Source: Comamonas sp. BIGb0124
GTDB taxonomy: Bacteria; Pseudomonadota; Gammaproteobacteria; Burkholderiales; Burkholderiaceae_C
Reading direction: 5' to 3'
Length of the DNA stretch: 64,000 nucleotides
Assembly (NCBI RefSeq): GCF_003752175.1
Contig: NZ_RJVF01000015.1
Span: 1 to 64,000, forward strand
A model generated the notes under the pieces. The model saw only the letters and a list, made by a program, of their open reading frames with translations, ran no database searches and was not told the DNA's origin. Made by a program: the position numbers and the translations under genes. How positions within the stretch are numbered: position 1 is the first letter of the stretch; each line of letters opens with the position of its first letter. Below are positions 1 through 64,000 of the stretch, one piece after another.

Positions 1-1402
1 CCGTGCCCGCGTTGTTCACATCCCCCGCCACGACCGCCGAGACCTTGCCGCCGATCGCAGCCAGCACGCCCCCGCCCTCGTTGCCCAGCGCCCCGACCTT
101 CAGCAGCAGATCATCCCCCGCCCTGATCGTGCCGCCCTTGCGGTTGTCCAGCCGCCCCGTGGCATCGATGCTCATCGACTCGCCCGCCTGCAGCGCCCCG
201 CTGTTGTCGACGCGACCCGCCTGCACGGCCAGCACGCGCTCCGCGACGATCTTGCCCCGGTTGTTCAACGCCTGCGCCTCGAGCCCGATGCGCTCGCCCG
301 TGAGGCTGCCGTCGACGGCCAGCTCGCCCCGCGCCAGCACGCTGACCGTATCGGCATCGAGCCGCTTGCCCGCCGCCACGGCGATGCCCTCGCCCTCGAG
401 CCGCAGCCCGACCTTGGCATACACATCGGCCACGCTGAGGTCGCCGGCCGCCGTGATGCGCACGTCCCCGGTCGAGGCGACGACACCCTGGTGGCGCACG
501 CCCAGTCCCGACTCCGTGCTCACGAAGCGGATCATCCGCCCGTACATGGCCCCCAGCGTGCTGCCGTCGATGGCCCACACCGGCGCGCCCTCGCCGCCGT
601 CGGCCAACTTGTAGAACGAGCGGCTCGCGGGGTTGTAGCTGTTGAGGCCGGCCACGACCTGGATCTCGGCGGTGCTGCCGTGCGAGGCCACCAGGGCGTT
701 GAGCCGGATGGCCCGGGCGACCAGGTCGAAGTAGCTCAGTCCGCTGGTGTTGATGCCGCTGCCCTCGACCGTGATCTGACCACCGCGCACGTCGAAGCGC
801 ACCGTGCCGTCGGCGTTGAGCTGCGGGCGCCCCGTGGTGAGCGTGAGGCTGTTGAGGTTGACGCTGGAGACGCCGTTGCCCACGATGCCGCTCTCGTTGG
901 CGATGAAGACGTCCATCTTCTGGTTGCCGAAGCCTTCGAGGGCTCCGCGCAGCTGGCTCGGGGCGCCGCCGTTGACTTCGAGCAGCGCACCGCGGGCGGC
1001 CGGGCCGTTGCCCAGGTTGCCGTTCTTGACGACAAAACCGCCGATCTGCGAGATGCCGTCGGTTTGACTGTTGTTGAGGATCAAGCCGCGTGCGTCGACA
1101 TCGAACTGCGTGAACTTGTTGTGCGAGATGCCCTGGCTGCCCGGCGCGACGATGTTGACGACGGGCACGCCGTTGGCGGCCTGCGAGATGCCGGCGCGCT
1201 GGCCGGCCGACGCATTGCCGTCGACCTCCAGCCCCGCTTGCGCCATCGCGGGCAGCAGGCCCAGCGTCGCCATCACCACTGCCAAGGCCTGGCTACCCGG
1301 CCCGCTTCGGCTGCCCTTGCCGCGTGCACGCGTCACCGGCGACACCGCCACCCACGTACCCACACGGGTACTGAAAACAAGTTTGTAGAGATTGCTGTTC
1401 AT
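1..1402 (-). CDS. Filamentous haemagglutinin-like TPS exoprotein (5' part, truncated by window edge)
   Basis: This is a large secreted adhesin of the FhaB/two-partner-secretion type; only the first 467 codons lie in the window and the frame is still open at base 1. The start at 1402 has an AAGGAG ribosome site seven bases upstream. The N-terminus MNSNLYKLVFSTRTGTWVAVS is a textbook extended signal peptide region, followed by a hydrophobic core (LAVVMATLGLLPAMAQA, about residues 45-60) and a signal peptidase site. After it comes the TPS haemagglutination-activity domain (HNKFTQFDVDARGLILNN, VFIANESGIVGNGVS), which in the family directs export through an Omp85-type TpsB partner. Near the window edge the protein enters the FHA repeat (AGDVNNAGT pattern). 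No fhaC-like transporter gene is present in this window. Confidence 0.93.
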   Translation of the reverse strand, partial: MNSNLYKLVFSTRVGTWVAVSPVTRARGKGSRSGPGSQALAVVMATLGLLPAMAQAGLEVDGNASAGQRAGISQAANGVPVVNIVAPGSQGISHNKFTQFDVDARGLILNNSQTDGISQIGGFVVKNGNLGNGPAARGALLEVNGGAPSQLRGALEGFGNQKMDVFIANESGIVGNGVSSVNLNSLTLTTGRPQLNADGTVRFDVRGGQITVEGSGINTSGLSYFDLVARAIRLNALVASHGSTAEIQVVAGLNSYNPASRSFYKLADGGEGAPVWAIDGSTLGAMYGRMIRFVSTESGLGVRHQGVVASTGDVRITAAGDLSVADVYAKVGLRLEGEGIAVAAGKRLDADTVSVLARGELAVDGSLTGERIGLEAQALNNRGKIVAERVLAVQAGRVDNSGALQAGESMSIDATGRLDNRKGGTIRAGDDLLLKVGALGNEGGGVLAAIGGKVSAVVAGDVNNAGT

Positions 1403-2183
1403 GGGAACGCTCCTTGGGCCAGACAAAGCCAGAGCAGGTCGAGGGGAAAACATCGAAAGACAGCAGAACGGGCAAGCCCATCCTGTTCGCACAGGGGCAC
1501 CATGAGGAGGACCCCGTTGTGCGCCTGTGCAGACGTCGAACCGTCGCAAGGCGCCGTGCACGCCCCCGCCGCATCGACGATGCGTTCGAGGCGTTGCACG
1601 CCGAATCAAGCTCGCACAACGGCAGATGCCGAGGGCGTCGCGCGCCAGGACGGCACGCTGTTCAAGGGCTCATGAACCGGGAAGGTGACGGGTGCGCTCG
1701 CGCAGGGCAGGCCGCCCGGCGAGCGTCCGTGGACATCCCGCTTCACGCAGCGCGGGCACGTCTGCTCCGGTGAAAAAAGAAGAAACCATGGCGTTCATCA
1801 GTTGACTCATCGCGATCGCTGTTGTGGAAATGTCAGGTTGTCTGAGAGCCCCCTGGACCATCGAACAACCCGGCGCAGCGGCAAGCGCGAAGGGGATCGT
1901 CGGATATCCAGGACTCGCGCGCCTGTCCGGTGACCGGTAGCGCGACGACGGCACCCGAGCAGAATAATCATGCTCATTTGCCTGAGCTGGCTTGTTGCCG
2001 GAGCGACGCACCGCGGGGCCGCCATGGGCGTCCCGGGCCTATCCGCGTGATGAGGGGTTTCGACGACACCGGTCTCGATCCGGCGATGAAGGAAAACGCG
2101 ATGGACACGTGAGCGCGGGCCCCTGAATCAAGGGCCCGCGACAGGGAAACAACGGCGTGAACAACCCGGCCGAAGCCGGCTGT
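1403..2183. other. Gene-poor interval upstream of the haemagglutinin gene
   Basis: About 780 bases with no convincing gene. Short open frames exist on both strands (for example minus 1670-2011 and plus 1684-1932), but none has a recognisable domain, a good ribosome site or a protein-like composition. The part next to 1402 must hold the promoter of the haemagglutinin gene; I could not identify hexamers with confidence. The right end contains the hairpin listed separately at 2114-2140. Confidence 0.5.
2114..2140. terminator. GC-rich hairpin downstream of porin gene
   Basis: A nine-base-pair perfect stem (CGCGGGCCC at 2114-2122 against GGGCCCGCG at 2132-2140). It sits 43 bases beyond the porin stop on the side where porin transcription would end. 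Neither strand has a U-tract after it, so it may act as a 3'-end stabiliser or weak terminator rather than a classical intrinsic terminator. Confidence 0.5.
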
Positions 2184-3197
2184 TCAGAAGTTCTTGCGCA
2201 AGGCGATTTCGCCGCCCGATCCGATCTGCCGGGGTGAACCGAACACCCGGTAGCGGTCGTGCAGCAACGACAGGTTCAGCGAAGTGAGTTTGCTGAAAGG
2301 ATAGGCGTAGCCGAGGCTGGCCCTGCGACGCTGTGCATCGCCGCCACGGTCTACCCCATTCATGAGCCGCTGGGTGCTGGCCTGGTAGGACAGACGCACT
2401 TCGCCGACGCCCAGCGGAGCCGATGCCCCCAAGGTGTAGGTCGCGGCACGTCCGGCACCGCTGGCGCCCAGATCCCAGCTGCGCGCGGCAATGCCGTAGA
2501 GCGCGAAACGGGTGAAATCGTAGGTGGCAGACAAGGCGGCGGTCTGCCATTCGTCCGCGGCTCGCGTACCGCTTTGGGCCCTCGTGTCGCGCTGCCAGGC
2601 CACCGACACGATGAGCCTGTCGCCCTTGTATTCACCCTGGAAACCGTACAGATCCTTCTGGCTCGAACCCTCGCCGGTGGCATACGAAGCGGCGACGCTG
2701 AAGCCGCTGAAATAGGCCGACTGCAACGTGACGGTGTTGTCCCATTTCTCGTTCTGAGCGGCGCCGCGTGTCCCCATGCCCGCCAGGCTGTCGCCGCCGA
2801 ACGACTCGAAACGTCCGCTGACGCCGCGCTCGTTGACAGGGCTGCTCATGCGGCCGAACCGAACGCTGCCCAGGCCCTGCTTTTCGAGGCCTACCCAGGA
2901 TTTGTCTTTCCACATGCCCTCGCCATCCTGCACGCCCGTGTCGGCAAAGAACCGGTGCTCCAGTTGAAAAAAAGCCGACAGTCCGTTGCCCAGATCCTCC
3001 ACGCCCCGAAAACCGATACGGCCACGCGAGCTGTCGTCGATGCGCAGGGCCGGACGATCGGGTTCCTTCACATCCTTCATGTAGCGCACGCCCAGGTCCA
3101 CGCGGCCATAAATGATGTTGGACGACTGGGCCCAGGCCGATGCCGCCGGCAGGGCCGCCAGCATGATCGCCGCACAGCGCAAGGTCCTCTTCTTCAT
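2184..3197 (-). CDS. Outer-membrane porin (Gram-negative porin, OmpC/porin_4 type)
   Basis: 337-residue trimeric porin of the betaproteobacterial type. It has a clear Sec signal peptide (MKKRTLRCAAIMLAALPAASAWAQ) and then the family's first strand, SSNIIYGRVDLGVRY. The constriction-loop neighbourhood (GRMSSPVNERG) is recognisable, the body is amphipathic strand-like throughout, and the chain ends in the usual C-terminal aromatic (LRKNF), the BamA recognition signal. It lies 185 bases downstream of the oligopeptide-type ABC transporter on the same strand, so I infer that it supplies outer-membrane permeability for that transporter's substrate. It probably has its own promoter or is read through from the operon. 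Confidence 0.93.
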   Translation of the reverse strand: MKKRTLRCAAIMLAALPAASAWAQSSNIIYGRVDLGVRYMKDVKEPDRPALRIDDSSRGRIGFRGVEDLGNGLSAFFQLEHRFFADTGVQDGEGMWKDKSWVGLEKQGLGSVRFGRMSSPVNERGVSGRFESFGGDSLAGMGTRGAAQNEKWDNTVTLQSAYFSGFSVAASYATGEGSSQKDLYGFQGEYKGDRLIVSVAWQRDTRAQSGTRAADEWQTAALSATYDFTRFALYGIAARSWDLGASGAGRAATYTLGASAPLGVGEVRLSYQASTQRLMNGVDRGGDAQRRRASLGYAYPFSKLTSLNLSLLHDRYRVFGSPRQIGSGGEIALRKNF

Positions 3198-3382
3198 GTC
3201 TTGTCTCCGTTGTCGTTCGTTTCAACACAACACGCCGGGGGCTCACCTTTCGAAGGCGATGAAGCAACAGGCGTGGCTCCGCCCTCGCGCTGTTTCAGCG
3301 CTTTTTAGAAGCAAGGGCGTCGATGGGGGCCTGGGGCTCGCCGGGTGTCGGCGACCCGGCCCGGCAGCCGGATAAAGGACCG

Positions 3383-4189
3383 CTAGGCTGCGGTGGCCAT
3401 GTCCCGGCTGTAGCTCAGGCTGGCCTCGACCAGCATGCGGGTGTAGTCGTGCCGGGGCGTTCCCTGCGCCAGCGTCCGCGTGTCGAGCGTCTCGACGATC
3501 TCGCCGGACTGCATCACCGCGAGGCGGTCGCACAGATGGGCGACCACGCTCAGGTCATGCGTGACCATGAGGTAGGTGAGTCCGTCGCGCACGCGCAGAT
3601 CGGCCAGCAGGTTGAGAATCTCGGCCTGCACCGACACATCGAGCGCGGAGGTCGGTTCGTCGAGCAGCAGCACACGCGGCTCGAGGATCAGGGCTCGCGC
3701 AATCGCCACGCGCTGACGCTGCCCGCCTGAAAGCTGATGCGGAAAACGATCGCGGAAACCCGGGTTGAGACCGACTTTGACCAGCACCTCGTCGATGCGC
3801 TGTTCACGCCGGTCCTTGCGGTGGATGATCAAGGGTTCGCGCAGGGCCCGCGCCACCGTCTGGCGCGGATGAAGCGAGCCATACGGATCCTGGAACACCA
3901 TCTGCACCAGCCGGCAGCGGTCGAAATCCAGCGTTCGGCCCAATGCCCGACCGCCGATCGACAGCTCTCCGCGCCAATGCGTGAGCAGGCCGGCCAGGCA
4001 GCGCAGCACCGTGGTCTTGCCCGAGCCGGACTCGCCGACCAGGCCAAAGGACTCGCCCTGCGCGACGCTGAAACTCACGTCGCGCAAGACCTGAACGCTG
4101 CGGGCCCCCTGCCCGAAGCTGAGATCCAGCCCGCGGATATCGATCATGCGGGCAGCGTTTTCCGTCCCCGTGTCGGTGTTCGGCATCAT
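3383..4189 (-). CDS. Oligopeptide/dipeptide-type ABC transporter ATP-binding protein (DppF/OppF-like)
   Basis: 268-residue cytoplasmic ATPase, the second of the nucleotide-binding pair. It has Walker A GESGSGKT (about 52-59), Q-loop FQDPYGSLHP, signature LSGGQ (about 153-157), Walker B LLLDEP (about 174-179) and the switch histidine in MVTHDLS. The start ATG at 4189 overlaps the stop of the upstream ATPase by ATGA and is preceded by AAGGAG, so translation is coupled; a second ATG follows immediately at 4186. Usual DppF proteins are somewhat longer (about 320), and this one lacks most of the C-terminal oligo_HPY extension. It is part of the operon that begins with the enolase-superfamily gene at 10152. 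Confidence 0.93.
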   Translation of the reverse strand: MMPNTDTGTENAARMIDIRGLDLSFGQGARSVQVLRDVSFSVAQGESFGLVGESGSGKTTVLRCLAGLLTHWRGELSIGGRALGRTLDFDRCRLVQMVFQDPYGSLHPRQTVARALREPLIIHRKDRREQRIDEVLVKVGLNPGFRDRFPHQLSGGQRQRVAIARALILEPRVLLLDEPTSALDVSVQAEILNLLADLRVRDGLTYLMVTHDLSVVAHLCDRLAVMQSGEIVETLDTRTLAQGTPRHDYTRMLVEASLSYSRDMATAA

Positions 4190-5097
4190 GCGCAGACTCC
4201 TTCGCTCGAAGCCTGCAACCAGGCCGGATCGCGCTGCAAGGTGGGCAGGCGTTCCTGGCGCCTGTCGAGGCGCGGCAATGCGGCCAAAAGGCCTTGTGTG
4301 TAGGGGTGGCGGGCCCGATCGAGATCTGCGGCAGCGATCGACTCGACCACCCGTCCGGCATACATCACCAGAACCCGATCGCAGAAGCTGCGAACCAGGT
4401 TGAGGTCGTGGCTGATGAAGATCAGTCCCATGCCGTGATCGCTGACCAGGCCGTCGAGCGTCGACAGGACCTGGCGTCGCACCGACACATCGAGTGCGGA
4501 GGTCGGTTCGTCGGCAATGATGACTTCGGGTCGCGTGATCATCATCATCGCGATCATGATGCGCTGGCCCATGCCGCCCGAGACCTCGTGCGGATAGAGG
4601 TCGTAAACCCGGCGGGGATCGCGGATGCGGACCGTCTCCAGCATCGCCACGGCACGCTGGCGGGCCTCGTCGGCACCGATGCGGTGATGCGCGAGATAGG
4701 CCTCGGCGACCTGTTCGCCGACCCGCATCACCGGGTTCAGCGAGTATTTCGGGTCTTGCAGAATCATGGAGATGCGCTGGCCGCGCACCTTCTGCATTTC
4801 GCGCTCGGACAGCGTGAGCAGTTCCTGGCCCTGCAGGCTGCACCGGTCTGCCGTGATGCGGGCACTGGCCGGATGCAGGCGAAGGATGGCGCGGCCGACC
4901 GTCGATTTGCCCGAACCCGACTCGCCCACGATCGCCAGCTTCTCGCGCCCCAGCCGGAACGAGACGCCGCGCACCGCGTGCACCGGGCCGTCGTCGCCGG
5001 CAAACGTGATGTCGAGGTTGTCGACCTCCAGCAAGGGTTCGTGGCGATCGCGCGCCCCTGCCCGGGTCGGCGGAATGGAAAGAGGGGGTGTCGTCAT
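4186..5097 (-). CDS. Oligopeptide/dipeptide-type ABC transporter ATP-binding protein (DppD/OppD-like)
   Basis: 303-residue ATPase partner of the preceding gene. Walker A GESGSGKS (about 58-65), Q-loop [10 protein letters not shown], a slightly variant signature VSGGMGQR (about 172-179, the usual OppD form), Walker B IIADEP (about 193-198) and FISHDL switch are all visible. The C-terminal region ([12 protein letters not shown], then LPTLQRDP) is the oligo_HPY module typical of peptide and nickel importers. AGGAG lies eight bases before the start. Next to the two permeases, it would energise uptake of a peptide-like or related solute. Confidence 0.94.
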
Positions 5098-5145
5098 CGA
5101 CGTGTCTCCTGTCTTCGTTTTCTGTTGAATGGCGGCCGGCCGGGC

Positions 5146-6060
5146 TCAGGCCCGGGGATCCAGCACATCGCGCAAGCCGTCGCCCAGCAGGTTGAAAGCC
5201 AGGCTCACGAGCAGGATCGCGGCACCCGGCATGGCGACCAGCCACCAGCACTCGATCATGTAGTTGCGGCCGGTCGAGATCATGGCGCCCCACTCCGGCA
5301 GCGGCGGCTGCGCGCCCAGGCCCAGAAAGCCCAGCCCGGCGGCCGTCAGGATCACGCTCGCCATGTTCATGGTCAGCCGCACGACGACGGACGACAGGCA
5401 CATCGGAGCGATATGGCGAAGCAGAATGCGGGGGGCCGAGGCTCCTTGCAGACGCACGGCCTGGATGAAATCCGCATGGCGCAGGGACAGCGTCTCGGCC
5501 CGCGCCAGCCGTGCGATCGGCGGCCACGATGTGAGCGCGATGGCGACCACCGCATGCTCCAGCCCGGGGCCCAGCGCCGCGACGAAAGCCAGCGCCAGAA
5601 CGAGGCTCGGAAAGGAGATGAAGATGTCCGTGATGCGCATGAACACCGTCTCGACCCAGCCACCGAAGTAGCCCGCGACCACACCGATGGCCAGGCCGAT
5701 CGGCCCCACCACGACCGCCACCAGCGTGATGATGTAGAGCGTGATGCGCGAGCCGTGCACCAGCCGGCTGAAAACGTCCCGACCGTACTCGTCGGTGCCG
5801 AACCAGTGCTGCGCCCCGGGGGGCTGCAGCGCGCGCAGCAAATCCTGCGCACCGGGATCGTAGGGAGCGATCCAGGGGGCGAACAGAGCGACCACGATCA
5901 GGCCGGCGACCACGGCCAGGCCGGCCAGCGTGAGGCGATTGCGGCGCAGCTTGCGCAGCGCCTGGCACACGGGGTGTGCGCTGAAACGCTGCCAGGCGCC
6001 GGACCGGGGTGTATCGGCCGATGCCGCCAGGGCAGACCGGGATGTCGGAAGACTGGCCAT
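5146..6060 (-). CDS. Oligopeptide/dipeptide-type ABC transporter permease (DppC-like)
   Basis: 304-residue inner-membrane permease. The N-terminal OppC_N segment (RNRLTLAGLAVVAGLIVVALFAPW) is a long first helix followed by the family's periplasmic APYDP motif and FGTDEYGRDVFSRL. The EAA loop (ARAETLSLRHADFIQAVRLQGAS) that contacts the ATPase is present. Six helices are expected. The start has AGGA seven bases upstream. It is separated from the DppB-like gene by 54 bases and belongs to the same transcription unit. Confidence 0.94.
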   Translation of the reverse strand: MASLPTSRSALAASADTPRSGAWQRFSAHPVCQALRKLRRNRLTLAGLAVVAGLIVVALFAPWIAPYDPGAQDLLRALQPPGAQHWFGTDEYGRDVFSRLVHGSRITLYIITLVAVVVGPIGLAIGVVAGYFGGWVETVFMRITDIFISFPSLVLALAFVAALGPGLEHAVVAIALTSWPPIARLARAETLSLRHADFIQAVRLQGASAPRILLRHIAPMCLSSVVVRLTMNMASVILTAAGLGFLGLGAQPPLPEWGAMISTGRNYMIECWWLVAMPGAAILLVSLAFNLLGDGLRDVLDPRA

Positions 6061-6114
6061 GAAGAGTCCTGTCAGATGATGCTTGAGGTCAATCGACGAT
6101 GACGGCTGTGCCGT

Positions 6115-7161
6115 TCATCGGGTACGGGGATCGAAGACGCGATACAGCGCATCGGACAGCAGGTTCAGGCCGATGAAGATCAATCCGATCACCAGCACGC
6201 TGCCCATGACGGCGTTCATGTCGCCCAGCAGCAGGCTGCTGGTGAGGTACTGGCCGAATCCCGGCCAGGCAAAGACGGTTTCGATGAGCACCGCGCCTTC
6301 GAGCAGGCCGCCGTAGGCCAGCGCCACGATGGTGAGCAACTGGACCAGGATGTTGCGGAACGCATGGCGCCAGATCACTTCGCGCTCGGACAGGCCCTTG
6401 ACACGCGCCGTCAACACGTATTCCTGCGACAGCTGCGAAAGCATGAAGCTGCGCGTCATGCGGCTGATGTAGGCCATGGAATGCAGGCCCAGGATGGAGG
6501 CCGGCAGCACGAGGTGATGAAGCGCACTGCGCCAGGCTGCCCAGTTCCCGGCCAGTGCCGAGTCGATCAGCAGCATGCCGGTGACCCGCGGAACCAGGCC
6601 GTCGAAGGCGAGGCCCACGCGGCCGACGCCGCCCACCCAGTCGAGCCAGGCGTAGAACACCAGCAACCCCATCATGCCGAACCAGAAGATGGGCACGGAA
6701 TAGCCGGTCAGGCTCAGCACCCGCACGAGCTGGTCCTGCCAGCGGCCACGGTGCGTGGCGGCAAACACACCCAGCGGCACGCCCAGCAGCGTGCCCAGCA
6801 CGATGGCCGCGCTGGCCAGCTCGATCGTGGCCGGAAGGACACGGGCGATGTCGTGGGTGACCGGATTGCCCGTGAGGATGGCGTTGCCGAGATCGCCCTG
6901 CAGCAGGTCGCCCAGGTAGTACACGAACTGCACGTACAGGGGCTGATCGAGGCCCAACTGGCGATAGACCTGCTCGTAGGTGGACTGGTCGGCATCCGGC
7001 CCCACGATGGAAAGAACCGGATCGAGCGGCATGACGCGGCCGATGATGAAGGTCAAGGCCAGCAGACCGAGCAACGTCAGCACGATGGCCGACAGCTTTC
7101 TGGCCCAGACGGCCAGGGGCTGGGCGCCGGCCCAGGGCCGGGTTGCAGCGAGATGAGACAT
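6115..7161 (-). CDS. Oligopeptide/dipeptide-type ABC transporter permease (DppB-like)
   Basis: 348-residue permease pairing with the DppC-like protein. It has the DppB/OppB N-terminal helix (TFIIGRVMPLDP), the periplasmic LGLDQPLYVQFVYYLGDLLQGDLG block, and the EAA-type loop YVLTARVKGLSEREVIWRHA with the C-terminal LLSDALYRVFDPRTR. I chose the start at 7161 (MSHLAATRP); an in-frame ATG 39 bases upstream lacks a ribosome site and adds an unrelated leader. It is 111 bases downstream of the substrate-binding-protein gene. Confidence 0.93.
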   Translation of the reverse strand: MSHLAATRPWAGAQPLAVWARKLSAIVLTLLGLLALTFIIGRVMPLDPVLSIVGPDADQSTYEQVYRQLGLDQPLYVQFVYYLGDLLQGDLGNAILTGNPVTHDIARVLPATIELASAAIVLGTLLGVPLGVFAATHRGRWQDQLVRVLSLTGYSVPIFWFGMMGLLVFYAWLDWVGGVGRVGLAFDGLVPRVTGMLLIDSALAGNWAAWRSALHHLVLPASILGLHSMAYISRMTRSFMLSQLSQEYVLTARVKGLSEREVIWRHAFRNILVQLLTIVALAYGGLLEGAVLIETVFAWPGFGQYLTSSLLLGDMNAVMGSVLVIGLIFIGLNLLSDALYRVFDPRTR

Positions 7162-7272
7162 GTGAGCGATCCTTGTACGGTGGGACGGGGCGCCGTGCAC
7201 TCGGCTGAGCAGGCGGCTCCCATCTGGATTCGGACGAAGCGCCGGCCCGCGGGCAGGCGTCGGAGGCAGGCC

Positions 7273-8952
7273 TCAGCGCTGCTTGTAGACCTCGTGGTAC
7301 CGCGTGGTGACGGCGGGGTGGCCGTGGTAGTCGCGCAGATCGCGCGTCAGCATGACCGTGTCCAGCATCTGCGAGATCGGAAAGATCGCGCCCACCTCGC
7401 GCTCGAACTCGCGCTGGATATCCTGGTACATCGCCTTCTGCCGCACCGGGTCGGCCTGCGTGACCGCCTCCTCGATCCGCGCATTGATTGCGGGACTGAA
7501 GAACGATGTCCGCCAGCCCTGGAAGTTGGTCAGCCGCGCTTCGTCCCGGTTGTCGGGGTTGTAGACCAGGGCCCGCAGGCTGGAATGGGGGTGAGGCTCG
7601 GCGCCGCCGCCGCCCCGGCCGACGATGATGTCGAACTTGCGCTCGCGCATGGCGCCATAGACCTGGTTGCCGGTGCCCGGCAGGATGGCCGCCTGGATGC
7701 CTGCCTGAGCCAGCGTCGCCTGCAGGCTGGTGGCGATGTTGATGAAGGGCGATTCGGCCAGCACGCGGATGGTGGTCTTGAAGCCCTGGGGGTAACCCGC
7801 TTCGGCCAGCAGTTTCCGGGCGGCGTCCACGTCGAGCGCATAACCCGGCTCGGGCAGCGTGGCATCCAGCCCGCGTTGGACCGGTCGCTGATGCAGCACG
7901 CCGTAACCCGGCATGATCGACGCATTGATGCCCTGGTAGTCGATCAGCGAACGCAGCGCCAGCCGCACCCGCGCATCGGCAAACGGCCCCTCGCGTGCAC
8001 TGACCGCCGCGTAGTACATGGTGCCGCGCTGCACGCCTTCGCTCACCAGGTCGCCGGCCCGTTGCAGGGCCTGGATGTCGGGCACGGACATGCCCGTCGC
8101 GATGTCGATATCGCCGCGCTCGATCATCAGGCGCAAGGCCTGCGACTCGGTCATGTGGCGCATCACGACACGGCGCAACCGGGCCGGGCCGCGCCAATAG
8201 CCGTCGTACCGGCTCATGAGCAGCACGTCCTTGGCGCGCCATTCGTCCAGCTTGAATGCCCCCGAGCCCGCCGCGCGGGTGCTCAGCCACGCATGGCCCA
8301 GGTCGCCGTTGCGGTCGTGCGCCATGACCGTCCGGCGGTCCAGCACCACGCTGCTCACGCTGGTGGCCAGCGTGTACAGCACCAGCTTGGGGTCGGTGGC
8401 TTTCGGCAGCCGGATCACCAGCGTGCGATCGTCCGGTGCGGCGATGAGCTGCTCGGCATTGCCGGCGTTGAAGCCATAGCTTTTCCAGGCCGTGGCCAAC
8501 GCCAGATTGAGCTTGAGCACCCGCTGCAGCGACCAGGCCGCATCGTGCGCGGTCAAGGCATATCCCGAATGGAAGGTCACGCCCGAACGGATGTGGAAAG
8601 TCAGTTGGCGGCCGTCCGGAGCGATCTCCCACTGCTCGGCCAGGCCGGGCTTGACGTCGGTCAGGCGCTGCGGGTCGAGCTCGACCAGGTAGTCGTAGAG
8701 GTTGGCCGCGATCTCGACCACGTCGTTGCCGGTGGCAGCGGCCGGGTCGAGCGACAGCAGGTTGTTCATGCTCATGCCGACGATGAGCTGGTCTTGCGGC
8801 GTCTTGGCCAAAGCCCCGGCGGGCAGGGCAAGGGCCAGCGCACACGCGGTGCCCAGGGCCAGCACACCGGCACGCACGCCGGCCGCCAGCACCCGGCCCG
8901 CCTCGGCCGCACGGAACACGGGGGTCATGGCTTTTGTCGGATCTTCTGCCAC
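7273..8952 (-). CDS. ABC transporter substrate-binding protein, family 5 (peptide/nickel type)
   Basis: Periplasmic solute-binding lipoprotein-like or secreted protein of SBP_bac_5 type, 559 residues. I place the start at the GTG at 8952 because AAAGGAG lies five bases ahead; this gives a signal peptide with hydrophobic core GVLALGTACALALALPAGALA. Family motifs include LAEQWEIAPDGRQLTFHIRSGVTFHSG and the later DVDAARKLLAEAGYP. The ligand is not evident from sequence: family members bind peptides, but also opines, sugars and metal chelates. Because the operon starts with an acid-sugar-type enolase-superfamily enzyme, the true substrate may be a sugar acid or conjugated compound rather than a peptide. 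Confidence 0.92.
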   Translation of the reverse strand: MAEDPTKAMTPVFRAAEAGRVLAAGVRAGVLALGTACALALALPAGALAKTPQDQLIVGMSMNNLLSLDPAAATGNDVVEIAANLYDYLVELDPQRLTDVKPGLAEQWEIAPDGRQLTFHIRSGVTFHSGYALTAHDAAWSLQRVLKLNLALATAWKSYGFNAGNAEQLIAAPDDRTLVIRLPKATDPKLVLYTLATSVSSVVLDRRTVMAHDRNGDLGHAWLSTRAAGSGAFKLDEWRAKDVLLMSRYDGYWRGPARLRRVVMRHMTESQALRLMIERGDIDIATGMSVPDIQALQRAGDLVSEGVQRGTMYYAAVSAREGPFADARVRLALRSLIDYQGINASIMPGYGVLHQRPVQRGLDATLPEPGYALDVDAARKLLAEAGYPQGFKTTIRVLAESPFINIATSLQATLAQAGIQAAILPGTGNQVYGAMRERKFDIIVGRGGGGAEPHPHSSLRALVYNPDNRDEARLTNFQGWRTSFFSPAINARIEEAVTQADPVRQKAMYQDIQREFEREVGAIFPISQMLDTVMLTRDLRDYHGHPAVTTRYHEVYKQR

Positions 8953-8994
8953 GTTGTCTCCTTTGTTTTGCATCCCGGGAATCGCCTCGGGTTT

Positions 8995-10152
8995 TCAGTA
9001 CGTCTCGATCGTATGGGCTTCGACGTAATCGAGATCGATGTCCTCGCCCAAACCGGGTTTCTGCGACAGGTGGACATAACCGTCGGCATCCATCGGATCC
9101 CAAAGGCTGTTGAGGTAGGGAGGCACTTCGTCGTAATCCAGGAAGGGGTGCAGCAGGCCGCGTTCGTACCAGCGGCAGTTCTTGATGGCGGCACAGACCG
9201 CCAGGTTGCCCGCGCTGCTGCCGTGCACCTCGCAATCCATGCCGAACGACTCGGCCAGATGGGCGACCTTCAGCGTCGGGCCGATGCCCCCCACGCCCGG
9301 CACGCCGGCACGCAGGATGTCGCAGGCCCCGGCCTTGACCCAGTCGGCGCGCGTCCAGTGCTTGCCCGCGGCCGTTTCGGGGCCCAGGATGGGAATATCG
9401 AGCTGCCCGGCCAGCCAGGCGTACGAAGCGATGCTTTGCTCGCTCATCATTTCCTCGAACCAGGTGAAGTTCAGGCGCTCGAGCGCACGGCCGATCTTCA
9501 AGGCCTCCATCCGGCTGTACCAGTGGTAGCCGTCGATCATCAGCGCGATGTCCGGCCCGACCGCTTCACGCACCGCTTCGCAGGCCTTGATGTCCATTTC
9601 GACGCTGGGCGCAAACGACACCGGCGGCATCCAGGTGTGCAGCTTGATGGCCTTGTAGCCCCGCTGCACCAGCTTGACCGCGAAGGCCGCGTACTCGTCC
9701 GGCGTGGACAGGCCGCCCTTGAGCTCGTCGCCGCACATCGTGCTGCCATAGGCGGGCACCTTGTCGCGATAGCCGCCGATGAGCTTGTAGACCGGCAGCC
9801 CGAGCTTGCGCGCGGCGAGATCCCACAGGGCCTGATCGAATGCGGCCAGGGCGCGCTCGGTCAGTTGTCCGGCGCTGCCACGCTGCCAGTGCTCCAGGTC
9901 GTGCCACAGGCGCTCGCGGTCCATGGGATCCTGACCGATCAGCACCTTGCGTCCGAAGCTGTTGATCACGAAAGGACGAATCACTTCGACCGGCGCCAAC
10001 ACGCGGCCGGCCGTGCCGTCTTCGGCCGTGAGCGTCAGCATCGCCAGCTTGGCCTGTGTGACGGTGTCGCTGGGGTGGGAATGCCCTGCGCTGTCGGATG
10101 TCCGACGGGATGGGAAGGTGAAGACCTGGCCTTTGATGCTTTCGATTTTCAT
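8995..10152 (-). CDS. Enolase-superfamily enzyme (mandelate racemase / acid-sugar dehydratase subgroup)
   Basis: 385-residue TIM-barrel enzyme predicted to abstract a proton alpha to a carboxylate. Three Mg ligands are visible: D207 (LMIDGYHW), E233 or E234 (WFEEMM) and E259 (GPETAAG). The second-strand catalytic motif reads K170-x-H172 (AIKLHTW) instead of the usual K-x-K, and the His-Asp dyad is D278 (CDILRAG) and H310 (CEVHGSSAGNLA). The reaction (dehydration, racemisation or epimerisation of an acid sugar) cannot be fixed from sequence. It is the first gene of the transporter operon, facing the GntR regulator across an operator-rich promoter region. No good ribosome site is visible before the ATG at 10152, so the mRNA may be nearly leaderless or initiate weakly. 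Confidence 0.9.
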   Translation of the reverse strand: MKIESIKGQVFTFPSRRTSDSAGHSHPSDTVTQAKLAMLTLTAEDGTAGRVLAPVEVIRPFVINSFGRKVLIGQDPMDRERLWHDLEHWQRGSAGQLTERALAAFDQALWDLAARKLGLPVYKLIGGYRDKVPAYGSTMCGDELKGGLSTPDEYAAFAVKLVQRGYKAIKLHTWMPPVSFAPSVEMDIKACEAVREAVGPDIALMIDGYHWYSRMEALKIGRALERLNFTWFEEMMSEQSIASYAWLAGQLDIPILGPETAAGKHWTRADWVKAGACDILRAGVPGVGGIGPTLKVAHLAESFGMDCEVHGSSAGNLAVCAAIKNCRWYERGLLHPFLDYDEVPPYLNSLWDPMDADGYVHLSQKPGLGEDIDLDYVEAHTIETY

Positions 10153-10186
10153 GCTTGTCGAGTGGTAAGGAAGTGATGGAGACGCC

Positions 10187-10200
10187 ACGTCATATGACGT
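10187..10200. promoter_or_regulatory. Perfect palindrome ACGTCATATGACGT, candidate GntR operator (site 1)
   Basis: A 14-base perfect palindrome centred on CATATG, 35 bases upstream of the enolase-superfamily start. It shares the TCATATGA core with three further sites in the same divergent promoter region. Dyad operators of this size are usual for FadR-type GntR regulators, and the regulator gene is the divergent neighbour. Confidence 0.65.
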
Positions 10201-10222
10201 CTTTTCGTGACACCCATTCTGA

Positions 10223-10237
10223 ACCCATCATATGACC
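10223..10237 (+). promoter_or_regulatory. ACCCATCATATGA operator-like site (site 2)
   Basis: Matches sites 3 and 4 over the 11-12 base core ACCCATCATATG. It lies between the enolase-superfamily gene and the GntR gene, nearer the former. Probably a binding site of the divergently encoded GntR/FadR-type regulator. Confidence 0.6.
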
Positions 10238-10322
10238 TCTCGATTCCGGGTTATCCCTTTATACAAGCGAAAATCGACCATGAATTCAGGGATTCAGACT
10301 GTTATCACAGGGACCGACGACA

Positions 10323-10337
10323 ACCCATCATATGAGT
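10323..10337 (+). promoter_or_regulatory. ACCCATCATATGA operator-like site (site 3)
   Basis: Same core as site 2, in the same orientation and 100 bases downstream of it, an approximate whole number of helical turns (9.5). It lies about 60 bases before the GntR start, well placed for autoregulation. Confidence 0.6.
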
Positions 10338-10350
10338 CAACCCGTACCAT

Positions 10351-10364
10351 GCCATATGATGGGT
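10351..10364 (-). promoter_or_regulatory. Inverted copy of the ACCCATCATATG site (site 4)
   Basis: Reads GACCCATCATATGGC on the minus strand, opposed to site 3 with CATATG centres 25 bases apart. Located about 35 bases before the GntR start codon. Together, sites 3 and 4 form a larger inverted repeat over the regulator's own promoter. Confidence 0.58.
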
Positions 10365-10395
10365 CGACTCCATTCCCAGCCAACCACGCCCCGAC

Positions 10396-11112
10396 ATGAG
10401 CCGACGCGAAACCCTCACCGAGCGCATCACCCGCACCTTGGCCGACCACATCGCCACGGGCCTCTATCCGCAAGACCAGCGGCTGCCCAGCGAACAGGCG
10501 ATGATCGAAGAGTTCGGCGTGAGCCGCACCGTGGTGCGAGAAGCCATTGCCAACCTGCGTGCCAGCGGCAAGGTGACCACCGTGCCGGGCGTCGGCATCT
10601 TTGTGGTCGAGCAGGCCGCCCCGCTGGCCGACTCCTTTGCCATCCGGCCCGAAAGCCTGACGGCCGCGCAGTCGCTGCTCAACGTTCTGGAGCTGCGCAT
10701 CGCGGTCGAGTCCGAGGCGGTCGCGCTGGCCGCATTGCGCCGCACACCTCGCCAGATCGACGAAATGCGCCAGGCCATCGACGACATGCTGGCGGCCATC
10801 GACCAGGGCGAGGAGCCATTCGAAGCCGACCTGCGTTTTCACCGGACCATTGCCGAGGCGACGGACAACCCCGAGTTCGTGCGCCTCTTCAACTACATCG
10901 GCGGCCTGTTGATTCCGCGCGCCCAACTGCGCTCGCGCCAATTCGAGGGCAAGGCCCTGAGCTCGCTGCGCGAACGCATGCACCGCGAACACGACCACAT
11001 CTGCTACGCGCTCGAACGCCGCGACCCCGATGCCGCGCGCGCCCTGCTGCGCCTGCACCTGTCGAGCAGCCGCGACCGCCTGCGCGACAGCGTGGCGCAG
11101 CAGGCACCCTGA
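10396..11112 (+). CDS. GntR/FadR-family transcriptional regulator
   Basis: 238-residue repressor-type regulator. The N-terminal winged helix-turn-helix (residues about 8-72) shows the family's strong block LPSEQAMIEEFGVSRTVVRE followed by the wing GIFVVE. The C-terminal FCD all-helical ligand domain has ESEAVALAALRRT, the metal-ligand pattern D-x-x-F-H (EADLRFHRTIAEATDN) and a further histidine in HDHICYALERRD, typical of regulators sensing carboxylates such as sugar acids or lactate. It is divergent from the enolase-superfamily/ABC operon and separated from it by 243 bases with four CATATG-centred sites. The inferred role is a local repressor released by the transported acid. Confidence 0.93.
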   Translation: MSRRETLTERITRTLADHIATGLYPQDQRLPSEQAMIEEFGVSRTVVREAIANLRASGKVTTVPGVGIFVVEQAAPLADSFAIRPESLTAAQSLLNVLELRIAVESEAVALAALRRTPRQIDEMRQAIDDMLAAIDQGEEPFEADLRFHRTIAEATDNPEFVRLFNYIGGLLIPRAQLRSRQFEGKALSSLRERMHREHDHICYALERRDPDAARALLRLHLSSSRDRLRDSVAQQAP

Positions 11113-11279
11113 AGGCGCCTCGGGCCGGTGCAGCGAACCGCTGAAAGACAACGGCCGGCAGCGTCATGCTGCATCGCGTCATGGGAAACCCCATTCACAG
11201 TATCGGCCACGCATGTGAGAGTGAAGCCCTCGCTTCAAACAGGTGCCTTGCGCCTTCGCAGTCACTCTCAAGACACGCC

Positions 11280-12002
11280 ATGGATGAGCCCATTCTCAAT
11301 ATCGAAGAACGTGCAGCGATCAACGCGGGGCGCTGGTTCTCCACGCTCTCGCCGTCCCTGCGCCACGACATCCTGCGATGCGCCTATGTCAAGCGCTACA
11401 GGGACGGCGAACTCATTGCCGCCCGCGGCGATCCGCCCGAGTCGTGGATGGCCTGTGCCCGCGGCGCGGTGCGCGTGAGCTCGACCTCGCTGACCGGCAA
11501 GCAGATCACGCTGACGTATGTCGAACCCGGCGTGTGGTTCGGCGACGTGGCGATGTTCGACGGCGAGCAGCGCACGCACGATGCCTATGCCCACGGCGAC
11601 ACCACGGCGCTGTGCGTGGCACGGGCCGACTTCCAGCGCATACTGGCCCAGCACAGCGAGCTGTACGAAGCATTGACCCGCCTGCAGGCCAGGCGCATCC
11701 GCCAGCTCTTCGGGCTGGTCGAGGACCTCAACACCCTGCCCCTGCGCGCACGGCTGGCCAAGCAGCTTCTGCATCTGGCCCGCAGTTACGGCCTGCCCAG
11801 CCTGGCCGACGGCAACGAGATCCGCATCGGCCTGCAACTGGCGCAGGAAGAGCTTGCGCAATTGCTGGGCGCCTCGCGCCAGCGCGTCAACCAGGAGCTC
11901 AAGTCGCTCGAGCGCGATCACATCATCCGCATCGAACCCGGCGGCCTGGTCATCCGCAACCGGCAGGCCCTGCTGGGCATCGTCAGTTCGGATGCCGGCT
12001 GA
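11280..12002 (+). CDS. Crp/Fnr-family transcriptional regulator
   Basis: 240 residues. An N-terminal cyclic-nucleotide-binding-type beta roll (residues about 30-130; DGELIAARGDPPESWMACARG, VEPGVWFGDVAMFDG) precedes the dimer helix and a C-terminal Crp-type winged HTH (IGLQLAQEELAQLLGASRQ, then RVNQELKSLERDHIIR). The FNR-type cysteine cluster is absent, so an iron-sulfur oxygen sensor is unlikely, and the ligand is unknown. I start it at MDEPILN; a longer in-frame version from 11166 exists, but its extra 38 residues do not resemble the family. It lies 21 bases upstream of the APH-fold kinase and is probably cotranscribed. Confidence 0.9.
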   Translation: MDEPILNIEERAAINAGRWFSTLSPSLRHDILRCAYVKRYRDGELIAARGDPPESWMACARGAVRVSSTSLTGKQITLTYVEPGVWFGDVAMFDGEQRTHDAYAHGDTTALCVARADFQRILAQHSELYEALTRLQARRIRQLFGLVEDLNTLPLRARLAKQLLHLARSYGLPSLADGNEIRIGLQLAQEELAQLLGASRQRVNQELKSLERDHIIRIEPGGLVIRNRQALLGIVSSDAG

Positions 12003-12023
12003 ACGCAGGCGAGAAAGCGGCTC

Positions 12024-13124
12024 ATGAGCACAAAGGCATCGCCAAGACCCGAGGAACCGTCACTCTCGCCGTCCACCGCCACCGCCACGGCCATCGACTG
12101 CGACGCGCTCGACGCCTATCTGCACAGCCATGTCGAAGGCTACGCGGGCCCCTTGGCGCTGGCGCGTTTTCCGGGCGGGCAGTCGAATCCCACCTACCGG
12201 CTCTCGACGCCAGGCCAGACCTATGTGATGCGCACCAAGCCCGGCCCCGTGGCACGTCTGCTGCCCTCGGCTCACGCCATCGAGCGCGAGTACCGCGTGA
12301 TGGCGGCGCTGGCCGGCAGCGATGTGCCCGTGCCACGCATGGTGTGCCTGTGCGAGGATGAATCCGTGATCGGGCGGGCTTTTTTCATCATGGAGGACAT
12401 GCGTGGCCGCGTGCTGTGGGATCAGTCGCTGCCCGACGCCACGCCGTCCGAGCGCGGAGCCCTCTACGACGAAATGAACCGCGTCATCGCCGCGCTGCAC
12501 GGCGTCGATGTACAGGCCGCAGGGCTGGCGCAGTACGGCAAGCCGGGCGATTACATCGCGCGCCAGATCAAGCGCTGGAGCCTGCAGTACACCGCATCCA
12601 TCACCCGCCCGATCCCCGAAATGGACCGGCTGATGGACTGGTTGCCCCGCAACATGCCGGCCAGCGCGTGCGGCGACGGGCCGGTGGCCATCGTGCATGG
12701 CGACTACCGGCTCGACAACCTGATGTTCCATCCGGTGGAGCCGCGCATCGTGGCGGTGCTGGACTGGGAACTCTCGACCCTGGGCCATCCGTTGGCCGAC
12801 TTCAGTTATCACTGCATGGCCTGGCACATCGAGCCCGGCGCTTTCCGGGGCATCGGCGGACTGGATCTGGCGGCATTGGGCATTCCCTCCGAATCGGACT
12901 ACATCCGCCGCTATTGCGAACGCACCGGCCTGGCCGATCCTGCTGCCCTGCGCGAAGACTGGAACTTCTACCTCGCCTACAACCTGTTTCGCATGGCCGC
13001 CATCCTGCAAGGCATCGCCAAGCGCGTGGAAGACGGCACGGCCTCGAGCGCACAGGCCATGGCGTCGGCTCGGGGCGCCGTCCCCTTGGCCAGACTGGCC
13101 TGGCAATTTGCCCAGAAAGCCTGA
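12024..13124 (+). CDS. APH-fold phosphotransferase (ACAD10-like, acyl-CoA metabolism associated)
   Basis: 366-residue aminoglycoside-phosphotransferase-fold kinase of the group that clusters with acyl-CoA dehydrogenases (the N-terminal domain of ACAD10 in animals). It has the nucleotide-loop region FPGGQSNPTYRL, lysine in YVMRTKPG, catalytic Brenner motif HGDYRLDN (225-232) and metal-binding DWE (247-249) with LSTLGHPLADFSYH. In the family it is thought to phosphorylate hydroxy-acyl-CoA intermediates for fatty acid or hydroxy acid breakdown; that is family knowledge. No acyl-CoA dehydrogenase gene is adjacent here. Confidence 0.88.
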   Translation: MSTKASPRPEEPSLSPSTATATAIDCDALDAYLHSHVEGYAGPLALARFPGGQSNPTYRLSTPGQTYVMRTKPGPVARLLPSAHAIEREYRVMAALAGSDVPVPRMVCLCEDESVIGRAFFIMEDMRGRVLWDQSLPDATPSERGALYDEMNRVIAALHGVDVQAAGLAQYGKPGDYIARQIKRWSLQYTASITRPIPEMDRLMDWLPRNMPASACGDGPVAIVHGDYRLDNLMFHPVEPRIVAVLDWELSTLGHPLADFSYHCMAWHIEPGAFRGIGGLDLAALGIPSESDYIRRYCERTGLADPAALREDWNFYLAYNLFRMAAILQGIAKRVEDGTASSAQAMASARGAVPLARLAWQFAQKA

Positions 13125-13180
13125 GCCCATGCCGAGTCCAGGCGCCTGCCAAAAACCCGCTACAATGGCGAGCTTCGTGT

Positions 13181-13257
13181 CGGAGCGTAGCGCAGCCTGG
13201 TAGCGCAACTGGTTTGGGACCAGTGGGTCGGGAGTTCGAATCTCTCCGCTCCGACCA
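13181..13257 (+). tRNA. tRNA-Pro (anticodon TGG)
   Basis: A 77-base cloverleaf: acceptor CGGAGCG / CGCTCCG, anticodon stem ACTGG/CCAGT around the loop TTTGGGA (anticodon TGG at 13215-13217), T-arm GGGAG TTCGAAT CTCTC and encoded CCA (13255-13257). A -10-like TACAAT lies at 13161-13166, and an intrinsic terminator follows at 13278-13315. Confidence 0.97.
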
Positions 13258-13277
13258 TCGAAATATCGAATTTGCAC

Positions 13278-13315
13278 AAGCACTTAGGCCTCACGGTCTA
13301 GGTGCTTATTTTTTT
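13278..13315 (+). terminator. Intrinsic terminator of tRNA-Pro
   Basis: A 13-bp stem with two G-U pairs (AAGCACTTAGGCC at 13278-13290, GGTCTAGGTGCTT at 13295-13307), a four-base loop, then A and seven Ts. It starts 20 bases after the tRNA's CCA. Its outer arms (AAGCACTTAG) are repeated in the terminator after the tRNA-Ala/Lys pair at 35642-35675. Confidence 0.95.
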
Positions 13316-13356
13316 GGCAAATGTCTGACCCAAGCGGGGTTGTCCAACCAGCCCCC

Positions 13357-14433
13357 TCACCGCCTGGCAGACTTCGCCGCGGCGTCGGTTTCGAGCAGCG
13401 GCTTGGGCGTCACGCCGTCGCGCCGGTTCTGTTCGGCGACGACGGCATTGAAACGACCGTCGACGTAGGGGGCGATGTCGACTTTTGTCTTCAGAGCCCC
13501 GGTTTCGCGCAGCCCGTCGGCGATCTGCTGGAACACCGAGACGACTTCCTGGTCGACCGGGTAGAAGGTACCGAAGCCGGCTTCGTCGACCAGCCGCTTG
13601 CCCTGGGCAAAGCTCAGGCCTTGCTGCTGCACGTAGGTCGCCTTGATCCATGCGTCGGGGTTCTTGGCTTGCCAGTTGTAGAACTGAACGGCGCGCCTCA
13701 GGAAGTCGGCGACTGCGGCCGTCTTCGCCGGATTGTCGAGCGTGGCCTTGCGGACCAGGATGACGCCGAGACCCCAGTTGTGACCGCGCCCGTCGCCGAT
13801 GATGGGCGGCGAACCGAGCTTGAAGTACTGGTTGCCGAGCACGATGGCCGCATCCACCGAACGGGACGCAAAGGTCGGTGCGACCTCCGAGCCTGCGAGC
13901 TGCACGCCCTTCACCTCCTTGTTCAGGCTCAATCCCTGCTCGTGCAGCAGCCCCGAGAGAATCATGTGCCGGCCGGTGCCGGGCGGATACGCCACCGTGC
14001 GGCCGCGCAGATCCGCAACGGACTGGATCCCGCTGTTGGGCTGAACCACCAGATAGGTGTTCGAAGGACTGCCCGGATTCGCGATCAGACCCACGGCGAC
14101 CAGATCCTTGACGCCGCTGGCCACGGCGATGGGCAACGGCGCTTCGCCGATATAACCGATGTCCACCCCACCGGAGATCAAGGCCTCGAGCACGGCAGGG
14201 CCGCCATTGAAGTTGGCGAAGTTGATGTCGTAGGGCACTCCCTGGTCGGCGCCCGAGAGTTTCCACGGAATGGAGGCCTGGCTGCTTTGCTCGGCGACCA
14301 CCAGCCGAGTCCCCTTGGGCACGGCCGCAGCAAGCGCATCGGCGGATTCCGCAGCATGGACGCCGAAAGCCAGGACGCCGGCGGCAACGGCCGCGGCGGC
14401 CTGTTTGAAAAGGGAGAGGGAAGGAAACATCAT
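13357..14433 (-). CDS. Aliphatic-sulfonate-type ABC transporter substrate-binding protein (SsuA/TauA-like)
   Basis: 358-residue periplasmic binding protein of the NMT1/SsuA group. The signal peptide spans about residues 1-27 (AAAAVAAGVLAFGVHA). The fold is recognisable from GVPYDINFANFNGGPAVLEALISG, GGVDIGYIGEAPLPIA, ADLRGRTVAYPPGTGRH and the hinge segment VDAAIVLGNQYFKLG. It is the last gene of a four-gene minus-strand set (dioxygenase, permease, ATPase, binding protein). There are two consecutive ATGs (14433, 14430) and neither has a strong ribosome site. The likely ligand is a sulfonate or sulfate ester, given the TauD/AtsK-type gene. Confidence 0.92.
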   Translation of the reverse strand: MMFPSLSLFKQAAAAVAAGVLAFGVHAAESADALAAAVPKGTRLVVAEQSSQASIPWKLSGADQGVPYDINFANFNGGPAVLEALISGGVDIGYIGEAPLPIAVASGVKDLVAVGLIANPGSPSNTYLVVQPNSGIQSVADLRGRTVAYPPGTGRHMILSGLLHEQGLSLNKEVKGVQLAGSEVAPTFASRSVDAAIVLGNQYFKLGSPPIIGDGRGHNWGLGVILVRKATLDNPAKTAAVADFLRRAVQFYNWQAKNPDAWIKATYVQQQGLSFAQGKRLVDEAGFGTFYPVDQEVVSVFQQIADGLRETGALKTKVDIAPYVDGRFNAVVAEQNRRDGVTPKPLLETDAAAKSARR

Positions 14434-14498
14434 GAGGATGAGCCCGTTGACATTGAGAGTTTGAAAATGCGAAGTCGGTGAACCGGCGACATCGCTGC

Positions 14499-15245
14499 TC
14501 AGTCGGGCACCACGCCCAGCTCGGACAGCAACGTTTCGCGCAGGGCGGCAAAGCCAGAGGCCGACCGGTGCCGAGGCTCCTCGAGCCGGACCTCGACACT
14601 CATCGAGATCCGGCCGTCCTGCAGGACCAGCACACGATCGGCGAGCAGGATGGCTTCATCGACGTCATGGGTGACCAGCAGCACGGCCGGACGGTGCTTG
14701 CGGTAGAGCTCCCGCAGCAACGCGTGCATGCGGATGCGGGTCAACGCGTCGAGGGCACCGAAGGGCTCGTCGAGCAGCAGGAGCTGAGGCTCGCGTACGA
14801 GTGCCCGGGCCAGTGCCGCACGCTGTGCCTCGCCGCCCGACAGCGTACGCGGCCACGCCTGCGCGTGCCGCTCCAATCCGACCTCGGCCAGTGCGGCAAG
14901 CCCCAGGTTCACGGTCTGGCGTGTCTGCGGCAGTCCGATGGTGACGTTGCGCAGCACCGAAAGCCAGGGCATCAGCCGAGGCTCCTGAAAGACGACGGCA
15001 CGCCGCCGGGGCACCTGCACCTCGCCGCTCGCGTCCGCATCCAGCGCCCCGAGCACACGCAGAAACGTGCTCTTGCCCGAACCGCTGCGGCCCAGCAGCG
15101 CGACGAATTCGCCGGGCTCCATCTCGAGCGTGAAGTCCTGCAGCACCGGCCGCTCGCCAAACGACTTGTTCAGTCCGTAGGCCGATACGGCCAGGTGGGA
15201 CGCCGGCAAAGAGCCCGTGGCAGGGACAAGCGATTCAGGTGCCAT
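14499..15245 (-). CDS. Sulfonate-type ABC transporter ATP-binding protein (SsuB-like)
   Basis: 248-residue ATPase: Walker A GRSGSGKS (52-59), Q-loop FQEPRLMPW, signature LSGGE (135-139), Walker B LLLLDEP (155-161) and H-loop VTHDVDEA, all in the SsuB/TauB pattern. I use the ATG at 15245; an alternative in-frame GTG lies at 15254. Either start overlaps the 3' end of the permease gene (stop at 15235), so translation is probably coupled. Confidence 0.92.
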   Translation of the reverse strand: MAPESLVPATGSLPASHLAVSAYGLNKSFGERPVLQDFTLEMEPGEFVALLGRSGSGKSTFLRVLGALDADASGEVQVPRRRAVVFQEPRLMPWLSVLRNVTIGLPQTRQTVNLGLAALAEVGLERHAQAWPRTLSGGEAQRAALARALVREPQLLLLDEPFGALDALTRIRMHALLRELYRKHRPAVLLVTHDVDEAILLADRVLVLQDGRISMSVEVRLEEPRHRSASGFAALRETLLSELGVVPD

Positions 15246-16161
15246 CGAATGCACGCCGCCAGGTCAACAGGCGGGCCTCGAGAAAGCGGACCAGCGAAAG
15301 AGACAGCAATCCCAGCAAGGCATAGACGGCCAGCAGCACAAAGATGACGTCGATGCGGAAATACTCGCGCGCATCGCTCATGAGCCGCCCCAGTCCGATG
15401 GGTGCATTGATGGTCTCGGCAAAGATCAGCGACAGCCAGGCGGCCGTCAGAGCCAACCGCAGCCCGACCAGAAAGCCTGGCAAAGCCCCGGGCAGGATGA
15501 CCGCGGTGACCAGTTCACGCCGTTTCACGCCGAAGGTTCGCGCCGCCTCGACCAGCGAGGCGTCGACGTTCCGGATGGCGCTGAAGGTGTTGATGTAGAT
15601 CACGACCAGCACGCTCAAGGCGATCAGGGCCACCTTGGGCTCCTCGCCGATGCCGAACCACGCGATCAGCACGGGAAGCAGCGCAAAATTCGGGACGGCA
15701 CGCAGCACTTCCATGTTGGTGTCGATCACGTTCTCGCCCCAGCGGGTGAGACCTGCCACGACGGCACTGCTCACCCCGATCGACAACCCCAGTGCCAGGC
15801 CTTTCAGCACACGCACCAGCGAAGCCGCGAGGTGACCCTGCAGTTCCTGGGACGCCAGCAGACTGGCCGCCGTCATCACCACGGTCTGCGGGCTGGGCGT
15901 GGTGCGTGGATCGAAGACTTCGAACGAGGACAGCAGTTGCCACACCACAAGTGCCAGCAAGGGACCGGACAGCCGCTGGAGCGACCGCGGAATGCGGGGG
16001 GCCGTGGCGGCGACCGGGCCGTCGAGACGCGGATCGACCCGATCGAGCGAGCCGCCGGCCGGTGCGGCAACTGGTGCGGATACGTGCACACCCGCGCCGT
16101 CGTCGCGCAGACGGGCGGGCCGGCTCACCCGCTGCAGGCTTGCTTCTGCAGAAGTCGTCAT
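15235..16161 (-). CDS. Sulfonate-type ABC transporter permease (SsuC-like)
   Basis: 308-residue inner-membrane permease. A long hydrophilic N-terminus (about 60 residues, unusual for SsuC) precedes the first membrane segment (LLALVVWQLLSSFEVF). The BPD_transp_1 domain follows with GVSSAVVAGLTRWG, LPVLIAWFGIGEEPK and the EAA loop EAARTFGVKRRELVTAVILPGA. Its start is six bases after the stop of the dioxygenase gene, so these genes form an operon. Confidence 0.92.
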   Translation of the reverse strand: MTTSAEASLQRVSRPARLRDDGAGVHVSAPVAAPAGGSLDRVDPRLDGPVAATAPRIPRSLQRLSGPLLALVVWQLLSSFEVFDPRTTPSPQTVVMTAASLLASQELQGHLAASLVRVLKGLALGLSIGVSSAVVAGLTRWGENVIDTNMEVLRAVPNFALLPVLIAWFGIGEEPKVALIALSVLVVIYINTFSAIRNVDASLVEAARTFGVKRRELVTAVILPGALPGFLVGLRLALTAAWLSLIFAETINAPIGLGRLMSDAREYFRIDVIFVLLAVYALLGLLSLSLVRFLEARLLTWRRAFDGT

Positions 16162-16167
16162 GGGGCC

Positions 16168-17160
16168 TCAGGCTCCCTTGAAGGCCGCGCCCTCGATCGA
16201 CTCCGAAGGCTTGCCGTCGGGGCCGACCGGCACATCGCCCTCGAGGGTGATGCGGTGAAGAATGCGGTCGCCCTCCACATGCGCAAAGTCACGGGGCGCA
16301 AGATGAAGCGCAGCGCGGTTGTCCCAGAACGCCACGCTGCCGGGCTCCCATCGAAAGCGCGCGGTGTACTCGGGAATCACCGCCTGCTCGAACAGAAGGT
16401 CGAGCAGATGGCGGCTTTCACGCGCCGAGACACCGACGATCTGTTTGGTGAAGCTGGGATTGACGTACAGCACTTTCTCTCCCGTCTCGGGGTGCACACG
16501 CACCACCGGATGGATCGAGGCCAGCGGATTGCTGCGCACCAGATCGCCGATCTTCTCGCGGCTGCGCTCGGCACCGACACTCGCCCCAAAACGATGCTCG
16601 GCGCGCAGGCCGTCGATGAACTTTCGGATCGGCTCGGCCAATCCCGCATAGGCCGCCGCGACATTGGTGAACTGGGTATCGCCGCCGTAAGGCGGTACCG
16701 CCTCGGCACGCAGGATGGAATAAGCTGGCGGGTTGATGAGCGGCGTCACATCGGCATGCCAGCCCGGGCCGTTGGCGCCCACCTGCTTCTGGTAGTTCGG
16801 GCCATAGCGCTTGGCGTAGGCGTCGGGCGAGACGGTATGGATCTCGGGAAAGCCTGCGGGTGCCACATCGCCCTCGTAGGGATGGCCGGGCGTCACCGGA
16901 CCGAACTGCCGGCCGAACGCGATCTGGCCGGCGTGGTCGAGATTCTGGTTGCGGAAGAACACCACTTTCCAGCGCAGCAAGGCCTCCTTGATCGCCTTGA
17001 AATGCGCAGGCGGCAGAGGGCGACTCAAATCGGCCCCCTGGATCTCGGCACCGGTCCAGCCCGACTGGGGAAGAATTCGCAGATCGGAGACCGCCGGGCT
17101 TTTTTCACGAGCACTTGCTGCAGGGGCGTAAGCGGTGACGGATTCGAGCGTAGCTGACAT
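16168..17160 (-). CDS. TauD/TfdA-family 2-oxoglutarate-dependent dioxygenase (taurine/alkylsulfate type)
   Basis: 330-residue Fe(II)/2-oxoglutarate dioxygenase. The facial triad reads H135-x-D137 (GPGWHADVTP) with H286 (WDNRAALHLAPRD); the 2OG-binding arginine is near R303 (LHRITLEG). TauD releases sulfite from taurine and AtsK oxidises alkylsulfates; the C-terminal tail here looks nearer AtsK, but the two cannot be separated reliably by eye. It heads the sulfonate-transporter operon, so the unit probably scavenges sulfur from an organosulfur compound. A GAGG ribosome site precedes the start. Confidence 0.9.
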   Translation of the reverse strand: MSATLESVTAYAPAASAREKSPAVSDLRILPQSGWTGAEIQGADLSRPLPPAHFKAIKEALLRWKVVFFRNQNLDHAGQIAFGRQFGPVTPGHPYEGDVAPAGFPEIHTVSPDAYAKRYGPNYQKQVGANGPGWHADVTPLINPPAYSILRAEAVPPYGGDTQFTNVAAAYAGLAEPIRKFIDGLRAEHRFGASVGAERSREKIGDLVRSNPLASIHPVVRVHPETGEKVLYVNPSFTKQIVGVSARESRHLLDLLFEQAVIPEYTARFRWEPGSVAFWDNRAALHLAPRDFAHVEGDRILHRITLEGDVPVGPDGKPSESIEGAAFKGA

Positions 17161-17225
17161 CGTGGACCTCGGATGGAAGTTGTGTGTTCATCCACCTTAG
17201 GAGTTCGCCCCAGCCTCAACAACGA

Positions 17226-17248
17226 TGCATTGTTTCTTTTCTTATGCA
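17226..17248. promoter_or_regulatory. AT-rich inverted repeat in the dioxygenase promoter region
   Basis: TGCAT (17226-17230) and ATGCA (17244-17248) flank a pyrimidine tract that reads AAGAAAAGAAACA on the minus strand. It is 65-90 bases upstream of the sulfur-scavenging operon, where a LysR-type sulfur regulator (CysB/Cbl-like) would be expected to bind. The assignment is only positional. Confidence 0.3.
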
Positions 17249-17400
17249 CTGCACGCAGGCCGGTTCGCGTCATGACCGGCCTCTTCCTACCCGCCTTGCC
17301 CATCCGTCGCCGACAGGCACGGCCCCGTCCCGAGCGCACCATGCGTTCATGCATCCGTATTTCTTTCGCATGCAATGCCGAAGCACAGACAGGAGACCCC

Positions 17401-17775
17401 ATGGCCAACCCGAACCCCAAGAACAGCCGCCCCGACGACACCCGCCATCCCGTGGACGATGGAGAACCCAACCTGCCCGTCGATCCCGACACCCTGGCCA
17501 CGCCCGAGGACGAAATCGAGCCGGGCGAGACCTGGCCCCTGGAAGGCCAAGCGAGTTCGCGCCACGACGACGGATCGGATGACGAATGGCGCGACGACAC
17601 CACGGGCATCGACGACCAGTCGGCACCGCCCCAGCCTCTGGACTTCGACGATGGCGACGAGAGCCGCCCGAATGGTCCTCACCCCGTGCGTCAGGGTGGC
17701 ACCTGGGACGACGAAGGTGCGGACAGTGGACGCCTCAAACCCCCTTCTGAACTGCATTCGGACCGCAAGGGCTGA
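17401..17775 (+). CDS. Acidic low-complexity hypothetical protein
   Basis: 124 residues, very rich in Asp, Glu, Pro and Gly and without a hydrophobic core; it is probably intrinsically disordered and cytoplasmic. AGGAGA lies seven bases ahead of the ATG. A longer in-frame reading back to 17173 has an unrelated composition and no ribosome site. I do not recognise a family. Codon-position GC bias matches its neighbours, supporting a real gene. Confidence 0.7.
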   Translation: MANPNPKNSRPDDTRHPVDDGEPNLPVDPDTLATPEDEIEPGETWPLEGQASSRHDDGSDDEWRDDTTGIDDQSAPPQPLDFDDGDESRPNGPHPVRQGGTWDDEGADSGRLKPPSELHSDRKG

Positions 17776-17931
17776 GACCGTTCACGCCGCGCTCTCGGCG
17801 CACGCGGGCACCGTCCGTGCGGCGCTCGAGAATTCGGCTGTGCGCCACGTTTTCGTCAAGTTGCCTTCAGATTCGTGCGGCATACTCGAGTCGTTGTATT
17901 TCGAGAGCAGTACGTTGAGGAATTCCACCCG

Positions 17932-18333
17932 ATGAAAAAGGATTTGATCAACCCCGTTGCCACCTTGGCCGCGACGCTGCTGGCCAAGCGCGCACCCGCC
18001 CGCGAAAACCTCACGGCACAAGCCGTGGCGAATGCGGTGCAGCAGGCTTACGAAGGTCTGCTGCTGGGCATCGAGCGCATCGAGCAGGCCGAAAAGAATC
18101 GCAAGGCCGCCGAGCACAGAAAACGCCAGCAGAAGGAAGACGAGGAACGGCAGGCCGCGTTGAAAGCGGTCAACGAGATGGTGCTCAAGCGTGCCGCGAC
18201 GCGCCGCACCCGTCCGCCGCAGGCCGCGTCGGCCCGTCCGGGTCTGCCGGCGGCATCGGCACCCGCCACCGCTTCTGCAACTGCATCCGCTCCCCCGCCC
18301 GTGCCGAAACCCCCAGCCGCTCCGCGCCACTGA
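17932..18333 (+). CDS. Hypothetical protein with helical core and Ala/Pro-rich tail
   Basis: 133 residues. Residues 1-45 look like a small helical domain (LINPVATLAATLLAKR, then NLTAQAVANAVQQAYEGLLLG). Residues about 48-85 are a highly charged coiled-coil-like helix (EQAEKNRKAAEHRKRQQKEDE), and the C-terminal 40 residues are an Ala/Pro/Ser-rich tail. There is no signal peptide. The family is not recognised. A GAGG lies about 12 bases before the ATG. Confidence 0.7.
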   Translation: MKKDLINPVATLAATLLAKRAPARENLTAQAVANAVQQAYEGLLLGIERIEQAEKNRKAAEHRKRQQKEDEERQAALKAVNEMVLKRAATRRTRPPQAASARPGLPAASAPATASATASAPPPVPKPPAAPRH

Positions 18334-18357
18334 ACGGGCCGCAGCATCGGCACGGCA

Positions 18358-19209
18358 TCACTCGATGTCGTTGCGGACCTGCGCATGGCTGATCAGTGCA
18401 AAGATCACCGTCCCCCCCAGAAGGTTGCCCAGCAGCGTGGGCACGCCGAAGGTCCACAGCGCATCGGCCACGGCCAGCTTGCCGAGGAACATGAGATAGA
18501 GCACCTCGACCGAGCCCACGATGATGTGCGGAAAATCGCCGAGGCCCATGAGGTAGGTCACGATGAAGATCATGAGGATCTTGCCTTGGTCGATGCTGCT
18601 GAGCACCCACACCAACGTGGCAATCAGCCAGCCCGAAAGAATGGCTTTTGAAAACATGGTGAAGGCGTCGTACTCCATGAGCTTGACGCCCAGCTCCTGA
18701 AACGCTGCATCCACCGGGCCCGGGAACACCGGCAGCACCGCAAAGACCCAGGCCGCCACGGCCGCGCCGCAGACATTGCCCGCCAGCACCAGCATCCACA
18801 GCCGCACCAGCCGCCACAGGCCGTAGAGGCTGGGCTTGGTCATGACCGGCAGCACCGGCGTGACGGTGTTTTCGGAAAACAGCTGCTGCGACGCAGTGAT
18901 GACCAGCATGAAGCCCAGCGGATAACCGAGCGTGGAAATCAGGAAAAAAGGGTCGCCCTTGGGCAGATAAGCCATCAACACGCCCTCGCCCACCAACGAC
19001 GTGCTCATCGTGATGCCGCCGGCCAGGGCGGACCACAGCAGCGCCATGGCATCGCGCCGCAGTTCCTTTTCCCCATGTTCGCAGATGATTTCGTGCACCG
19101 CCGCGGCCTTCGACGGCAGGTGCCTGGCGCGTTCGTCGCTTTCGCTCTCGCCCTCGTGGTGATGGGTCGTGTGTTCGGTGCCGGCTGGGCCGGCTTGTTG
19201 TGTATTCAT
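18358..19209 (-). CDS. Formate/nitrite transporter family channel (YfdC-like)
   Basis: 283-residue inner-membrane protein of the FNT family, nearest in pattern to E. coli YfdC. A hydrophilic His/Glu-rich N-terminus (EHTTHHHEGESESDE) is followed by the first half-repeat (LLWSALAGGITMSTSLVGEGVLM), further helices, and the second-repeat motif IDQGKILMIFIVTYLMGLGDFPHIIVGSVE, which corresponds to the channel slit. FNT pentamers conduct small monovalent anions such as formate, nitrite or hydrosulfide; the substrate of YfdC-type members is not established. Start ATG at 19209. Confidence 0.88.
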   Translation of the reverse strand: MNTQQAGPAGTEHTTHHHEGESESDERARHLPSKAAAVHEIICEHGEKELRRDAMALLWSALAGGITMSTSLVGEGVLMAYLPKGDPFFLISTLGYPLGFMLVITASQQLFSENTVTPVLPVMTKPSLYGLWRLVRLWMLVLAGNVCGAAVAAWVFAVLPVFPGPVDAAFQELGVKLMEYDAFTMFSKAILSGWLIATLVWVLSSIDQGKILMIFIVTYLMGLGDFPHIIVGSVEVLYLMFLGKLAVADALWTFGVPTLLGNLLGGTVIFALISHAQVRNDIE

Positions 19210-19370
19210 TGTCCGATCCGTCCTGCAGCGCCGCGCGTCTTGCGGCCTGAGCAGTCTTGCCGCTGGCCTCGCCGGCGCACGTAGGAGCGCACGACTGCAG
19301 CATGCAGCCCAAATCCGCGATCCTTGCACCGGCATGCGCCCGCCCCTGGCGATCGGCGGCCGGCACGCCC

Positions 19371-19880
19371 TCAGGGCTGACCGTCCAGTTGCCGCGCCCG
19401 CTCGACCAGCGCCACGATCTGCGGCGGAAAGATACGCTCGCTGCTGGCCGCCAGCTCCGCCATCTCCCACCACCGGTGCCCGGCAATGCAGCCACGCTCC
19501 ACTTCGGTCCATCCCGCCTGCTGCGGCTCGACTTTGTCCATGCGGACCAGAAAATAGCGCTCTTCGGCCAGCACGCGCTCACCGTCGGGCATGAGCATCT
19601 CGAACTCGCGGCGCGCGACTTCCGCGCCGAACGTGCCGGGGTAGTCGCCCACCTCCTCGCGCAGTTCGCGGCGCGCGGCCTGCTCGAAGCTCTCGCCCGG
19701 CTCCACGCCCCCGCCCGGCGTGGCCCAATAGTCGCGGCCCACATAGGGCCCGTGGGCGTGACGGGCGAGAAACAACAGGATGCAACCGTCCGGCGACTGC
19801 ACCAGCAGGCGCGCCGCCGGCCGGCGTCTGAGCGACGGGAGAGGAAGAGGAAGGGGCGACGCCATCGGCTGCTCGGTCAT
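19371..19880 (-). CDS. Nudix hydrolase
   Basis: 169 residues. The Nudix box is complete: it begins GGGVEPGESFEQAARRELRE and runs on into EVG, matching G-x5-E-x7-R-E-U-x-E-E-x-G-U. It would hydrolyse a nucleoside diphosphate linked to some moiety X; the substrate is not predictable. I start it at MTEQPMASP (19880); MASP at 19865 is an alternative. It is convergent to nothing immediate and lies 161 bases upstream of the FNT gene on the same strand. Confidence 0.9.
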   Translation of the reverse strand: MTEQPMASPLPLPLPSLRRRPAARLLVQSPDGCILLFLARHAHGPYVGRDYWATPGGGVEPGESFEQAARRELREEVGDYPGTFGAEVARREFEMLMPDGERVLAEERYFLVRMDKVEPQQAGWTEVERGCIAGHRWWEMAELAASSERIFPPQIVALVERARQLDGQP

Positions 19881-20082
19881 GCAGCGATTATCGGCAAGCG
19901 CCCGATGCCTCACGGCCTGCTGCCGGCACGCGACCCCGCCGGATGCCGAAAAATCCAAGATTTCCGGCCACACCCCCAAAAATTTGGCCTTTTGTCTGAC
20001 ATAAAACGTTTGCGGCGCACCAGGGTTTTCACTAAAGTGGCACAGAACTGACTTGGATGTTGCACTGCACAAGGATGCTCAC

Positions 20083-20433
20083 ATGAACGAACTCAATTCG
20101 ATCGGCCTGTCCGCAGCCACTCCCGTGGTTCTTCGCCGTCGCTCGGAGGATGTTCCGTCGAGCGGCTCTTCGCCGGTCGCGGCCGACGATCCTGCGATGC
20201 TGCACAAACGCTCGGAAATCCTCGCCGCCATGCGCAGCAATCTCGAGGAATCGGAGGTCGAGCCCTCGATCCGAAGCCGCATGATCGCGCTGCTCGACGA
20301 GCTGGACCTGCACCTCGGCCTCGGCACCTTCCATGCCCGCAAGGCCGCCCTGACGGCTTTTGCCGCGGCCCATACCGCCATCCTTTTTCCCGTGTTGGGA
20401 CCGCTCATCGACAGCCTGGGCGACCACGCCTGA
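20083..20433 (+). CDS. Hypothetical protein, small helical
   Basis: 116 residues, with AAGGA seven bases before the ATG. The first 40 residues are polar and probably disordered; the rest looks like an all-helical domain (KRSEILAAMRSNLEESE, SRMIALLDELDLHLGLG, KAALTAFAAAHTAILFP). There is no signal peptide or metal motif, and no family is recognised. Confidence 0.7.
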   Translation: MNELNSIGLSAATPVVLRRRSEDVPSSGSSPVAADDPAMLHKRSEILAAMRSNLEESEVEPSIRSRMIALLDELDLHLGLGTFHARKAALTAFAAAHTAILFPVLGPLIDSLGDHA

Positions 20434-20600
20434 GCACGCCGTGCGCGGGTGCTGAAACCCGAGCCCTCTACTGCGATGCAGCGCACATCTGCCGCTTGCA
20501 CTTGCACAATCGAATCGCCGCGACGCACCCACACAGCGCCGCGGCGATTTTTTCTTGTGACTTCAAGGTGCCCGCCATGGGCCGGAAAGGAAACCATACG

Positions 20601-21080
20601 ATGCATTGGGGCCGTCAGATCATCCGCCGCCTTTTGTTGGGAACAGGCCTGGGCCTGGTTGCACTGACCGCGTCCGTCGCGGTACAGGCCGCCGCGCCCG
20701 CCATGGTCAGCGTGGGTGTTTCCGAATCGATCTTGCGCAAGGGCCCGGGGCTCAGCCACGAGGGCCTCTGGAGCGTTCCACGGGGTTATCCGCTGCAGAT
20801 CGTCCAGCGCCAGAGCGGCTGGCTGCAGGTGCGCGACTTCGAAGGCGACCGCACCTGGATCCGTGCAGCGGCGACCAGCCGCACCCCCCACTTCATCGTC
20901 AAGGTACCCACGGCCAATCTGCGCGCCCGCCCCTCCACTCAATCGCGGGTGCTGGGCAAACTCTCGTACGGGACGATCCTGCAGACGCTGGCGCACGACA
21001 ACGACGGCTGGGTCAAGGTCAGGCAGCAGCCGCAGGGCAAGACCGGCTGGGTCGCGCAGCGGCTGCTCTGGGGTTACTGA
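20601..21080 (+). CDS. Secreted SH3-domain protein
   Basis: 159-residue exported protein. The signal peptide is about residues 1-33 (RRLLLGTGLGLVALTASVAVQA). Two bacterial SH3 (SH3b) repeats follow: residues about 38-93 (SESILRKGPGLSHEGLWSV, GWLQVRDFEGDRTWI) and 95-159 (ANLRARPSTQSRVLGKLSYG, GWVKVRQQPQGKTGWVAQ). SH3b domains of this kind usually bind peptidoglycan or act as periplasmic scaffolds; no enzymatic domain is present. The ATG at 20601 has AAAGGA nine bases upstream and is preferred over an in-frame ATG at 20579. Confidence 0.85.
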   Translation: MHWGRQIIRRLLLGTGLGLVALTASVAVQAAAPAMVSVGVSESILRKGPGLSHEGLWSVPRGYPLQIVQRQSGWLQVRDFEGDRTWIRAAATSRTPHFIVKVPTANLRARPSTQSRVLGKLSYGTILQTLAHDNDGWVKVRQQPQGKTGWVAQRLLWGY

Positions 21081-21146
21081 GCCGGGCTTGCCCGCCGTGC
21101 GGACCCGCGGACATCGTCCGGTCCTGCGGGGCTTCTCGCATTGACT

Positions 21147-21164
21147 TGAATACCAAAGTATTCA
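21147..21164. promoter_or_regulatory. Palindrome TGAATAC-CAAA-GTATTCA
   Basis: Perfect seven-base inverted repeat with a four-base centre, in an AT-rich patch 86 bases before the small ORF at 21250. A -35-like TTGACT (21141-21146) abuts it, so a bound protein would block the promoter. It resembles operators of MarR/ArsR-size dimers; the regulator is unknown. Confidence 0.5.
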
Positions 21165-21249
21165 TTTCGTCCCCGTTTTTGATGGATGTGCGCGCGCTGC
21201 CAATAATGGTGCGAATCAACAGCACACCCATTGAAAAGGACGGATGATC

Positions 21250-21468
21250 ATGCTCGGCCTGGAACGATGCCTGTGTACGGACGCGCATTACAACCGTCTC
21301 GAGCGGCCGCTGTGGCTGCGTCTGTTCGGCCGGCGTGAGCTCTATCGCTGCCTGAGCTGCGACACCGCCATGGTTCTCAGCCAGACCGAGATGGAAACCC
21401 GGCTGCGCGCGAGTGTGCATGGGCTGGTGCGGGCAGGCCAGATCCCGGTCACGCGCCCGCTGGCCTGA
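21250..21468 (+). CDS. Small hypothetical protein with CxxC
   Basis: 72 residues (74 if the ATG at 21244 is used). AAAGGA lies only three bases before the first ATG but nine before the second, which I therefore prefer. Cysteines at CLCTDAHYNRLERPLW and YRCLSCDTAM could form a small metal-binding site; the family is not recognised. It is basic in the middle, with no membrane segment. It follows the TGAATAC palindrome. Confidence 0.6.
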   Translation: MLGLERCLCTDAHYNRLERPLWLRLFGRRELYRCLSCDTAMVLSQTEMETRLRASVHGLVRAGQIPVTRPLA

Positions 21469-21641
21469 TCCCGGACCGAGGCCGTCGGAAGGCCGCCGAC
21501 TGCGAGCCGCGAGCCGTCACGTTGTGCACCGGTCTGGGGTGAGAACCGGGTATTCTCCGAACTGAATTTCGCGACGGTCTCGTGCGGATGCCGCGAGGTC
21601 TTCTCGATTCGCGTGAATCAACGCCAGAGAAGGACGTGCAC

Positions 21642-23123
21642 ATGAGGATGAAATGGCCGGCGACGCCCGGCTCCGCCACGCGGACATTGACGTGTCCATG
21701 TCATGGGTCGGATGCCATGGCGCTGTTTTCGCGCGTCGAGGCCCGTCTGTCGCGCCGTACCTTGCTGGCTGCCACGAGCGCTTCGGCGATTGCAGCCATG
21801 CTGGGCATGCCGGTGGCCAGCCTCGCCCAAGTGCCGTCTCATCCAGGCCTCACCGTCTTGCGCGGTGGCCGCATATTCGACGGCCAGAGTGCGCGCTTGA
21901 TCGAAGGCCGGGACGTCCTGGTTCGAGGCAATCGCATCGAAGCCTTGCTGGAGGCCGGGACTACCGTCGCCGATGCCCAATCGATCGACTGCGGCGGGCG
22001 CACCCTCACGCCCGGGTTGATCGATGCCCACTGGCACGCCCTTCTGGCCGCTATTCCGCAACTGGTCGCGTTCACCGCCGATGTGCCTTACGTGCATCTG
22101 GTCGCAGCGCAGGAAGCCGAACGCACGCTGCTGCGCGGATTCACCACGGTGCGCGATGTCGGCGGGCCGGCGTTTGCACTCAAGCGCATCATCGATGAAG
22201 GCGGCGTGGCGGGTCCCCGCATCTACCCCAGCGGGGCCATGATCTCCCAGACCTCGGGCCATGGCGATTTTCGCCAGCGCAGCGACTTGCCACGCACCAG
22301 CCGAAACGACATCGGCGCGGCCGAGGCGGCCGGCATTTCGGCGATTGCGGACGGCGAGGCCGAGGTCCTTCGACGGGTGCGAGAACAACTCATGCTGGGA
22401 GCCAGCCAGATCAAGATCATGGCCGGCGGCGGCGTGGCCTCGGCCTACGATCCGATCGATGCACTTCAATACTCCGAATCCGAGATGCGCGCCGCGGTGG
22501 GCGCTGCCGCCGACTGGGGCACGTATGTCTGCGCCCATGTCTACACGGCAGACGGCATACGCCGCGCGCTGGCCTGCGGCGTCAGGTCGATCGAGCACGG
22601 CCAGCTCGCAGACGAAGACGCGGTTCGCCGCATGAAGGATGCGGACGCCTGGTGGAGCCTGCAGCCCTTTCTGGCGGACGAGGATGCCAACGTCTACGCC
22701 AGCGAATCCCAGCGCATGCAGCAGCAACGCATTGCCGAAGGCACCGTGCGTGCCTTCGAACTCGGTCGCAAGCATGGCGTGAAGATCGCCTTCGGCACCG
22801 ACATCCTGTTCAACCCCAAGGGCACGGCGGGACAGGGCCGGCAGCTCGCCAAGCTCGCACGCTGGTTCGAGCCGGTCGACGTGCTGCGCCTGGCCACGAG
22901 CCGCAATGCCGAACTGCTGGCCCTGTCGGGCGCACGCTCACCCTACCCAGGCCCGCTGGGGGTGGTTGCCGCGGGTGCTCTGGCCGACCTTCTGGTCTTC
23001 GAAGGCGACCCCTTGCGCAACCTCGACGTGCTCGCCGATCCGGAGCGCAACCTCAAGCTGGTGATGAAGGATGGCCGGCTGCACCGCAACGAACTGGCGA
23101 CCCTGCCGCCTCGTCAGGCCTGA
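21642..23123 (+). CDS. Exported amidohydrolase (imidazolonepropionase-like)
   Basis: 493-residue metal-dependent hydrolase of the amidohydrolase superfamily. Start at 21642 (AGAAGGA, seven bases ahead). Within the N-terminal 65 residues a twin-arginine-like SRRTLLAATSASAIAAMLGMPVASLA suggests Tat or Sec export; a shorter start at 21717 would give a more compact signal. The beta-sandwich/TIM barrel features are HxH in LIDAHWHAL, a candidate carbamylated Lys in QIKIMAGGG, His in CAHVYTADG and IEHGQLADE, and Asp in FGTDILFNP. Relatives hydrolyse Xaa-Pro dipeptides, organophosphates or cyclic amides; the substrate here is not evident. Confidence 0.88.
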   Translation: MRMKWPATPGSATRTLTCPCHGSDAMALFSRVEARLSRRTLLAATSASAIAAMLGMPVASLAQVPSHPGLTVLRGGRIFDGQSARLIEGRDVLVRGNRIEALLEAGTTVADAQSIDCGGRTLTPGLIDAHWHALLAAIPQLVAFTADVPYVHLVAAQEAERTLLRGFTTVRDVGGPAFALKRIIDEGGVAGPRIYPSGAMISQTSGHGDFRQRSDLPRTSRNDIGAAEAAGISAIADGEAEVLRRVREQLMLGASQIKIMAGGGVASAYDPIDALQYSESEMRAAVGAAADWGTYVCAHVYTADGIRRALACGVRSIEHGQLADEDAVRRMKDADAWWSLQPFLADEDANVYASESQRMQQQRIAEGTVRAFELGRKHGVKIAFGTDILFNPKGTAGQGRQLAKLARWFEPVDVLRLATSRNAELLALSGARSPYPGPLGVVAAGALADLLVFEGDPLRNLDVLADPERNLKLVMKDGRLHRNELATLPPRQA

Positions 23124-23147
23124 CGAGGCGGCCCATGGCTCGTTCAC

Positions 23148-23540
23148 TCAGGGCAATTGGCTGCCGCTGGACTTCCAGGAGCCATTGGGCTGCTTGCAGA
23201 ACCAGAACCGCCAGTTTTCAGAGGTCGAGAGCTGGCTCACTTCGGCCGCCAGCAAGCGGCACGTCCCGGCGGACTGGGTCTGTGCGGTCTGTTGAGGCTT
23301 GAAGACCACCTTGACCGGCTGACGGCCGCGGCCGGGGCTGCTGGTCCACTCCGAGCTTGCGCGATCGGGGGTCTCGTTGAGCGCCTGCGCCACGGCCGCT
23401 TTGAAAGCCGGCAGGTCTTTGGCGGGGATACGCGAGGCGATGGTGTTGTTGATGAAGGAAAGCGGTGCGGCCGTCGCGGCCACGGGAAACAGCACCATGG
23501 CAGAAACAAGAGCGGCAGCGGGGGCAAAAAGCATTCTCAT
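23148..23540 (-). CDS. Small secreted protein resembling the 17 kDa surface-antigen C-terminal domain
   Basis: 130 residues with a Sec signal peptide (LFAPAAALVSAMVLFPVAATA). The mature part has W-T-S-S-P-G-x-G-R-Q, GTCRLLAAEVS and WRFWFCKQPNGSW, the pattern of a paired-cysteine 'W...CR...C' module seen at the end of 17kDa_Anti_2-type surface proteins. The two cysteines probably form a disulfide. The assignment is by motif resemblance only. The gene is convergent with the amidohydrolase (24 bases apart) and 38 bases downstream of the HTH-nitroreductase fusion. Confidence 0.65.
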   Translation of the reverse strand: MRMLFAPAAALVSAMVLFPVAATAAPLSFINNTIASRIPAKDLPAFKAAVAQALNETPDRASSEWTSSPGRGRQPVKVVFKPQQTAQTQSAGTCRLLAAEVSQLSTSENWRFWFCKQPNGSWKSSGSQLP

Positions 23541-23578
23541 GTAGGACTTCCAAGAAGAGCGATTGAACCCGGCTGAAA

Positions 23579-24502
23579 TCAAACTCGACACCGGTGCCGA
23601 CATGCTATCCCAAGACCCCGGCAGGCAGCGCAATCGCCCTGCTCTTCGGGCGATGCAGCCGCAGGGGCAAGCCCTGTCCAGCGCGACATCGCCGACGCAG
23701 GCGATACGGCGCACGCTGCGGCCGGCTGGCCGACGACGGTGCCGATGCTCACGAAGCCCGCCAGCGTCTCGTCGCCCGAGACGCCGAGCTGGGCCGACAG
23801 GATGGGATCGAAACACCGATCGCCGCTGAGCACGATGGCGCCGAAATCCAGCTGGTGAGCGGCATTCAACACATTGCCCAGGGCGGCGCCGGCGCAGAGC
23901 CATTGTTCTTGCACGGGCACCGGGCTTCTCATGACAGGCGAAACCACGAACCCGAGCAGAACCGGCGGGCGCAGTGCGTGCGCCCGCGCCCGGGCCAGAT
24001 CCTGCGGCGAGGTCAGCGGATCGCGGCGCAGCTTTTCCTGCTCGAACAGCACGGCCAGCATCTCACGCGACTCCCGGGGGAACTCGATCACACGCCACGG
24101 ACGCAGTCGGCCATGGTCGGGCGCACGCAAGGCGGCCGCGAGCATCAGCGGCAGGGTCTCCGCATCCGGTCCCGGCAGCCCCAGCCTTCTGGGCGAGACC
24201 GAACGCCGGTCGACCAGCGGTGCGACGGCTTTGTTCTGCCGGAACACCGCGAGATCCCGGTGCAGTCCGTCGAGTTCGCCCTGGCTTTGTCGTGCAATGG
24301 CCAGAACGGCCTGGCCCCGCGCCGTGAACAGGATCTCGTCCATCGCGCTGGCGGTCTCGACAAGACCGCCGCCGTAACAGGCTTGTGCCGCGGCAACCGC
24401 CTCGTGGAGCGCCGCCACGTCCACGGCCAGGGCTTGCGCAGCCCGTGCCAGCGTGCGGTGCTCGGCGAGGGCGGACAGGCATTTGAGGTGTTCGGTTTGC
24501 AT
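23579..24502 (-). CDS. LysR-type HTH fused to a YdjA-like nitroreductase domain
   Basis: 307 residues in one uninterrupted frame. Residues 1-85 read like a LysR DNA-binding domain: LKCLSALAEHRTLARAAQAL, ALHEAVAAAQACYGGGLVE, then ARGQAVLAIARQSQGELDGL in place of the linker helix. From about residue 100 the sequence matches YdjA-type FMN nitroreductases: DRRSVSPRRLG, ALRAPDHGRLRPWRVIEFP, EKLRRDP, APVLL-like RPPVLLGFVVSP, EQWLCAGAALGNVLNAAHQLDFGAIVLSGD in pieces, and GFVSIGTVVG. The usual LysR effector domain is absent. It may couple a redox or nitro substrate to transcription, or be a flavoenzyme with a vestigial HTH. Confidence 0.8.
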   Translation of the reverse strand: MQTEHLKCLSALAEHRTLARAAQALAVDVAALHEAVAAAQACYGGGLVETASAMDEILFTARGQAVLAIARQSQGELDGLHRDLAVFRQNKAVAPLVDRRSVSPRRLGLPGPDAETLPLMLAAALRAPDHGRLRPWRVIEFPRESREMLAVLFEQEKLRRDPLTSPQDLARARAHALRPPVLLGFVVSPVMRSPVPVQEQWLCAGAALGNVLNAAHQLDFGAIVLSGDRCFDPILSAQLGVSGDETLAGFVSIGTVVGQPAAACAVSPASAMSRWTGLAPAAASPEEQGDCAACRGLGIACRHRCRV

Positions 24503-24681
24503 GAGAAGACGCGACTGGGCGGCGATGCGGGGAGTCGCCTCGGAGGCATTGTATTTCTTCGGATATAGCGCTGCCGATCGCGATGATGAAACGCAACCCT
24601 CAGGCCTGCCCGAAGACCCCCTGCGGAGGCCTTGGCCCATCGGGCCCGCAGGTAAGATCGCCCCAACCGAGGAGCCAAGAC

Positions 24682-25002
24682 ATGTCAGTGGATATCAGTG
24701 GAAAAGTGATCGTCTCTTTCGAGACCGAGGATGAAGACGAGGACGAGATCGAGATTTCGGCGGAGGAATTCGAAGTCGAGTACCTGAGCAGCGGCGAACG
24801 CCAGCTGGGGCCGGAAAACTGCTATCAGATCTATTACGAATCCGACAGTTTTTCGCTCCGCAAGGAGATCTACGAATATCCGGCAGGCGTGCTCAACTCG
24901 GGCAGCGAATGGACCACGGAAAACTGTACCGTCACCGTGGACGACCTGGACATCGAGATCGGTCTTTCGGACGAACAGGATCCCGAGGACGAAGAGAACT
25001 GA
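24682..25002 (+). CDS. Very acidic hypothetical protein
   Basis: 106 residues, start 24682 with AGGAG seven bases upstream. Extremely acidic (FETEDEDEDEIEISAEEFEV near the N-terminus and a DEQDPEDEEN tail) with alternating hydrophobic residues that suggest a small beta-rich fold. No signal peptide or cysteine motif. DNA-mimic or cation-binding roles are possible for such composition but nothing supports one specifically; I do not recognise the family. Confidence 0.7.
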   Translation: MSVDISGKVIVSFETEDEDEDEIEISAEEFEVEYLSSGERQLGPENCYQIYYESDSFSLRKEIYEYPAGVLNSGSEWTTENCTVTVDDLDIEIGLSDEQDPEDEEN

Positions 25003-25042
25003 TGCAGGGAACGACGGCCGGCCATTCGTTTCCGGCCGCATT

Positions 25043-25070
25043 TGTAACAGAAATCCTGTCTCTTGTTACA
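25043..25070. promoter_or_regulatory. Inverted repeat TGTAACA-N14-TGTTACA overlapping a promoter
   Basis: Perfect seven-base arms at 25043-25049 and 25064-25070. The right arm coincides with the -35 hexamer of the promoter at 25063-25091, an arrangement expected for repression of the small gene at 25152. The binding factor is unknown. Confidence 0.5.
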
Positions 25071-25091
25071 TGAACTAAATCCATTTAGACT
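25063..25091 (+). promoter_or_regulatory. Sigma-70-type promoter
   Basis: TTGTTA (25063-25068), 17-base spacer, TAGACT (25086-25091) in an unusually AT-rich stretch between 25020 and 25140. It would give a leader of about 55 bases for the 75-residue protein at 25152. Confidence 0.6.
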
Positions 25092-25151
25092 AAGCCATCA
25101 GTATTCATTTTTATATAAATCTCTATCATTGCCCCCTAGCGAGGGAATGAC

Positions 25152-25379
25152 ATGAACATTTTGAACATCGAATACCTGGGCCACGTCTACACGGCCCAAT
25201 ACAAGGTGACCAAAGACGATCACCTGGTGGTGCATCTGCCCAACGGCGAAATGCGTGAAACGGCGCTGCGCGGCATTCGTCCGCAATTGTCGGCCAAGAC
25301 CCATCTCGTGGCCTACGCCATGACCCAGACCCGCAGCCGCCACAGGGTGCAGGCCCGCACCGGCCACCACCGCTGGTAG
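25152..25379 (+). CDS. Small hypothetical protein
   Basis: 75 residues, with GAGGG seven bases before the ATG. The sequence alternates in a beta-hairpin-like way (ILNIEYLGHVYTAQYKVTKD, HLVVHLPNGEMRETALRG) and ends in a basic tail (TQTRSRHRVQARTGHHRW). The leader is AT-rich, contains a promoter and an inverted repeat, and the gene is closed by an intrinsic terminator, so it is an autonomous unit. Family not recognised; the basic tail could contact nucleic acid. Confidence 0.72.
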   Translation: MNILNIEYLGHVYTAQYKVTKDDHLVVHLPNGEMRETALRGIRPQLSAKTHLVAYAMTQTRSRHRVQARTGHHRW

Positions 25380-25416
25380 GCCCTCGGGGCACGCCGTCTC
25401 GCCGTGCCCCATGAAA

Positions 25417-25440
25417 AAACCACCCGAAGGTGGTTTCTTT
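25417..25440. terminator. Bidirectional intrinsic terminator
   Basis: Eight-base-pair stem AAACCACC / GGTGGTTT with a four-base tetraloop (CGAA on plus, TTCG on minus). On the minus strand the stem runs directly into six Ts; on the plus strand it is followed by CTTTC. It sits between the convergent gene ends at 25379 (+) and 25454 (-). Confidence 0.9.
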
Positions 25441-25453
25441 CAAAAGCCGACGA

Positions 25454-25609
25454 TCAGTCGCCCAGCGTGTAGGCCAACGGATCGGGAAAACGACCGGGCA
25501 GGAAGGACACGGCCAGGTTGTGACCGACCCGGAACGGCGGCGCCAGGCCGTCTTGCCATGGGTCAGGTCGGGCGGTGCCCGTGTGCCATAGCGTTTTCGC
25601 TCCAGCCAT
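25454..25609 (-). CDS. 51-residue hypothetical protein at the end of the iron operon
   Basis: A short frame, ATG at 25609 to TGA at 25454-25456, with AAGTGAG before the start. The product starts MAGAKTLWHTGTARPDPWQD and continues with GLAPPFRVGHNLAVSFLPG and ends in LAYTLGD. It begins 30 bases after the YncE-like gene on the same strand, and the bidirectional terminator follows at once, so it occupies the last position of the FecIR-TonB receptor operon. It could be a tiny cytoplasmic protein or the remnant of a larger one; the family is not recognised. Confidence 0.5.
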   Translation of the reverse strand: MAGAKTLWHTGTARPDPWQDGLAPPFRVGHNLAVSFLPGRFPDPLAYTLGD

Positions 25610-25639
25610 GCTCACTTTCGATAGCAGTCATATGAATGC

Positions 25640-26836
25640 TCAAAAGGCGATTCTCACCACGCTCTCGTTGCTGCCCTTGGGATCCTGGTCCGAGTTCTTG
25701 ACGGTCGCGAAGATCGCGCCGGTCTGCCGATCGAGCGCCAGGCTGTTGGGGTGCGACGGCAGATCGAGGGTGTGCAGCAGGCGGTAGTCGTCGAGGCTGT
25801 GCACGGTGACCGTGCCCGAGCCTCGGTTGGTCACGATCAGCCGGTGGCGTGCCTCGTCGATCAGCACCGCCACCGGCCCCTGGCCCGTCGGAATGCGGGT
25901 CTCGACCTGGCCGTCCCGGGGATCGATGACGACAATCCGGTTGCCCTCGCCTCGCGCCTGGTACGCCAGCTTGGCAAACTTCCGGCGCACCATGTCGACG
26001 TTGCCGCCCCCCTGGTCGACGGCCAGGACACGCTGCTGCCGCTTGTCGAAAGCCAGGTTGAGCAACTGGTCCGCAGCGACTTCGGACTGCCGTTCGAGGA
26101 CCAGGCTGCGCGTGTCGATCGTGAACAGCTGACCCTGCATGTTGCCCACGTAGAGCTTGCCGGATGCTTCGTCGACGGTGGCTCCCGCTGCGCCGAAGCC
26201 AAAGCCGGGAATGACCTTTTCCAGTTGCAGGCTGCGGGTATCGGCGACATACAGCGCGCTGTCCTCGATCCAGATGCCGGGCGCGAACAGCCGGTGACGG
26301 GCCTTGTCCAGCACGAGCTCGCGCAGATTGTGAGGGGCGCGCTCGGTCGGTTTGCCTTCGAAATCGGTGGTGTGGATTTTTTCGGCCAGCCGGATCGTGC
26401 CGACGATGCCGTTGGTCTGCGTGTCGATCACCGTCACGGCGGCATCGAACGCGTTGCCGACGTACAGCCGGTTGCCGTCGTCGTCCAGTGCCACGCCGAG
26501 CCCTCTTTCCTTCAGCGGTATCTCGGCCACGACGGCCAGGGTGGTGGGGTCGAGCCGAAGAATCCGCGACTGCGGCGCATCCTTTTCGCGGCCGCCGGCC
26601 GAAGCGACGAAGACCGCTTTCTGTTTGTCGGAATACGCCAGTTCGTAAAGCGCAGGCGCGAGCGATCGACGGATCACGGTGGCTTGAGGCAAGGCTTGGG
26701 CATTCATCGGATTCGAGGGCGTGGCGGCTTTCGGCGTGAGAGGGGGCGGGCTGTCTGCGCCTTGCGCGCAGGCGCAACCTGCAGCGGCGGCCGAGAGGGC
26801 GAACAGGAGGTGATGGAAGACAGATCGGCAGGTCAT
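25640..26836 (-). CDS. Secreted YncE-like beta-propeller protein
   Basis: 398 residues. The N-terminus MTCRSVFHHLLFALSAAAAG then C is a signal peptide with a possible lipobox (AAGC), so it may be a lipoprotein. The body is a seven-bladed propeller of YVTN/YncE type; repeated blade ends include RLYVGNAFDAAVTVIDTQTN, KLYVGNMQGQLFTIDTRS and RLIVTNRGSGTVTVHSLDD. E. coli YncE is an iron-regulated periplasmic protein; here the gene is 23 bases downstream of a TonB-dependent siderophore receptor with its FecIR regulators, supporting a role in iron acquisition. Its molecular activity is unknown. Confidence 0.88.
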   Translation of the reverse strand: MTCRSVFHHLLFALSAAAAGCACAQGADSPPPLTPKAATPSNPMNAQALPQATVIRRSLAPALYELAYSDKQKAVFVASAGGREKDAPQSRILRLDPTTLAVVAEIPLKERGLGVALDDDGNRLYVGNAFDAAVTVIDTQTNGIVGTIRLAEKIHTTDFEGKPTERAPHNLRELVLDKARHRLFAPGIWIEDSALYVADTRSLQLEKVIPGFGFGAAGATVDEASGKLYVGNMQGQLFTIDTRSLVLERQSEVAADQLLNLAFDKRQQRVLAVDQGGGNVDMVRRKFAKLAYQARGEGNRIVVIDPRDGQVETRIPTGQGPVAVLIDEARHRLIVTNRGSGTVTVHSLDDYRLLHTLDLPSHPNSLALDRQTGAIFATVKNSDQDPKGSNESVVRIAF

Positions 26837-26859
26837 GCAAAAGACTTTCGGTGAGAGGA

Positions 26860-29313
26860 TCAGAGGTCGACGGAAGCCGACAGCAGGAAGGTGCGCGGCG
26901 CGCCGAGTCCGCTGCCCAGGCTGCCCGCCCAGTACGCCTTGTTGAAGACGTTGGACACATTGGCCCGCAGCGTGACCGGGCGATTGGCGACCGTGGTGGC
27001 ATAACGCGCCCCGAGGTCGTAGACCGTGCGCCCGGCGACCCACAGCGAGTTGTCGGCACTGATGTACTGCTTGGACATGGCGACCATGTTTGCCGACGCC
27101 GTCAGCCCCTGGACACCGGGGATGTCCCACTCGGTCCCCAGCTTGCCCTGCCACCTGGGCATGGCCGTGGCATAACGTCCCTGGTTCACGCCGCCGGCGG
27201 TTCGGGTGAGCTTGGCCTCGGTGTACGAGATGCCGCCCATGAGCCGGACGCCGCGGGCCAGTTCGCCGAAGAAACCGAACTCCAGTCCACGGTTGCGTTG
27301 CTCTCCGCCGAAGGAATACACGTTGGTGACCGGATCGGTGTAAGCGCTCGGCCGGCGGATCTGGAATGCGCTCACCGTCGTGGCGAACGAGCCCAGATCG
27401 AACTTCGCACCCACCTCCTGCTGTTGGGTCTTGTAGGGCGCAAACACCTCGCCCGCGTTGACGGCCGTGGTCGGTGCCGTGGCGCCCTGGCTCAGGCCTT
27501 GGATGGAGTTGCCGTACAGCGACATCCAGTCCGTGGCCTTGAACAGCACCGCTGCAGCCGGTGTCGTGGCGCCGGCGTCGTATCGCGCAGTGCGGCTGCC
27601 GGTGGCCGAGTCGAACGTATCGCTCACCACGTTCTGGCGCCGCAGTCCGAGTGTGAGCTGGACGCGGTCCTGCGCAAACGACAAGGTGTCGGCCAGCCCG
27701 TAGCTGGTGGTGCGCAGCGCAGCCGTCCTGGGCAGCGCGGCACTGCTGAAGCTGTTGTCCACAGGGCTGCCCCAGACCGGGTCGTCGATGTTGGTCACCC
27801 AGTTCGACGCCAGCATGTTGCGCACAAAACCGAAGTGGTAGTCGTGCTGGTAATAGCTGGCCGTCGCGGCCACCTCGTGCCGGATCTCGCCGGTCTCGAA
27901 ACGCCCGCGAACACCGGCTTCGGCCGTGTTCTTGTCCATCCGGATGCGCTGGTGCGAAAAGTTGTTGCGGTAGTCGCCGTTCGCGTTGAATACTTCGTAC
28001 GTGGCACCGGCGACCGAATCGAAATCGGTGGCGCTGTGGCCATAGGCCGCGTAGGCGGTGATGTCGCGCGTGACATCCAGTTCGCCCCGCAGCACCACGG
28101 CACGGTCCTGGGTGTCGGTATACGTCCAGTCCGGCGACAGCAGCGTTTCGGCCTTGGGCGGCGTCGGCACCGCCAAGCCCGAGGCCAGTGAGATGCCACG
28201 ATTGAGTCCGTCCACACGGTCTTCGCTGGTGTAGAGATCGGCCGACAGCCTGGCACGATCCGAGCGCCAGTCGATCCCCAATGCAGCCAGCGTGGCCTTC
28301 TTGGACTGGTGATCGACGGCACTGTCGCCATCGCGGTAGACCCCGTTGAACCGGATGCCCAGTTGTTTGTTCTCGCCGAACCGACGCCCCACGTCCACAT
28401 GGGTCCCGAACTGTGCATCCGAGGCGTAGGTGCCGGTGATGCGCGTCAGCGGTTCGTCGCCTGCGCGCTTGGGCACGAGGTTGATGCTGCCCCCCACGGA
28501 ACCGCCGGGCGGCATGCCGTTGAGCAGCGCCGACGGTCCCTTGAGCACTTCGATGCGCTCGGCCAGCTCGGGGGTGACACGCCAGTACGGAATCACGCCG
28601 TACAGGCCGCCGAAAGCGACATCGCTGGCGGCCACGGCAAAACCGCGCAGGCTGAAGCCGTCGTTGATCATGCCTGTGGAGCCGCTGACATACACGGATG
28701 GATCGGTCGCCCCGATCACGCTGCCGATGTCCTGCGCCTGCCGGTCCTTGACGAACTGTTCGGTGTAGCTGGTGGTATTGAAGGGCGTCTCCATGAAGTC
28801 CCTGTTGCCCAGCAGACCCACGCGGCCGCCCCGGGCGACCTGCCCGCCCGCATAGGCCTCGGGCAGTTCATCGGCCGTCGGTGCGGCCGCCGTGACCGTG
28901 ATCGCCCCCAGCGTGAGCGATGCGCCGTCGCGCACGACGACCATGCCGCCGCCGCTGGGCACCGCACGCAAGCCGCTGCCGGCCAGCGCCTGGCCCAAGG
29001 CCTGGCTCAGCGTGTAATCGCCGCGTACGGCTGGGGCGGCATGCCCTTGCACCAGCGTGGCATCGAGCCCGATGCCCACGCCGAACTGCCGGGCCAGCGC
29101 GTCGATGGAGCGGGACAGGGATTGTGACGGCAAGTCGATACGCAAGCTGCGCGCCGGCGTGGCGGGACGCGAAGTGCCTTCGGCCGAGCCTTGCGCATGG
29201 ACCGAGGGACTGGCGGCCCAGCCGGCCAGGGCCAGCATCGCGGCCGCGGCCAGGACATGCGGGCGCGCCATGCGCTGGGACGGGTGACGTGTTGTGATGA
29301 AAAGGCAATGCAT
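26860..29313 (-). CDS. TonB-dependent siderophore receptor with STN signalling domain
   Basis: 817-residue outer-membrane receptor (from ATG 29313; MARPHVLAA at 29271 is an alternative start). After the signal peptide (AAAAMLALAGWAASPSVHAQ) comes an STN domain (about residues 50-105: LRIDLPSQSLSRSIDALARQ, then FGVGIGLDATLV), the signature of receptors that signal to FecR. The plug follows (ERIEVLKGPSALLNGMPPGG, NLVPKRAG), then a 22-strand barrel ending FLLSASVDL. The FecI/FecR pair immediately upstream (30875-29440) completes a cell-surface signalling system. The siderophore is not predictable from sequence. Confidence 0.94.
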   Translation of the reverse strand: MHCLFITTRHPSQRMARPHVLAAAAMLALAGWAASPSVHAQGSAEGTSRPATPARSLRIDLPSQSLSRSIDALARQFGVGIGLDATLVQGHAAPAVRGDYTLSQALGQALAGSGLRAVPSGGGMVVVRDGASLTLGAITVTAAAPTADELPEAYAGGQVARGGRVGLLGNRDFMETPFNTTSYTEQFVKDRQAQDIGSVIGATDPSVYVSGSTGMINDGFSLRGFAVAASDVAFGGLYGVIPYWRVTPELAERIEVLKGPSALLNGMPPGGSVGGSINLVPKRAGDEPLTRITGTYASDAQFGTHVDVGRRFGENKQLGIRFNGVYRDGDSAVDHQSKKATLAALGIDWRSDRARLSADLYTSEDRVDGLNRGISLASGLAVPTPPKAETLLSPDWTYTDTQDRAVVLRGELDVTRDITAYAAYGHSATDFDSVAGATYEVFNANGDYRNNFSHQRIRMDKNTAEAGVRGRFETGEIRHEVAATASYYQHDYHFGFVRNMLASNWVTNIDDPVWGSPVDNSFSSAALPRTAALRTTSYGLADTLSFAQDRVQLTLGLRRQNVVSDTFDSATGSRTARYDAGATTPAAAVLFKATDWMSLYGNSIQGLSQGATAPTTAVNAGEVFAPYKTQQQEVGAKFDLGSFATTVSAFQIRRPSAYTDPVTNVYSFGGEQRNRGLEFGFFGELARGVRLMGGISYTEAKLTRTAGGVNQGRYATAMPRWQGKLGTEWDIPGVQGLTASANMVAMSKQYISADNSLWVAGRTVYDLGARYATTVANRPVTLRANVSNVFNKAYWAGSLGSGLGAPRTFLLSASVDL

Positions 29314-29439
29314 ATCGGATTCGTCTTGGGCTGTGATCTCCCGGTGAGGACGGTCCAGCCAGCCAAACACCGACAAATGATTTGCAACAAAACGAAACTC
29401 GAACCGCCGACGGCGTGCAGCGCCGTTGGGCGAAAGCCC

Positions 29440-30402
29440 TCAACGCGCCGAAACCGTCTGGTTGTCGACGCGCACGGGCAGCATCAGCGGCAGGCTGCGC
29501 AGGAAAGCTGCAGGATCGCGCAGCGGAAAACTGCCCGTCAGGCGCAGGTCGGACAAGCCCCGGCCCTCTGGCGTGTCCGCACGAGCCAGACGCATCGGTT
29601 CACGCAGATAGTCGTTCCAGCGTGCCAGCACCTCGGGCAACGGCGTCTGGTCGAACACCAGCCAACCCGCACGCCATGCACCCACGCTGGCGGGGTTCAT
29701 GTCGTGAAGAGACAACCGGCCCGCACGATCGATCTGCGCCTGCTGCCCGGCCGTGAGCACGGCTGCCGCAAGATCCTCGTCACCGGCGGAGGACGGCCAG
29801 ACCGCCACCCGCCCTTCGGCGACCGAGACGGTCATGGCGTTGTCGCGCACCGCCACGCTGAAGACCGTACCCAGCACCTGCACACGCCCCCACGGCGTGG
29901 TGACGCGGAACGGCCGGGATTCATCGCGTGCCACGGCAAAACGCGCCTCGCCTTTCGCGAGATTCACCTCACGCCGGTCCCTGTAAAGCACCGCTTCGAG
30001 CGCAGTCGCCGCTGCAAGGTCCAGCACGCTGCCGTCGGCCAGACGCTGTTCGAGAATCTGCTGGCCCTGTCCCGTGGCCAGCGAGAGCCGCTGCACGGGC
30101 TGCAGCCACCACCAGCGCCCTCCTCCGCCGGCCAGCGCGGCCAGACACAGCACCTGCAGCGCCCGGCGCCGGCCGGCACGCCGAACCTTGGCATCCACCG
30201 GCTTGGCGACGCTCTCGCGCAAGTCGGAGGCATCGGTCTGTGCCCAATACTGCAGCGCCAGCCGATAGGCCTGTTCGTGCCGCGTGTCTTGCTGTCTCCA
30301 CTGCGCCAGGGCTTGCTCGAGCTGCTGCGGGTCGCAGTCGGGATCGTTGTGCCGGCGGCCGATGAAGGACAAGGCCTGCTCGACCAGCGCCCGCGAGCTC
30401 AT
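29440..30402 (-). CDS. FecR-type anti-sigma / signal transducer
   Basis: 320-residue inner-membrane regulator. An N-terminal cytoplasmic DUF4880 segment (ALVEQALSFIGRRHNDPDCD, HEQAYRLALQYW) binds the sigma factor, one membrane helix follows (ALQVLCLAALAGGGGRWWWL, about 88-107), then the periplasmic FecR domain (FRVTTPWGRVQVLGTVFSVAV) and a C-terminal STN-like part (LPEVLARWNDYLREPMRLA). Its ATG at 30402 overlaps the sigma stop by ATGA, so the two are translationally coupled. It is 126 bases upstream of the receptor gene. Confidence 0.93.
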   Translation of the reverse strand: MSSRALVEQALSFIGRRHNDPDCDPQQLEQALAQWRQQDTRHEQAYRLALQYWAQTDASDLRESVAKPVDAKVRRAGRRRALQVLCLAALAGGGGRWWWLQPVQRLSLATGQGQQILEQRLADGSVLDLAAATALEAVLYRDRREVNLAKGEARFAVARDESRPFRVTTPWGRVQVLGTVFSVAVRDNAMTVSVAEGRVAVWPSSAGDEDLAAAVLTAGQQAQIDRAGRLSLHDMNPASVGAWRAGWLVFDQTPLPEVLARWNDYLREPMRLARADTPEGRGLSDLRLTGSFPLRDPAAFLRSLPLMLPVRVDNQTVSAR

Positions 30403-30875
30403 GCCTCTTCCTCGCGGAAATGAGCCAGATCCATCACGGCCCGCACCAGATGCTGGTCCACCGCATCGCGCGAGATGCCCATGCATTCGGCCGCCTCGGC
30501 GTAGGTGCAGCCATGGATACGGACCAGGATGAAGGCCTCGCGCCGCTTGCGCGGCATGGCCTCCAGACGCGCGACAAAACTCGCGATCTCCTGCCGCGCC
30601 TGGACCTGCTGCTCGGTCGTCGGCGCCTGGCTGGGCTGCACGATCGCCAGGCTCTCGAGCATGCGTGCCTCGGTGCCGCGCCGGCGCAGGTCGTCGACCA
30701 CGACGTTCTTGCCGACCCGGTACAGCATGGCCCGCAGGTTGCGCACCGCTGTTCCGTCCTGCTGCAGCGCCAGCACGCGGGCGTAGGCTTCCTGCACGAC
30801 ATCCTGGGCAGCATCGCGGCTCTTGAGAGAACCTGCAAAAAAGCTGACGAGCTCGGCGTAATACATCACGGCCAC
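30399..30875 (-). CDS. FecI-type ECF sigma factor
   Basis: 158 residues with sigma-70 region 2 (LVSFFAGSLKSRDAAQDVVQ, RNLRAMLYRVGKNVVVDDLR) and region 4 (AMPRKRREAFILVRIHGCTY, AEAAECMGISRDAVDQHLVR). The start is the GTG at 30875 or the ATG at 30866. It lies first in the order sigma-FecR-receptor-propeller. A Fur-box-like sequence occurs about 180 bases upstream, consistent with iron repression of the regulatory pair. Confidence 0.93.
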   Translation of the reverse strand: MAVMYYAELVSFFAGSLKSRDAAQDVVQEAYARVLALQQDGTAVRNLRAMLYRVGKNVVVDDLRRRGTEARMLESLAIVQPSQAPTTEQQVQARQEIASFVARLEAMPRKRREAFILVRIHGCTYAEAAECMGISRDAVDQHLVRAVMDLAHFREEEA

Positions 30876-31047
30876 GGTCAGTTCCCGTCAGCGCTGCAAG
30901 GCATGCGTCGTCGAGCGGGCCTGCCGGTTGCGGGATGTTTGGCGAGTCATGGCGGATCGGGTCGTCGGTGTTGAGGAATCAGCGCGCGCCCTCTTGCAGG
31001 AAGGCGTTTGCGACCCCTTGCCCAAGCGGCCGCAGGCGCGCATCTTA

Positions 31048-31066
31048 ATCGCAAATGAGAATCGGA
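31048..31066. promoter_or_regulatory. Fur-box-like sequence upstream of FecI
   Basis: Contains AAATGAGAATC (31053-31063), a common half of a Fur box. The opposite half is degenerate. It lies between two iron-uptake units, about 180 bases before the sigma gene and about 110 bases past the end of the second receptor gene. Confidence 0.35.
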
Positions 31067-31166
31067 CACAAGCTCGACCCTCAAGACTGCCGAGCGTGAG
31101 GGCTTTCCATTCCGCCTGCGTTCCAATGCCCAGATGCAGCGCATCGGCAGCGGCCGGGCATTCGCC

Positions 31167-33710
31167 TCAGAGCTTGGCACGCAGCGTCAGCAGCACGCTG
31201 CGAGGGGCGCCATAGAAGTTGCCATAGCTGGTGCTGCTGACGGTGTGGAAGTAGGTCTTGTCGAACAGGTTGTTGACGTTCAGAGCCAGGCTCCAACGAC
31301 GGTCGAACGCATACTCGGCGCGCGCGCCCCACACGGCGTAGCCCCCCTGCGTGAAGTCGTAGTTCGAACGCACACCATCGACGGTGACGGCGCCCGACTG
31401 GTAGTGGCGGCTCTGCATCGTCACACCCGCACCCAGTTGCAGCCCATGCAGCTGACCGCTGAAGGTCTGGTTGGCCCAGAGCTTGAACAGGTGGCGCGGC
31501 GTGACGGTGTTGAACTGCTCGTCGTTCTCGCGTTTGTTCTGGTTGGCGTTGTAGGTGTAACCGGCCGACAGTTGCAGGCCCGGCAGCACCTCGCCGCTCA
31601 GTTCGGTCTCGAAGCCCTGGCTCAGCTGATAGCCGTCACGGAAGTAGCAGCAGCTCGAACCGCTGGGCAGCGAGCTCTCGGGGTAAGCCGGGTCGCTGAC
31701 GGCCGCGCCGCGTTTCTCGACACGGTAAAGGGCAAAACTGCCGTTGAGCTTGCCGTCCCACAACGCGCTCTTGACCCCCAGCTCGTAGTTGCGGCCGGTG
31801 ATGGGATCGAGCGAGCTGCCGGGCAAGGGCCCGGACAGTTGGTCGGCCTGCGACTGGTAGATCTCGGAAGCGCTGGCATACAGGCTGGTCGAGCGAGTGA
31901 GGTCGAAGACCAGGCCCGCATAGGGCACCCACACGTTCTTCTCGTCTCGGTTGGCGCCGAGTTCACCGGTCCCGTCGTACTGTCGGTAACGGTCCTTGAT
32001 CACATAACGGCCGCCGACGATCACCGACCAGCGGTCGATCGGACGGATCCGCAGCGAGCCGTACAGACCGGTCTTGCGCTGCGTGGTGTAGGTCTGGCCC
32101 GGATAGAGCTGCGATTCGTTGACGAAGACCTCGCGCGAGGGATAGAGGCCGCTGTAGACATTGCTGTCGGCATAGTCGAACTCGACGTAACCCGCATCGT
32201 TGGCGTCGCGTGTCGAGGTCACGTCGGCACCGACGACCACGTCGTGCCGCTGCCCCCAGGCCTTGAAACTGCCGGTGAGGTTGGCGTCGAAGGAAGTCTG
32301 CTTGGGCGTGGCACGCTGGTAGTAGCCGGCCCAATAAGGGCCTTCGCCGTTGGCGTCGATCGGACCGCGCAGGTTGGCGTAGTCGTAATACGTTTTGGCG
32401 TGCAGGCGCTGCAAGGTGGCCGTGCCTTTCCAGTCGGCATCGAAGCGGTGTTCGAGCTTGGCAAAGACCTTGGCGAGTTCCACGTCCTGCATGTTCCAGG
32501 GCGTGCCGGTGTTGACCGAGCGCGGCAGGTTCAGCGCCGAACCGTCGGCATTGCGCCCCAGGCCCTCGAAGATGCCGCGGCGCTTGTCCTTCTGATAGCT
32601 GGCCCCCACCAGGGCGACGGTGTCGGGCGTGAGGTCGGTTTCCAGCGCGCCGTAGAACACGTTGCGCTTGTCCTTGCCGTAGTCGTAGAAGTAGTCCTGA
32701 TCCTGATGCACCGCGACGGCGCGGCCGCGCAGGCGGCCTTCGAACGCCAGCGGGCCGGTGGCGTCGATCTCGGCGCGGTAGTTGTTCCAGCTGCCGGCGG
32801 AAACCGCCAGATTGACCTGGCGTTCGGCCAGCGGCCTTTTGTGATTGAGCAGCAGCACCCCGCCCGCCTCGCCGGCCCCGAACAGACCGTCTGCACCCCG
32901 CAGAATGCCGACGTTGTCGTACAGGGCCATGTCCGAGAGGCTGGCGAAACCGCCCGAGTTGCTCGAGGTGGCACCGCCGTCGTAGCGGATGTTGTCGACG
33001 GCGAGGCCGCGCGAATAGAAGTTGTAGCTGCCGTTCCAGTTGGTGGTCTGGGTCACGCCGGTGGTCTGCGCCATGACTTCGTCGAGCGTACGCAGGGCCT
33101 GGTCCTGCATGCGCTGCTGAGTCACCACCGTGATCGACTGCGGGATCTCGCGCAACGACTGCTCGCCCTTGGCTGCATTGGTGTATCGCGGCGTGTAGGC
33201 GTTCGAGCCCTCGGTGCTGGCACTGCGTTCGGCCGTGGCGGCCACCGTGACGGTCCCCAGCGTCACCGTTCCCTGCGCGGGAGCCTGTACCAGCGTGTAG
33301 CCACCGTCTCCCAGTTCCCGCACGACCAGGCCGCTGCCCGCACTCAGCCGCTCGAGCGCCTGCCGCACCGTCAGGTTGCCTTGCACGGCCTGCGACTGGC
33401 GCGACTGCGTCAGTTCGGTCGAGACCACGATGCGTGCGCCGGATTGGCTGGCCAGTGCCGCGATGGCCAGATCCAGCCGCTGCGCGGACAGGTCGAAACG
33501 CTGCGCAACGGCCGTCGCGGCCGTCCCCCCGCCCGCCGACTGCGCCAGCACATGGCCTGCGGAAAACGACAGGGCGAGTGCAGCGACCGCGGCGCGGGCC
33601 ACCGGCTTCCAGACCCGGACCGGCGGGCGCGCAGCCGATGCCGAAGCGACAGAAGCCCGAACGCCCCGGCGATGTTGAAGTTCACGAGATGCACACACGA
33701 TGGACCGCAC
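31167..33710 (-). CDS. TonB-dependent siderophore receptor with STN signalling domain (second system)
   Basis: 847-residue FpvA/FoxA-type receptor. It has a long basic N-terminus then signal peptide core (AAVAALALSFSAGHVLAQ), STN domain (about residues 70-122: FDLSAQRLDLAIAALASQSG, LERLSAGSGLVV), plug (SLREIPQSITVVTQQRMQDQ, GILRGADGLFGAGEAGG) and barrel ending SVLLTLRAKL. An adjacent cysteine pair (SGSSCCYFRDGYQ) in a late extracellular loop is unusual. The matching FecR and FecI genes are directly upstream (34782 and 35330). The siderophore is unknown; GAGEAGGVLLLNHKRP at the plug end is typical of ferripyoverdine/ferrioxamine-type receptors. Confidence 0.94.
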   Translation of the reverse strand: MRSIVCASRELQHRRGVRASVASASAARPPVRVWKPVARAAVAALALSFSAGHVLAQSAGGGTAATAVAQRFDLSAQRLDLAIAALASQSGARIVVSTELTQSRQSQAVQGNLTVRQALERLSAGSGLVVRELGDGGYTLVQAPAQGTVTLGTVTVAATAERSASTEGSNAYTPRYTNAAKGEQSLREIPQSITVVTQQRMQDQALRTLDEVMAQTTGVTQTTNWNGSYNFYSRGLAVDNIRYDGGATSSNSGGFASLSDMALYDNVGILRGADGLFGAGEAGGVLLLNHKRPLAERQVNLAVSAGSWNNYRAEIDATGPLAFEGRLRGRAVAVHQDQDYFYDYGKDKRNVFYGALETDLTPDTVALVGASYQKDKRRGIFEGLGRNADGSALNLPRSVNTGTPWNMQDVELAKVFAKLEHRFDADWKGTATLQRLHAKTYYDYANLRGPIDANGEGPYWAGYYQRATPKQTSFDANLTGSFKAWGQRHDVVVGADVTSTRDANDAGYVEFDYADSNVYSGLYPSREVFVNESQLYPGQTYTTQRKTGLYGSLRIRPIDRWSVIVGGRYVIKDRYRQYDGTGELGANRDEKNVWVPYAGLVFDLTRSTSLYASASEIYQSQADQLSGPLPGSSLDPITGRNYELGVKSALWDGKLNGSFALYRVEKRGAAVSDPAYPESSLPSGSSCCYFRDGYQLSQGFETELSGEVLPGLQLSAGYTYNANQNKRENDEQFNTVTPRHLFKLWANQTFSGQLHGLQLGAGVTMQSRHYQSGAVTVDGVRSNYDFTQGGYAVWGARAEYAFDRRWSLALNVNNLFDKTYFHTVSSTSYGNFYGAPRSVLLTLRAKL

Positions 33711-33861
33711 GTTGGATACCCCTTGGATCTGGATTGGACAAATGGACGGTCCAGCCGCGATTGCGCGGCAGGACCTACAGGGGGTATGGCGTGGTGGAAA
33801 CCCGCGTTGTTGAGGTCCGTTGCGAAACTTTACAAATGCCGGCGATTCGCAGCGCCCGGCC

Positions 33862-34782
33862 TCATCGTCCCGCGGGCTGGATGAGGTAGCCCTGCCCTTC
33901 GGCGACCACCTTCACCGGAACGATATGCGGCAGGTCACGCAGCAGTTGATCGAGCCCGGCGATGTCGTATGCCCCGGTCAGCCGCCATTGGCCGACGCGC
34001 GCATCGGCGATGCGCAGCCGGTAGGGACGGTAACGTTCGATCTGCTCGGCCACCTGCGTCAACGGCGTCTCGCGGAAGATCAGCCGCCCCTGCTGCCAGG
34101 CCACGACTTCGCCGGCATTCACCGTGCGCAGGGCCATGGACGCGGTGGCGGATGCGGCGCCGTCGGGGTTCACACGCAGGGTCTGGTTGGCGACCACGCG
34201 CCGGGCGTCGCTACGGCCTCGGGCCGTCACGTCCACCGCCCCCTCGCTCACCGTCACGTCGTCCTGCCCGGGCTGCACACGGACGTTGAAGACCGTGCCG
34301 ATGTCGCGCACCGCGCTGTGCGGCGTGTGGACCACGAAGGGCCGCCAGGCATGCGCCACGGTGAACATCGCCTCCCCGCTCTCCAGCCGGAATGTGCGGC
34401 TGCGCAGGCGGCTCTCCACCACCAGCGTGGTGTGGGTGTTGAGGTCGATGCGGCTGCCGTCCCGCAGCGTCCAGACACTGCGCTCGCCCACGGCGGTGCG
34501 CAGCGTCTCGCTGCGCCAGGCCGGGTCGACCCACCAGGTGCCCGCGATCGCCAGCGCCAGCACGCCCAGCGCCGTGCCCTGGGTCCGCCGTCGCCGGGCC
34601 TGCCGGTGCGCGGCCGAGAGGGCCCGCGCCTCGGCCAGCAGCGCATCCTTGTCGGGAAAACAGTGGCGCAATGCGTCCTCGTAATGCGGCCACGGTGCCG
34701 TTGCCCTGCCGGCGGCTTGCGTCGGCTCGGAGTCGCTCGCCGAGGCCGTCCGGCCTGTCGGCATCCGGCGCGGGTCCGTCAT
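33862..34782 (-). CDS. FecR-type anti-sigma / signal transducer (second system)
   Basis: 306 residues. The N-terminal cytoplasmic part (WPHYEDALRHCFPDKDALLA) does not show the common DUF4880 block clearly. A membrane helix follows (TALGVLALAIAGTWWV, about 85-100), then the FecR domain (DGSRIDLNTHTTLVVESRLR, FVVHTPHSAVRDIGTVFNVR) and the C-terminal STN-like end (TQVAEQIERYRPYRLRIADA). ATG 34782 overlaps the sigma stop by ATGA. The gap to the receptor gene is 151 bases, enough for a FecI-dependent promoter. Confidence 0.92.
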   Translation of the reverse strand: MTDPRRMPTGRTASASDSEPTQAAGRATAPWPHYEDALRHCFPDKDALLAEARALSAAHRQARRRRTQGTALGVLALAIAGTWWVDPAWRSETLRTAVGERSVWTLRDGSRIDLNTHTTLVVESRLRSRTFRLESGEAMFTVAHAWRPFVVHTPHSAVRDIGTVFNVRVQPGQDDVTVSEGAVDVTARGRSDARRVVANQTLRVNPDGAASATASMALRTVNAGEVVAWQQGRLIFRETPLTQVAEQIERYRPYRLRIADARVGQWRLTGAYDIAGLDQLLRDLPHIVPVKVVAEGQGYLIQPAGR

Positions 34783-35330
34783 TCGGCGGCCTCGCCGGCA
34801 ACGCGGCAGGCCGGAGCCCAACGCGTGCGGATGAGCTGCAAGGCACGAGCCAGATGCTGCGCCACCATGTTGCGCGAGATATCGAGCTCGCGTGCGATGT
34901 CGTCCTGCTTCATGCCGTGGACACGATGCAGCAGGAAGATCTGGCGCGGGCGCGGCGGCATGCCTTCGATCACGGCCACCAGTGCCTGCAATTGCTGCTT
35001 GAACTCGAGTTCCCAGGCGCCGTCGCAGACATGGCAGGCTTCGTCCGGCACCTCGTCCACAAAATCGATCCATTGCCGCCGGGTCGCCTCGCTGCGGCTG
35101 CGGTCGATGGCGCGATGCCGGCTCACCCGCCGCAGAAAAGCCAGCGGCGTGTGCACCTGCTGGCTCGGCGGACGTTCGATCATCTCGACACAGACGTCAT
35201 GGATCACATCCCGCGCAAAGCCCCAACTGCCGAACCGCTGGCGGATGTAGTCCACCAGATCCTCGTAGTGCAGCTCCAGCGCAGCCATCAGCGACGGAGC
35301 CGTCAAGGGGGGTACCGGGTGGGTGCTCAT
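34779..35330 (-). CDS. FecI-type ECF sigma factor (second system)
   Basis: 183 residues from the ATG at 35330 (MSTHPVPPLT). Region 2: HYEDLVDYIRQRFGSWGFAR and DVIHDVCVEMIER, FLRRVSRHRAIDRSR. Region 4: MPPRPRQIFLLHRVHGMKQD and DIARELDISRNMVAQHLARA. Together with the downstream FecR and receptor it forms a second, independent surface-signalling unit. A cysteine-containing linker (DEACHVCDGAWELE) separates the two regions, which is uncommon in FecI proteins. Confidence 0.93.
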   Translation of the reverse strand: MSTHPVPPLTAPSLMAALELHYEDLVDYIRQRFGSWGFARDVIHDVCVEMIERPPSQQVHTPLAFLRRVSRHRAIDRSRSEATRRQWIDFVDEVPDEACHVCDGAWELEFKQQLQALVAVIEGMPPRPRQIFLLHRVHGMKQDDIARELDISRNMVAQHLARALQLIRTRWAPACRVAGEAAE

Positions 35331-35641
35331 CAATACTCCGCGTTCGGGACCGGTCGGGAGGACGAGGAGATCCTTTGGCCGATCGAGAGGGACAACAAAG
35401 CCGGAGATTGTAAATGAGATCAAGAATCAGATAGATGTCTACCCTTTCATTGCCAGGGCAGACAGGGAAGACATTGCCGGATTTGCGCGGTCGATTCACG
35501 CACACCCCGGGATTCCAGCATGGCCCGGGTCGCCGACAGGTTGCGCGTCGACTTCGGGCTTGCGAAAGACTGGTCGTAGGTTGGACAACTCGCCCTCGCA
35601 AGCGAGACGGATCGGAATTCACCGAATGAGATTCGGAAACG
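35331..35641. other. Intergenic region upstream of the second FecI gene
   Basis: About 310 bases without a gene. A sequence at 35409-35427 (GTAAATGAGATCAAGAATC) resembles a degenerate Fur box and includes TACAAT on the minus strand, so the FecI promoter is probably here. Nothing else is recognisable between 35440 and the tRNA terminator. Confidence 0.4.
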
Positions 35642-35675
35642 AAAAAAGCACCTAACGCTTTCGCGCTAAGTGCTT
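35642..35675 (-). terminator. Intrinsic terminator of the tRNA-Ala/tRNA-Lys transcript
   Basis: On the minus strand, AAGCACTTAGCGC (35675-35663), loop GAAA, GCGTTAGGTGCTT (35658-35646), then a run of six Ts. It starts 17 bases after the CCA of tRNA-Lys. Confidence 0.95.
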
Positions 35676-35692
35676 GTTTCTACTGGGATAAG

Positions 35693-35768
35693 TGGTGGGC
35701 CCTGAGTGACTCGAACACTCGACCTACGGATTAAGAGTCCGCTGCTCTACCAACTGAGCTAAGAGCCC
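35693..35768 (-). tRNA. tRNA-Lys (anticodon CTT)
   Basis: A 76-base cloverleaf: acceptor GGGCTCT / AGGGCCC, D-arm GCTCAGTTGGTAGAGC, anticodon loop CTCTTAA with anticodon CTT, T-arm GAGTG TTCGAGT CACTC and encoded CCA. Second gene of a two-tRNA transcript on the minus strand. Confidence 0.97.
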
Positions 35769-35790
35769 ACTTATCTGCAAAAATCTACGC

Positions 35791-35866
<76 letters not shown>

Positions 35867-35917
35867 ACTTGTCTTGCTTGCTGGCTTTGCAAGACGTCCT
35901 GTTCAAGGCAGAACGCT

Positions 35918-35947
35918 ATTATGCCACGGTGTTTTTGCTTTTTGCAA
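35918..35947 (-). promoter_or_regulatory. Promoter of the tRNA-Ala/tRNA-Lys unit
   Basis: On the minus strand TTGCAA (35947-35942), an 18-base spacer and CATAAT (35923-35918), about 50 bases before the mature 5' end of tRNA-Ala. The region is much more AT-rich than its surroundings. Confidence 0.75.
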
Positions 35948-36034
35948 ATCGGCTGACATTTTTTCAAAAAAGATGCATCGAACCGACGGCGGGCCGGGCT
36001 GCATCGGGACATTCCTGCATCAAGTCCGCTCCTG

Positions 36035-39000
36035 TCAATTCAGTCCCAGCTTGAGTTCGACACGCGGGACCCAGGTCGCGGCACCGGGCTCGGCCACGTT
36101 GCGCGACGCGCCCAGGTACAGCTGACTGGCCGGCACCTTGCGCGCCATCAGGTAGCTGCGCACCACCGTCGCCCGTTCGGCTGCGACTTGTTGCAAGACA
36201 GCCGGGCTGGCCGATATCTCGGCCATCAGCAGCTTCTCCATGTCGGCGACGGAGATGTCGCGGGTCAGGCCGATGAAGTTGCGCGGCTTGTCGTCGATGT
36301 CGCTGCGGCGATAGAGCCGGCGCAGCGCCTCTTCGTAGACGGCGGGCTGCAGCACGGGGCTGTCGTCCCACGGGTTGGCCTCGGGCTGGGCAGCCGGATC
36401 GTTGCTGGTGCTGGTGCTGGTGCTGGTGCCGCCCGCAGCGCCGCGGCGGCTGCCGTCGCGCTGGGCTTCCCAGCCCACCTGCTTGGCCAGCTCGACCCGC
36501 TGGAAGGCCAACTGCTCGGCCGGATGGCTGGCCAGACCGGTCAGTGTCAGATTGAGGGCGGGTTTGTCGAGCATGGCTTGCGCCACCTTGTCGAGGCTGG
36601 CCCGGGCCTGGGCATCGAGCGCCTTGGAGCCCGGTGCGAACGCGATGGTGCTGAGTTCGCTGGCCGCCGTGCCTGCAAAAGCAGAGCCCAGCAGACTGAA
36701 AGGCGAGGTCACGGCCCGCCCGATCAGGTTGACAAAGGCGCGCCAGATCAGGCCGCCCATCGAGAACTGCGGGTCGTTGAGCGAGCCCCTGACCGGCAGA
36801 TCGATGTCGATGACGCCACGGCGGTCCGCGAGCAGCGCGACGGCGAGCTTGACCGGCAGGCTGCTGCCGCTGCCGTCGACCTTGTCGCCGAAAGCCAGTT
36901 GATTGAGCACGACCCGGTTGGTGGCGGTGAGCTGTCCGTCGGCCTTGATCTCGTAACGCACGTCCATGCTGAGTTTGCCGCGCTCGATGCCGTAACCGGC
37001 GTACTTCATGCTGTAAGGCGACAACGGCGGCAGGTCGAGGCCATTGACGCGCGCCCGGATGTCCAGCATCAGGGGCTGGGCCAGCGGGTTGACGCGCCCG
37101 CTGATGAAGAGCTCGGCCGTCTCCTGGGCCAGGCCCTGCAGCTCGAGTTCGGCCATCTGCGGCTGGCCTTCGGGAGCCACCGACGAAAAAGCGCCCAGCC
37201 GCCCTGTCAGGCTGCTGAGATCGGCGCGGTAGTTGGGCTGGACGAACTGATCGTTGAACGCGATGCGGGCATTGATCAGTTCGAGCGGCCCCACATTGAC
37301 CCGGGGCGCGGAACCCGGCCCGTCCCCGGCGGGCGGCGACGCGGGCTTGCGGACTTGCGAGACCGCGACCTGGCCGGGCTGCCGGGTCGCCACGGCGGCT
37401 TCGGCGGCCGGCTCGTCCCCGCCGTAGAGGCCTTGCAGATTGAGCTCGCCTTGCGGCGTCACGACCAGACGGGCAAAGAGATCGGTCAGGCGGCTCGATG
37501 CCAGATCGAGCTCGGTCCGGCGATCCGGTGCCAGGGTGAGCTTGACGCCCCGCACGACCCATTCGCGCCAGCTCAGCAACTGGTGGTCTTCGCGGGCCCA
37601 TGCGGCGCGGCCTTCTGCATCGAGGCCGTCCGGCATGCGCAGATCGGCGCGCACCCCCTCGACAGTGAGATCGCCGCTGGCCGACACACGCGGCCCGGCC
37701 GGCGTGGCGCGGTAACTGACGGGACCGGTCCAACTGCCATCGGCCCGGTGGATGTCGAGCTGCGAAAGCGCCGGTACATAAGGCGCCAGGGCCTGCAGCG
37801 GCAAGCGGGTCGCGGCGAGCCGCTGACTGTCGAATGAACGGGGCACCCAATCCACGATCTCGCCCAGCGTGCCCCGCAGGTCGAGTTGGCCGCGGGGACC
37901 GCGCCGGCTCGACAGCAGGGCCTTGACTTCGATCGGGGTGCCGGCGCTGCGCACTTGCGCGTAAGTCCCCAGCGTCAGCCCCAGTTGCCGCACGCGCAGT
38001 TGCACGGGTTGGCCCACCTGCATCTGCCGGCCATCGTCCCAGTCGAGTTCGCCGTCGCTGATGCGCAAGCTCGCCAGACTGGCCTGCCAGGCTGCGGAGG
38101 GCGTTGCCGCCTGGGGACGGCGCGAGGACGCTCCGGCCGCCGGCGCGGCAGCGGGCGCCAACCAGTCTTCGTGTGTCCAGCGGCCGCGGCTGTCCCGTGC
38201 GTAGGCGATGCGCGGCGCATCGACCGCCACATCGCCCAATGCCACGGTCTGCCGGTTCATATCCACCCGGGCATCGGTCAGCGAGAGCTGGCGCACCCGG
38301 ACGGCAGGCGCCCTGCCCTGGCCGATCTGCAACTGCGCGACACCGAGTTGCGCCACATCGAGACTCAGGCTCTGGCCTTCGGCCTGCCAGTGCAACGTGG
38401 CCTCGGTCGAAACACGGCCGGCCAGCGGGGCCTTGAAGACCTGTGCCCAATAAGGGGCAAACGGAGCGATGTCCATCGCGCCCAGGCTGAAACCCAGCGT
38501 CGCCTTTCGCGCACTGGCCTCGCCCTGCAGGGCCAGCCGGGCCCCCATGACCTGAGCAGATGCCCGAATCGGCAGCGGCTCGTCCATCGGCCAGGCCAGA
38601 CCCTGCGCAAACAGCGCGATGTCGTGGGCTTCGAGGTTCGTGGCGGGACGCACCGCGGCATCGGCCACCTGCACCCGGCCCCCCATCAATTGAAACTCGT
38701 CGACCCGGACCTGCCAGGACTCGGGCGGCCGATCGGTTGCGGCGGAGTCTGCCGGCGTCTTGCCCGGTGCTGCCGGCGAGGCGGCCGCAGGCCCGGCGGA
38801 CGGTGCGGGCGCGCCGAGGAATCCCTGCAGCCCGACCCACTCGCCCCGCGCATCGCGACGCATCGCCAACCGAGGAGAGACGATATCCACCCGGCTGATC
38901 GCGACCGACCGTTGCAGCGGTTTCAGACTGGCCACGTCGACGGCCAGTTGTTCGACCGTCAGGAGTTCGCGGTCTTCCGTGTCCTGCATCTGCAGGCCGA

Positions 39001-39913
39001 GCGCGGTGAGGCGCCCGGACAGCTCGACGACCGGTTGCTCGGTGCTGTCGGGCTGCTCGAAGGCGACATCCACGTCGATGTCGAGACGGCCCTCTTGCAA
39101 CCTGGCCGGCAGGTCGTCGGGCAGGTAAGCCAGATACGGCGACAGATCGAGACCCGCGGTCTGGAGCTTGGCGCGGGTCTTGCGGCTGGGTGCAAACGGC
39201 AGGCTGTAAGCCTCGCTCTCGACACGGCTGCCGTTGATCTCGAAGTCCAGCCGGGGCTGCACCTCGACCTCTCTCTTGCCGGGCAGCGTGCTGAGAAAAG
39301 GCAATGCCAATGCCATGTCCCGCACGGTGTGCGAGCGCCCCGCCAGCCGGTCGTCGATATCGATCGCGCCACCGTCCAGGGTGACGTTGTAGAGCGCCAG
39401 ACGCGGCAACGGTTCGTCGGCTGCACGCTCGGGCTGCGGCGTGGCGAAACGCGCCAGGACATCGTCGATATCGGTGCGTCCATCGGCTTCGCGGCGCAGG
39501 CGCAGCACCGGGTCGTTGACCGCCAGGGCATCGACGACGGGTGCCAGTTCCCACAACGAGCGGGCACTCAGGTTGGCATAGATGCGGTGCACCTGGAACT
39601 GAGGCTCGGCCGGCCGGTCGGCAGCCGGGGCATGGGCCACGGTCACGTCCAGCAGACGAAACTCGAGAGACCAGGGCTTGATCGAGACCTGGCCCACGGT
39701 GACGGCACGGCCGAGGCGTTGCGTCGCCTGCTTTTCGATCTGGGAGCGGGCCAGCGGCGGCAGCGCCAGCCACAGCAGCAGCCAGAGCCCCAAGACGGCC
39801 AGCAGGGCCCAGGCCAGGCGGCGCATCCAGCGCATCGCAGTCGTGCGGCGGCTGCGGTTGACGGCGGCCGCGACAGGCGGACGACCGGGGGGAGTGGAGT
39901 CTGGAGCGGCCAT
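36035..39913 (-). CDS. Giant DUF748 / AsmA-like envelope protein
   Basis: 1292 residues, anchored by one N-terminal helix (RLAWALLAVLGLWLLLWLAL, about 30-49) followed by LPPLARSQIEKQATQRLGRA, the usual opening of DUF748/AsmA-like proteins. Long stretches of repeating beta-strand architecture follow (about 60-1090), consistent with the hydrophobic-groove bridge fold now associated with lipid transport between the membranes. Near the C-terminus (about 1120-1290) sits an OmpA-like part: IAFAPGSKALDAQARASLDK, LNLTLTGLASHPAEQLAFQR and LYLGASRNVAEPGA. A (Thr-Ser)n tract interrupts that domain. The start at 39913 lacks a close ribosome site. Located alone, between tRNAs and a structured intergenic region. 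Confidence 0.85.
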   Translation of the reverse strand: MAAPDSTPPGRPPVAAAVNRSRRTTAMRWMRRLAWALLAVLGLWLLLWLALPPLARSQIEKQATQRLGRAVTVGQVSIKPWSLEFRLLDVTVAHAPAADRPAEPQFQVHRIYANLSARSLWELAPVVDALAVNDPVLRLRREADGRTDIDDVLARFATPQPERAADEPLPRLALYNVTLDGGAIDIDDRLAGRSHTVRDMALALPFLSTLPGKREVEVQPRLDFEINGSRVESEAYSLPFAPSRKTRAKLQTAGLDLSPYLAYLPDDLPARLQEGRLDIDVDVAFEQPDSTEQPVVELSGRLTALGLQMQDTEDRELLTVEQLAVDVASLKPLQRSVAISRVDIVSPRLAMRRDARGEWVGLQGFLGAPAPSAGPAAASPAAPGKTPADSAATDRPPESWQVRVDEFQLMGGRVQVADAAVRPATNLEAHDIALFAQGLAWPMDEPLPIRASAQVMGARLALQGEASARKATLGFSLGAMDIAPFAPYWAQVFKAPLAGRVSTEATLHWQAEGQSLSLDVAQLGVAQLQIGQGRAPAVRVRQLSLTDARVDMNRQTVALGDVAVDAPRIAYARDSRGRWTHEDWLAPAAAPAAGASSRRPQAATPSAAWQASLASLRISDGELDWDDGRQMQVGQPVQLRVRQLGLTLGTYAQVRSAGTPIEVKALLSSRRGPRGQLDLRGTLGEIVDWVPRSFDSQRLAATRLPLQALAPYVPALSQLDIHRADGSWTGPVSYRATPAGPRVSASGDLTVEGVRADLRMPDGLDAEGRAAWAREDHQLLSWREWVVRGVKLTLAPDRRTELDLASSRLTDLFARLVVTPQGELNLQGLYGGDEPAAEAAVATRQPGQVAVSQVRKPASPPAGDGPGSAPRVNVGPLELINARIAFNDQFVQPNYRADLSSLTGRLGAFSSVAPEGQPQMAELELQGLAQETAELFISGRVNPLAQPLMLDIRARVNGLDLPPLSPYSMKYAGYGIERGKLSMDVRYEIKADGQLTATNRVVLNQLAFGDKVDGSGSSLPVKLAVALLADRRGVIDIDLPVRGSLNDPQFSMGGLIWRAFVNLIGRAVTSPFSLLGSAFAGTAASELSTIAFAPGSKALDAQARASLDKVAQAMLDKPALNLTLTGLASHPAEQLAFQRVELAKQVGWEAQRDGSRRGAAGGTSTSTSTSNDPAAQPEANPWDDSPVLQPAVYEEALRRLYRRSDIDDKPRNFIGLTRDISVADMEKLLMAEISASPAVLQQVAAERATVVRSYLMARKVPASQLYLGASRNVAEPGAATWVPRVELKLGLN
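36404..36427. repeat. GCTGGT hexanucleotide microsatellite in the DUF748 gene
   Basis: Four exact tandem GCTGGT units encoding alternating Thr-Ser on the minus strand, in the linker part of the C-terminal OmpA-like domain. Six-base units keep the frame, so copy-number change would alter linker length and not truncate the protein. Confidence 0.9.
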
Positions 39914-40020
39914 GGGCTGAATCGCACAGTCCTCTTTGATGTGAACGGGCTCATGATGCCACGAGTCCCCGGGCGGCGGCACGGACCGGGGCGATCGCGC
40001 GGTGGCCACCGCCCGCACGC

Positions 40021-40059
40021 AATAAAAAGCCCGGCAGCCTCGGGAAGAAGCTGCCGGGC
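40021..40059 (-). terminator. Orphan intrinsic terminator (minus strand)
   Basis: Perfect ten-base-pair stem GCCCGGCAGC (minus 40059-40050) / GCTGCCGGGC (40038-40029), 11-base loop, then TTTTTATT. It ends a minus-strand transcript that begins somewhere between 40060 and about 40400, where no protein gene is evident. Confidence 0.85.
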
Positions 40060-40280
40060 CAGGTGGCGACCACATCATGGGTCGATGCCACCGGTTTGGC
40101 GGACTGGCGAGAAGAAGGTCGCCGGCCCAACCGAAGGCCAGAGATGGCCTTCATGGTTGCCAACACGAGGTTGGCTGATGCCATCCGCAAGGGAGGCGGT
40201 TCCACCTTATCCAAGGTCGGGTGCGCAAGCCAATCATATTTTTATGACGCTGCGTTGTATTTCATTGAGTGCGTCAATGC
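40060..40280 (-). ncRNA. Candidate small RNA ending at the orphan terminator
   Basis: The minus strand between an AT-rich, promoter-like stretch (TTGACG at about 40277, TACAAC about 12-18 bases later, degenerate spacing) and the strong terminator at 40021-40059 has no protein-like frame. A stand-alone RNA of about 200-250 bases would explain the terminator. Boundaries are approximate and the 5' end is a guess. Confidence 0.3.
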
Positions 40281-40392
40281 TGAACCGCCAAGCCGCGAAA
40301 ACAGACATGTCCTGAAGAGGAAATCCGGTTTTTTCCGACAAAAATTGAACTCCATATGCAATATTTCATCAATCAATCTGATTTGATATTCT

Positions 40393-40422
40393 TGACTTGT
40401 TATTTAAAGCCCTCCTAGAATC
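40393..40422 (+). promoter_or_regulatory. Sigma-70-type promoter of the transglycosylase leader
   Basis: TTGACT (40393-40398), an 18-base spacer and TAGAAT (40417-40422), in an AT-rich patch (40320-40415). Transcription would start near 40429, leaving a leader of about 205 bases before the ATG at 40634. Confidence 0.7.
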
Positions 40423-40429
40423 CGCCCCA

Positions 40430-40620
40430 CTCCTCCTTCCCTTGGCGGTCTGTGCCAAGTCGGGAAGCTCATTCTTCCCTCCAAACAGACGACCTGCAGC
40501 CCCCCCATGGGCTGACGATCTGCAGCGTGCTTCTTTTTGCCGGGCACACGTTTCGCCCGGCCCCGGCTGCAGCCCCCATCGAACGATGTGCCCGCCCCAC
40601 AAGCATGGCCTCGCCTAGAA
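40430..40620 (+). ncRNA. Structured 5' leader with candidate pseudoknot
   Basis: Visible stems: CTTGGC/GCCAAG (40441-40446 with 40454-40459), whose seven-base loop GGTCTGT is complementary over six bases to ACAGAC at 40485-40490 (H-type pseudoknot); GGGAAG/CTTCCC (40462-40467 with 40474-40479); CAGCCC/GGGCTG near 40497-40514; and GCCGGGC/GCCCGGC (40539-40545 with 40555-40561). GACGACCTGCAGC and GACGATCTGCAGC form an imperfect direct repeat. No known riboswitch class is recognised. Confidence 0.4.
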
Positions 40621-40633
40621 AAGGATGTTCGTC

Positions 40634-41485
40634 ATGAACGTATTCGCAAAAATAGGGCACGGCGTGCGCACATGCGCCACGGACGCGGCCCGCGGTTTCT
40701 TTGAAATCTGTCACAACGGCTTTGCCCTGCTGGGCCTTGCCACGGCTTTTGTCGTCGTCGCCCTGCTCGCCCGCCCCGACCTCCGCCATTCGGGCGAGGC
40801 CTACCTCATGGGCTGGCTGCAGAACCGCCACACCGCCGCCCAGGTCGCCGCTTCGGGCATGACACCCGAGCCGGATGTGATCGAGCGCGTGCGCGCCGCC
40901 GATCCCACCTCGCTGACGCAGCAGCAGGCGGCCGTGACGAACTGGCTGAGCAAGAAGTACCGGGTCGCGCCCGAGCCGCTGAGCGTGCTGGTCACCGAAG
41001 CCTGGAACGTGGGTGCCACGGTCAAGCTCGATCCGGCCCTGATCCTGGCTGTCATGGCCATCGAGTCGCGTTTTAATCCCTTCTCGCAAAGCCCGGTGGG
41101 TGCGCAGGGCCTGATGCAGGTCATGACGCGGGTCCACACCGACAAGTACGATTACTTCGGCGGCAATCTCGCGGCTTTCGATCCGGTCGCCAATCTGCGC
41201 GTCGGCATCAAGGTGTTGCAGGACTGCGTCAAGGGCAGCGGCTCGATCGAAGGCGGCCTGCGCTGCTACGTGGGTGCCGGCGGCCATGGCAACGACGGCG
41301 GTTATGTCACCAAGGTGCTCGGCGAGTACAACCGCCTGCGCAGCGTGGTCGGCGGTCAGGCTCCGCGCATGATGGCGCCCCTGAGCCCGCCCGCCCCGGC
41401 AGTGCCCGCGAATGGGCCGGCCAAACCGGCTCTGGAAGCGGAAACCCGCCCCGATCATCCCCAGACGCTGGTCGCCAACTCCTGA
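40634..41485 (+). CDS. Membrane-anchored lytic transglycosylase (SLT domain)
   Basis: 283 residues. One N-terminal membrane segment (FALLGLATAFVVVALLARPD, about 29-48) and a C-terminal SLT domain: catalytic glutamate in LILAVMAIESRFNPFSQSPV, followed by GAQGLMQVM and the NLRVGIKVLQDCVKGSGSI and AGGHGNDGGYVTKVLGEYN motifs. It would cleave peptidoglycan glycan strands to 1,6-anhydromuropeptides in the periplasm. Start at 40634 with AAAGGA eight bases upstream; the ATG at 40625 lies inside the ribosome site. The C-terminal 40 residues are Pro/Ala-rich. A long structured leader precedes it. Confidence 0.9.
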   Translation: MNVFAKIGHGVRTCATDAARGFFEICHNGFALLGLATAFVVVALLARPDLRHSGEAYLMGWLQNRHTAAQVAASGMTPEPDVIERVRAADPTSLTQQQAAVTNWLSKKYRVAPEPLSVLVTEAWNVGATVKLDPALILAVMAIESRFNPFSQSPVGAQGLMQVMTRVHTDKYDYFGGNLAAFDPVANLRVGIKVLQDCVKGSGSIEGGLRCYVGAGGHGNDGGYVTKVLGEYNRLRSVVGGQAPRMMAPLSPPAPAVPANGPAKPALEAETRPDHPQTLVANS

Positions 41486-41515
41486 TCGCAGACGGCGCAT
41501 CGGGTACACTACGCC

Positions 41516-41656
41516 CCGCGCGCGACTGGCGATAGACGGTCGGCACCCCTTGCGGTGCCGGGGCCGTCGAGGTGGATCACCACCGGGGAGCGCGCAGCGT
41601 CGGGTCTGGCCTCGGTGAGGGCAGACCGGCGTGTATCAGCCGTTCGCCTGGGCAGC
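41516..41656 (+). ncRNA. ZTP riboswitch (pfl motif) upstream of glyA
   Basis: Shows the class consensus in order: GCGCGACTGGCG near 41518-41532, a variable GC-rich stem (GGCACCCCTTGCGGTGCC), GGTGGATCACCACCGGGGAGC (41571-41591, split here by reading) and, after a second variable stem, CGCCTGGGCA at 41645-41654. These are the conserved P1/P2 junction and pseudoknot segments of pfl RNAs, which bind ZTP/ZMP when 10-formyl-tetrahydrofolate is short and activate one-carbon genes. A U-rich segment (TTGTTGTTTTTATT, 41659-41672) follows at once and probably forms the terminator half of the switch. A TACACT -10-like element lies at 41505-41510. Confidence 0.92.
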
Positions 41657-41706
41657 CCTTGTTGTTTTTATTGATGCAAGGCGCCATGTCTTTGAAGGAC
41701 TGCCAC

Positions 41707-42951
41707 ATGTACGACCGCAAAATCCTCGTCGAGCAAGCCGACGCTGAAATCTGGGCCGCCATCCAGGCCGAAAACACCCGCCAGGAACAGCACATCGAGC
41801 TGATCGCCAGCGAGAACTACGCCTCGCCCGCCGTCATGGCAGCGCAAGGCTCGCAATTCACCAACAAATACGCAGAAGGCTATCCGGGCCGCCGCTACTA
41901 CGGCGGTTGCGAATACGCCGACGTGGTCGAGCAACTCGCCATCGACCGCGTCAAGCAGCTGTTCGGTGCCGATGCCGCCAACGTGCAGCCCAGCTCCGGT
42001 TCGCAGGCCAACCAGGCCGTGCTGCTGGCTTTCCTCAAGCCCGGCGACACCATCCTGGGCATGAGCCTGGCCGAAGGCGGTCACCTGACGCACGGCATGC
42101 CCCTCAACATGTCGGGCAAGTGGTTCAACGTCGTTTCCTACGGCCTCAACGCCCAGGAAGAGATCGACTACGACGCGCTCGAGAAGAAGGCCCATGAATC
42201 GCGTCCCAAGCTGATCATCGCGGGCGCCTCGGCCTATGCGCTGCGCATCGATTTCGAGCGCTTCGCCAAGATCGCCAAGGACGTCGGCGCCATTCTGTGG
42301 GTCGACATCGCCCACTACGCCGGCCTGGTGGTCGCGGGTGTGTACCCCAACCCGGTGCCGCATGCCGACGTCGTGACGTCGACCACCCACAAGAGCCTGC
42401 GCGGCCCGCGCGGCGGCATCATCCTGATGAAGGCCGAGCACGAGAAGGCCATCAACAGCGCCATCTTCCCCGGCCTGCAAGGTGGCCCGCTGGTGCATGT
42501 GGTGGCAGCCAAGGCCGTCGCCTTCAAGGAAGCCCTGTCGCCCGAGTTCAAGGCCTACCAGGAACAAGTGGTGAAGAACGCCCGCGTGTTCGCCGAGACC
42601 CTGACCCAACGCGGCCTGCGCATCGTCAGCGGCCGCACCGAAAGCCATGTCATGCTGGTCGACCTGCGTGCCAAGGGCATCACCGGCAAGGCCGCCGAAG
42701 CCGCACTGGGCCTGGCCCACATCACCATCAACAAGAACGCGATCCCCAACGATCCGGAAAAGCCGATGGTGACCAGCGGCGTGCGCGTCGGGACCCCCGC
42801 GATCACGACACGCGGTTTCGGCGAGGAAGAAACACGCGCCACGGCCAACCTGATGGCCGACGTGCTGGACAACCCCAACGACGCGGCCAACCTCGAAACC
42901 GTGCGCGCCAAGGTCCATGCCCTGACGTCGCGTTTCCCGGTCTACAAGTAA
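41707..42951 (+). CDS. glyA: Serine hydroxymethyltransferase
   Basis: 414-residue PLP enzyme converting serine and tetrahydrofolate to glycine and 5,10-methylene-tetrahydrofolate in the cytoplasm. Signature features: [55 protein letters not shown], and the PLP lysine in [16 protein letters not shown]. Length is normal for the family. The start at 41707 has AAGGACT seven bases ahead. It is controlled by the ZTP riboswitch in its leader and followed after four bases by nrdR, a common betaproteobacterial pairing. Confidence 0.98.
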
Positions 42952-42955
42952 GCCC

Positions 42956-43402
42956 ATGAAATGCCCCTTCTGCAGCCATCTCGAAACGCAGGTCGTGGAG
43001 ACGCGCGTGGCGGAAGAAGGCGGCTTCATCCGCAGGCGCCGCCAGTGCGGCGCTTGCGACAAGCGCTTCACGACCTATGAACGCCCCGAGGTCGTGATGC
43101 CTCAGGTGATCAAGAAGGACGGCAGCCGGACCGACTTCGACAGCGGCAAGATCCGCGCCTCGATGGCACTCGCGCTGCGCAAGCGGCCGGTCAGCATCGA
43201 GCAGATCGACAACGCCATCGACCACATCGAGCATCAGGTGCTGAGCAACGGCGCACGCGAGATCTCGTCGGCACGGCTGGGCGATTTCGTGATGGATGCG
43301 CTCAAGGGCCTGGACAAGGTGGGTTACGTGCGGTTCGCCTCGGTCTACCGCAGCTTCAAGGACACGGACGAGTTCCGCCGCCTGCTCGAGGAAGACCTCT
43401 AG
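42956..43402 (+). CDS. nrdR: Transcriptional repressor NrdR
   Basis: 148 residues. N-terminal zinc ribbon [17 protein letters not shown] with the second pair [12 protein letters not shown], then the ATP-cone domain ([20 protein letters not shown] to about residue 140) with [13 protein letters not shown]. NrdR binds dATP/ATP and represses ribonucleotide reductase genes. It is four bases downstream of glyA and closed by an intrinsic terminator. Confidence 0.97.
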
Positions 43403-43434
43403 GTCGGCGCCGCGCCGTCTCGACCGCCGAACGG

Positions 43435-43461
43435 GCCGCGCCATTGTGGCGCGGCTTTTTT
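43435..43461 (+). terminator. Intrinsic terminator of glyA-nrdR
   Basis: GCCGCGCC / GGCGCGGC eight-base-pair stem (43435-43442 with 43448-43455), five-base loop ATTGT, then six Ts. It overlaps the stop codon of the convergent cfa-like gene by one base. Confidence 0.93.
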
Positions 43462-44567
43462 CATGGCCGCCTCGAAAGGCCGGGTCGCACGAATCGATAG
43501 TGGCAGACCCCCCACTGCTTGCCGCCGGCATAACCGAAGAGTTCGGCGCAAGCCATCCAGAACATGCGCCAGCGCTGGCTCCACAAGGTGGCGACGGACG
43601 GTCCGTAGTGCCGCGCCAGGATGGCCAGCACGGCGTCGCGTTGACGGTCTTGATTGGCCAGCCACTGGTTCGCGGTGCGCGCGTAGTGGGTGCCCTCGAC
43701 CATCCAGCGTGACTCCAGTTTCAGGTCGTCCTGGAACCACAGCAGCGTATCGGCCGCAGGCATGATGCCGCCGGTGAAGAAATGACGGCCCATCCAGTTG
43801 TCGGCACCTTCGGTTTCGAAGGGATACATCAGCGTACGGTGCGCGAAGATGTGGACAAAGAGTTTGCCGCCGGGGCGCAGCCATTGGCCGATGCGTCCCA
43901 TCAGGGCCTGATAGTTGCGCATGTGCTCGAACATTTCCACCGACACGCAGCGGTCGAATGACGCGGCAGGAAGCGTCAGGCCGTTGACGTCGCGTGTCAG
44001 CACGGTGACGTGGCTGTGGCCGCGGGCCCGGCATTGGGCCTCGATGTGCAGGCGCTGGGCCTGCGAGTTCGAAACGGCGGTGATGCGGGCCCGGGGAAAC
44101 TGCTCGGCCATCCACAGGGTGAGCGAACCCCAGCCGCAGCCGAGCTCGAGGATGTCCTGTCCATCGGCCAGTTCGGCCCGCATGCCGTAGAGGGCCAGCA
44201 TGGCCAGTTCGGCCTGCTCGAGGGTTTCGTGGCCGGTGGGGTAATAACAGCCCGAGTACTTCAGGCGCGGCCCCAGGCAGAGACGGAAGAACTCCGGGGG
44301 CAGTTCGTAATGCTGGCGGTTGGCCGCGTCGGTGTGCAGGGCCACCGGACTGTCTCGCAACTGCCGCACCAGGGACTGGTACCGGGCCCCCTGGCCCTCG
44401 GGGCCACAGGCGCCCTCGTCGTCCAGGCGGCGGGCGCACAGTTGCCGGATGCCGTGCCGGATGAGCGCGTCGGGCACCCAGCCCCGCTCGGCCCAGCCCA
44501 GCGGACCCGAGGCCGGCCGGTCGCTGGCGAGTTCATTGCAGTCGGAAATCAGTGGCGTGGAGCTCAT
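43461..44567 (-). CDS. Cyclopropane-fatty-acid synthase-like SAM methyltransferase
   Basis: 368 residues. It lacks the usual N-terminal Cfa domain and corresponds to the catalytic half: QHYELPPEFFRLCLGPRLKYSGCYY, SAM motif ILELGCGWGSLTLWMAEQFP (residues about 139-158), CVSVEMFEHMRNYQ, and HTLMYPF-like RTLMYPFETEGADNWMGRHF. Such paralogues modify acyl chains of phospholipids and cluster with stress sigma factors. It is the last of a three-gene run (DUF2878, DUF1295, this), each overlapping the next by ATGA; the run is led by the 46059-46086 promoter element. Confidence 0.9.
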   Translation of the reverse strand: MSSTPLISDCNELASDRPASGPLGWAERGWVPDALIRHGIRQLCARRLDDEGACGPEGQGARYQSLVRQLRDSPVALHTDAANRQHYELPPEFFRLCLGPRLKYSGCYYPTGHETLEQAELAMLALYGMRAELADGQDILELGCGWGSLTLWMAEQFPRARITAVSNSQAQRLHIEAQCRARGHSHVTVLTRDVNGLTLPAASFDRCVSVEMFEHMRNYQALMGRIGQWLRPGGKLFVHIFAHRTLMYPFETEGADNWMGRHFFTGGIMPAADTLLWFQDDLKLESRWMVEGTHYARTANQWLANQDRQRDAVLAILARHYGPSVATLWSQRWRMFWMACAELFGYAGGKQWGVCHYRFVRPGLSRRP

Positions 44568-45382
44568 GGCGTGGGCGGCGGAGGGGAGGAAGAACGGCGG
44601 CGCACCGGCCACGGGATCAGCATGGGCGTCTCCTGCTGATACCGGCGGTAATCGTCGCCACGGGTGCGCAAGGCTTGCGCTTCGGTGTAGGGGATGCCGC
44701 TGATCCAGCGCAAAAAGACGTACATGACGAGCGGCCCCATGCAGGCCAGCCAGAACCAGGGCGAGCCCCAGGCCAGGGCGACATAGGCAAACCAGTGCAG
44801 CCACTCGAAGAAATAGTTGGGATGGCGCGAGTAGCGCCAGAGCCCCTGCCGGCAGGTCCGTCCCCGATGGGCCGGCACGCTGCGGAATGCGGCGAGCTGG
44901 GCATCCGCCCAGGTTTCACCCGCCACGGCGATCACCCAGATGGCCACGCCCAGCCACAGGACAGGCGTGAACGTCGCCACGGGATTGGCGGCCACCGCGA
45001 CAAACGGCAAGGCAAACATCACCACCAGAAAAGCCTGGGCCAGAAACAGGCCGTAGAGCTTGAGCTGATTGTCTTGCCAGTGCTCACGAAGCGCGCGGTA
45101 ACGCCCGTCCTCGCGGTGCGGATCCTGCCGGAGGCGACGCGCGATGAGCCACGCCAGACGGGCGGCCCAGACGGCGCCGAGCCCACCCAACAGCAGCCGC
45201 GGCGGCGTGCCGCCAGAGCCTGTCACGGCCATCAGAATCGCACCGAGACCGACCCCGGCCGCCCAGACCGCATCGACGATGCCGGTGTTGCGCCACCGGC
45301 GCTGCCAGGCCCAGCCCGCGCTCATCAGCACCACCATGATCAGTCCGAGCACCAGCAGTTGCAGGCCGGGTGTCCAGGTCAT
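44564..45382 (-). CDS. DUF1295 membrane protein (steroid 5-alpha-reductase-like fold)
   Basis: 272 residues with about seven membrane segments (LLVLGLIMVVLMSAGWAW, AFLVVMFALPFVAVAA, VLWLGVAIWVIAVAGE). Family motifs include GIVDAVWAAGVG, RREDGRYRALRE-like DPHREDGRYRALREHW, LWRYSRHPNYFFEWLHWFAY and GIPYTEAQALRTRGDDYRRY. Members are NADPH-type membrane reductases or methyltransferase-like proteins of unproven substrate; they frequently co-occur with cfa paralogues, supporting a role in lipid modification. Overlaps both neighbours by ATGA. Confidence 0.9.
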   Translation of the reverse strand: MTWTPGLQLLVLGLIMVVLMSAGWAWQRRWRNTGIVDAVWAAGVGLGAILMAVTGSGGTPPRLLLGGLGAVWAARLAWLIARRLRQDPHREDGRYRALREHWQDNQLKLYGLFLAQAFLVVMFALPFVAVAANPVATFTPVLWLGVAIWVIAVAGETWADAQLAAFRSVPAHRGRTCRQGLWRYSRHPNYFFEWLHWFAYVALAWGSPWFWLACMGPLVMYVFLRWISGIPYTEAQALRTRGDDYRRYQQETPMLIPWPVRRRSSSPPPPTP

Positions 45383-46020
45383 GACGGATCCCCCGCATCG
45401 ATCCGGCCTTCGGCACCCACGGCCACCGTCTCATGCAAGCCCCGCCGCGCCAGCACGATGAGCACCGCCATGGCGCCTGTCCAGCCCACGGCCAGCCACA
45501 GCAGGCCGTGCCAGGCGGGACTGGCGAAGGCGAGCGCCTGCCAGGTCCGGCCGGCCCCCCAATAGACCAGCGGGCCGGCCACGGTCCCCAGCGCGCAGGC
45601 CAGCCAGGGATGGCGGCGCAGCGAGGCCAGGGAGTGGTTGAGCGTCATGGCATAGGCTGCCCAAAGACCGAGGATCCAGATCGGCGCGCCGCCGGCGGGA
45701 ACGGCCGGCGCGGGCGAGGCGTGGACGGCCCACCCTGTCGCGGCCAGCACGCCGTCGACCACGCAGCCCGCTGCCAGCGCGGCCACGACCAGGATCGCAT
45801 CCGAGCGGACCTGGTCGGAAAGACGGAGCTGCCATGCCACGAACACCAGGGCTGAGATGGGGCCGGGCCAGGCCCAGCCGTGCCCGGCCCCGATCACGGC
45901 AATGAACCACACGGCCTGATAGCCCAGCAGATTGCCCCAGAAATGCAGAACCTCGCGCCGACGCGCCGCGCCGGGCATGGCATGCCGCCGAGGGACGGGC
46001 GTGGCGGGAGACTGGGTCAT
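45379..46020 (-). CDS. DUF2878 membrane protein
   Basis: 213 residues with five or six membrane helices (LGYQAVWFIAVIGAGHGWAW, ISALVFVAWQL, AILVVAALAAGCVVDGVLAA, WILGLWAAYAMTLNHSLASL, AGPLVYWGAGRTWQALAF). The DUF2878 pattern (N-terminal NLLGYQAVWF, central PIWILGLWAAYAMTLNHSL) is clear. Function is unknown, but the family is typically found beside cfa and DUF1295 genes in ECF-controlled clusters. It is first in its operon; the start at 46020 lies about 32 bases after the predicted transcription start of the TGCATCC-N15-CCGTAT element. Confidence 0.88.
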   Translation of the reverse strand: MTQSPATPVPRRHAMPGAARRREVLHFWGNLLGYQAVWFIAVIGAGHGWAWPGPISALVFVAWQLRLSDQVRSDAILVVAALAAGCVVDGVLAATGWAVHASPAPAVPAGGAPIWILGLWAAYAMTLNHSLASLRRHPWLACALGTVAGPLVYWGAGRTWQALAFASPAWHGLLWLAVGWTGAMAVLIVLARRGLHETVAVGAEGRIDAGDPS

Positions 46021-46058
46021 GGCACGGTTTCGTAAACGGGATTGATGCGTTGTGACAG

Positions 46059-46086
46059 ATACGGCCGGCGGTGTCGATTGGATGCA
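46059..46086 (-). promoter_or_regulatory. ECF-type promoter element 1 (TGCATCC-N15-CCGTAT)
   Basis: -35-like TGCATCC on the minus strand at 46086-46080 and -10-like CCGTAT at 46064-46059, upstream of the DUF2878-DUF1295-cfa operon. Identical in both hexamers and spacing to elements 2 and 3. Confidence 0.75.
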
Positions 46087-46106
46087 GGCAGGCCGCGCGC
46101 CTGGTT

Positions 46107-46967
46107 TCATGCCGGACATCGCGCAACCAGCGGTGTGGCGGCGGCGGCCTCGATCGCAGCCGCATCCGGCGGCGGCAGGCGGCTGGATGCAGGAAACTCG
46201 ATGCGCACCGTCGGCGTGTTTCCGGCGGCATCCCGGATGTTGCCGGGGCCTTCGAAACGCAGCAGGCGCCGGTCGGCTTCGCTGTAGGTGAGATCGATGG
46301 ACGGTGCCGCAAAACCGTACCAGGCGTCGAGCCGCAGCCGGATCGACCGTGTGGGTCGGCCGCCCTGCCCCGGCTGGCCGCCTGACGCAACCCGAAAGTC
46401 GTAGAACGCCAGCCGGCTGGGGACCAGGAAAACCAGCGTCGGCGGCACGGGCCCCGCCAGATCGGACCAGTGGCTGCGCACATAGGCATCGAAGCCCGCA
46501 TCGATGATGGCGCCAGGCAGATCCGGCAGCACGGCGCTGCGCACGGCGGCGCCCGCGTTCTCGCGCACATGGACTTGCCGCCGGCCGCCGACGCGGTTCA
46601 CACCCTCCTGATAGCCGTCGCGCTGGTCCACCAGCAGGAAATCGGGTGCGGAACCGCCGACCGGGCCACGGACCCATTTGCGTGCAAAAGCCGGACCGGC
46701 CGGGCAGCGGTACAGCACGATCCGGTACTGCCGACCGTCCCGCTCTTCGACCCAATGCTCTTCCTGGTACAGCAACCGCGTACTGCCGGACGCGTAGGCC
46801 AGACCCCAGAAGTGTTCGGTCACGCCGCCGGCGGCCTGGACCGCATCGAGCGGGCGGCCGTCGTCGACCTGTGCGGCCGCGAGGGTCGACAGGCCGCATA
46901 AAACGGCGGCCACGAGGCGCACCCCGCTGCGCAAAACGATTGCGGGGGCATGTCGGAGCAAGTCCAT
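46107..46967 (-). CDS. Secreted hypothetical protein of the ECF cluster
   Basis: 286 residues from ATG 46967 (GGAGG six bases ahead); an in-frame ATG at 47000 lacks a ribosome site. N-terminal signal peptide (SGVRLVAAVLCGLSTLAAAQ). The mature region reads like a periplasmic beta-rich protein (EEHWVEERDGRQYRIVLYRC, RSIRLRLDAWYGFAAPSIDL, RRLLRFEGPGNIRDAAGNTP). I do not recognise a named domain; the position matches that of small lipid-binding or DUF3833-like exported proteins in related clusters, but no lipobox is present. It is transcribed alone from promoter element 2. Confidence 0.75.
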   Translation of the reverse strand: MDLLRHAPAIVLRSGVRLVAAVLCGLSTLAAAQVDDGRPLDAVQAAGGVTEHFWGLAYASGSTRLLYQEEHWVEERDGRQYRIVLYRCPAGPAFARKWVRGPVGGSAPDFLLVDQRDGYQEGVNRVGGRRQVHVRENAGAAVRSAVLPDLPGAIIDAGFDAYVRSHWSDLAGPVPPTLVFLVPSRLAFYDFRVASGGQPGQGGRPTRSIRLRLDAWYGFAAPSIDLTYSEADRRLLRFEGPGNIRDAAGNTPTVRIEFPASSRLPPPDAAAIEAAAATPLVARCPA

Positions 46968-47069
46968 GTCGACCTCCAGGGCGATGCACGCATCGGTCAC
47001 GGTTCAAGGCACGGCAGTCACAGCGGGCCCGGGACGGGCGAGCGGCGCCGGCGTGCCGACTGTCCTGCT

Positions 47070-47097
47070 ATACGGTCTTCGTGGCGGTCTGGATGCA
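47070..47097 (-). promoter_or_regulatory. ECF-type promoter element 2 (TGCATCC-N15-CCGTAT)
   Basis: TGCATCC at 47097-47091 and CCGTAT at 47075-47070 on the minus strand, 103 bases before the start of the secreted protein at 46967. Spacer sequence differs from the other two copies while its length (15) is the same. Confidence 0.75.
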
Positions 47098-47165
47098 GTG
47101 CGCGCAAAAAATCGTGAGGTCTGCGCGCGGCGCCGGCCGAGCGGAAACAGGCGATGGACCGATGC

Positions 47166-48056
47166 TCAGGGCGGATCGCCCTGCAGGCGCGGAGGCACGG
47201 GCGCAAGGACAAAACGCGAGAGGTCGTCGAGGACGGGAGCCCGCCAGCGCAGCGGCCGAGCCAGGGCGCCGGCGAGCATCTGATGACCGAGTCCGGGGTA
47301 CTCCACCTGCTCGACCCGTGCCCCTGCACGGCGCAAGGCGTCGGCCAGGGCACGCGTGTTGCGGACCGGATCGACCAGCGTGTCGTCGGTACCGGCCATG
47401 AGCAATGTGGGCGGCGCATCGGCACCGGCATGGACGACCGGCTGGGAGTCCGGCGGTGTATCCGGAAAATGGAAGATCGGCCGGAGCGTGCGCGAAACGA
47501 TGGGCAGGAACTCGTACGGACCCGCCATGCCGATCCAGCCCTTGAGCTGCTGCGGCGAATGGCCGAACCGGGCCAGCCAGCGCGGATCGAGTGCGACCAT
47601 GGCGGCGTTGTACCCTCCGGCGCTGTGCCCCGCCAGAAACACCCGGCCGGCATCGCCGCCGTAGGCACCGATGTGATCCAGCGTCCAGGCCACGGCCTGG
47701 GCCGTGTCGGCCACGAAGTCGGGATACGTCACCTGCGGGTAGAGCCGGTAGTCGATGACGACCGCCAGGATGCCTCGGGAGTTGAGTGCATCGCCGACAA
47801 AACGATAGCTCTCGCGGTCACCGCTGCTCCAGCTGCCGCCATACACAAAGACGACGACCGGCGGACGCTGCACGCCCGGGGGCACATAGATGTCCAGGAC
47901 CTGGCGCGGATCGCTGCCATAGGACAGGCCGGCCAGGACGGTGCTGGCGTCGTCGGGCACCGCACCGTTGAGGATGCGGATCGGTGAACAGGCGGCCAGC
48001 AGGGCCGCAACGCAGGCCATCATCCATCGGATGGCGTGGGGAAGTCCTCGGGTCAT
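47166..48056 (-). CDS. Alpha/beta-hydrolase lipoprotein (esterase/BD-FAE type)
   Basis: 296 residues. Lipoprotein signal MMACVAALLAAC with lipobox LAAC near residue 23. Alpha/beta-hydrolase fold: oxyanion motif VVVFVYGGSW (YGG in place of the usual HGG), nucleophile GHSAGG (elbow in VFLAGHSAGGYNAAMVALDP), acid in AGTDDTLVDPVRNT and histidine in YPGLGHQML. It resembles carboxylesterases and kynurenine-formamidase-like enzymes. Preceded by promoter element 3, it is the first gene downstream of the sigma/anti-sigma pair. Confidence 0.88.
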   Translation of the reverse strand: MTRGLPHAIRWMMACVAALLAACSPIRILNGAVPDDASTVLAGLSYGSDPRQVLDIYVPPGVQRPPVVVFVYGGSWSSGDRESYRFVGDALNSRGILAVVIDYRLYPQVTYPDFVADTAQAVAWTLDHIGAYGGDAGRVFLAGHSAGGYNAAMVALDPRWLARFGHSPQQLKGWIGMAGPYEFLPIVSRTLRPIFHFPDTPPDSQPVVHAGADAPPTLLMAGTDDTLVDPVRNTRALADALRRAGARVEQVEYPGLGHQMLAGALARPLRWRAPVLDDLSRFVLAPVPPRLQGDPP

Positions 48057-48087
48057 GGACAGGTCCTCGAACAGGTGATGTCTCCTG

Positions 48088-48115
48088 ATACGGCCGGCAG
48101 GCCGTTCTGGATGCA
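48088..48115 (-). promoter_or_regulatory. ECF-type promoter element 3 (TGCATCC-N15-CCGTAT)
   Basis: TGCATCC at 48115-48109 and CCGTAT at 48093-48088 on the minus strand; the start codon of the lipoprotein hydrolase follows 32 bases later. It sits between the anti-sigma gene (end 48150) and the hydrolase. Confidence 0.75.
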
Positions 48116-48149
48116 GTTCGGGACGACGTGCCGCATGGCGATCCAGCCC

Positions 48150-48842
48150 TTACAACGCCAGCACGCTGCCGCTGAGGACGACGGGCCCGGTCGGCTGGCC
48201 GGTGGGCGAGCCGCCCGGCGGTTCGAGGCTGACGGCGAGCTGTTGCACCCCGGCCAGTCCGGCTGGCCAGCTCAGCGTGGTGACGCCCTGCATCGCGAGC
48301 AGGCCCAGCGAGCGCGGCGGCTGTCCGGGCGGCAGCGCCCAGAGTTCGAGTGTGCGGCCTGCGGCCACCGTGTTCAGATCCTGCAGGGGGTGGATACGCA
48401 CGGCGCCATCCGGCAGGGTGCGCACAGCGGCCAGTGCCTGGGCCTGCGGGGTCTGCAGCACGGCCAGCCAGCTCGCCCCGGCGACCGGTGTCTCCGGGCC
48501 GGGACGCGGCCTGTCGACCACCACGACCGCCACCAGCGCACAGGCGAGAACACCGCTCGCCAGCCGCCACAGGTTGAGGCCACGCCATCCCCACGGATGT
48601 GCTCTGCCCGGACCGCGGATACGGGCCTGCACGGCCCGCCACACCCTTGCAGGCGGCTGTCGCTCGGGCAGCGCCCACGCCAAGGGGTAGATCTTGTCCT
48701 CCCAGTCGCTGACTTCCTGGCGCAAGGCCGCATGGCTGGCCATCATGGCGACGAAACGCCGGCGTGCGCCGCCGCGCATGCTGCCGCAGACATAGTCGGC
48801 CGCCAGTTGCGGCCACCAGGCTTCACGTTTGCTCCCGCTCAT
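48150..48842 (-). CDS. RskA-type anti-sigma factor
   Basis: 230-residue membrane-spanning regulator. The N-terminal cytoplasmic domain (LAADYVCGSMRGGARRRFVA, LRQEVSDWEDKIYPLAWALP) is the sigma-binding zinc-less anti-sigma helix bundle; PPARVWRAVQARI leads to one membrane helix (LASGVLACALVAVVVV, about 95-110), and the periplasmic RskA domain follows (SWLAVLQTPQAQALAAVRTL, LELWALPPGQPPRSLGLLAM). ATG 48842 overlaps the sigma stop by ATGA. In this family, regulated proteolysis or a redox change of the periplasmic domain releases the sigma factor; which signal applies here is unknown. Confidence 0.93.
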   Translation of the reverse strand: MSGSKREAWWPQLAADYVCGSMRGGARRRFVAMMASHAALRQEVSDWEDKIYPLAWALPERQPPARVWRAVQARIRGPGRAHPWGWRGLNLWRLASGVLACALVAVVVVDRPRPGPETPVAGASWLAVLQTPQAQALAAVRTLPDGAVRIHPLQDLNTVAAGRTLELWALPPGQPPRSLGLLAMQGVTTLSWPAGLAGVQQLAVSLEPPGGSPTGQPTGPVVLSGSVLAL

Positions 48843-49402
48843 GACAGGCACCTCTTGAGACGTTCCATGCCCCGACGAACCCAGCTCTTGACGGTGCCCA
48901 GGGGGAATCCGAGTTGCCGGGCGATATCGCCATGGCTCAGGTCGTCGAAGAACGAGAGGGCGATGGCCATGCGCTGATGGGAATCCAGGCCCGCCATGCA
49001 GGCCGCCAGCCGGCCGCCTTCGTGGCTGGACTGCAGGCGCTCGAAGGGCCCGGGCGCATCGTCGGCCCACGCCTCGACGATCGTGCCGTCGGGGTCGGGG
49101 CGTTCGAGATCGGGGCGGCGCAGCCAGTCGATGCAGCGATTGCGCACGATGCGCGTCATCCAGGTCATGACCTGGCTCTGCTCGGCAGCATAACGGCCGG
49201 CGTTCTGCCAGATGCTGACAAAACAATCCTGCAAGACCTCCTCGGCCCAGTCGCTGCGTCGCAACAGACGGACCGCTTGCGCAAAGAGGTGGGGCGCGCA
49301 CAGCCGGTAGAGCTCGGCGAGCGCAGGCTCATGGCCCCGCGCGCAGTCTCGCATCAAGGCTTCCAGGCGGGCGGGATCGGTCGACAGTCTCGGCATCGGC
49401 AA
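48839..49402 (-). CDS. ECF sigma factor of the SigK/RskA-associated type
   Basis: 187 residues. Region 2: ELYRLCAPHLFAQAVRLLRR, SDWAEEVLQDCFVSIWQNAG, VMTWMTRIVRNRCIDWLRR. Region 4: LDSHQRMAIALSFFDDLSHG, DIARQLGFPLGTVKSWVRRG. Translation is coupled to the RskA-type anti-sigma gene. It heads a minus-strand cluster whose other three transcription units all carry the same TGCATCC-N15-CCGTAT element, so I infer that this sigma factor reads them. No copy of that element is visible before the sigma gene itself, which suggests that it is not strongly autoregulated. Confidence 0.94.
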   Translation of the reverse strand: MPMPRLSTDPARLEALMRDCARGHEPALAELYRLCAPHLFAQAVRLLRRSDWAEEVLQDCFVSIWQNAGRYAAEQSQVMTWMTRIVRNRCIDWLRRPDLERPDPDGTIVEAWADDAPGPFERLQSSHEGGRLAACMAGLDSHQRMAIALSFFDDLSHGDIARQLGFPLGTVKSWVRRGMERLKRCLS

Positions 49403-49598
49403 CTACTCGCTGAGCGGGCTACGCCCGACCCGACGCATGCTAACTCAGATCACCGATCTCGGCGCTAGGCATTCGGCATGATGCGGCAGCCTCCGACACG
49501 TGAGGTGTCGGGCCGCCGGGGACGCCGAAGTCGTGACGTCTTCCGGCCGGCCGTTGTTTCAAGTCGGGTCGCCTGGCCGACTGCCTTCCGGAGATGCG

Positions 49599-50294
49599 AT
49601 GCCCACCCTGCCAAGTGCCGTCCTTGACGCCCGATGCCGCTGGCCTGTCGCACGCGGCCGGCCCGGCCTCGGGCACGCGCTGATCGAGGCCGTGGTGGCC
49701 GCCTTCGTGTTTTCGGTCGGCGCACTGGGACTGGCTGGCGTGCAGTTGCACGCCCTGTCGTCGGCTCGACAGACCGGCCAGCACCTGAAGGCGGCCACAC
49801 TGGCGGCCGACCTGGCCGATCTGATTCGGCAGCACCCGTTGCAGCCCCCGAGGCCTGCAGCCGGTGCGGGCGGCACGGCCGGCAACAGCGAGGCGCAGCA
49901 GATCGGCGCGTCGGCCTCGGCACAGACCGACTGCCGCCTTGCGGCCTGCGATGCCGAACAGGCCCGAACCTGGCGGCTGGCCGAATGGACGGCTCGCCTG
50001 CAGCACGCCTTGCCCGGCGCCCAGGCTCAGGTTTGCAGCCATGGTCATGGCGGTTCGCCGCCGCAGGCCGGCTGCGCGGGCGCGGCGCCGACGTCGACGT
50101 CGAACCCAGCGGCTCCGACCATCGGAAGCCTGCGCCTGAGCTGGCCGGCCCCGCCCTCCATTGCCGTCCAGACTCAGGACCCCTCCGGGCTCGCTCCCGC
50201 AGAAGCAGAGCCTCCGACACGGGCCGCCCGCATCTCGCCGGCCTCTGCACAAACGTTCGGCCGTCTGGCGCTGCCGCTCGTTGCGGAGCGCTGA
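49599..50294 (+). CDS. pilV: Type IV pilus minor pilin PilV-like
   Basis: 231 residues, first gene of a minor-pilin operon; GGAG lies five bases ahead of the ATG. The prepilin peptidase site is G then HALIEAVVAAFVFSVGALGL: Glu at +5 is present, but +1 is His instead of the usual Phe or Met. The following helix GLAGVQLHALSSARQTGQHL is typical of PilV. The C-terminal half is Ala/Pro-rich with cysteine pairs (TDCRLAACDAEQ, AQVCSHGHG, QAGCAG). PilV primes pilus assembly with PilW, PilX, PilE and FimT in the inner membrane. Confidence 0.88.
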   Translation: MPTLPSAVLDARCRWPVARGRPGLGHALIEAVVAAFVFSVGALGLAGVQLHALSSARQTGQHLKAATLAADLADLIRQHPLQPPRPAAGAGGTAGNSEAQQIGASASAQTDCRLAACDAEQARTWRLAEWTARLQHALPGAQAQVCSHGHGGSPPQAGCAGAAPTSTSNPAAPTIGSLRLSWPAPPSIAVQTQDPSGLAPAEAEPPTRAARISPASAQTFGRLALPLVAER

Positions 50295-50301
50295 CGAGGC
50301 C

Positions 50302-51240
50302 ATGTCCACATCACACGCGCCTCCCGGCCCTGCCGGCCGCGCCCATCCCCATACAGGCCGGCGGTCTCGCCAACGCGGAATGACGCTGGTCGAACTGATG
50401 GTGGGTGCTGCGCTGGGTCTGAGCGTGATTCTGGCGGCGAGCGGCCTGCTGGCGACCCTGCAAAGGGCTTATGCGGCTGTCGAGGCCCAGGCCGAGCTCG
50501 ACGAGCGGGGCCAACTGGCCTACGCGGTGATCCGTGCCCTCGTGGCCCAGGCGGGTTACCCCGAAGCGGCACGTGCCGCTTATGCCCGAAGCGGCAAAGA
50601 CAGGGGACTGCTTCTGGCGACCGGTCCGCGGAATGGCCCGGTGATCGAAGGACATGACGACCGCACGCTGGCACCGGGGACGGCGGCGGCCATCGCGGCA
50701 ACGTCCGTGGTCAACCACAGCGACGTGCTGATCGTGCACGGTGGCCGCGAGCCCGATGAACCCGCGCCGCCGAACTGCCTGGGCATCGTGCGTCAGCCGG
50801 ACGATGCGCAGGGCCCGCGCATGCTGGACAGCTACCTGTACATCGATCGCGATGCGCGCCACGAGCCCGCCTTGTACTGCCTGGCATGGGGCCGGCACGG
50901 CAGACCCCAGAAGGAAGCGCTGGTGCATGGCGTCGAAACGCTGCAGGTGCTGTACGGCTGGCAAGACGACGGCGGTTCGTTGCGTTATCGCCCGGCCGCA
51001 GAAGTCGCCCACGCAGAGGCCTGGACACGGGTTCACGCCGTGCGCATCGGGCTGGTGCTGCGGTCGGCCATTGCCGCCCGGGGAACCGGCCGCGACAGTC
51101 CGCAGTTGCATCCTCTCGGCCTGATCATGAGCGATGCGGCAAGCGACGCCGGCAGCGTCTTTATACCCATCCCCGATGGCCGTCGCCGTCAGGTCCTGAC
51201 CTTCGACGTGGCGCTGCGCAACAGCCCTGAAACGCGATGA
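50302..51240 (+). CDS. pilW: Type IV pilus minor pilin PilW-like
   Basis: 312 residues. Prepilin motif RQRG then MTLVELMVGAALGLSVILAA with Glu+5. The globular part includes RGQLAYAVIRALVAQAGYPE, SDVLIVHGGREPD and MLDSYLYIDRDARHEPALYC, typical of PilW. It starts seven bases after pilV and ends in an ATGA overlap with the PilX-PilY1 gene. Confidence 0.9.
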   Translation: MSTSHAPPGPAGRAHPHTGRRSRQRGMTLVELMVGAALGLSVILAASGLLATLQRAYAAVEAQAELDERGQLAYAVIRALVAQAGYPEAARAAYARSGKDRGLLLATGPRNGPVIEGHDDRTLAPGTAAAIAATSVVNHSDVLIVHGGREPDEPAPPNCLGIVRQPDDAQGPRMLDSYLYIDRDARHEPALYCLAWGRHGRPQKEALVHGVETLQVLYGWQDDGGSLRYRPAAEVAHAEAWTRVHAVRIGLVLRSAIAARGTGRDSPQLHPLGLIMSDAASDAGSVFIPIPDGRRRQVLTFDVALRNSPETR

Positions 51241-53969
51241 TCCGTGCTGCAGTCCCTCCACCCTCCCTGGCCTGCGACGTCCGGCCGCACGGGCACGGCG
51301 CCGTCCGCCGGCCAGCCGCACGCCACCCCGCCGTGCGGCACGGTCGGGGCAGCGCGCTGATCCCGGTGACCCTCGTGCTGGCACTGGCCGGATGGCTGGG
51401 ACTCGCCGCCCTGCAGGCGAATTCGCTCGCCCGCCATGGGCCCAGCCAACTGCACGACGGGCAAGTGGCCGGCGAAGCGGCTGCAGCGGCGCTGGCGGAC
51501 GGTCTGCGCGACATCGACCAGGGGGTGAACGCTCACCGGATGAAAATCCAGGGCCAGGGAACGGCATCGGCGTCGCCGCCCGGGTCGGGAACGGACCGCC
51601 CCGACGCTGCGTTTTCGGAGGGCCCAAGCCCGTGGTTCACGGCAGGCTGCGGCCACACCACTCACGACCGGGGGCTGTGCGTGCCGGCCACCGAAGGGCA
51701 GCCGGTCTGGCAGCAGGTCGACTGGCAGGATCGTTCGGCCGACAGCCGCAGCGTCGAGCTGGGCCGCTACACCGGTGCGGCTTTTGCCCAGGCCCATCCG
51801 TCCACCCTGCCCGTGGAGCCGCCTCGCTACATCATCGAGAGCCTGCCGGATACGCTGGCGTCCGAACCCGCGGGCGCACGCCGGCTCTACCGCGTCACCG
51901 CACTGGGTTACGGCCTGAACGCCGGCACGCGCGCCATGCAGCAGGTTCTCTACCGGCCGGCGCCGCTCGGTGCCGAATGGGCCATGGGCAGCGGCGTATC
52001 GGGCCACGTCTACCGGCTTCGAAGGAATGCCCAGACCGGCAGCACCGACCTGTTTGCCCGCGAGCTCGACGGGGTGCCGTCCACCGATCCCGCACCGCTC
52101 GCGAGTGTGCTGTTCGGCACACTCGCCTGGTCTGCCGCGGAGCGGTTGGCACTGCGCCCCGACGGTGAGCGCAACCGGGTGATCGGCGAGCGAGGCACCG
52201 GCACGGTTTTTTCGGCGCGGAATCTGGCCACGGGCGATGCGATGGTTTCCTTGACGCAACTCGCGACAGCGGGGCAGACGTCTGGCCAGGGTTCAAGTTC
52301 CGGCGTGTTCGGCGACCCCGTACGCCAGGAGCCCATCCGGCACGGCACCGACGCGCTGGCCCTTCGCGATCTGGCGCGCCGGCAGACCGGTCTGGATGGG
52401 GATGGCCGGTCGCCCACGCTGTACATCGGCACAACGGCTGGTGCCCTGCATGCGTTCGATGCGGCCAGCGGGGATGAGCATTTTGTCTATGTTCCCAGCG
52501 GCCTGACGCTGACGCCGCCCTCCGCTGCGGCTTCGGCTGCGGCATCGTCCGGTTCTGCTGCGTCCGGGCAACCATCGCCCCCCGCCAATCCCGCCGATCA
52601 GGCCAGACCGGGGCGCACGGCCATCCCCGCAGTGGCCGATGTCGACTGGGCGGCATCGAACGGCCGCAAGGCGATCCTGGTTTCGGGCAAGGGGCAGGCA
52701 GCGCCGGGCGTGTTCACGCTGGACGTGAGCGATCCCGCACAGTTCACGCCGGCCCAGGCCCTGTGGGAGTTCGGCCCGCAGGACGATGCCCGCATGGGCC
52801 ACGTCACCAGCCAGCCGCAGGTGCTGCGCCTGCGCATCGGCCCGTCGATACGCTGGTTTGCCGCCTTGGCGAGCACGCCCGTCGACGCACCGGGTGAAGG
52901 TGCCGGCGACACCGGCAGTTCCGGTTCGCCCGCCGTTTTCCTGCTGGCACTCGACCACGACACACAACAGCCGTGGATACACGGCATGGACTACTACCGC
53001 TACGACCTGCCTCCAGACAGCGCACTGGCGACGGCGCCGGCCGGGGCCAGTGCGTGGCGGGCCGCGATCGAGGGCTCGGGCATCGCCAGTGCGCTGTATG
53101 TGGGCGACTGGCACGGCCGGCTGTGGCGGATCGAGCTGACCGACCTGGCATCGGCCGAGACCGCCCCCGCACCCTTGCCTTCGACCCGGGGCCGCAAGGT
53201 CTTCGTCGCCACGGACAGCGAAGGCCGCAGACAACCCATCGTGGCACCGCCCCAACTGCTGAGAGGCCCCGGCAACAGCTGGGTCGTGGCCTTCGGCACC
53301 GGCAGGCCGCCCGGCATGGCCACGCCCGCATCCGGCAACGCCCACCACGGCTTCTATGTGCTGCTGGACCCCGAACGCGGCGACACGCCGACACCCCCGC
53401 CGGTACTCGGCCGCCTCGACCTGGCACAGGCCGAACCGGCCGTATCCAGCACGCCCGCCACGTCGTCCACCCCCACCCCGCTCGTGCCATACCCCACGCA
53501 TGCCGACCGCCTGGCCGTCCCGCCGGGCTGGCAATGGGACCACCCTTCCGCAGCGAAGCCCGGCGATCGCATCCATGCCGGCTGGCGTTTCGACTTCGAA
53601 GCCGGCGAAGGGCTCGACCAGCGCATGGCACCGCATGGCACACGCGTCATCGCGCACACCTTCCAGCCATCTGCGGCAGGCCCCGGCACCAGCCGCATCC
53701 TCGACATCGCGCCGGAGCGTGGCGAGGTCCACTTCGCCGCCTCGCCGGTCGGCGCCCTCGGGCCGCCCTTGATCTTCGCCACCGGCCGAGAAGAACGGTC
53801 CGGTCCGCCGGGAAGCGGACGGCGCGGGGTGGTGCTGCACAGTCACCTGATCCTGCTTGGAGAGCTCGGCGAGACCGCTTGGGCGCTGATGCCGGTCCAC
53901 ACGACGGCAGGCCGCCTGAGCTGGCGCGAGCTGACACCGCCATCCGAATCGAGGAACCCGGCACGATGA
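51237..53969 (+). CDS. PilX-PilY1 fusion: minor pilin joined to tip-adhesin beta-propeller
   Basis: 910 residues in one continuous frame. Residues about 37-240 are PilX: basic leader RHGRG then SALIPVTLVLALAGWLGLAA (no Glu+5, as usual for PilX), ending in LYRVTALGYGLNAGTRAMQQ. From about 245 to 760 it is the PilY1 beta-propeller: LYIGTTAGALHAFDAASGDE (about 395), FVYVPSGL, KAILVSGKGQAAPGVFTLDV, ALYVGDWHGRLWRIEL (about 619) and VVAFGTGRPPG (about 685). The N-terminal von Willebrand-like part of stand-alone PilY1 (about 600 residues) is missing. Stand-alone pilX and pilY1 are adjacent genes in relatives, so this is a true gene fusion. It overlaps pilW and pilE by ATGA. Confidence 0.87.
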   Translation: MIRAAVPPPSLACDVRPHGHGAVRRPAARHPAVRHGRGSALIPVTLVLALAGWLGLAALQANSLARHGPSQLHDGQVAGEAAAAALADGLRDIDQGVNAHRMKIQGQGTASASPPGSGTDRPDAAFSEGPSPWFTAGCGHTTHDRGLCVPATEGQPVWQQVDWQDRSADSRSVELGRYTGAAFAQAHPSTLPVEPPRYIIESLPDTLASEPAGARRLYRVTALGYGLNAGTRAMQQVLYRPAPLGAEWAMGSGVSGHVYRLRRNAQTGSTDLFARELDGVPSTDPAPLASVLFGTLAWSAAERLALRPDGERNRVIGERGTGTVFSARNLATGDAMVSLTQLATAGQTSGQGSSSGVFGDPVRQEPIRHGTDALALRDLARRQTGLDGDGRSPTLYIGTTAGALHAFDAASGDEHFVYVPSGLTLTPPSAAASAAASSGSAASGQPSPPANPADQARPGRTAIPAVADVDWAASNGRKAILVSGKGQAAPGVFTLDVSDPAQFTPAQALWEFGPQDDARMGHVTSQPQVLRLRIGPSIRWFAALASTPVDAPGEGAGDTGSSGSPAVFLLALDHDTQQPWIHGMDYYRYDLPPDSALATAPAGASAWRAAIEGSGIASALYVGDWHGRLWRIELTDLASAETAPAPLPSTRGRKVFVATDSEGRRQPIVAPPQLLRGPGNSWVVAFGTGRPPGMATPASGNAHHGFYVLLDPERGDTPTPPPVLGRLDLAQAEPAVSSTPATSSTPTPLVPYPTHADRLAVPPGWQWDHPSAAKPGDRIHAGWRFDFEAGEGLDQRMAPHGTRVIAHTFQPSAAGPGTSRILDIAPERGEVHFAASPVGALGPPLIFATGREERSGPPGSGRRGVVLHSHLILLGELGETAWALMPVHTTAGRLSWRELTPPSESRNPAR

Positions 53970-54553
53970 TCCCGTCCCGCCAAAGCCCCCACCCCACTAA
54001 CCCCCCTCCCGCACCTCCTGCACCTCCGCCCGGGCGCCCATCCGACAGCCGCATGCCGGTCCGGTCTTTCCCGGCGGGCCACACACTGATCGAACTGACG
54101 GTCACACTCACGCTGATCGGCCTGCTGGCCGCCATGGCCTATCCACCGCTGCTGCGGCACGTCGACCGGGCACGGCAGGCCGAGGGCCGGTCCGCCCTGC
54201 TCACACTCATGCTGCAGCAGGAAAACCGGAGGGCCGGCACAGGCTCGTACACCGCGATCGGCCCCGAAGGCCATCCGGAATTTCTGCGTTACGCCGGTGG
54301 CAACGGCCCCCGCCATGCGCGCTACCGGCTCGAGGCTCGCGCCTGCCCTCGGCAGGCCAGCGAGCCGACCGGGGCCGAAGCACCGACCACCGCCTCGATC
54401 CAGGATTCGGCCTCATGGCCGCTGAGCGCCTGCATCGAACTGGTCGCCCAGCCCTTGCCCGACGGCGCACGGCACCCTCGCCTGACACTCGACAGCCTGG
54501 GCCGCGCGGCCTGCTCCGACACGGACGGCGGCGGGTCGCCCTGCACGCCGTGA
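53966..54553 (+). CDS. pilE: Type IV pilus minor pilin PilE-like
   Basis: 195 residues. A Pro-rich 45-residue leader (long for a prepilin) precedes FPAG then HTLIELTVTLTLIGLLAAMA, with Glu+5 but His at +1, as in the PilV-like protein. The rest fits PilE: YPPLLRHVDRARQAEGRSAL, LQQENRRAGTGSYT and a C-terminal disulfide pair (LSACIELVAQ, RAACSDTDGG). ATGA overlap upstream and GTGA overlap downstream indicate tight coupling within the operon. Confidence 0.85.
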   Translation: MIPSRQSPHPTNPPPAPPAPPPGRPSDSRMPVRSFPAGHTLIELTVTLTLIGLLAAMAYPPLLRHVDRARQAEGRSALLTLMLQQENRRAGTGSYTAIGPEGHPEFLRYAGGNGPRHARYRLEARACPRQASEPTGAEAPTTASIQDSASWPLSACIELVAQPLPDGARHPRLTLDSLGRAACSDTDGGGSPCTP

Positions 54554-55209
54554 ACACCGTCGGCGCCTTGAACACGAGCGCATCCGCAGACCGGCCGGGC
54601 AGAGCCGCGTTGCGTCCACCGGGTGTTCGGCACGCTGCCGCACATGGCGAAAAGCCGGCGCCGTCGGGCTTCACCCTGATGGAGACGATGGTCGTGATGA
54701 CCCTCGTGGCACTGCTGTCGGCCTGGTCGGTCCCGGGCTGGATTCGCCTGCAGCGGGAGCTGGCGCTGGACACCGCGGCCCTGCGGCTTCAGAACACGTT
54801 CGCCCATGCCCGCAGCCAGGCCCTGCTGAGGCGCCAGCCCGTGGTCGTCGAGGCGGCCCGCGAGCCGCAAGGCGATCAGGCCCGATGGGAATACGGCTGG
54901 ACGACGTTTGTCGATGCCGATGGCGACCACCAGCGGGGACCGGACGAACTGCTGCTCGCACGCGCCCCTGCCCTGCCCGGTTTCCTGTCCGTCAAGGCGG
55001 CCTTCAGCGGTTTCGGTGCGACCGCATCGCTGGCCATCCGCTACGGCACGGCCGGCACCCTGAGTCCCGTCAACGACGGCCTGGCCATGGGCCATGTCGA
55101 GATCTGGCGCAACGATGCCGATCCGGTTGCGTCGAGCCGCCGCATCGTGGTCACGCGGACCGGGCGCATTCGTGCGTGTGTACCGGCCGGCCTGTCGCGG
55201 CCCTGCTGA
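54550..55209 (+). CDS. fimT: Type IV pilus minor pilin FimT/GspH-like
   Basis: 219 residues starting with GTG at 54550, within a GTGA overlap with the PilE-like gene. After a 45-residue leader comes PSG then FTLMETMVVMTLVALLSAWS (Glu+5), the N-terminal helix continuing VPGWIRLQRELALDTAALRL and FAHARSQALLRRQPVVV, the hallmark of FimT. The C-terminal domain shows YGWTTFVDADGDHQRGPDEL. It is the last gene of the minor-pilin set; ribD starts 103 bases later. Confidence 0.87.
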   Translation: MNTVGALNTSASADRPGRAALRPPGVRHAAAHGEKPAPSGFTLMETMVVMTLVALLSAWSVPGWIRLQRELALDTAALRLQNTFAHARSQALLRRQPVVVEAAREPQGDQARWEYGWTTFVDADGDHQRGPDELLLARAPALPGFLSVKAAFSGFGATASLAIRYGTAGTLSPVNDGLAMGHVEIWRNDADPVASSRRIVVTRTGRIRACVPAGLSRPC

Positions 55210-55311
55210 TAGCGGGTTCCCAGGACGCCATCGGGTTATCGCGTGCGTGCCGCCCGGCCCGCCGCGAGGGGCGCTACAGTGTGGCGTCTGTCCGACCGCC
55301 GCTGCCGCTCC

Positions 55312-56400
55312 ATGTCCTCCCCCATTCTTGCCGCTCTTGCGCTTGCCCGTTCCGTCCTGGGCAAGACCAATCCCAACCCCGCCGTGGGCTGCGTGCTGAT
55401 CGGCCCTGCGGGCGAGCCGATCGGCCAGGGCGCGACACAGCCGGTCGGCGGCCCGCATGCCGAGGTCATGGCCTTGCGCGACGCACAGGCCCGCGGCCAC
55501 TCGACGCAGGGGGCCACGGCCTACGTGACGCTGGAGCCCTGCGCCCACCACGGCCGCACCGGGCCCTGCTGCGACGCGTTGATCGCCGCCGGCGTCGTCC
55601 GCGTGGTGGCCTCGCTCACCGATCCCAATCCCCTGGTCGGCGGACAAGGTTTTGCACGGCTGCGCGCGGCCGGCGTGGCGGTCGAGGTCGGTCCGGGAGC
55701 CGACGAGGCCACCGAACTCAACCTCGGTTTCCTGAGCCGCATGACCCGGCAGATGCCCTGGGTGCGGATGAAAGTGGCGGCCTCGCTCGACGGCCGCACG
55801 GCCCTGCCCGACGGCACCAGCCAATGGATCACCAGCCCCGAGGCGCGTGCCGACGGGCAGGCGTGGCGCGCACGCGCCTGCGCCATCCTGACCGGCGTGG
55901 GCACGGTGCTGGCGGACGATCCCAGCCTGAATGTCCGGCTGCCCGGCGCGACCCGCCAGCCCCGGCGCGTGATCGTGGATTCGGCGCTGCGCACGCCGCC
56001 CACCGCCCGCATGCTGGCGCTGCCCGGCGAGACCCTGATCTACGCGGCCGCTGACCACGCGACCCGCCGCGCGGCGCTCGAAGCGGCGGGGGCCCGGGTG
56101 GTGCTTCTGCCTGCCGCCAACGGCCAGGTCGACTTGCGCGGCGTCCTGAGCGACCTGGCCGGTGCCGGGACCAACGAAGTGCATGTCGAAGCCGGCCGCA
56201 CGCTCAACGGTGCGCTGCTGCAGGCGGGGCTGGCCGACGAGTGCCTGGTCTACCTGGCACCCAAATGGCTGGGCCAGGGGCTGGAGATGGCGGCGTTGCC
56301 CCTTCTGCCTGGCCTGGACCAGGCGCCGGCGTTCGTCTTCACCGGCATCGACCGCGTGGGGCCGGACGTCCGGCTGAGGGCGCGCCGGCAGGCCGCCTGA
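55312..56400 (+). CDS. ribD: Bifunctional riboflavin biosynthesis deaminase/reductase RibD
   Basis: 362 residues. Deaminase domain (about 1-140): TNPNPAVGCVLIGP, catalytic zinc motif GGPHAEVMAL and TLEPCAHHGRTGPC. Reductase domain (about 145-360): VRMKVAASLDGRTALPDGTS, QWITSPEARADGQAWRARAC, ILTGVGTVLADDPSLNVRLP, VHVEAGRTLNGALLQAGL. It catalyses steps two and three of riboflavin synthesis from GTP. Start at 55312; a longer in-frame reading from 55243 lacks family similarity. Confidence 0.96.
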   Translation: MSSPILAALALARSVLGKTNPNPAVGCVLIGPAGEPIGQGATQPVGGPHAEVMALRDAQARGHSTQGATAYVTLEPCAHHGRTGPCCDALIAAGVVRVVASLTDPNPLVGGQGFARLRAAGVAVEVGPGADEATELNLGFLSRMTRQMPWVRMKVAASLDGRTALPDGTSQWITSPEARADGQAWRARACAILTGVGTVLADDPSLNVRLPGATRQPRRVIVDSALRTPPTARMLALPGETLIYAAADHATRRAALEAAGARVVLLPAANGQVDLRGVLSDLAGAGTNEVHVEAGRTLNGALLQAGLADECLVYLAPKWLGQGLEMAALPLLPGLDQAPAFVFTGIDRVGPDVRLRARRQAA

Positions 56401-56431
56401 AGCACACAAAAGCCATGGGACAATCGCGGTC

Positions 56432-57268
56432 ATGCCGCAGCCGTCCCCCGTCCCCACCGCAGCCCCGCTCGCGCCAGGCAGCAGCGCCTACTATGCGCTG
56501 CTTTTTCTGCCCTCGACCACCCAGCAGGCGCTGACGGCCTTTCACGCCTATTGCCGGGAAGTGCGCGGCGTCGTCGACACCGTGAGCGACGCCGGCGTGG
56601 CCTCGGCCAAGCTCACCTGGTGGAAAACCGAGATCCAGCGCGCCTACGAAGGCCAGGCCCAGCATCCCATCGCCCGGGCCCTGGGTCCGCACCTGATCCG
56701 CGCCGAAATCGATCCGCGCCTGCTGCAGGCGGTGGTCGAAGGCGCACGCACCGACCTGGAGCAGACGCGGTTCTTCGATTTTCCCGGACTGCGCCACTAC
56801 TGCCAGCATGCGGGCGGCATTCCCATGGAGGTGGCGGTGCGCCTGCTCGGCCAAAGCCAGACGGAGACGCTGAGGTATGCGCACGCGCTGGGCGTGGCCC
56901 TGCAGTTGGCGGGCATCGTGCGCGACGTCGGCGCGCATGCGGCGCAAGGGCGGATCTACCTGCCGGTCAACGAGCTGCAGCAGTTCGAAGTCAAGGCGCA
57001 GGACATTCTGAACCGCAGTTATTCGCCGGGCTTCGGCGCCCTGATGGCCTTCCAGTGCCAGCGGGCCCGGCAAAGCCTGGCAGAGGCGGTGACGCTGCTG
57101 CCGCAGGCCGACAGACGCGCACAGAAGCCGGGCCTGATCCTGGCGCGCATCGCTCACACCCTGCTCGACGAGATCGAGCGCAGCGATTGCCAGGTGCTGC
57201 ACCAGCGCATCGCACTGACGCCGCTGCGCAAGCTGTGGTGCGCCTGGCGCATCCAGGCGCTGGGCTGA
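56432..57268 (+). CDS. hpnD: HpnD-like squalene/phytoene synthase family protein with altered active site
   Basis: 278 residues, colinear with HpnD (presqualene diphosphate synthase of the hopanoid pathway): SSAYYALLFLPSTTQQALTA, KLTWWKTEIQRAYEG, DLEQTRFFDFPGLRHYCQHA, GRIYLPVNELQQF, QRARQSLAEAVTLLPQADRR and VLHQRIALTPLRKLW. Both Mg-diphosphate-binding aspartate motifs are altered: the first reads CREVRGVVDT where the family has CREVDDVVDE, and the second reads RDVGAHAAQG where the family has RDVGEDARRG. The gene is intact and follows ribD by 31 bases. It may be catalytically weak, repurposed or a non-enzymatic partner. No hpnC or hpnE is visible in the window. Confidence 0.85.
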   Translation: MPQPSPVPTAAPLAPGSSAYYALLFLPSTTQQALTAFHAYCREVRGVVDTVSDAGVASAKLTWWKTEIQRAYEGQAQHPIARALGPHLIRAEIDPRLLQAVVEGARTDLEQTRFFDFPGLRHYCQHAGGIPMEVAVRLLGQSQTETLRYAHALGVALQLAGIVRDVGAHAAQGRIYLPVNELQQFEVKAQDILNRSYSPGFGALMAFQCQRARQSLAEAVTLLPQADRRAQKPGLILARIAHTLLDEIERSDCQVLHQRIALTPLRKLWCAWRIQALG

Positions 57269-57279
57269 TCCTTCCTCGC

Positions 57280-57328
57280 CTGCGGCCGGGGCCGCAGCGC
57301 CCCGCAGGGCTGGACGTCAGCCCTGCGG
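57280..57328. terminator. Two GC-rich hairpins between convergent genes
   Basis: CTGCGGCC/GGCCGCAG (57280-57287 with 57290-57297) and a perfect ten-base-pair stem CCGCAGGGCT/AGCCCTGCGG (57302-57311 with 57319-57328) that covers the stop codon of the HAD gene. No U-tracts. They lie where hpnD and the HAD gene converge and probably limit read-through. Confidence 0.5.
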
Positions 57329-58039
57329 CTGCGCGCCGCGAAGGATCGGCTGCAAGGCCTCGACCACCGCGGCCAGCGAGGTCACTTCGAGACTCGGCGG
57401 CGTCGGCAGTCCCCACGCCTTGCCTGCGCGGTTGATCCAGACGGTCTGCATGCCGGCGTCGTTGCCGCCCTGCACGTCGAGCACCGCATCGTCGCCGATG
57501 TGCAGCACCTGCGCCACCGGCAGGTCGATGGCCTGGGCCGCCGCTTCGAAGATGCGGCGGTCGGGTTTGCCGACGCCGAACTCGCGGGCGTGAATGGCGC
57601 CTCGAAAATACTGGCCGATCCCCGTGCGATGCACGTTGGCGTTGCCGTTGCTGAGGGCCACCAGCGGCAGATGCGCGGCGAGCGTGCCCAGCACCTCGTG
57701 CACGTCGTCGAACAGCTCGACGTTCTGGCGCTCGGCAAAGAAGACCTCGAACGCAGCCTCGGCCAGGGCCGGATCGTCGCCGCTTTGCGTCAGGGCCAGG
57801 CGTATGGACTCGCGGCGCAGGCCGCTGAGGTCGTGATGCAGATCGGGGCGGTCGCGCTCGACAGCCAGACGCAGTTCGCGCAGGGCCTGCGGGCTGTCGT
57901 AGGCCTGTGCGGTGCGGGGTGCGTGGCGGCGGAGCCAATCGTGCAGCACGACTTCGGCGCGGCCGATGGCCGGCCAGACCGGCCAGAGCGTGTCGTCGAG
58001 GTCGAGGGAAATGCCTTGTATGCGCGTGAGATCCAGCAT
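57317..58039 (-). CDS. HAD-superfamily hydrolase (phosphoglycolate-phosphatase-like)
   Basis: 240 residues. Motif I LDLDDTLWP (nucleophile D13, acid D15), motif II LVALSNGNANV, motif III lysine in FGVGKPDRRIFEAAAQA, and motif IV HIGDDAVLDVQGGNDAGMQT. A C1-type helical cap lies between motifs I and II. The substrate (a small phosphate ester) is unknown. Its start at 58039 is divergent from hemH with only 36 bases between the two ATGs, so the promoters must overlap. Confidence 0.92.
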   Translation of the reverse strand: MLDLTRIQGISLDLDDTLWPVWPAIGRAEVVLHDWLRRHAPRTAQAYDSPQALRELRLAVERDRPDLHHDLSGLRRESIRLALTQSGDDPALAEAAFEVFFAERQNVELFDDVHEVLGTLAAHLPLVALSNGNANVHRTGIGQYFRGAIHAREFGVGKPDRRIFEAAAQAIDLPVAQVLHIGDDAVLDVQGGNDAGMQTVWINRAGKAWGLPTPPSLEVTSLAAVVEALQPILRGAQPQG

Positions 58040-58075
58040 GAAAATAAAGTCTACCTTTCCGGGCGAGAATACCGC

Positions 58076-59152
58076 ATGCCTTCCTCCTCGCCCTCCTTCC
58101 CGCCCCAACCGCCGGCGGGCTCTTCCGCGGCAGCCCGGCCCTCGTCCGTGCCCGGCGACCTGCCGCCGCTGGCCGACGGCACCGCCGTGCTCTACGTCAA
58201 CCTGGGCACCCCCGAAGCGCCGACCGCGCCCGCCGTGCGCCGTTATCTGGCCGAGTTCCTCTCCGATCCGCGCGTCATCGAGATCCCGCGCGCGCTCTGG
58301 CTACCTCTGCTGCACGGCGTGATCCTGCGGGTGCGCCCCGCGAAGTCGGCCGCCAAGTACGCCACGGTCTGGATGGCCGACGGCTCGCCGCTCAAGGTCT
58401 GGACGGTGCGGCAGGCCAGCCTGATGCAGGATGCGCTGCGTGCCGCCGGACACGACGTGCCGGTGCTGCCGGCCATGCGTTATGGCCAGCCCGCCCTGCT
58501 CGATCAGCTCGAGTCGCTGAAGGCCCGGGGCCTGCGGCGCCTGCTGGTCGTGACCGCCTATCCGCAGTATTCGGGCACCACCACGGCCAGCGTCAGCGAC
58601 ACGGTCTACCAGTGGGCGCAACGCCAGCGCGCCGTGCCCGAGATCCGGCTGGTGCGCAGCTTCCACGACGACCCCGCCTACATCGAGGCCCTGGCCCGGC
58701 AGGTCGAGCGGCACTGGGAAAGCCATGGCCGACCCGATCAACTGGTGATGAGTTTCCATGGCCTGCCGGCGCGCAATGTCCAGTTGGGAGACCCCTACCA
58801 GCAGGAGTGCGGCGTGACGGCCAGCCTGCTGGCGCAACGCCTGGGCCTGGACGACACGCGCTACCGCATGACTTTCCAATCGCGCTTCGGGCGGGCCAAG
58901 TGGCTGCAGCCCTATACCGAACCCACGCTCATCGAACTCGCCCGGCAGGGCGTACGGCATGTGCAGGTGGTCTGCCCCGGTTTCCCGGCCGACTGCATCG
59001 AGACGCTGGAAGAAATCAACCAGGAAGTGCGCGCGGCCTACATGCAGGCCGGAGGCGGCAATTTCAGCTACATCCCCGGCCTGAACGACAGCCCGGCCGG
59101 TATCGAGGCCCTGGCGGCCGTCGCCCTGCGGCAGCTCGACGGCTGGCGCTGA
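58076..59152 (+). CDS. hemH: Ferrochelatase
   Basis: 358-residue enzyme inserting Fe2+ into protoporphyrin IX, the last step of haem synthesis. Motifs: VLYVNLGTPEAPTAPAVRRY, YPQYSGTTTASVSD, the metal/proton-abstracting histidine in LVMSFHGLPARN, YRMTFQSRFGRAKWLQPYTE and VVCPGFPADCIETLEEINQE. The N-terminal 35 residues are Pro/Ser-rich and not conserved; MPSSSP at 58076 is the first ATG after the divergent HAD gene. Confidence 0.97.
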   Translation: MPSSSPSFPPQPPAGSSAAARPSSVPGDLPPLADGTAVLYVNLGTPEAPTAPAVRRYLAEFLSDPRVIEIPRALWLPLLHGVILRVRPAKSAAKYATVWMADGSPLKVWTVRQASLMQDALRAAGHDVPVLPAMRYGQPALLDQLESLKARGLRRLLVVTAYPQYSGTTTASVSDTVYQWAQRQRAVPEIRLVRSFHDDPAYIEALARQVERHWESHGRPDQLVMSFHGLPARNVQLGDPYQQECGVTASLLAQRLGLDDTRYRMTFQSRFGRAKWLQPYTEPTLIELARQGVRHVQVVCPGFPADCIETLEEINQEVRAAYMQAGGGNFSYIPGLNDSPAGIEALAAVALRQLDGWR

Positions 59153-59370
59153 AGCGGCGGGCCCGGCACGCGGCGCAGGCAGGCCCGGTCGCTCCACCGG
59201 GTCTCCAAGAGCCCAGAGAGGCACATGGGTGACGCGCGCCCTCTGTTATCCACATAAAATACAAGGCTTTGCGGCGCCTGGGGATGCCCCACCTCCGACC
59301 CGCCTTCCAAAAACGGTTTGATGACATGTGCGCCGGCCCGATGCCTGCGCGCCACGACAGGCACAGCCCC

Positions 59371-61059
59371 ATGACCCCACAAGCAATCCTCGAACAATAC
59401 GGCCCGCGCGAGTCCATGGAATACGACGTGGTCATCGTGGGCGCAGGCCCCGGCGGCCTGGCCACCGCCATCCGGCTCAAGCAGCTCGCCGCGGACAAGG
59501 GAGGCGACCTCTCCGTCGTCGTGCTCGAGAAGGGCTCGGAGCCCGGCGCCCACATCCTCAGCGGCGCCGTGATGGACCCGCAGGCCCTGACCGAACTCAT
59601 CGCCGACTGGAAAGACAAGGGCGCACCGCTGAACCAGCCGGTGACGGCCGACGAGGTGCTGCTGCTCTCCGAGACCGGGGCCACCAAGACCCCGGCCGCC
59701 CTGGTGCCCAACAACTTCCACAACGAAGGCAACTACGTCGTCAGCCTGGGCAACGTGGTGCGCTGGCTGGCCGAGCAGGCCGAGGGCCTGGGCGTCGAGA
59801 TCTTCCCCGGCTTTGCCGCCGCCGAGGTGCTCTACAACGACGACGGTTCGGTCAAGGGCGTGGCCACCGGCAACATGGGCGTGAGCAAGGAAGGCGAGCC
59901 CACGGACGAGTTCCAGCTCGGCATGGAGCTGCACGCCAAGTACACGGTGTTTGCCGAAGGCGCACGCGGCCACCTGGGCCGGCAGTTGCTCGAACGCTTC
60001 AAGCTGCAGGAGGGCAAGGCCCCGCAGAGCTTCGGCATCGGCATCAAGGAGCTGTGGGAGATCCCGGCCGACAAGGCGCAGCCCGGCCTGGTGGTGCACA
60101 CCGCAGGCTGGCCGATGGACAAGCAGACCTTCGGCGGCGGTTTCCTCTACCACCTCGAGGGCAACAAGGTGACGCTGGGCTTCGTGATCGGGCTCGACTA
60201 CAAGAACCCGTGGCTGAGCCCGTTCGAGGAAATGCAGCGCTGGAAAAAGCACCCGGCCATCCTCAAGCACATCGAGGGCGGCAAGCGCCTGAGCTACGGC
60301 GCGCGCGCGATCAACAACGGCGGCGTCCCGAGTCTGCCCAAGACGGTGTTCCCGGGCGGTGCGCTGATCGGCTGCGATGCGGGCTACCTCAACGCCAGCC
60401 GCATCAAGGGCAGCCACGCGGCGATCAAGAGCGGCATGCTGGCCGCCGATGCGATCTACGAGGCGGTGACGGCGGGCCGCCAGTACGATGAACTCACGGC
60501 CTACCCCGAGGCGTTCGAGAAGAGCTGGCTGCACGACGAGCTCAAGGCGGCGAGCAACTTCAAGCCGTGGTTCAAGAAGGGCCAGACGGTGGGCATGCTG
60601 ATGACGGGCATCGAGCACTGGCTGCTGCCGCGGCTGGGCGTGAAGACGCCGCCGTGGACACTGAAGAATCCGGCGGCCGACCACACCTTCCTCAAGCCGG
60701 CGGCCGAGTGCGCGAAGATCGACTACCCGAAGCCCGACGGCAAGATCACCTTCGACCGGCTGAGCTCGGTGTTCGTGAGCAACACCAACCATGCCGAGAA
60801 CCAGCCGGCGCACCTGACGCTCAAGGACACGAGCGTGCCGGTGCAGATCAACCTGGCGAAGTTCGCGGGGCCGGAGTCGCGCTACTGCCCGGCAGGGGTG
60901 TACGAGTTCGTGCCCGACGAGGCACAGGGCGGCGAGCGGCTGCAGATCAATGCGCAGAACTGCGTGCACTGCAAGACCTGCGACATCAAGGACCCGACGC
61001 AGAACATCGTGTGGGTCACGCCCGAGGGCGGCGGCGGTCCGAACTACTCGGGCATGTGA
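59371..61059 (+). CDS. Electron-transfer flavoprotein-ubiquinone oxidoreductase
   Basis: 562 residues. FAD Rossmann motif VVIVGAGPGGLATAIRLKQL (about 21-40), ubiquinone-region GGFLYHLEGNKVTLGFVIGL, GCDAGYLNASRIKGSHAAIK, and a C-terminal [4Fe-4S] domain with cysteines in RYCPAGVYEFVPDE and NCVHCKTCDIKDPTQNIVW. It passes electrons from ETF (fatty acid and amino acid dehydrogenases) to the quinone pool at the membrane. Start at MTPQAILEQY (59371); MEYDVVIVG at 59416 is possible. It lies alone on the plus strand, 218 bases after hemH. No etfAB here. Confidence 0.96.
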   Translation: MTPQAILEQYGPRESMEYDVVIVGAGPGGLATAIRLKQLAADKGGDLSVVVLEKGSEPGAHILSGAVMDPQALTELIADWKDKGAPLNQPVTADEVLLLSETGATKTPAALVPNNFHNEGNYVVSLGNVVRWLAEQAEGLGVEIFPGFAAAEVLYNDDGSVKGVATGNMGVSKEGEPTDEFQLGMELHAKYTVFAEGARGHLGRQLLERFKLQEGKAPQSFGIGIKELWEIPADKAQPGLVVHTAGWPMDKQTFGGGFLYHLEGNKVTLGFVIGLDYKNPWLSPFEEMQRWKKHPAILKHIEGGKRLSYGARAINNGGVPSLPKTVFPGGALIGCDAGYLNASRIKGSHAAIKSGMLAADAIYEAVTAGRQYDELTAYPEAFEKSWLHDELKAASNFKPWFKKGQTVGMLMTGIEHWLLPRLGVKTPPWTLKNPAADHTFLKPAAECAKIDYPKPDGKITFDRLSSVFVSNTNHAENQPAHLTLKDTSVPVQINLAKFAGPESRYCPAGVYEFVPDEAQGGERLQINAQNCVHCKTCDIKDPTQNIVWVTPEGGGGPNYSGM

Positions 61060-61083
61060 GGCACAGCCGTCAGGGCGGTCCGA

Positions 61084-62061
61084 TCAGGACGGATCGCCGG
61101 CCGATGGCTTGAGCGTATAGGTGCGGGCGTACATCTGGCGCAGATGCTCGCCGGCCGTGCAGGGCTCGTGCCGCGGCGCCTCGCCCGGCGCTACCGTGCC
61201 GGGAACGGCCTCGATGCGGGCCAGGTAATCCGGTTCGTAGAAGAACGGGATCGAGTAACGGGGCCGGCCGTTTGAATGCACATTGCGCACCCGGTGCGGA
61301 TTGGAGTGGTAGAGGTCGTTGGTCCAGCGCGGAATCATGTCGCCCAGATTCACCACCAGGCAGTCGGCGATGGGCACGGCGGCCACCCACCGGCCATCGG
61401 GCATGCGCACTTCCAGGCCCCCGTGTCCATCCTGCGCCAGGATGGTGATCGCACCCCAGTCGGTGTGCGCGCCCGCGCCATAGGTGTCGGCATCGGCGTC
61501 TTCCGGGTGGGCGGGATAACGGATCATGCGCAGCGTGAGCATGGGGCTGGCGCTGGTGGCATCGAAGAAATCCTCGGGCAGCGCCAGCGACAGGGCCAGC
61601 AGTTGCATCAACCGGCGGGACAGGCCGAGCAGGGCCTGGATGTAGGCTTCGCATACCGCCGGCGCCTCGGGCACTTGCGGCGGCCACTGGTTGCCGCCGT
61701 AGGTCTGGTAGCCGGCCCGCACATAGGGGTGATCGTCCGGATAGGCGCTGCCGCAGTAGAAACTTTCCTTCACGTCGGGACGCGCGGCGAGGTCGAGCGT
61801 CTGGGCCCCCATCAGTTCGTAGCCTCGCATCGTGGGCGAGTGGTGCATGGCCAGCGCGGTGCGGGTCGACAGCGGAACGTCCTCCAGCAACCGGCGCGCC
61901 AGTCCGAATTGCCGCTCGATCAGCCCGGCAGGCAGACCATGGCGGCGCACATAAAAGAACCCCGACGCCATGGCTGCGGCACGCAGTTGCGCGGCCACTT
62001 CGGCGCTGCGCGGCGCACCGGGCTGCAAGGCATCGGCGAGGTCGAGGACGGGAATGGACAT
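61084..62061 (-). CDS. 2-oxoglutarate/Fe(II) oxygenase of the isopenicillin-N-synthase-like family
   Basis: 325 residues. The N-terminal DIOX_N part ([30 protein letters not shown]) and C-terminal 2OG-FeII_Oxy core are clear: [20 protein letters not shown] (H-x-D), [20 protein letters not shown] (distal His) and the [11 protein letters not shown] arginine. MRGYEL and KESFYCG are typical of the bacterial group. Substrate unknown; members hydroxylate or cyclise small acids. It is convergent with the ETF-QO gene (24 bases) and divergent from the glycine riboswitch/gcv operon. Confidence 0.9.
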
Positions 62062-62129
62062 GGGCAGAGGGCTCCTGGCTGCAGTTGATTTTTACGTCAT
62101 TGCACCACAGGCAACGGCACGCTATCCCC

Positions 62130-62400
62130 TACAATGCGCCCTGTCAGGAGAGAGTGACGCATTGCGCAGCCGGCCCAGCCGTCCGTGTCCATTGCGTTGC
62201 CGCCGAAGGCGCAGGGCCCGTTCGCGGGCACCGAACGCTCAGGTACCGAGGACTGGCAAACGCCCGGGAAACCGGACGTCTTCCCCTGGAGAGAGGCGGC
62301 CCTGCGAGGCCGTCCACCGAAGGAGCAAGCCGCACGCGCCGTGGAACATCGCATCCACGCCGGGCCGTGAATCTCTCAGGTAAAGCGGACAGGGGCAAAA
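62130..62400 (+). ncRNA. Tandem glycine riboswitch upstream of gcvT
   Basis: Two aptamers in series. The first (about 62143-62258) has GGAGAGAGTGACGC, CGCCGAAGGCGCAGGG and CGAACGCTCAGGTACCGAGGAC. The second (about 62286-62396) has TGGAGAGAGGC, CACCGAAGGAGCAAGC and GTGAATCTCTCAGGTAAAGC with GGACAGGGG. These are the diagnostic paired modules of the class that senses glycine cooperatively and switches on the glycine-cleavage genes. A -10-like TACAAT lies at 62130-62135. The expression platform lies between 62397 and the gcvT ribosome site (GGAG at 62450-62453), probably by gating translation or an upstream terminator. Confidence 0.96.
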
Positions 62401-62460
62401 ACCTTTTGCAGGCATGGCATGCGCCGTGCTTGTCGTTTTTTGCCCTTGCAGGAGTCCGCC

Positions 62461-63600
62461 ATGTCCACCCCCGCTTCCGCTGCCGATCTGCTGAAGACCC
62501 CGCTGCACGACCTGCATGTCGCGCTCGGCGCCCGCATGGTGCCCTTCGCGGGCTACAGCATGCCCGTGCAGTATCCCGCCGGCCTGATGGCCGAACACCG
62601 TCACACCCGCCAGGCGGCGGGCCTGTTCGACGTCTCGCACATGGGCCAGCTCACCCTGACAGGCCCCGATGCCTGTGCTGCCTTCGAGAGCCTGGTGCCG
62701 GCCGACGTGATCGGCCTGCCGGTGGGCAAGCAGCGCTACGGTCTGCTGCTGACCGACGACGGCACCATCGTCGACGACCTGATGTTTTTCCGCCGCGCGT
62801 CCGACGAACTGTTCGTCATCGTCAACGGCGCCTGCAAGACCGGCGACCTGGCGTACATCGAGGCCCGCATCGGCAGCCGCTGCGCGGTCACGCCCCTGCC
62901 CGACCGCGCGCTGCTGGCCCTGCAGGGTCCGCAGGCCGCCATGGCCCTGGCGCGTCTGGCGCCGGATGTCGCCGGCCTGGTCTTCATGAGCGGCGGCGAT
63001 TTCGAGATCGGCGGCATTCCGGCTTTCGTGACCCGCAGCGGCTATACCGGCGAAGACGGCTTCGAGATCTCCGTGGCGGCCGGCCAGGCCGAGGCGCTGG
63101 CCCGCCTGCTGCTGGCACAGCCCGAGGTCGCCCCCATCGGGCTGGGTGCCCGCAATTCGCTGCGCCTGGAAGCCGGCCTGTGCCTGTACGGCAACGACAT
63201 CGACACCACCACCACCCCCATCGAGGCCGCGCTGAACTGGTCCATCCAGAAAGTGCGCCGCAGCGGCGGCGAACGGGCGGGCGGTTTCCCCGGTGCCGAC
63301 CGGGTGCTGGGGCAGCTCGACGGCTCGGTCCCCGTGGCCCGCAGGCGTGTGGGCCTGATCGCGCTCGACCGCGTGCCCGTACGCGAACACACCGCCTTGC
63401 AGGCTCTGGACGGCCAGCCGGCCGGCGAAGTCACCAGCGGACTGCTGGGACCGACCGTCGACCAGCCGATCGCGCTGGCCTATGTGCGCAGCGAACTGGC
63501 CCAGGCCGGCACCGAACTGGTGGCGCTGGTGCGCGGCAAGCCGGTTCGCATGCAAGTTGCGCCCACGCCCTTCCTGCCCGCGCGATACTACCGGGGCTGA
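62461..63600 (+). CDS. gcvT: Glycine cleavage system T protein (aminomethyltransferase)
   Basis: 379 residues, start 62461 with GGAG six bases ahead. GcvT folate-binding domain: [95 protein letters not shown]. The C-terminal barrel ends in the usual [20 protein letters not shown]. It transfers methylene from the aminomethyl-lipoyl H protein to tetrahydrofolate. First gene of the gcv operon under the glycine riboswitch. Confidence 0.98.
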
Positions 63601-63716
63601 GCGCCACCGGGCGCGGGCCGCGGGTGCGGGGGATGTCCTCGCCAAACGCGACCGGATCGCGCGCTTGCTTTTTTCGATCATCCATCGTTTCGATTCTTTC
63701 GTTTTCGGAGAACCCC

Positions 63717-64000
63717 ATGAGCATCAAATACACCCAGGAACATGAATGGGTCCGCATCGACGACCTGCAGGCTGCGGTCGTCGGCATCACCGTGCACGCG
63801 CAGGATGCGCTGGGCGACGTGGTTTTTGTCGACCTGCCCGAAGTCGGCAAGAGCTACGGCCAGGGCGAAGTCGCCGGCGTGGTCGAGTCGGTGAAGGCCG
63901 CTGCCGACATCTACATGCCCCTCACGGGCGAAGTGGTCGAGGTCAACGAGTCGCTGCGCAACGATCCGTCGCTGGCCAATAGCGACCCGCTGGACACCGG
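63717..64000 (+). CDS. gcvH: Glycine cleavage system H protein (3' end outside the window)
   Basis: 94 codons are visible, from the ATG at 63717 (GGAG seven bases ahead) to the window edge; the family is about 125-130 residues. The lipoyl-domain sequence is clear: [40 protein letters not shown] and the lipoylation lysine in [20 protein letters not shown]. It carries the aminomethyl group between the P and T proteins. It follows gcvT by 116 bases in the same operon; a P-protein gene is expected beyond the edge. Confidence 0.97.

Follow-up and report, generated by a model that had tools for sequence, protein, structure and literature searches.

Three identical copies of a two-block element, TGCATCC-N15-CCGTAT, stand within one gene cluster of Comamonas sp. 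BIGb0124 and are very probably promoters (P1, P2 and P3) read by the sigma factor of that cluster, a SigK/RskA-type protein held by its anti-sigma RskA, which would thereby drive three units acting on membrane acyl chains. The window, as the term is used here, is the whole stretch of DNA that was analysed, at 64,000 nucleotides. The element is conserved in sequence, spacing and position across other genomes, where it accompanies the same kind of sigma/anti-sigma pair. The kind of regulon is known, both as a promoter class and as SigK control of such genes, while this member of it appears to be new.

Gene cluster and probable promoter elements

The cluster runs on the minus strand in the order ECF sigma, RskA-type anti-sigma, hydrolase, secreted protein, DUF2878, DUF1295 and CMAS methyltransferase; judging the ORFs by eye, its neighbours are presumably glyA and nrdR at one end and pilus-type genes at the other. 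An earlier note on this DNA had placed a sigma/RskA pair at the head of the cluster on the same strand, with which both the domains and the gene order agree. The features are the following.

48839..49402, minus strand: ECF sigma gene, SigK-type, 187 aa; Sigma70_r2 and r4 domains; C135, C185
48150..48842, minus strand: RskA-type membrane anti-sigma, 230 aa; RskA_C 4.2e-22
48088..48115, minus strand: P1, TGCATCC-N15-CCGTAT, exact match; 35 nt after rskA stop, 32 nt before hydrolase ATG
47166..48056, minus strand: alpha/beta hydrolase with lipoprotein-like N-terminus, 296 aa; BD-FAE 3.2e-25, Abhydrolase_3 2.4e-21
47070..47097, minus strand: P2, TGCATCC-N15-CCGTAT, exact match; between hydrolase and secreted-protein genes
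46107..46967, minus strand: secreted protein of no family, 286 aa; hydrophobic N-terminus
46059..46086, minus strand: P3, TGCATCC-N15-CCGTAT, exact match; 39 nt before DUF2878 ATG
45379..46020, minus strand: DUF2878 membrane protein; PF11086 4.1e-33
44564..45382, minus strand: DUF1295 membrane protein, steroid-dehydrogenase-like; PF06966 6.2e-66
43461..44567, minus strand: CMAS/Cfa-family methyltransferase; PF02353 3e-34, scored on residues translated from 43461-44564

An ATG a few codons further in is also possible as the start of the sigma gene. The secreted protein (46107..46967) matches no family of Pfam or NCBIfam at 1e-3, and its homologues occur in part of the close loci described below. 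The window cluster contains no gene for a fasciclin, an amine oxidase, a DUF1365 protein, a fatty-acid desaturase or a UfaM-type CMAS. Contig C2 of this genome carries a separate amine oxidase/DUF1365/cfa-like set, where 19 kb hold no site even when 2 mismatches are tolerated.

Three exact copies of the element are present in the window, all of them on its minus strand (46086-46059, 47097-47070 and 48115-48088) and just where the earlier note had reported them, with identical hexamers and a spacer of 15 bases every time whose letters differ from copy to copy. All three point in the direction of the genes, and the claim that each precedes a separate unit with a start codon 32-103 bases on agrees with distances to the ATG of 32 nt (P1, 48056), 103 nt (P2, 46967) and 39 nt (P3, 46020); for the secreted-protein gene an alternative GTG start at 47000, 70 nt from P2, is possible. 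No site is present within 450 nt upstream of the window sigma gene in its direction. The genome-wide search that the note had proposed covered 4,958,703 bases in 16 contigs and returned, as exact copies, only the three in the cluster. Under a third-order Markov model built from the window, 0.0014 exact copies are expected per window over both strands, and the corresponding estimate per genome is 0.11. With 2 mismatches tolerated, the count in the window rises to 7, against a mean of 1.52 and a maximum of 4 in 100 shuffles, and a near-copy is found at 46191-46164, within the secreted-protein coding region.

Allowing one mismatch across the genome, as had also been proposed, proved uninformative for finding regulon members, because the reversed control gives 2 matches against 8 (the 3 exact copies, 1 in the secreted-protein gene and 4 elsewhere). 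The four matches outside the cluster (L004-L007) were therefore dropped as extra members, the background being too high; each lies under at least one ORF of at least 100 aa, which is a weak sign in GC-rich DNA. Relaxing the -10 to CGTA and permitting one mismatch yields 61 matches in this genome against 31 for the reversed pattern, so that about half are background. The same relaxation without mismatch adds a single exact site, C1:386547-386573, standing 160 bases before a Ferritin_2 gene, and one such exact match also turns up for the reversed control. In a Denitromonas locus (L158) a Ferritin_2 gene is likewise closely preceded by a site, and the C1 site may belong to the regulon in trans.

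A reading of TGCATCCA as an ECF29-type -10 was also tried and rejected, since by eye no GGGAAC precedes P1-P3, and the ECF29 promoter combines a -10 of GCATCCAA with a -35 of GGGAAC (PMC6180224, excerpt).

Sigma and anti-sigma type

The window sigma gene adjoins and lies upstream of its anti-sigma gene, and the protein contains regions 2 and 4. Its PDB matches include R. sphaeroides RpoE (2q1z, 2.5e-24, the best) and M. tuberculosis SigK (4nqw, 3.7e-19). Residues C135 and C185 align with the SigK cysteines, neither of which is present in RpoE, and in these columns cysteine is found in 48 of 50 relatives with the promoter element at each position, and in 68 and 66 of 70 without it. Cysteines at SigK positions 133 and 183 are given as 94% in ECF18 and 56% in ECF19 (PMC7509140, excerpt). 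The window sigma falls below the cut-off of the NCBIfam SigK model PRK09646 (111.9 against 226 bits), which speaks against a mycobacterial-type SigK itself and not against the wider group, as the model covers the ECF SigK subfamily.

The anti-sigma matches RskA_C with 79.3 bits (cut-off 29.4) and an NCBIfam anti-sigma model with 101 bits (cut-off 100), and has one strong hydrophobic stretch at 91-109, likely a membrane helix. The ChrR-type zinc motif HxxxCxxC does not occur in it. On account of the SigK cysteines, RskA_C, the likely membrane helix and the missing HxxxCxxC, the pair is of SigK/RskA type and not of RpoE-ChrR type, which upholds the distinction from RpoE-ChrR drawn in the earlier note. 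A second sigma/RskA pair is encoded in the same genome, with its sigma at C4:193677-194234, 35% identical to that of the window.

Conservation in close relatives

Genome contigs scanned with the window sigma yielded 67 loci, and the comparison took in the 21 closest (L102-L121 and L126; 69-78% identical), 19 of which have Achromobacter or Bordetella in their titles. The 300 nt past the rskA stop contain the element in 15 of the 21 at up to 1 mismatch, 8 of these being exact, and in 18 at up to 2; on the opposite strand past the rskA stop none of the 21 has it. Five hundred permuted motifs, a control that preserves letters and not word usage, gave a mean of 0.002 and a maximum of 1 locus over the same set. 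L118 was counted among the 21 although its contig stops at rskA.

Lipid-cluster genes are kept in 16 of the close loci, and all 16 have GCATCC-N15..17-CGTA before the hydrolase (12 loci), the desaturase (13) or both (9). This bears out the conservation in related species for which the note had called, and the hexamers, spacing and position maintained there support its proposal of ECF-type promoters linked to the sigma gene beside them. The position of P1 is kept in close relatives, an equivalent of P2 before the secreted-protein gene occurs in one of them (L105), and the counterpart of P3 heads a longer row of desaturase-ufaD-ufaO-ufaM. The second site of Achromobacter dolens (L106) precedes fatty-acid desaturase, amine oxidase, DUF1365, CMAS and DUF2878, the row then continuing, by homology, with DUF1295 and a second CMAS. 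Four loci that lack the hydrolase (L104, L111, L119, L126) have their site at the desaturase gene. Ten desaturase-side sites appear intragenic under the over-early start assumed in L106; the real start probably falls after the site, because the desaturases of L104, L119 and L126 align from residues 38, 33 and 30 onwards. The P460 ORF of L158 and the DUF3455 ORF of L155 have the same over-long start.

The remaining close loci comprise L120 and L121, in which a fasciclin gene follows the site in place of the lipid genes, and L116, L117 and L118, which have neither lipid genes nor site. In L116 a -35-like GGCATCC is left without a -10. None of the 21 has a site within 450 bases upstream of the sigma gene.

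Distribution among more distant relatives

A wider set of 121 sigma loci was assembled from 29 found in a search of 40 genomes, 28 new ones (among 30 of 61 listed places) and 64 of the 67 from the contig scan, L166-L168 being left out as they gave no sigma match; it includes the window's own locus, the second pair of the same genome and several duplicates. Near the sigma or after rskA, strict TGCATCC-N16-CGTA occurs in 35 of the 121 loci and a relaxed form in 51, while the reversed pattern, whose word frequencies differ from those of the real one, is found in 0 under either setting. No site near sigma or rskA was detected in 70 loci, including groups that share 45-57% identity with the window sigma. 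In 22 loci the sigma gene itself is preceded by a site pointing its way, a sign of autoregulation in these cases. Of 42 more distant loci, 6 have the element past rskA with no more than 1 mismatch, and 8 have it when 2 are tolerated.

Across 65 different sites, conservation extends to positions left unfixed in the search: GCATCC is preceded by T in 53 and followed by A or G in 62, CGTA is followed by T in 46 and the base after that is A in 39, and the family consensus is TGCATCCR-N15-CGTAT. In a blind word search of 43 more distant loci, GCATC-N17-CGTA was recovered in 11, while any word from three single-letter shuffles reached at most 6; other words scored higher, in up to 17 loci, mainly from element-less metagenome sequences. 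On a sigma tree of 122 rows (110 of them different, one row below 140 aa omitted and two PDB sequences added) the sites are clustered, requiring 18 changes where shuffling gives about 39 on average, yet they spread over many branches. A hand sum over the 40 genomes gives 124 matches at up to 1 mismatch against 27 reversed; single matches mean little, because 34 of the 40 genomes have one.

Searching 399 genomes of the order for the element pattern returned 236 with a match. One of these, G307, found by pattern alone, has six sites within 16 kb, which precede sigma-rskA, DUF1295-cfa, amine oxidase (ufaD)-DUF1365 (ufaO)-cfa, a hydrolase, DUF2878 and, for the sixth, a further gene that follows a second sigma gene. 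The sigma of G307 shares 37% identity with that of the window, and G307 lies outside the 60 genomes matched at 1e-40 in the sigma search. The same promoter is thus tied to the same genes independently of the window's arrangement, and G307 is a case of such regulons being found from the promoter pattern by DNA search alone.

Proposed mechanism and alternative explanations

In the proposed mechanism, the membrane anti-sigma RskA would keep the sigma inactive until, on a signal, the sigma is released and starts transcription at P1-P3. The three units, namely the envelope hydrolase, the secreted protein and DUF2878-DUF1295-CMAS, would yield products that modify or protect membrane acyl chains, to which the Achromobacter/Bordetella regulon would add a fatty-acid desaturase and likely furan-fatty-acid genes (UfaD, UfaO, UfaM). 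The promoter role, the assignment to this sigma and the chemistry are argued here from sequence. Lipid oxidation would be a plausible signal, because photooxidative stress turns on a SigK-like pair in R. capsulatus (PMC7074977, excerpt).

P1-P3 could be genuine ECF promoters read mainly by another sigma, for instance that of the second pair at C4:193677-194234, since such a pair exists and related sigmas can have a common promoter form. This is improbable: no full-element site at up to 2 mismatches lies within 12 kb of the second pair, its tree group (L023, L025, L029, L030, L033, L035) is devoid of sites, and P1-P3 sit in the cluster of the first pair and are conserved together with it. A still weaker candidate is a RpoE-ChrR system of group ECF11 whose promoter has drifted and whose signal, like that of R. 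sphaeroides, is singlet oxygen. RpoE is indeed the best PDB match of the window sigma, and cfa, ufaD/ufaO and a fasciclin also belong to the ECF11 regulon (PMC7380195, PMC6852236, PMC7074977, excerpts), but an anti-sigma with RskA_C and a likely membrane helix in place of HxxxCxxC, and a sigma with two cysteines that RpoE does not have, speak against it.

The element might instead be a transcription-factor binding site; its two asymmetric blocks at fixed spacing, its single orientation towards the gene and its place before sigma, fasciclin or lipid genes in many loci of the same sigma group make this highly improbable. As for chance or a short repeat, to which the one near-copy within a coding region might point, the expectation per window given above, the differing spacers and the conservation in other genera reduce it to a negligible probability. 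Promoters read by the sigma of their own cluster are accordingly the preferred reading of P1-P3.

Origin of the cluster

The sigma has a match at E up to 1e-20 in 17 of the 40 genomes, its own included. Within its own family, own genome excluded, the best-scoring match is 48% identical, while Alcaligenaceae reach up to 78%, and in the tree the window sigma falls within the Alcaligenaceae group, beside one Burkholderiaceae metagenome sequence. From these identities and this tree position, the cluster was likely transferred into the Comamonas sp. BIGb0124 lineage from an Alcaligenaceae-like source. Loss of the desaturase-ufaD-ufaO-ufaM stretch would be the simplest reading of the shorter window cluster.

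Comparison with known systems

An RskA membrane anti-sigma and two cysteines are common to the window pair and the SigK-RskA systems (M. tuberculosis; mpt83-sigK-rskA of Y. enterocolitica; ECF18/ECF19). The element also stands before genes with the MPT83-type fasciclin domain in L120, L121, Sphingomonas L161 and L123 (there divergent to sigma), a layout as in the mpt83-sigK-rskA cassette. The window, in contrast, has no fasciclin gene, carries three separate promoters for the hydrolase, the secreted protein and DUF2878-DUF1295-CMAS, and differs further in the empty 450 nt upstream of its sigma gene. The mycobacterial SigK site reads CCATCC..CCGAAT, and Rv0449c encodes an amine oxidase whose row also includes DUF1365, cfa and DUF1295 genes. 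M. tuberculosis sigK is reported to be autoregulated via the Rv0449c promoter, and SigK is described with redox-sensitive cysteines, RskA proteolysis and a dual activating and inhibiting action of RskA, its activating signal being reported as unknown (PMC7509140, excerpt). The earlier note had spoken of a new regulon, which holds in that this member appears new; the element itself serves as the general promoter for one group of SigK/RskA-type sigmas, found before fasciclin genes too. In the literature searched, mostly outside subscription papers, neither the letters of the ECF18/ECF19 promoter nor a SigK/RskA-driven lipid regulon in proteobacteria was found.

The Aeromonas salmonicida cfa operon brings together an FAD oxidoreductase, DUF1365, cfa and DUF2878 in one row, but is noted as repressed by riboflavin, and the excerpt of PMC10012899 ties no sigma factor to it. 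The 'RpoE-ChrR' of R. capsulatus is reportedly nearer to SigK-RskA (34%, 25%) than to R. sphaeroides RpoE-ChrR (24%, 13%), and the published table has no RSP_1090/1091 (ufaO/ufaD) homologue in that species (PMC7074977, excerpt).

The RpoE-ChrR promoter is of the TGATCC/TAAG type. R. sphaeroides RpoE-ChrR (ECF11) controls cfa together with ufaD, ufaO and ufaM (PMC7380195, PMC6852236, PMC7074977, excerpts), and the furan fatty acids of this organism are made by amine oxidase-like UfaD, the DUF1365 protein UfaO and the methylase UfaM (PMC7380195, excerpt), families with homologues in the Achromobacter cluster. ChrR is, however, a cytoplasmic zinc anti-sigma (PMC6852236, excerpt), whereas that of the window is a membrane RskA without the zinc motif. 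Tentatively, and with more doubt than confidence, SigK-type sigmas might be old, widespread proteobacterial regulators of branched, cyclopropane and furan fatty acids, parallel to RpoE-ChrR and answering oxidative damage of membrane lipids, with the window cluster as a reduced form in which only the DUF2878-DUF1295-CMAS branch is left. Compact environmental regulons of this kind, with defined promoters and partly known lipid enzymes, would make both the SigK signal and the lipid product testable.

Further copies of the element and second sigma/RskA pairs

The fourth exact TGCATCC-N16-CGTA site of the Comamonas genome (G000) is located at G000:C1:386547-386573, corresponding to positions 1501-1527 of locus L172 and to 6548 of L202, with a Ferritin_2 gene beginning 160 bases past it. 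The window also holds a near-copy of the element carrying one mismatch (CCGGAT) at 46164-46191; it falls within the secreted-protein gene, at its 3' end, and ca. 80 bases upstream of P3, the copy preceding DUF2878-DUF1295-CMAS. A separate set of amine oxidase, DUF1365 and cfa-like genes on contig C2 (L170 7109-10813) is devoid of the element.

The same genome harbors a second sigma/RskA pair at G000:C4:193677-194234 (L029, L171), its sigma being 35% identical, and no element is present near this pair at up to 2 mismatches. Three Bordetella genomes (L102, L103 and L105) also contain a second pair, roughly 30% identical, at about 8615-9900, immediately upstream of the orthologous pair.

The element across other genomes

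In G307, another genome of the order, locus L232 (G307:C2:1204500-1224400) contains six element sites spread over 16 kb; next to its lipid genes are two sigma genes, one rskA, GTP cyclohydrolase I and a MerR gene. The element is absent from the metagenome loci L127-L149, L152 and L154, whose sigma genes are roughly 45–57% identical. Other spaced words, such as TTCAT-N14-CGCG, are repeated in up to 17 loci, and perhaps represent another promoter form or coding sequence.

Among distant relatives, the following genes are found beside the element:

L165 9430-9834, Lipoprotein_15 repeat protein gene, Pokkaliibacter
L158 11233-11916, cytochrome P460 gene, Denitromonas
L155 11014-11952, DUF3455 gene, Aquabacterium

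The Denitromonas locus L158 also carries a minus-strand element site at 12738, which, as in Comamonas, precedes a Ferritin_2 gene.
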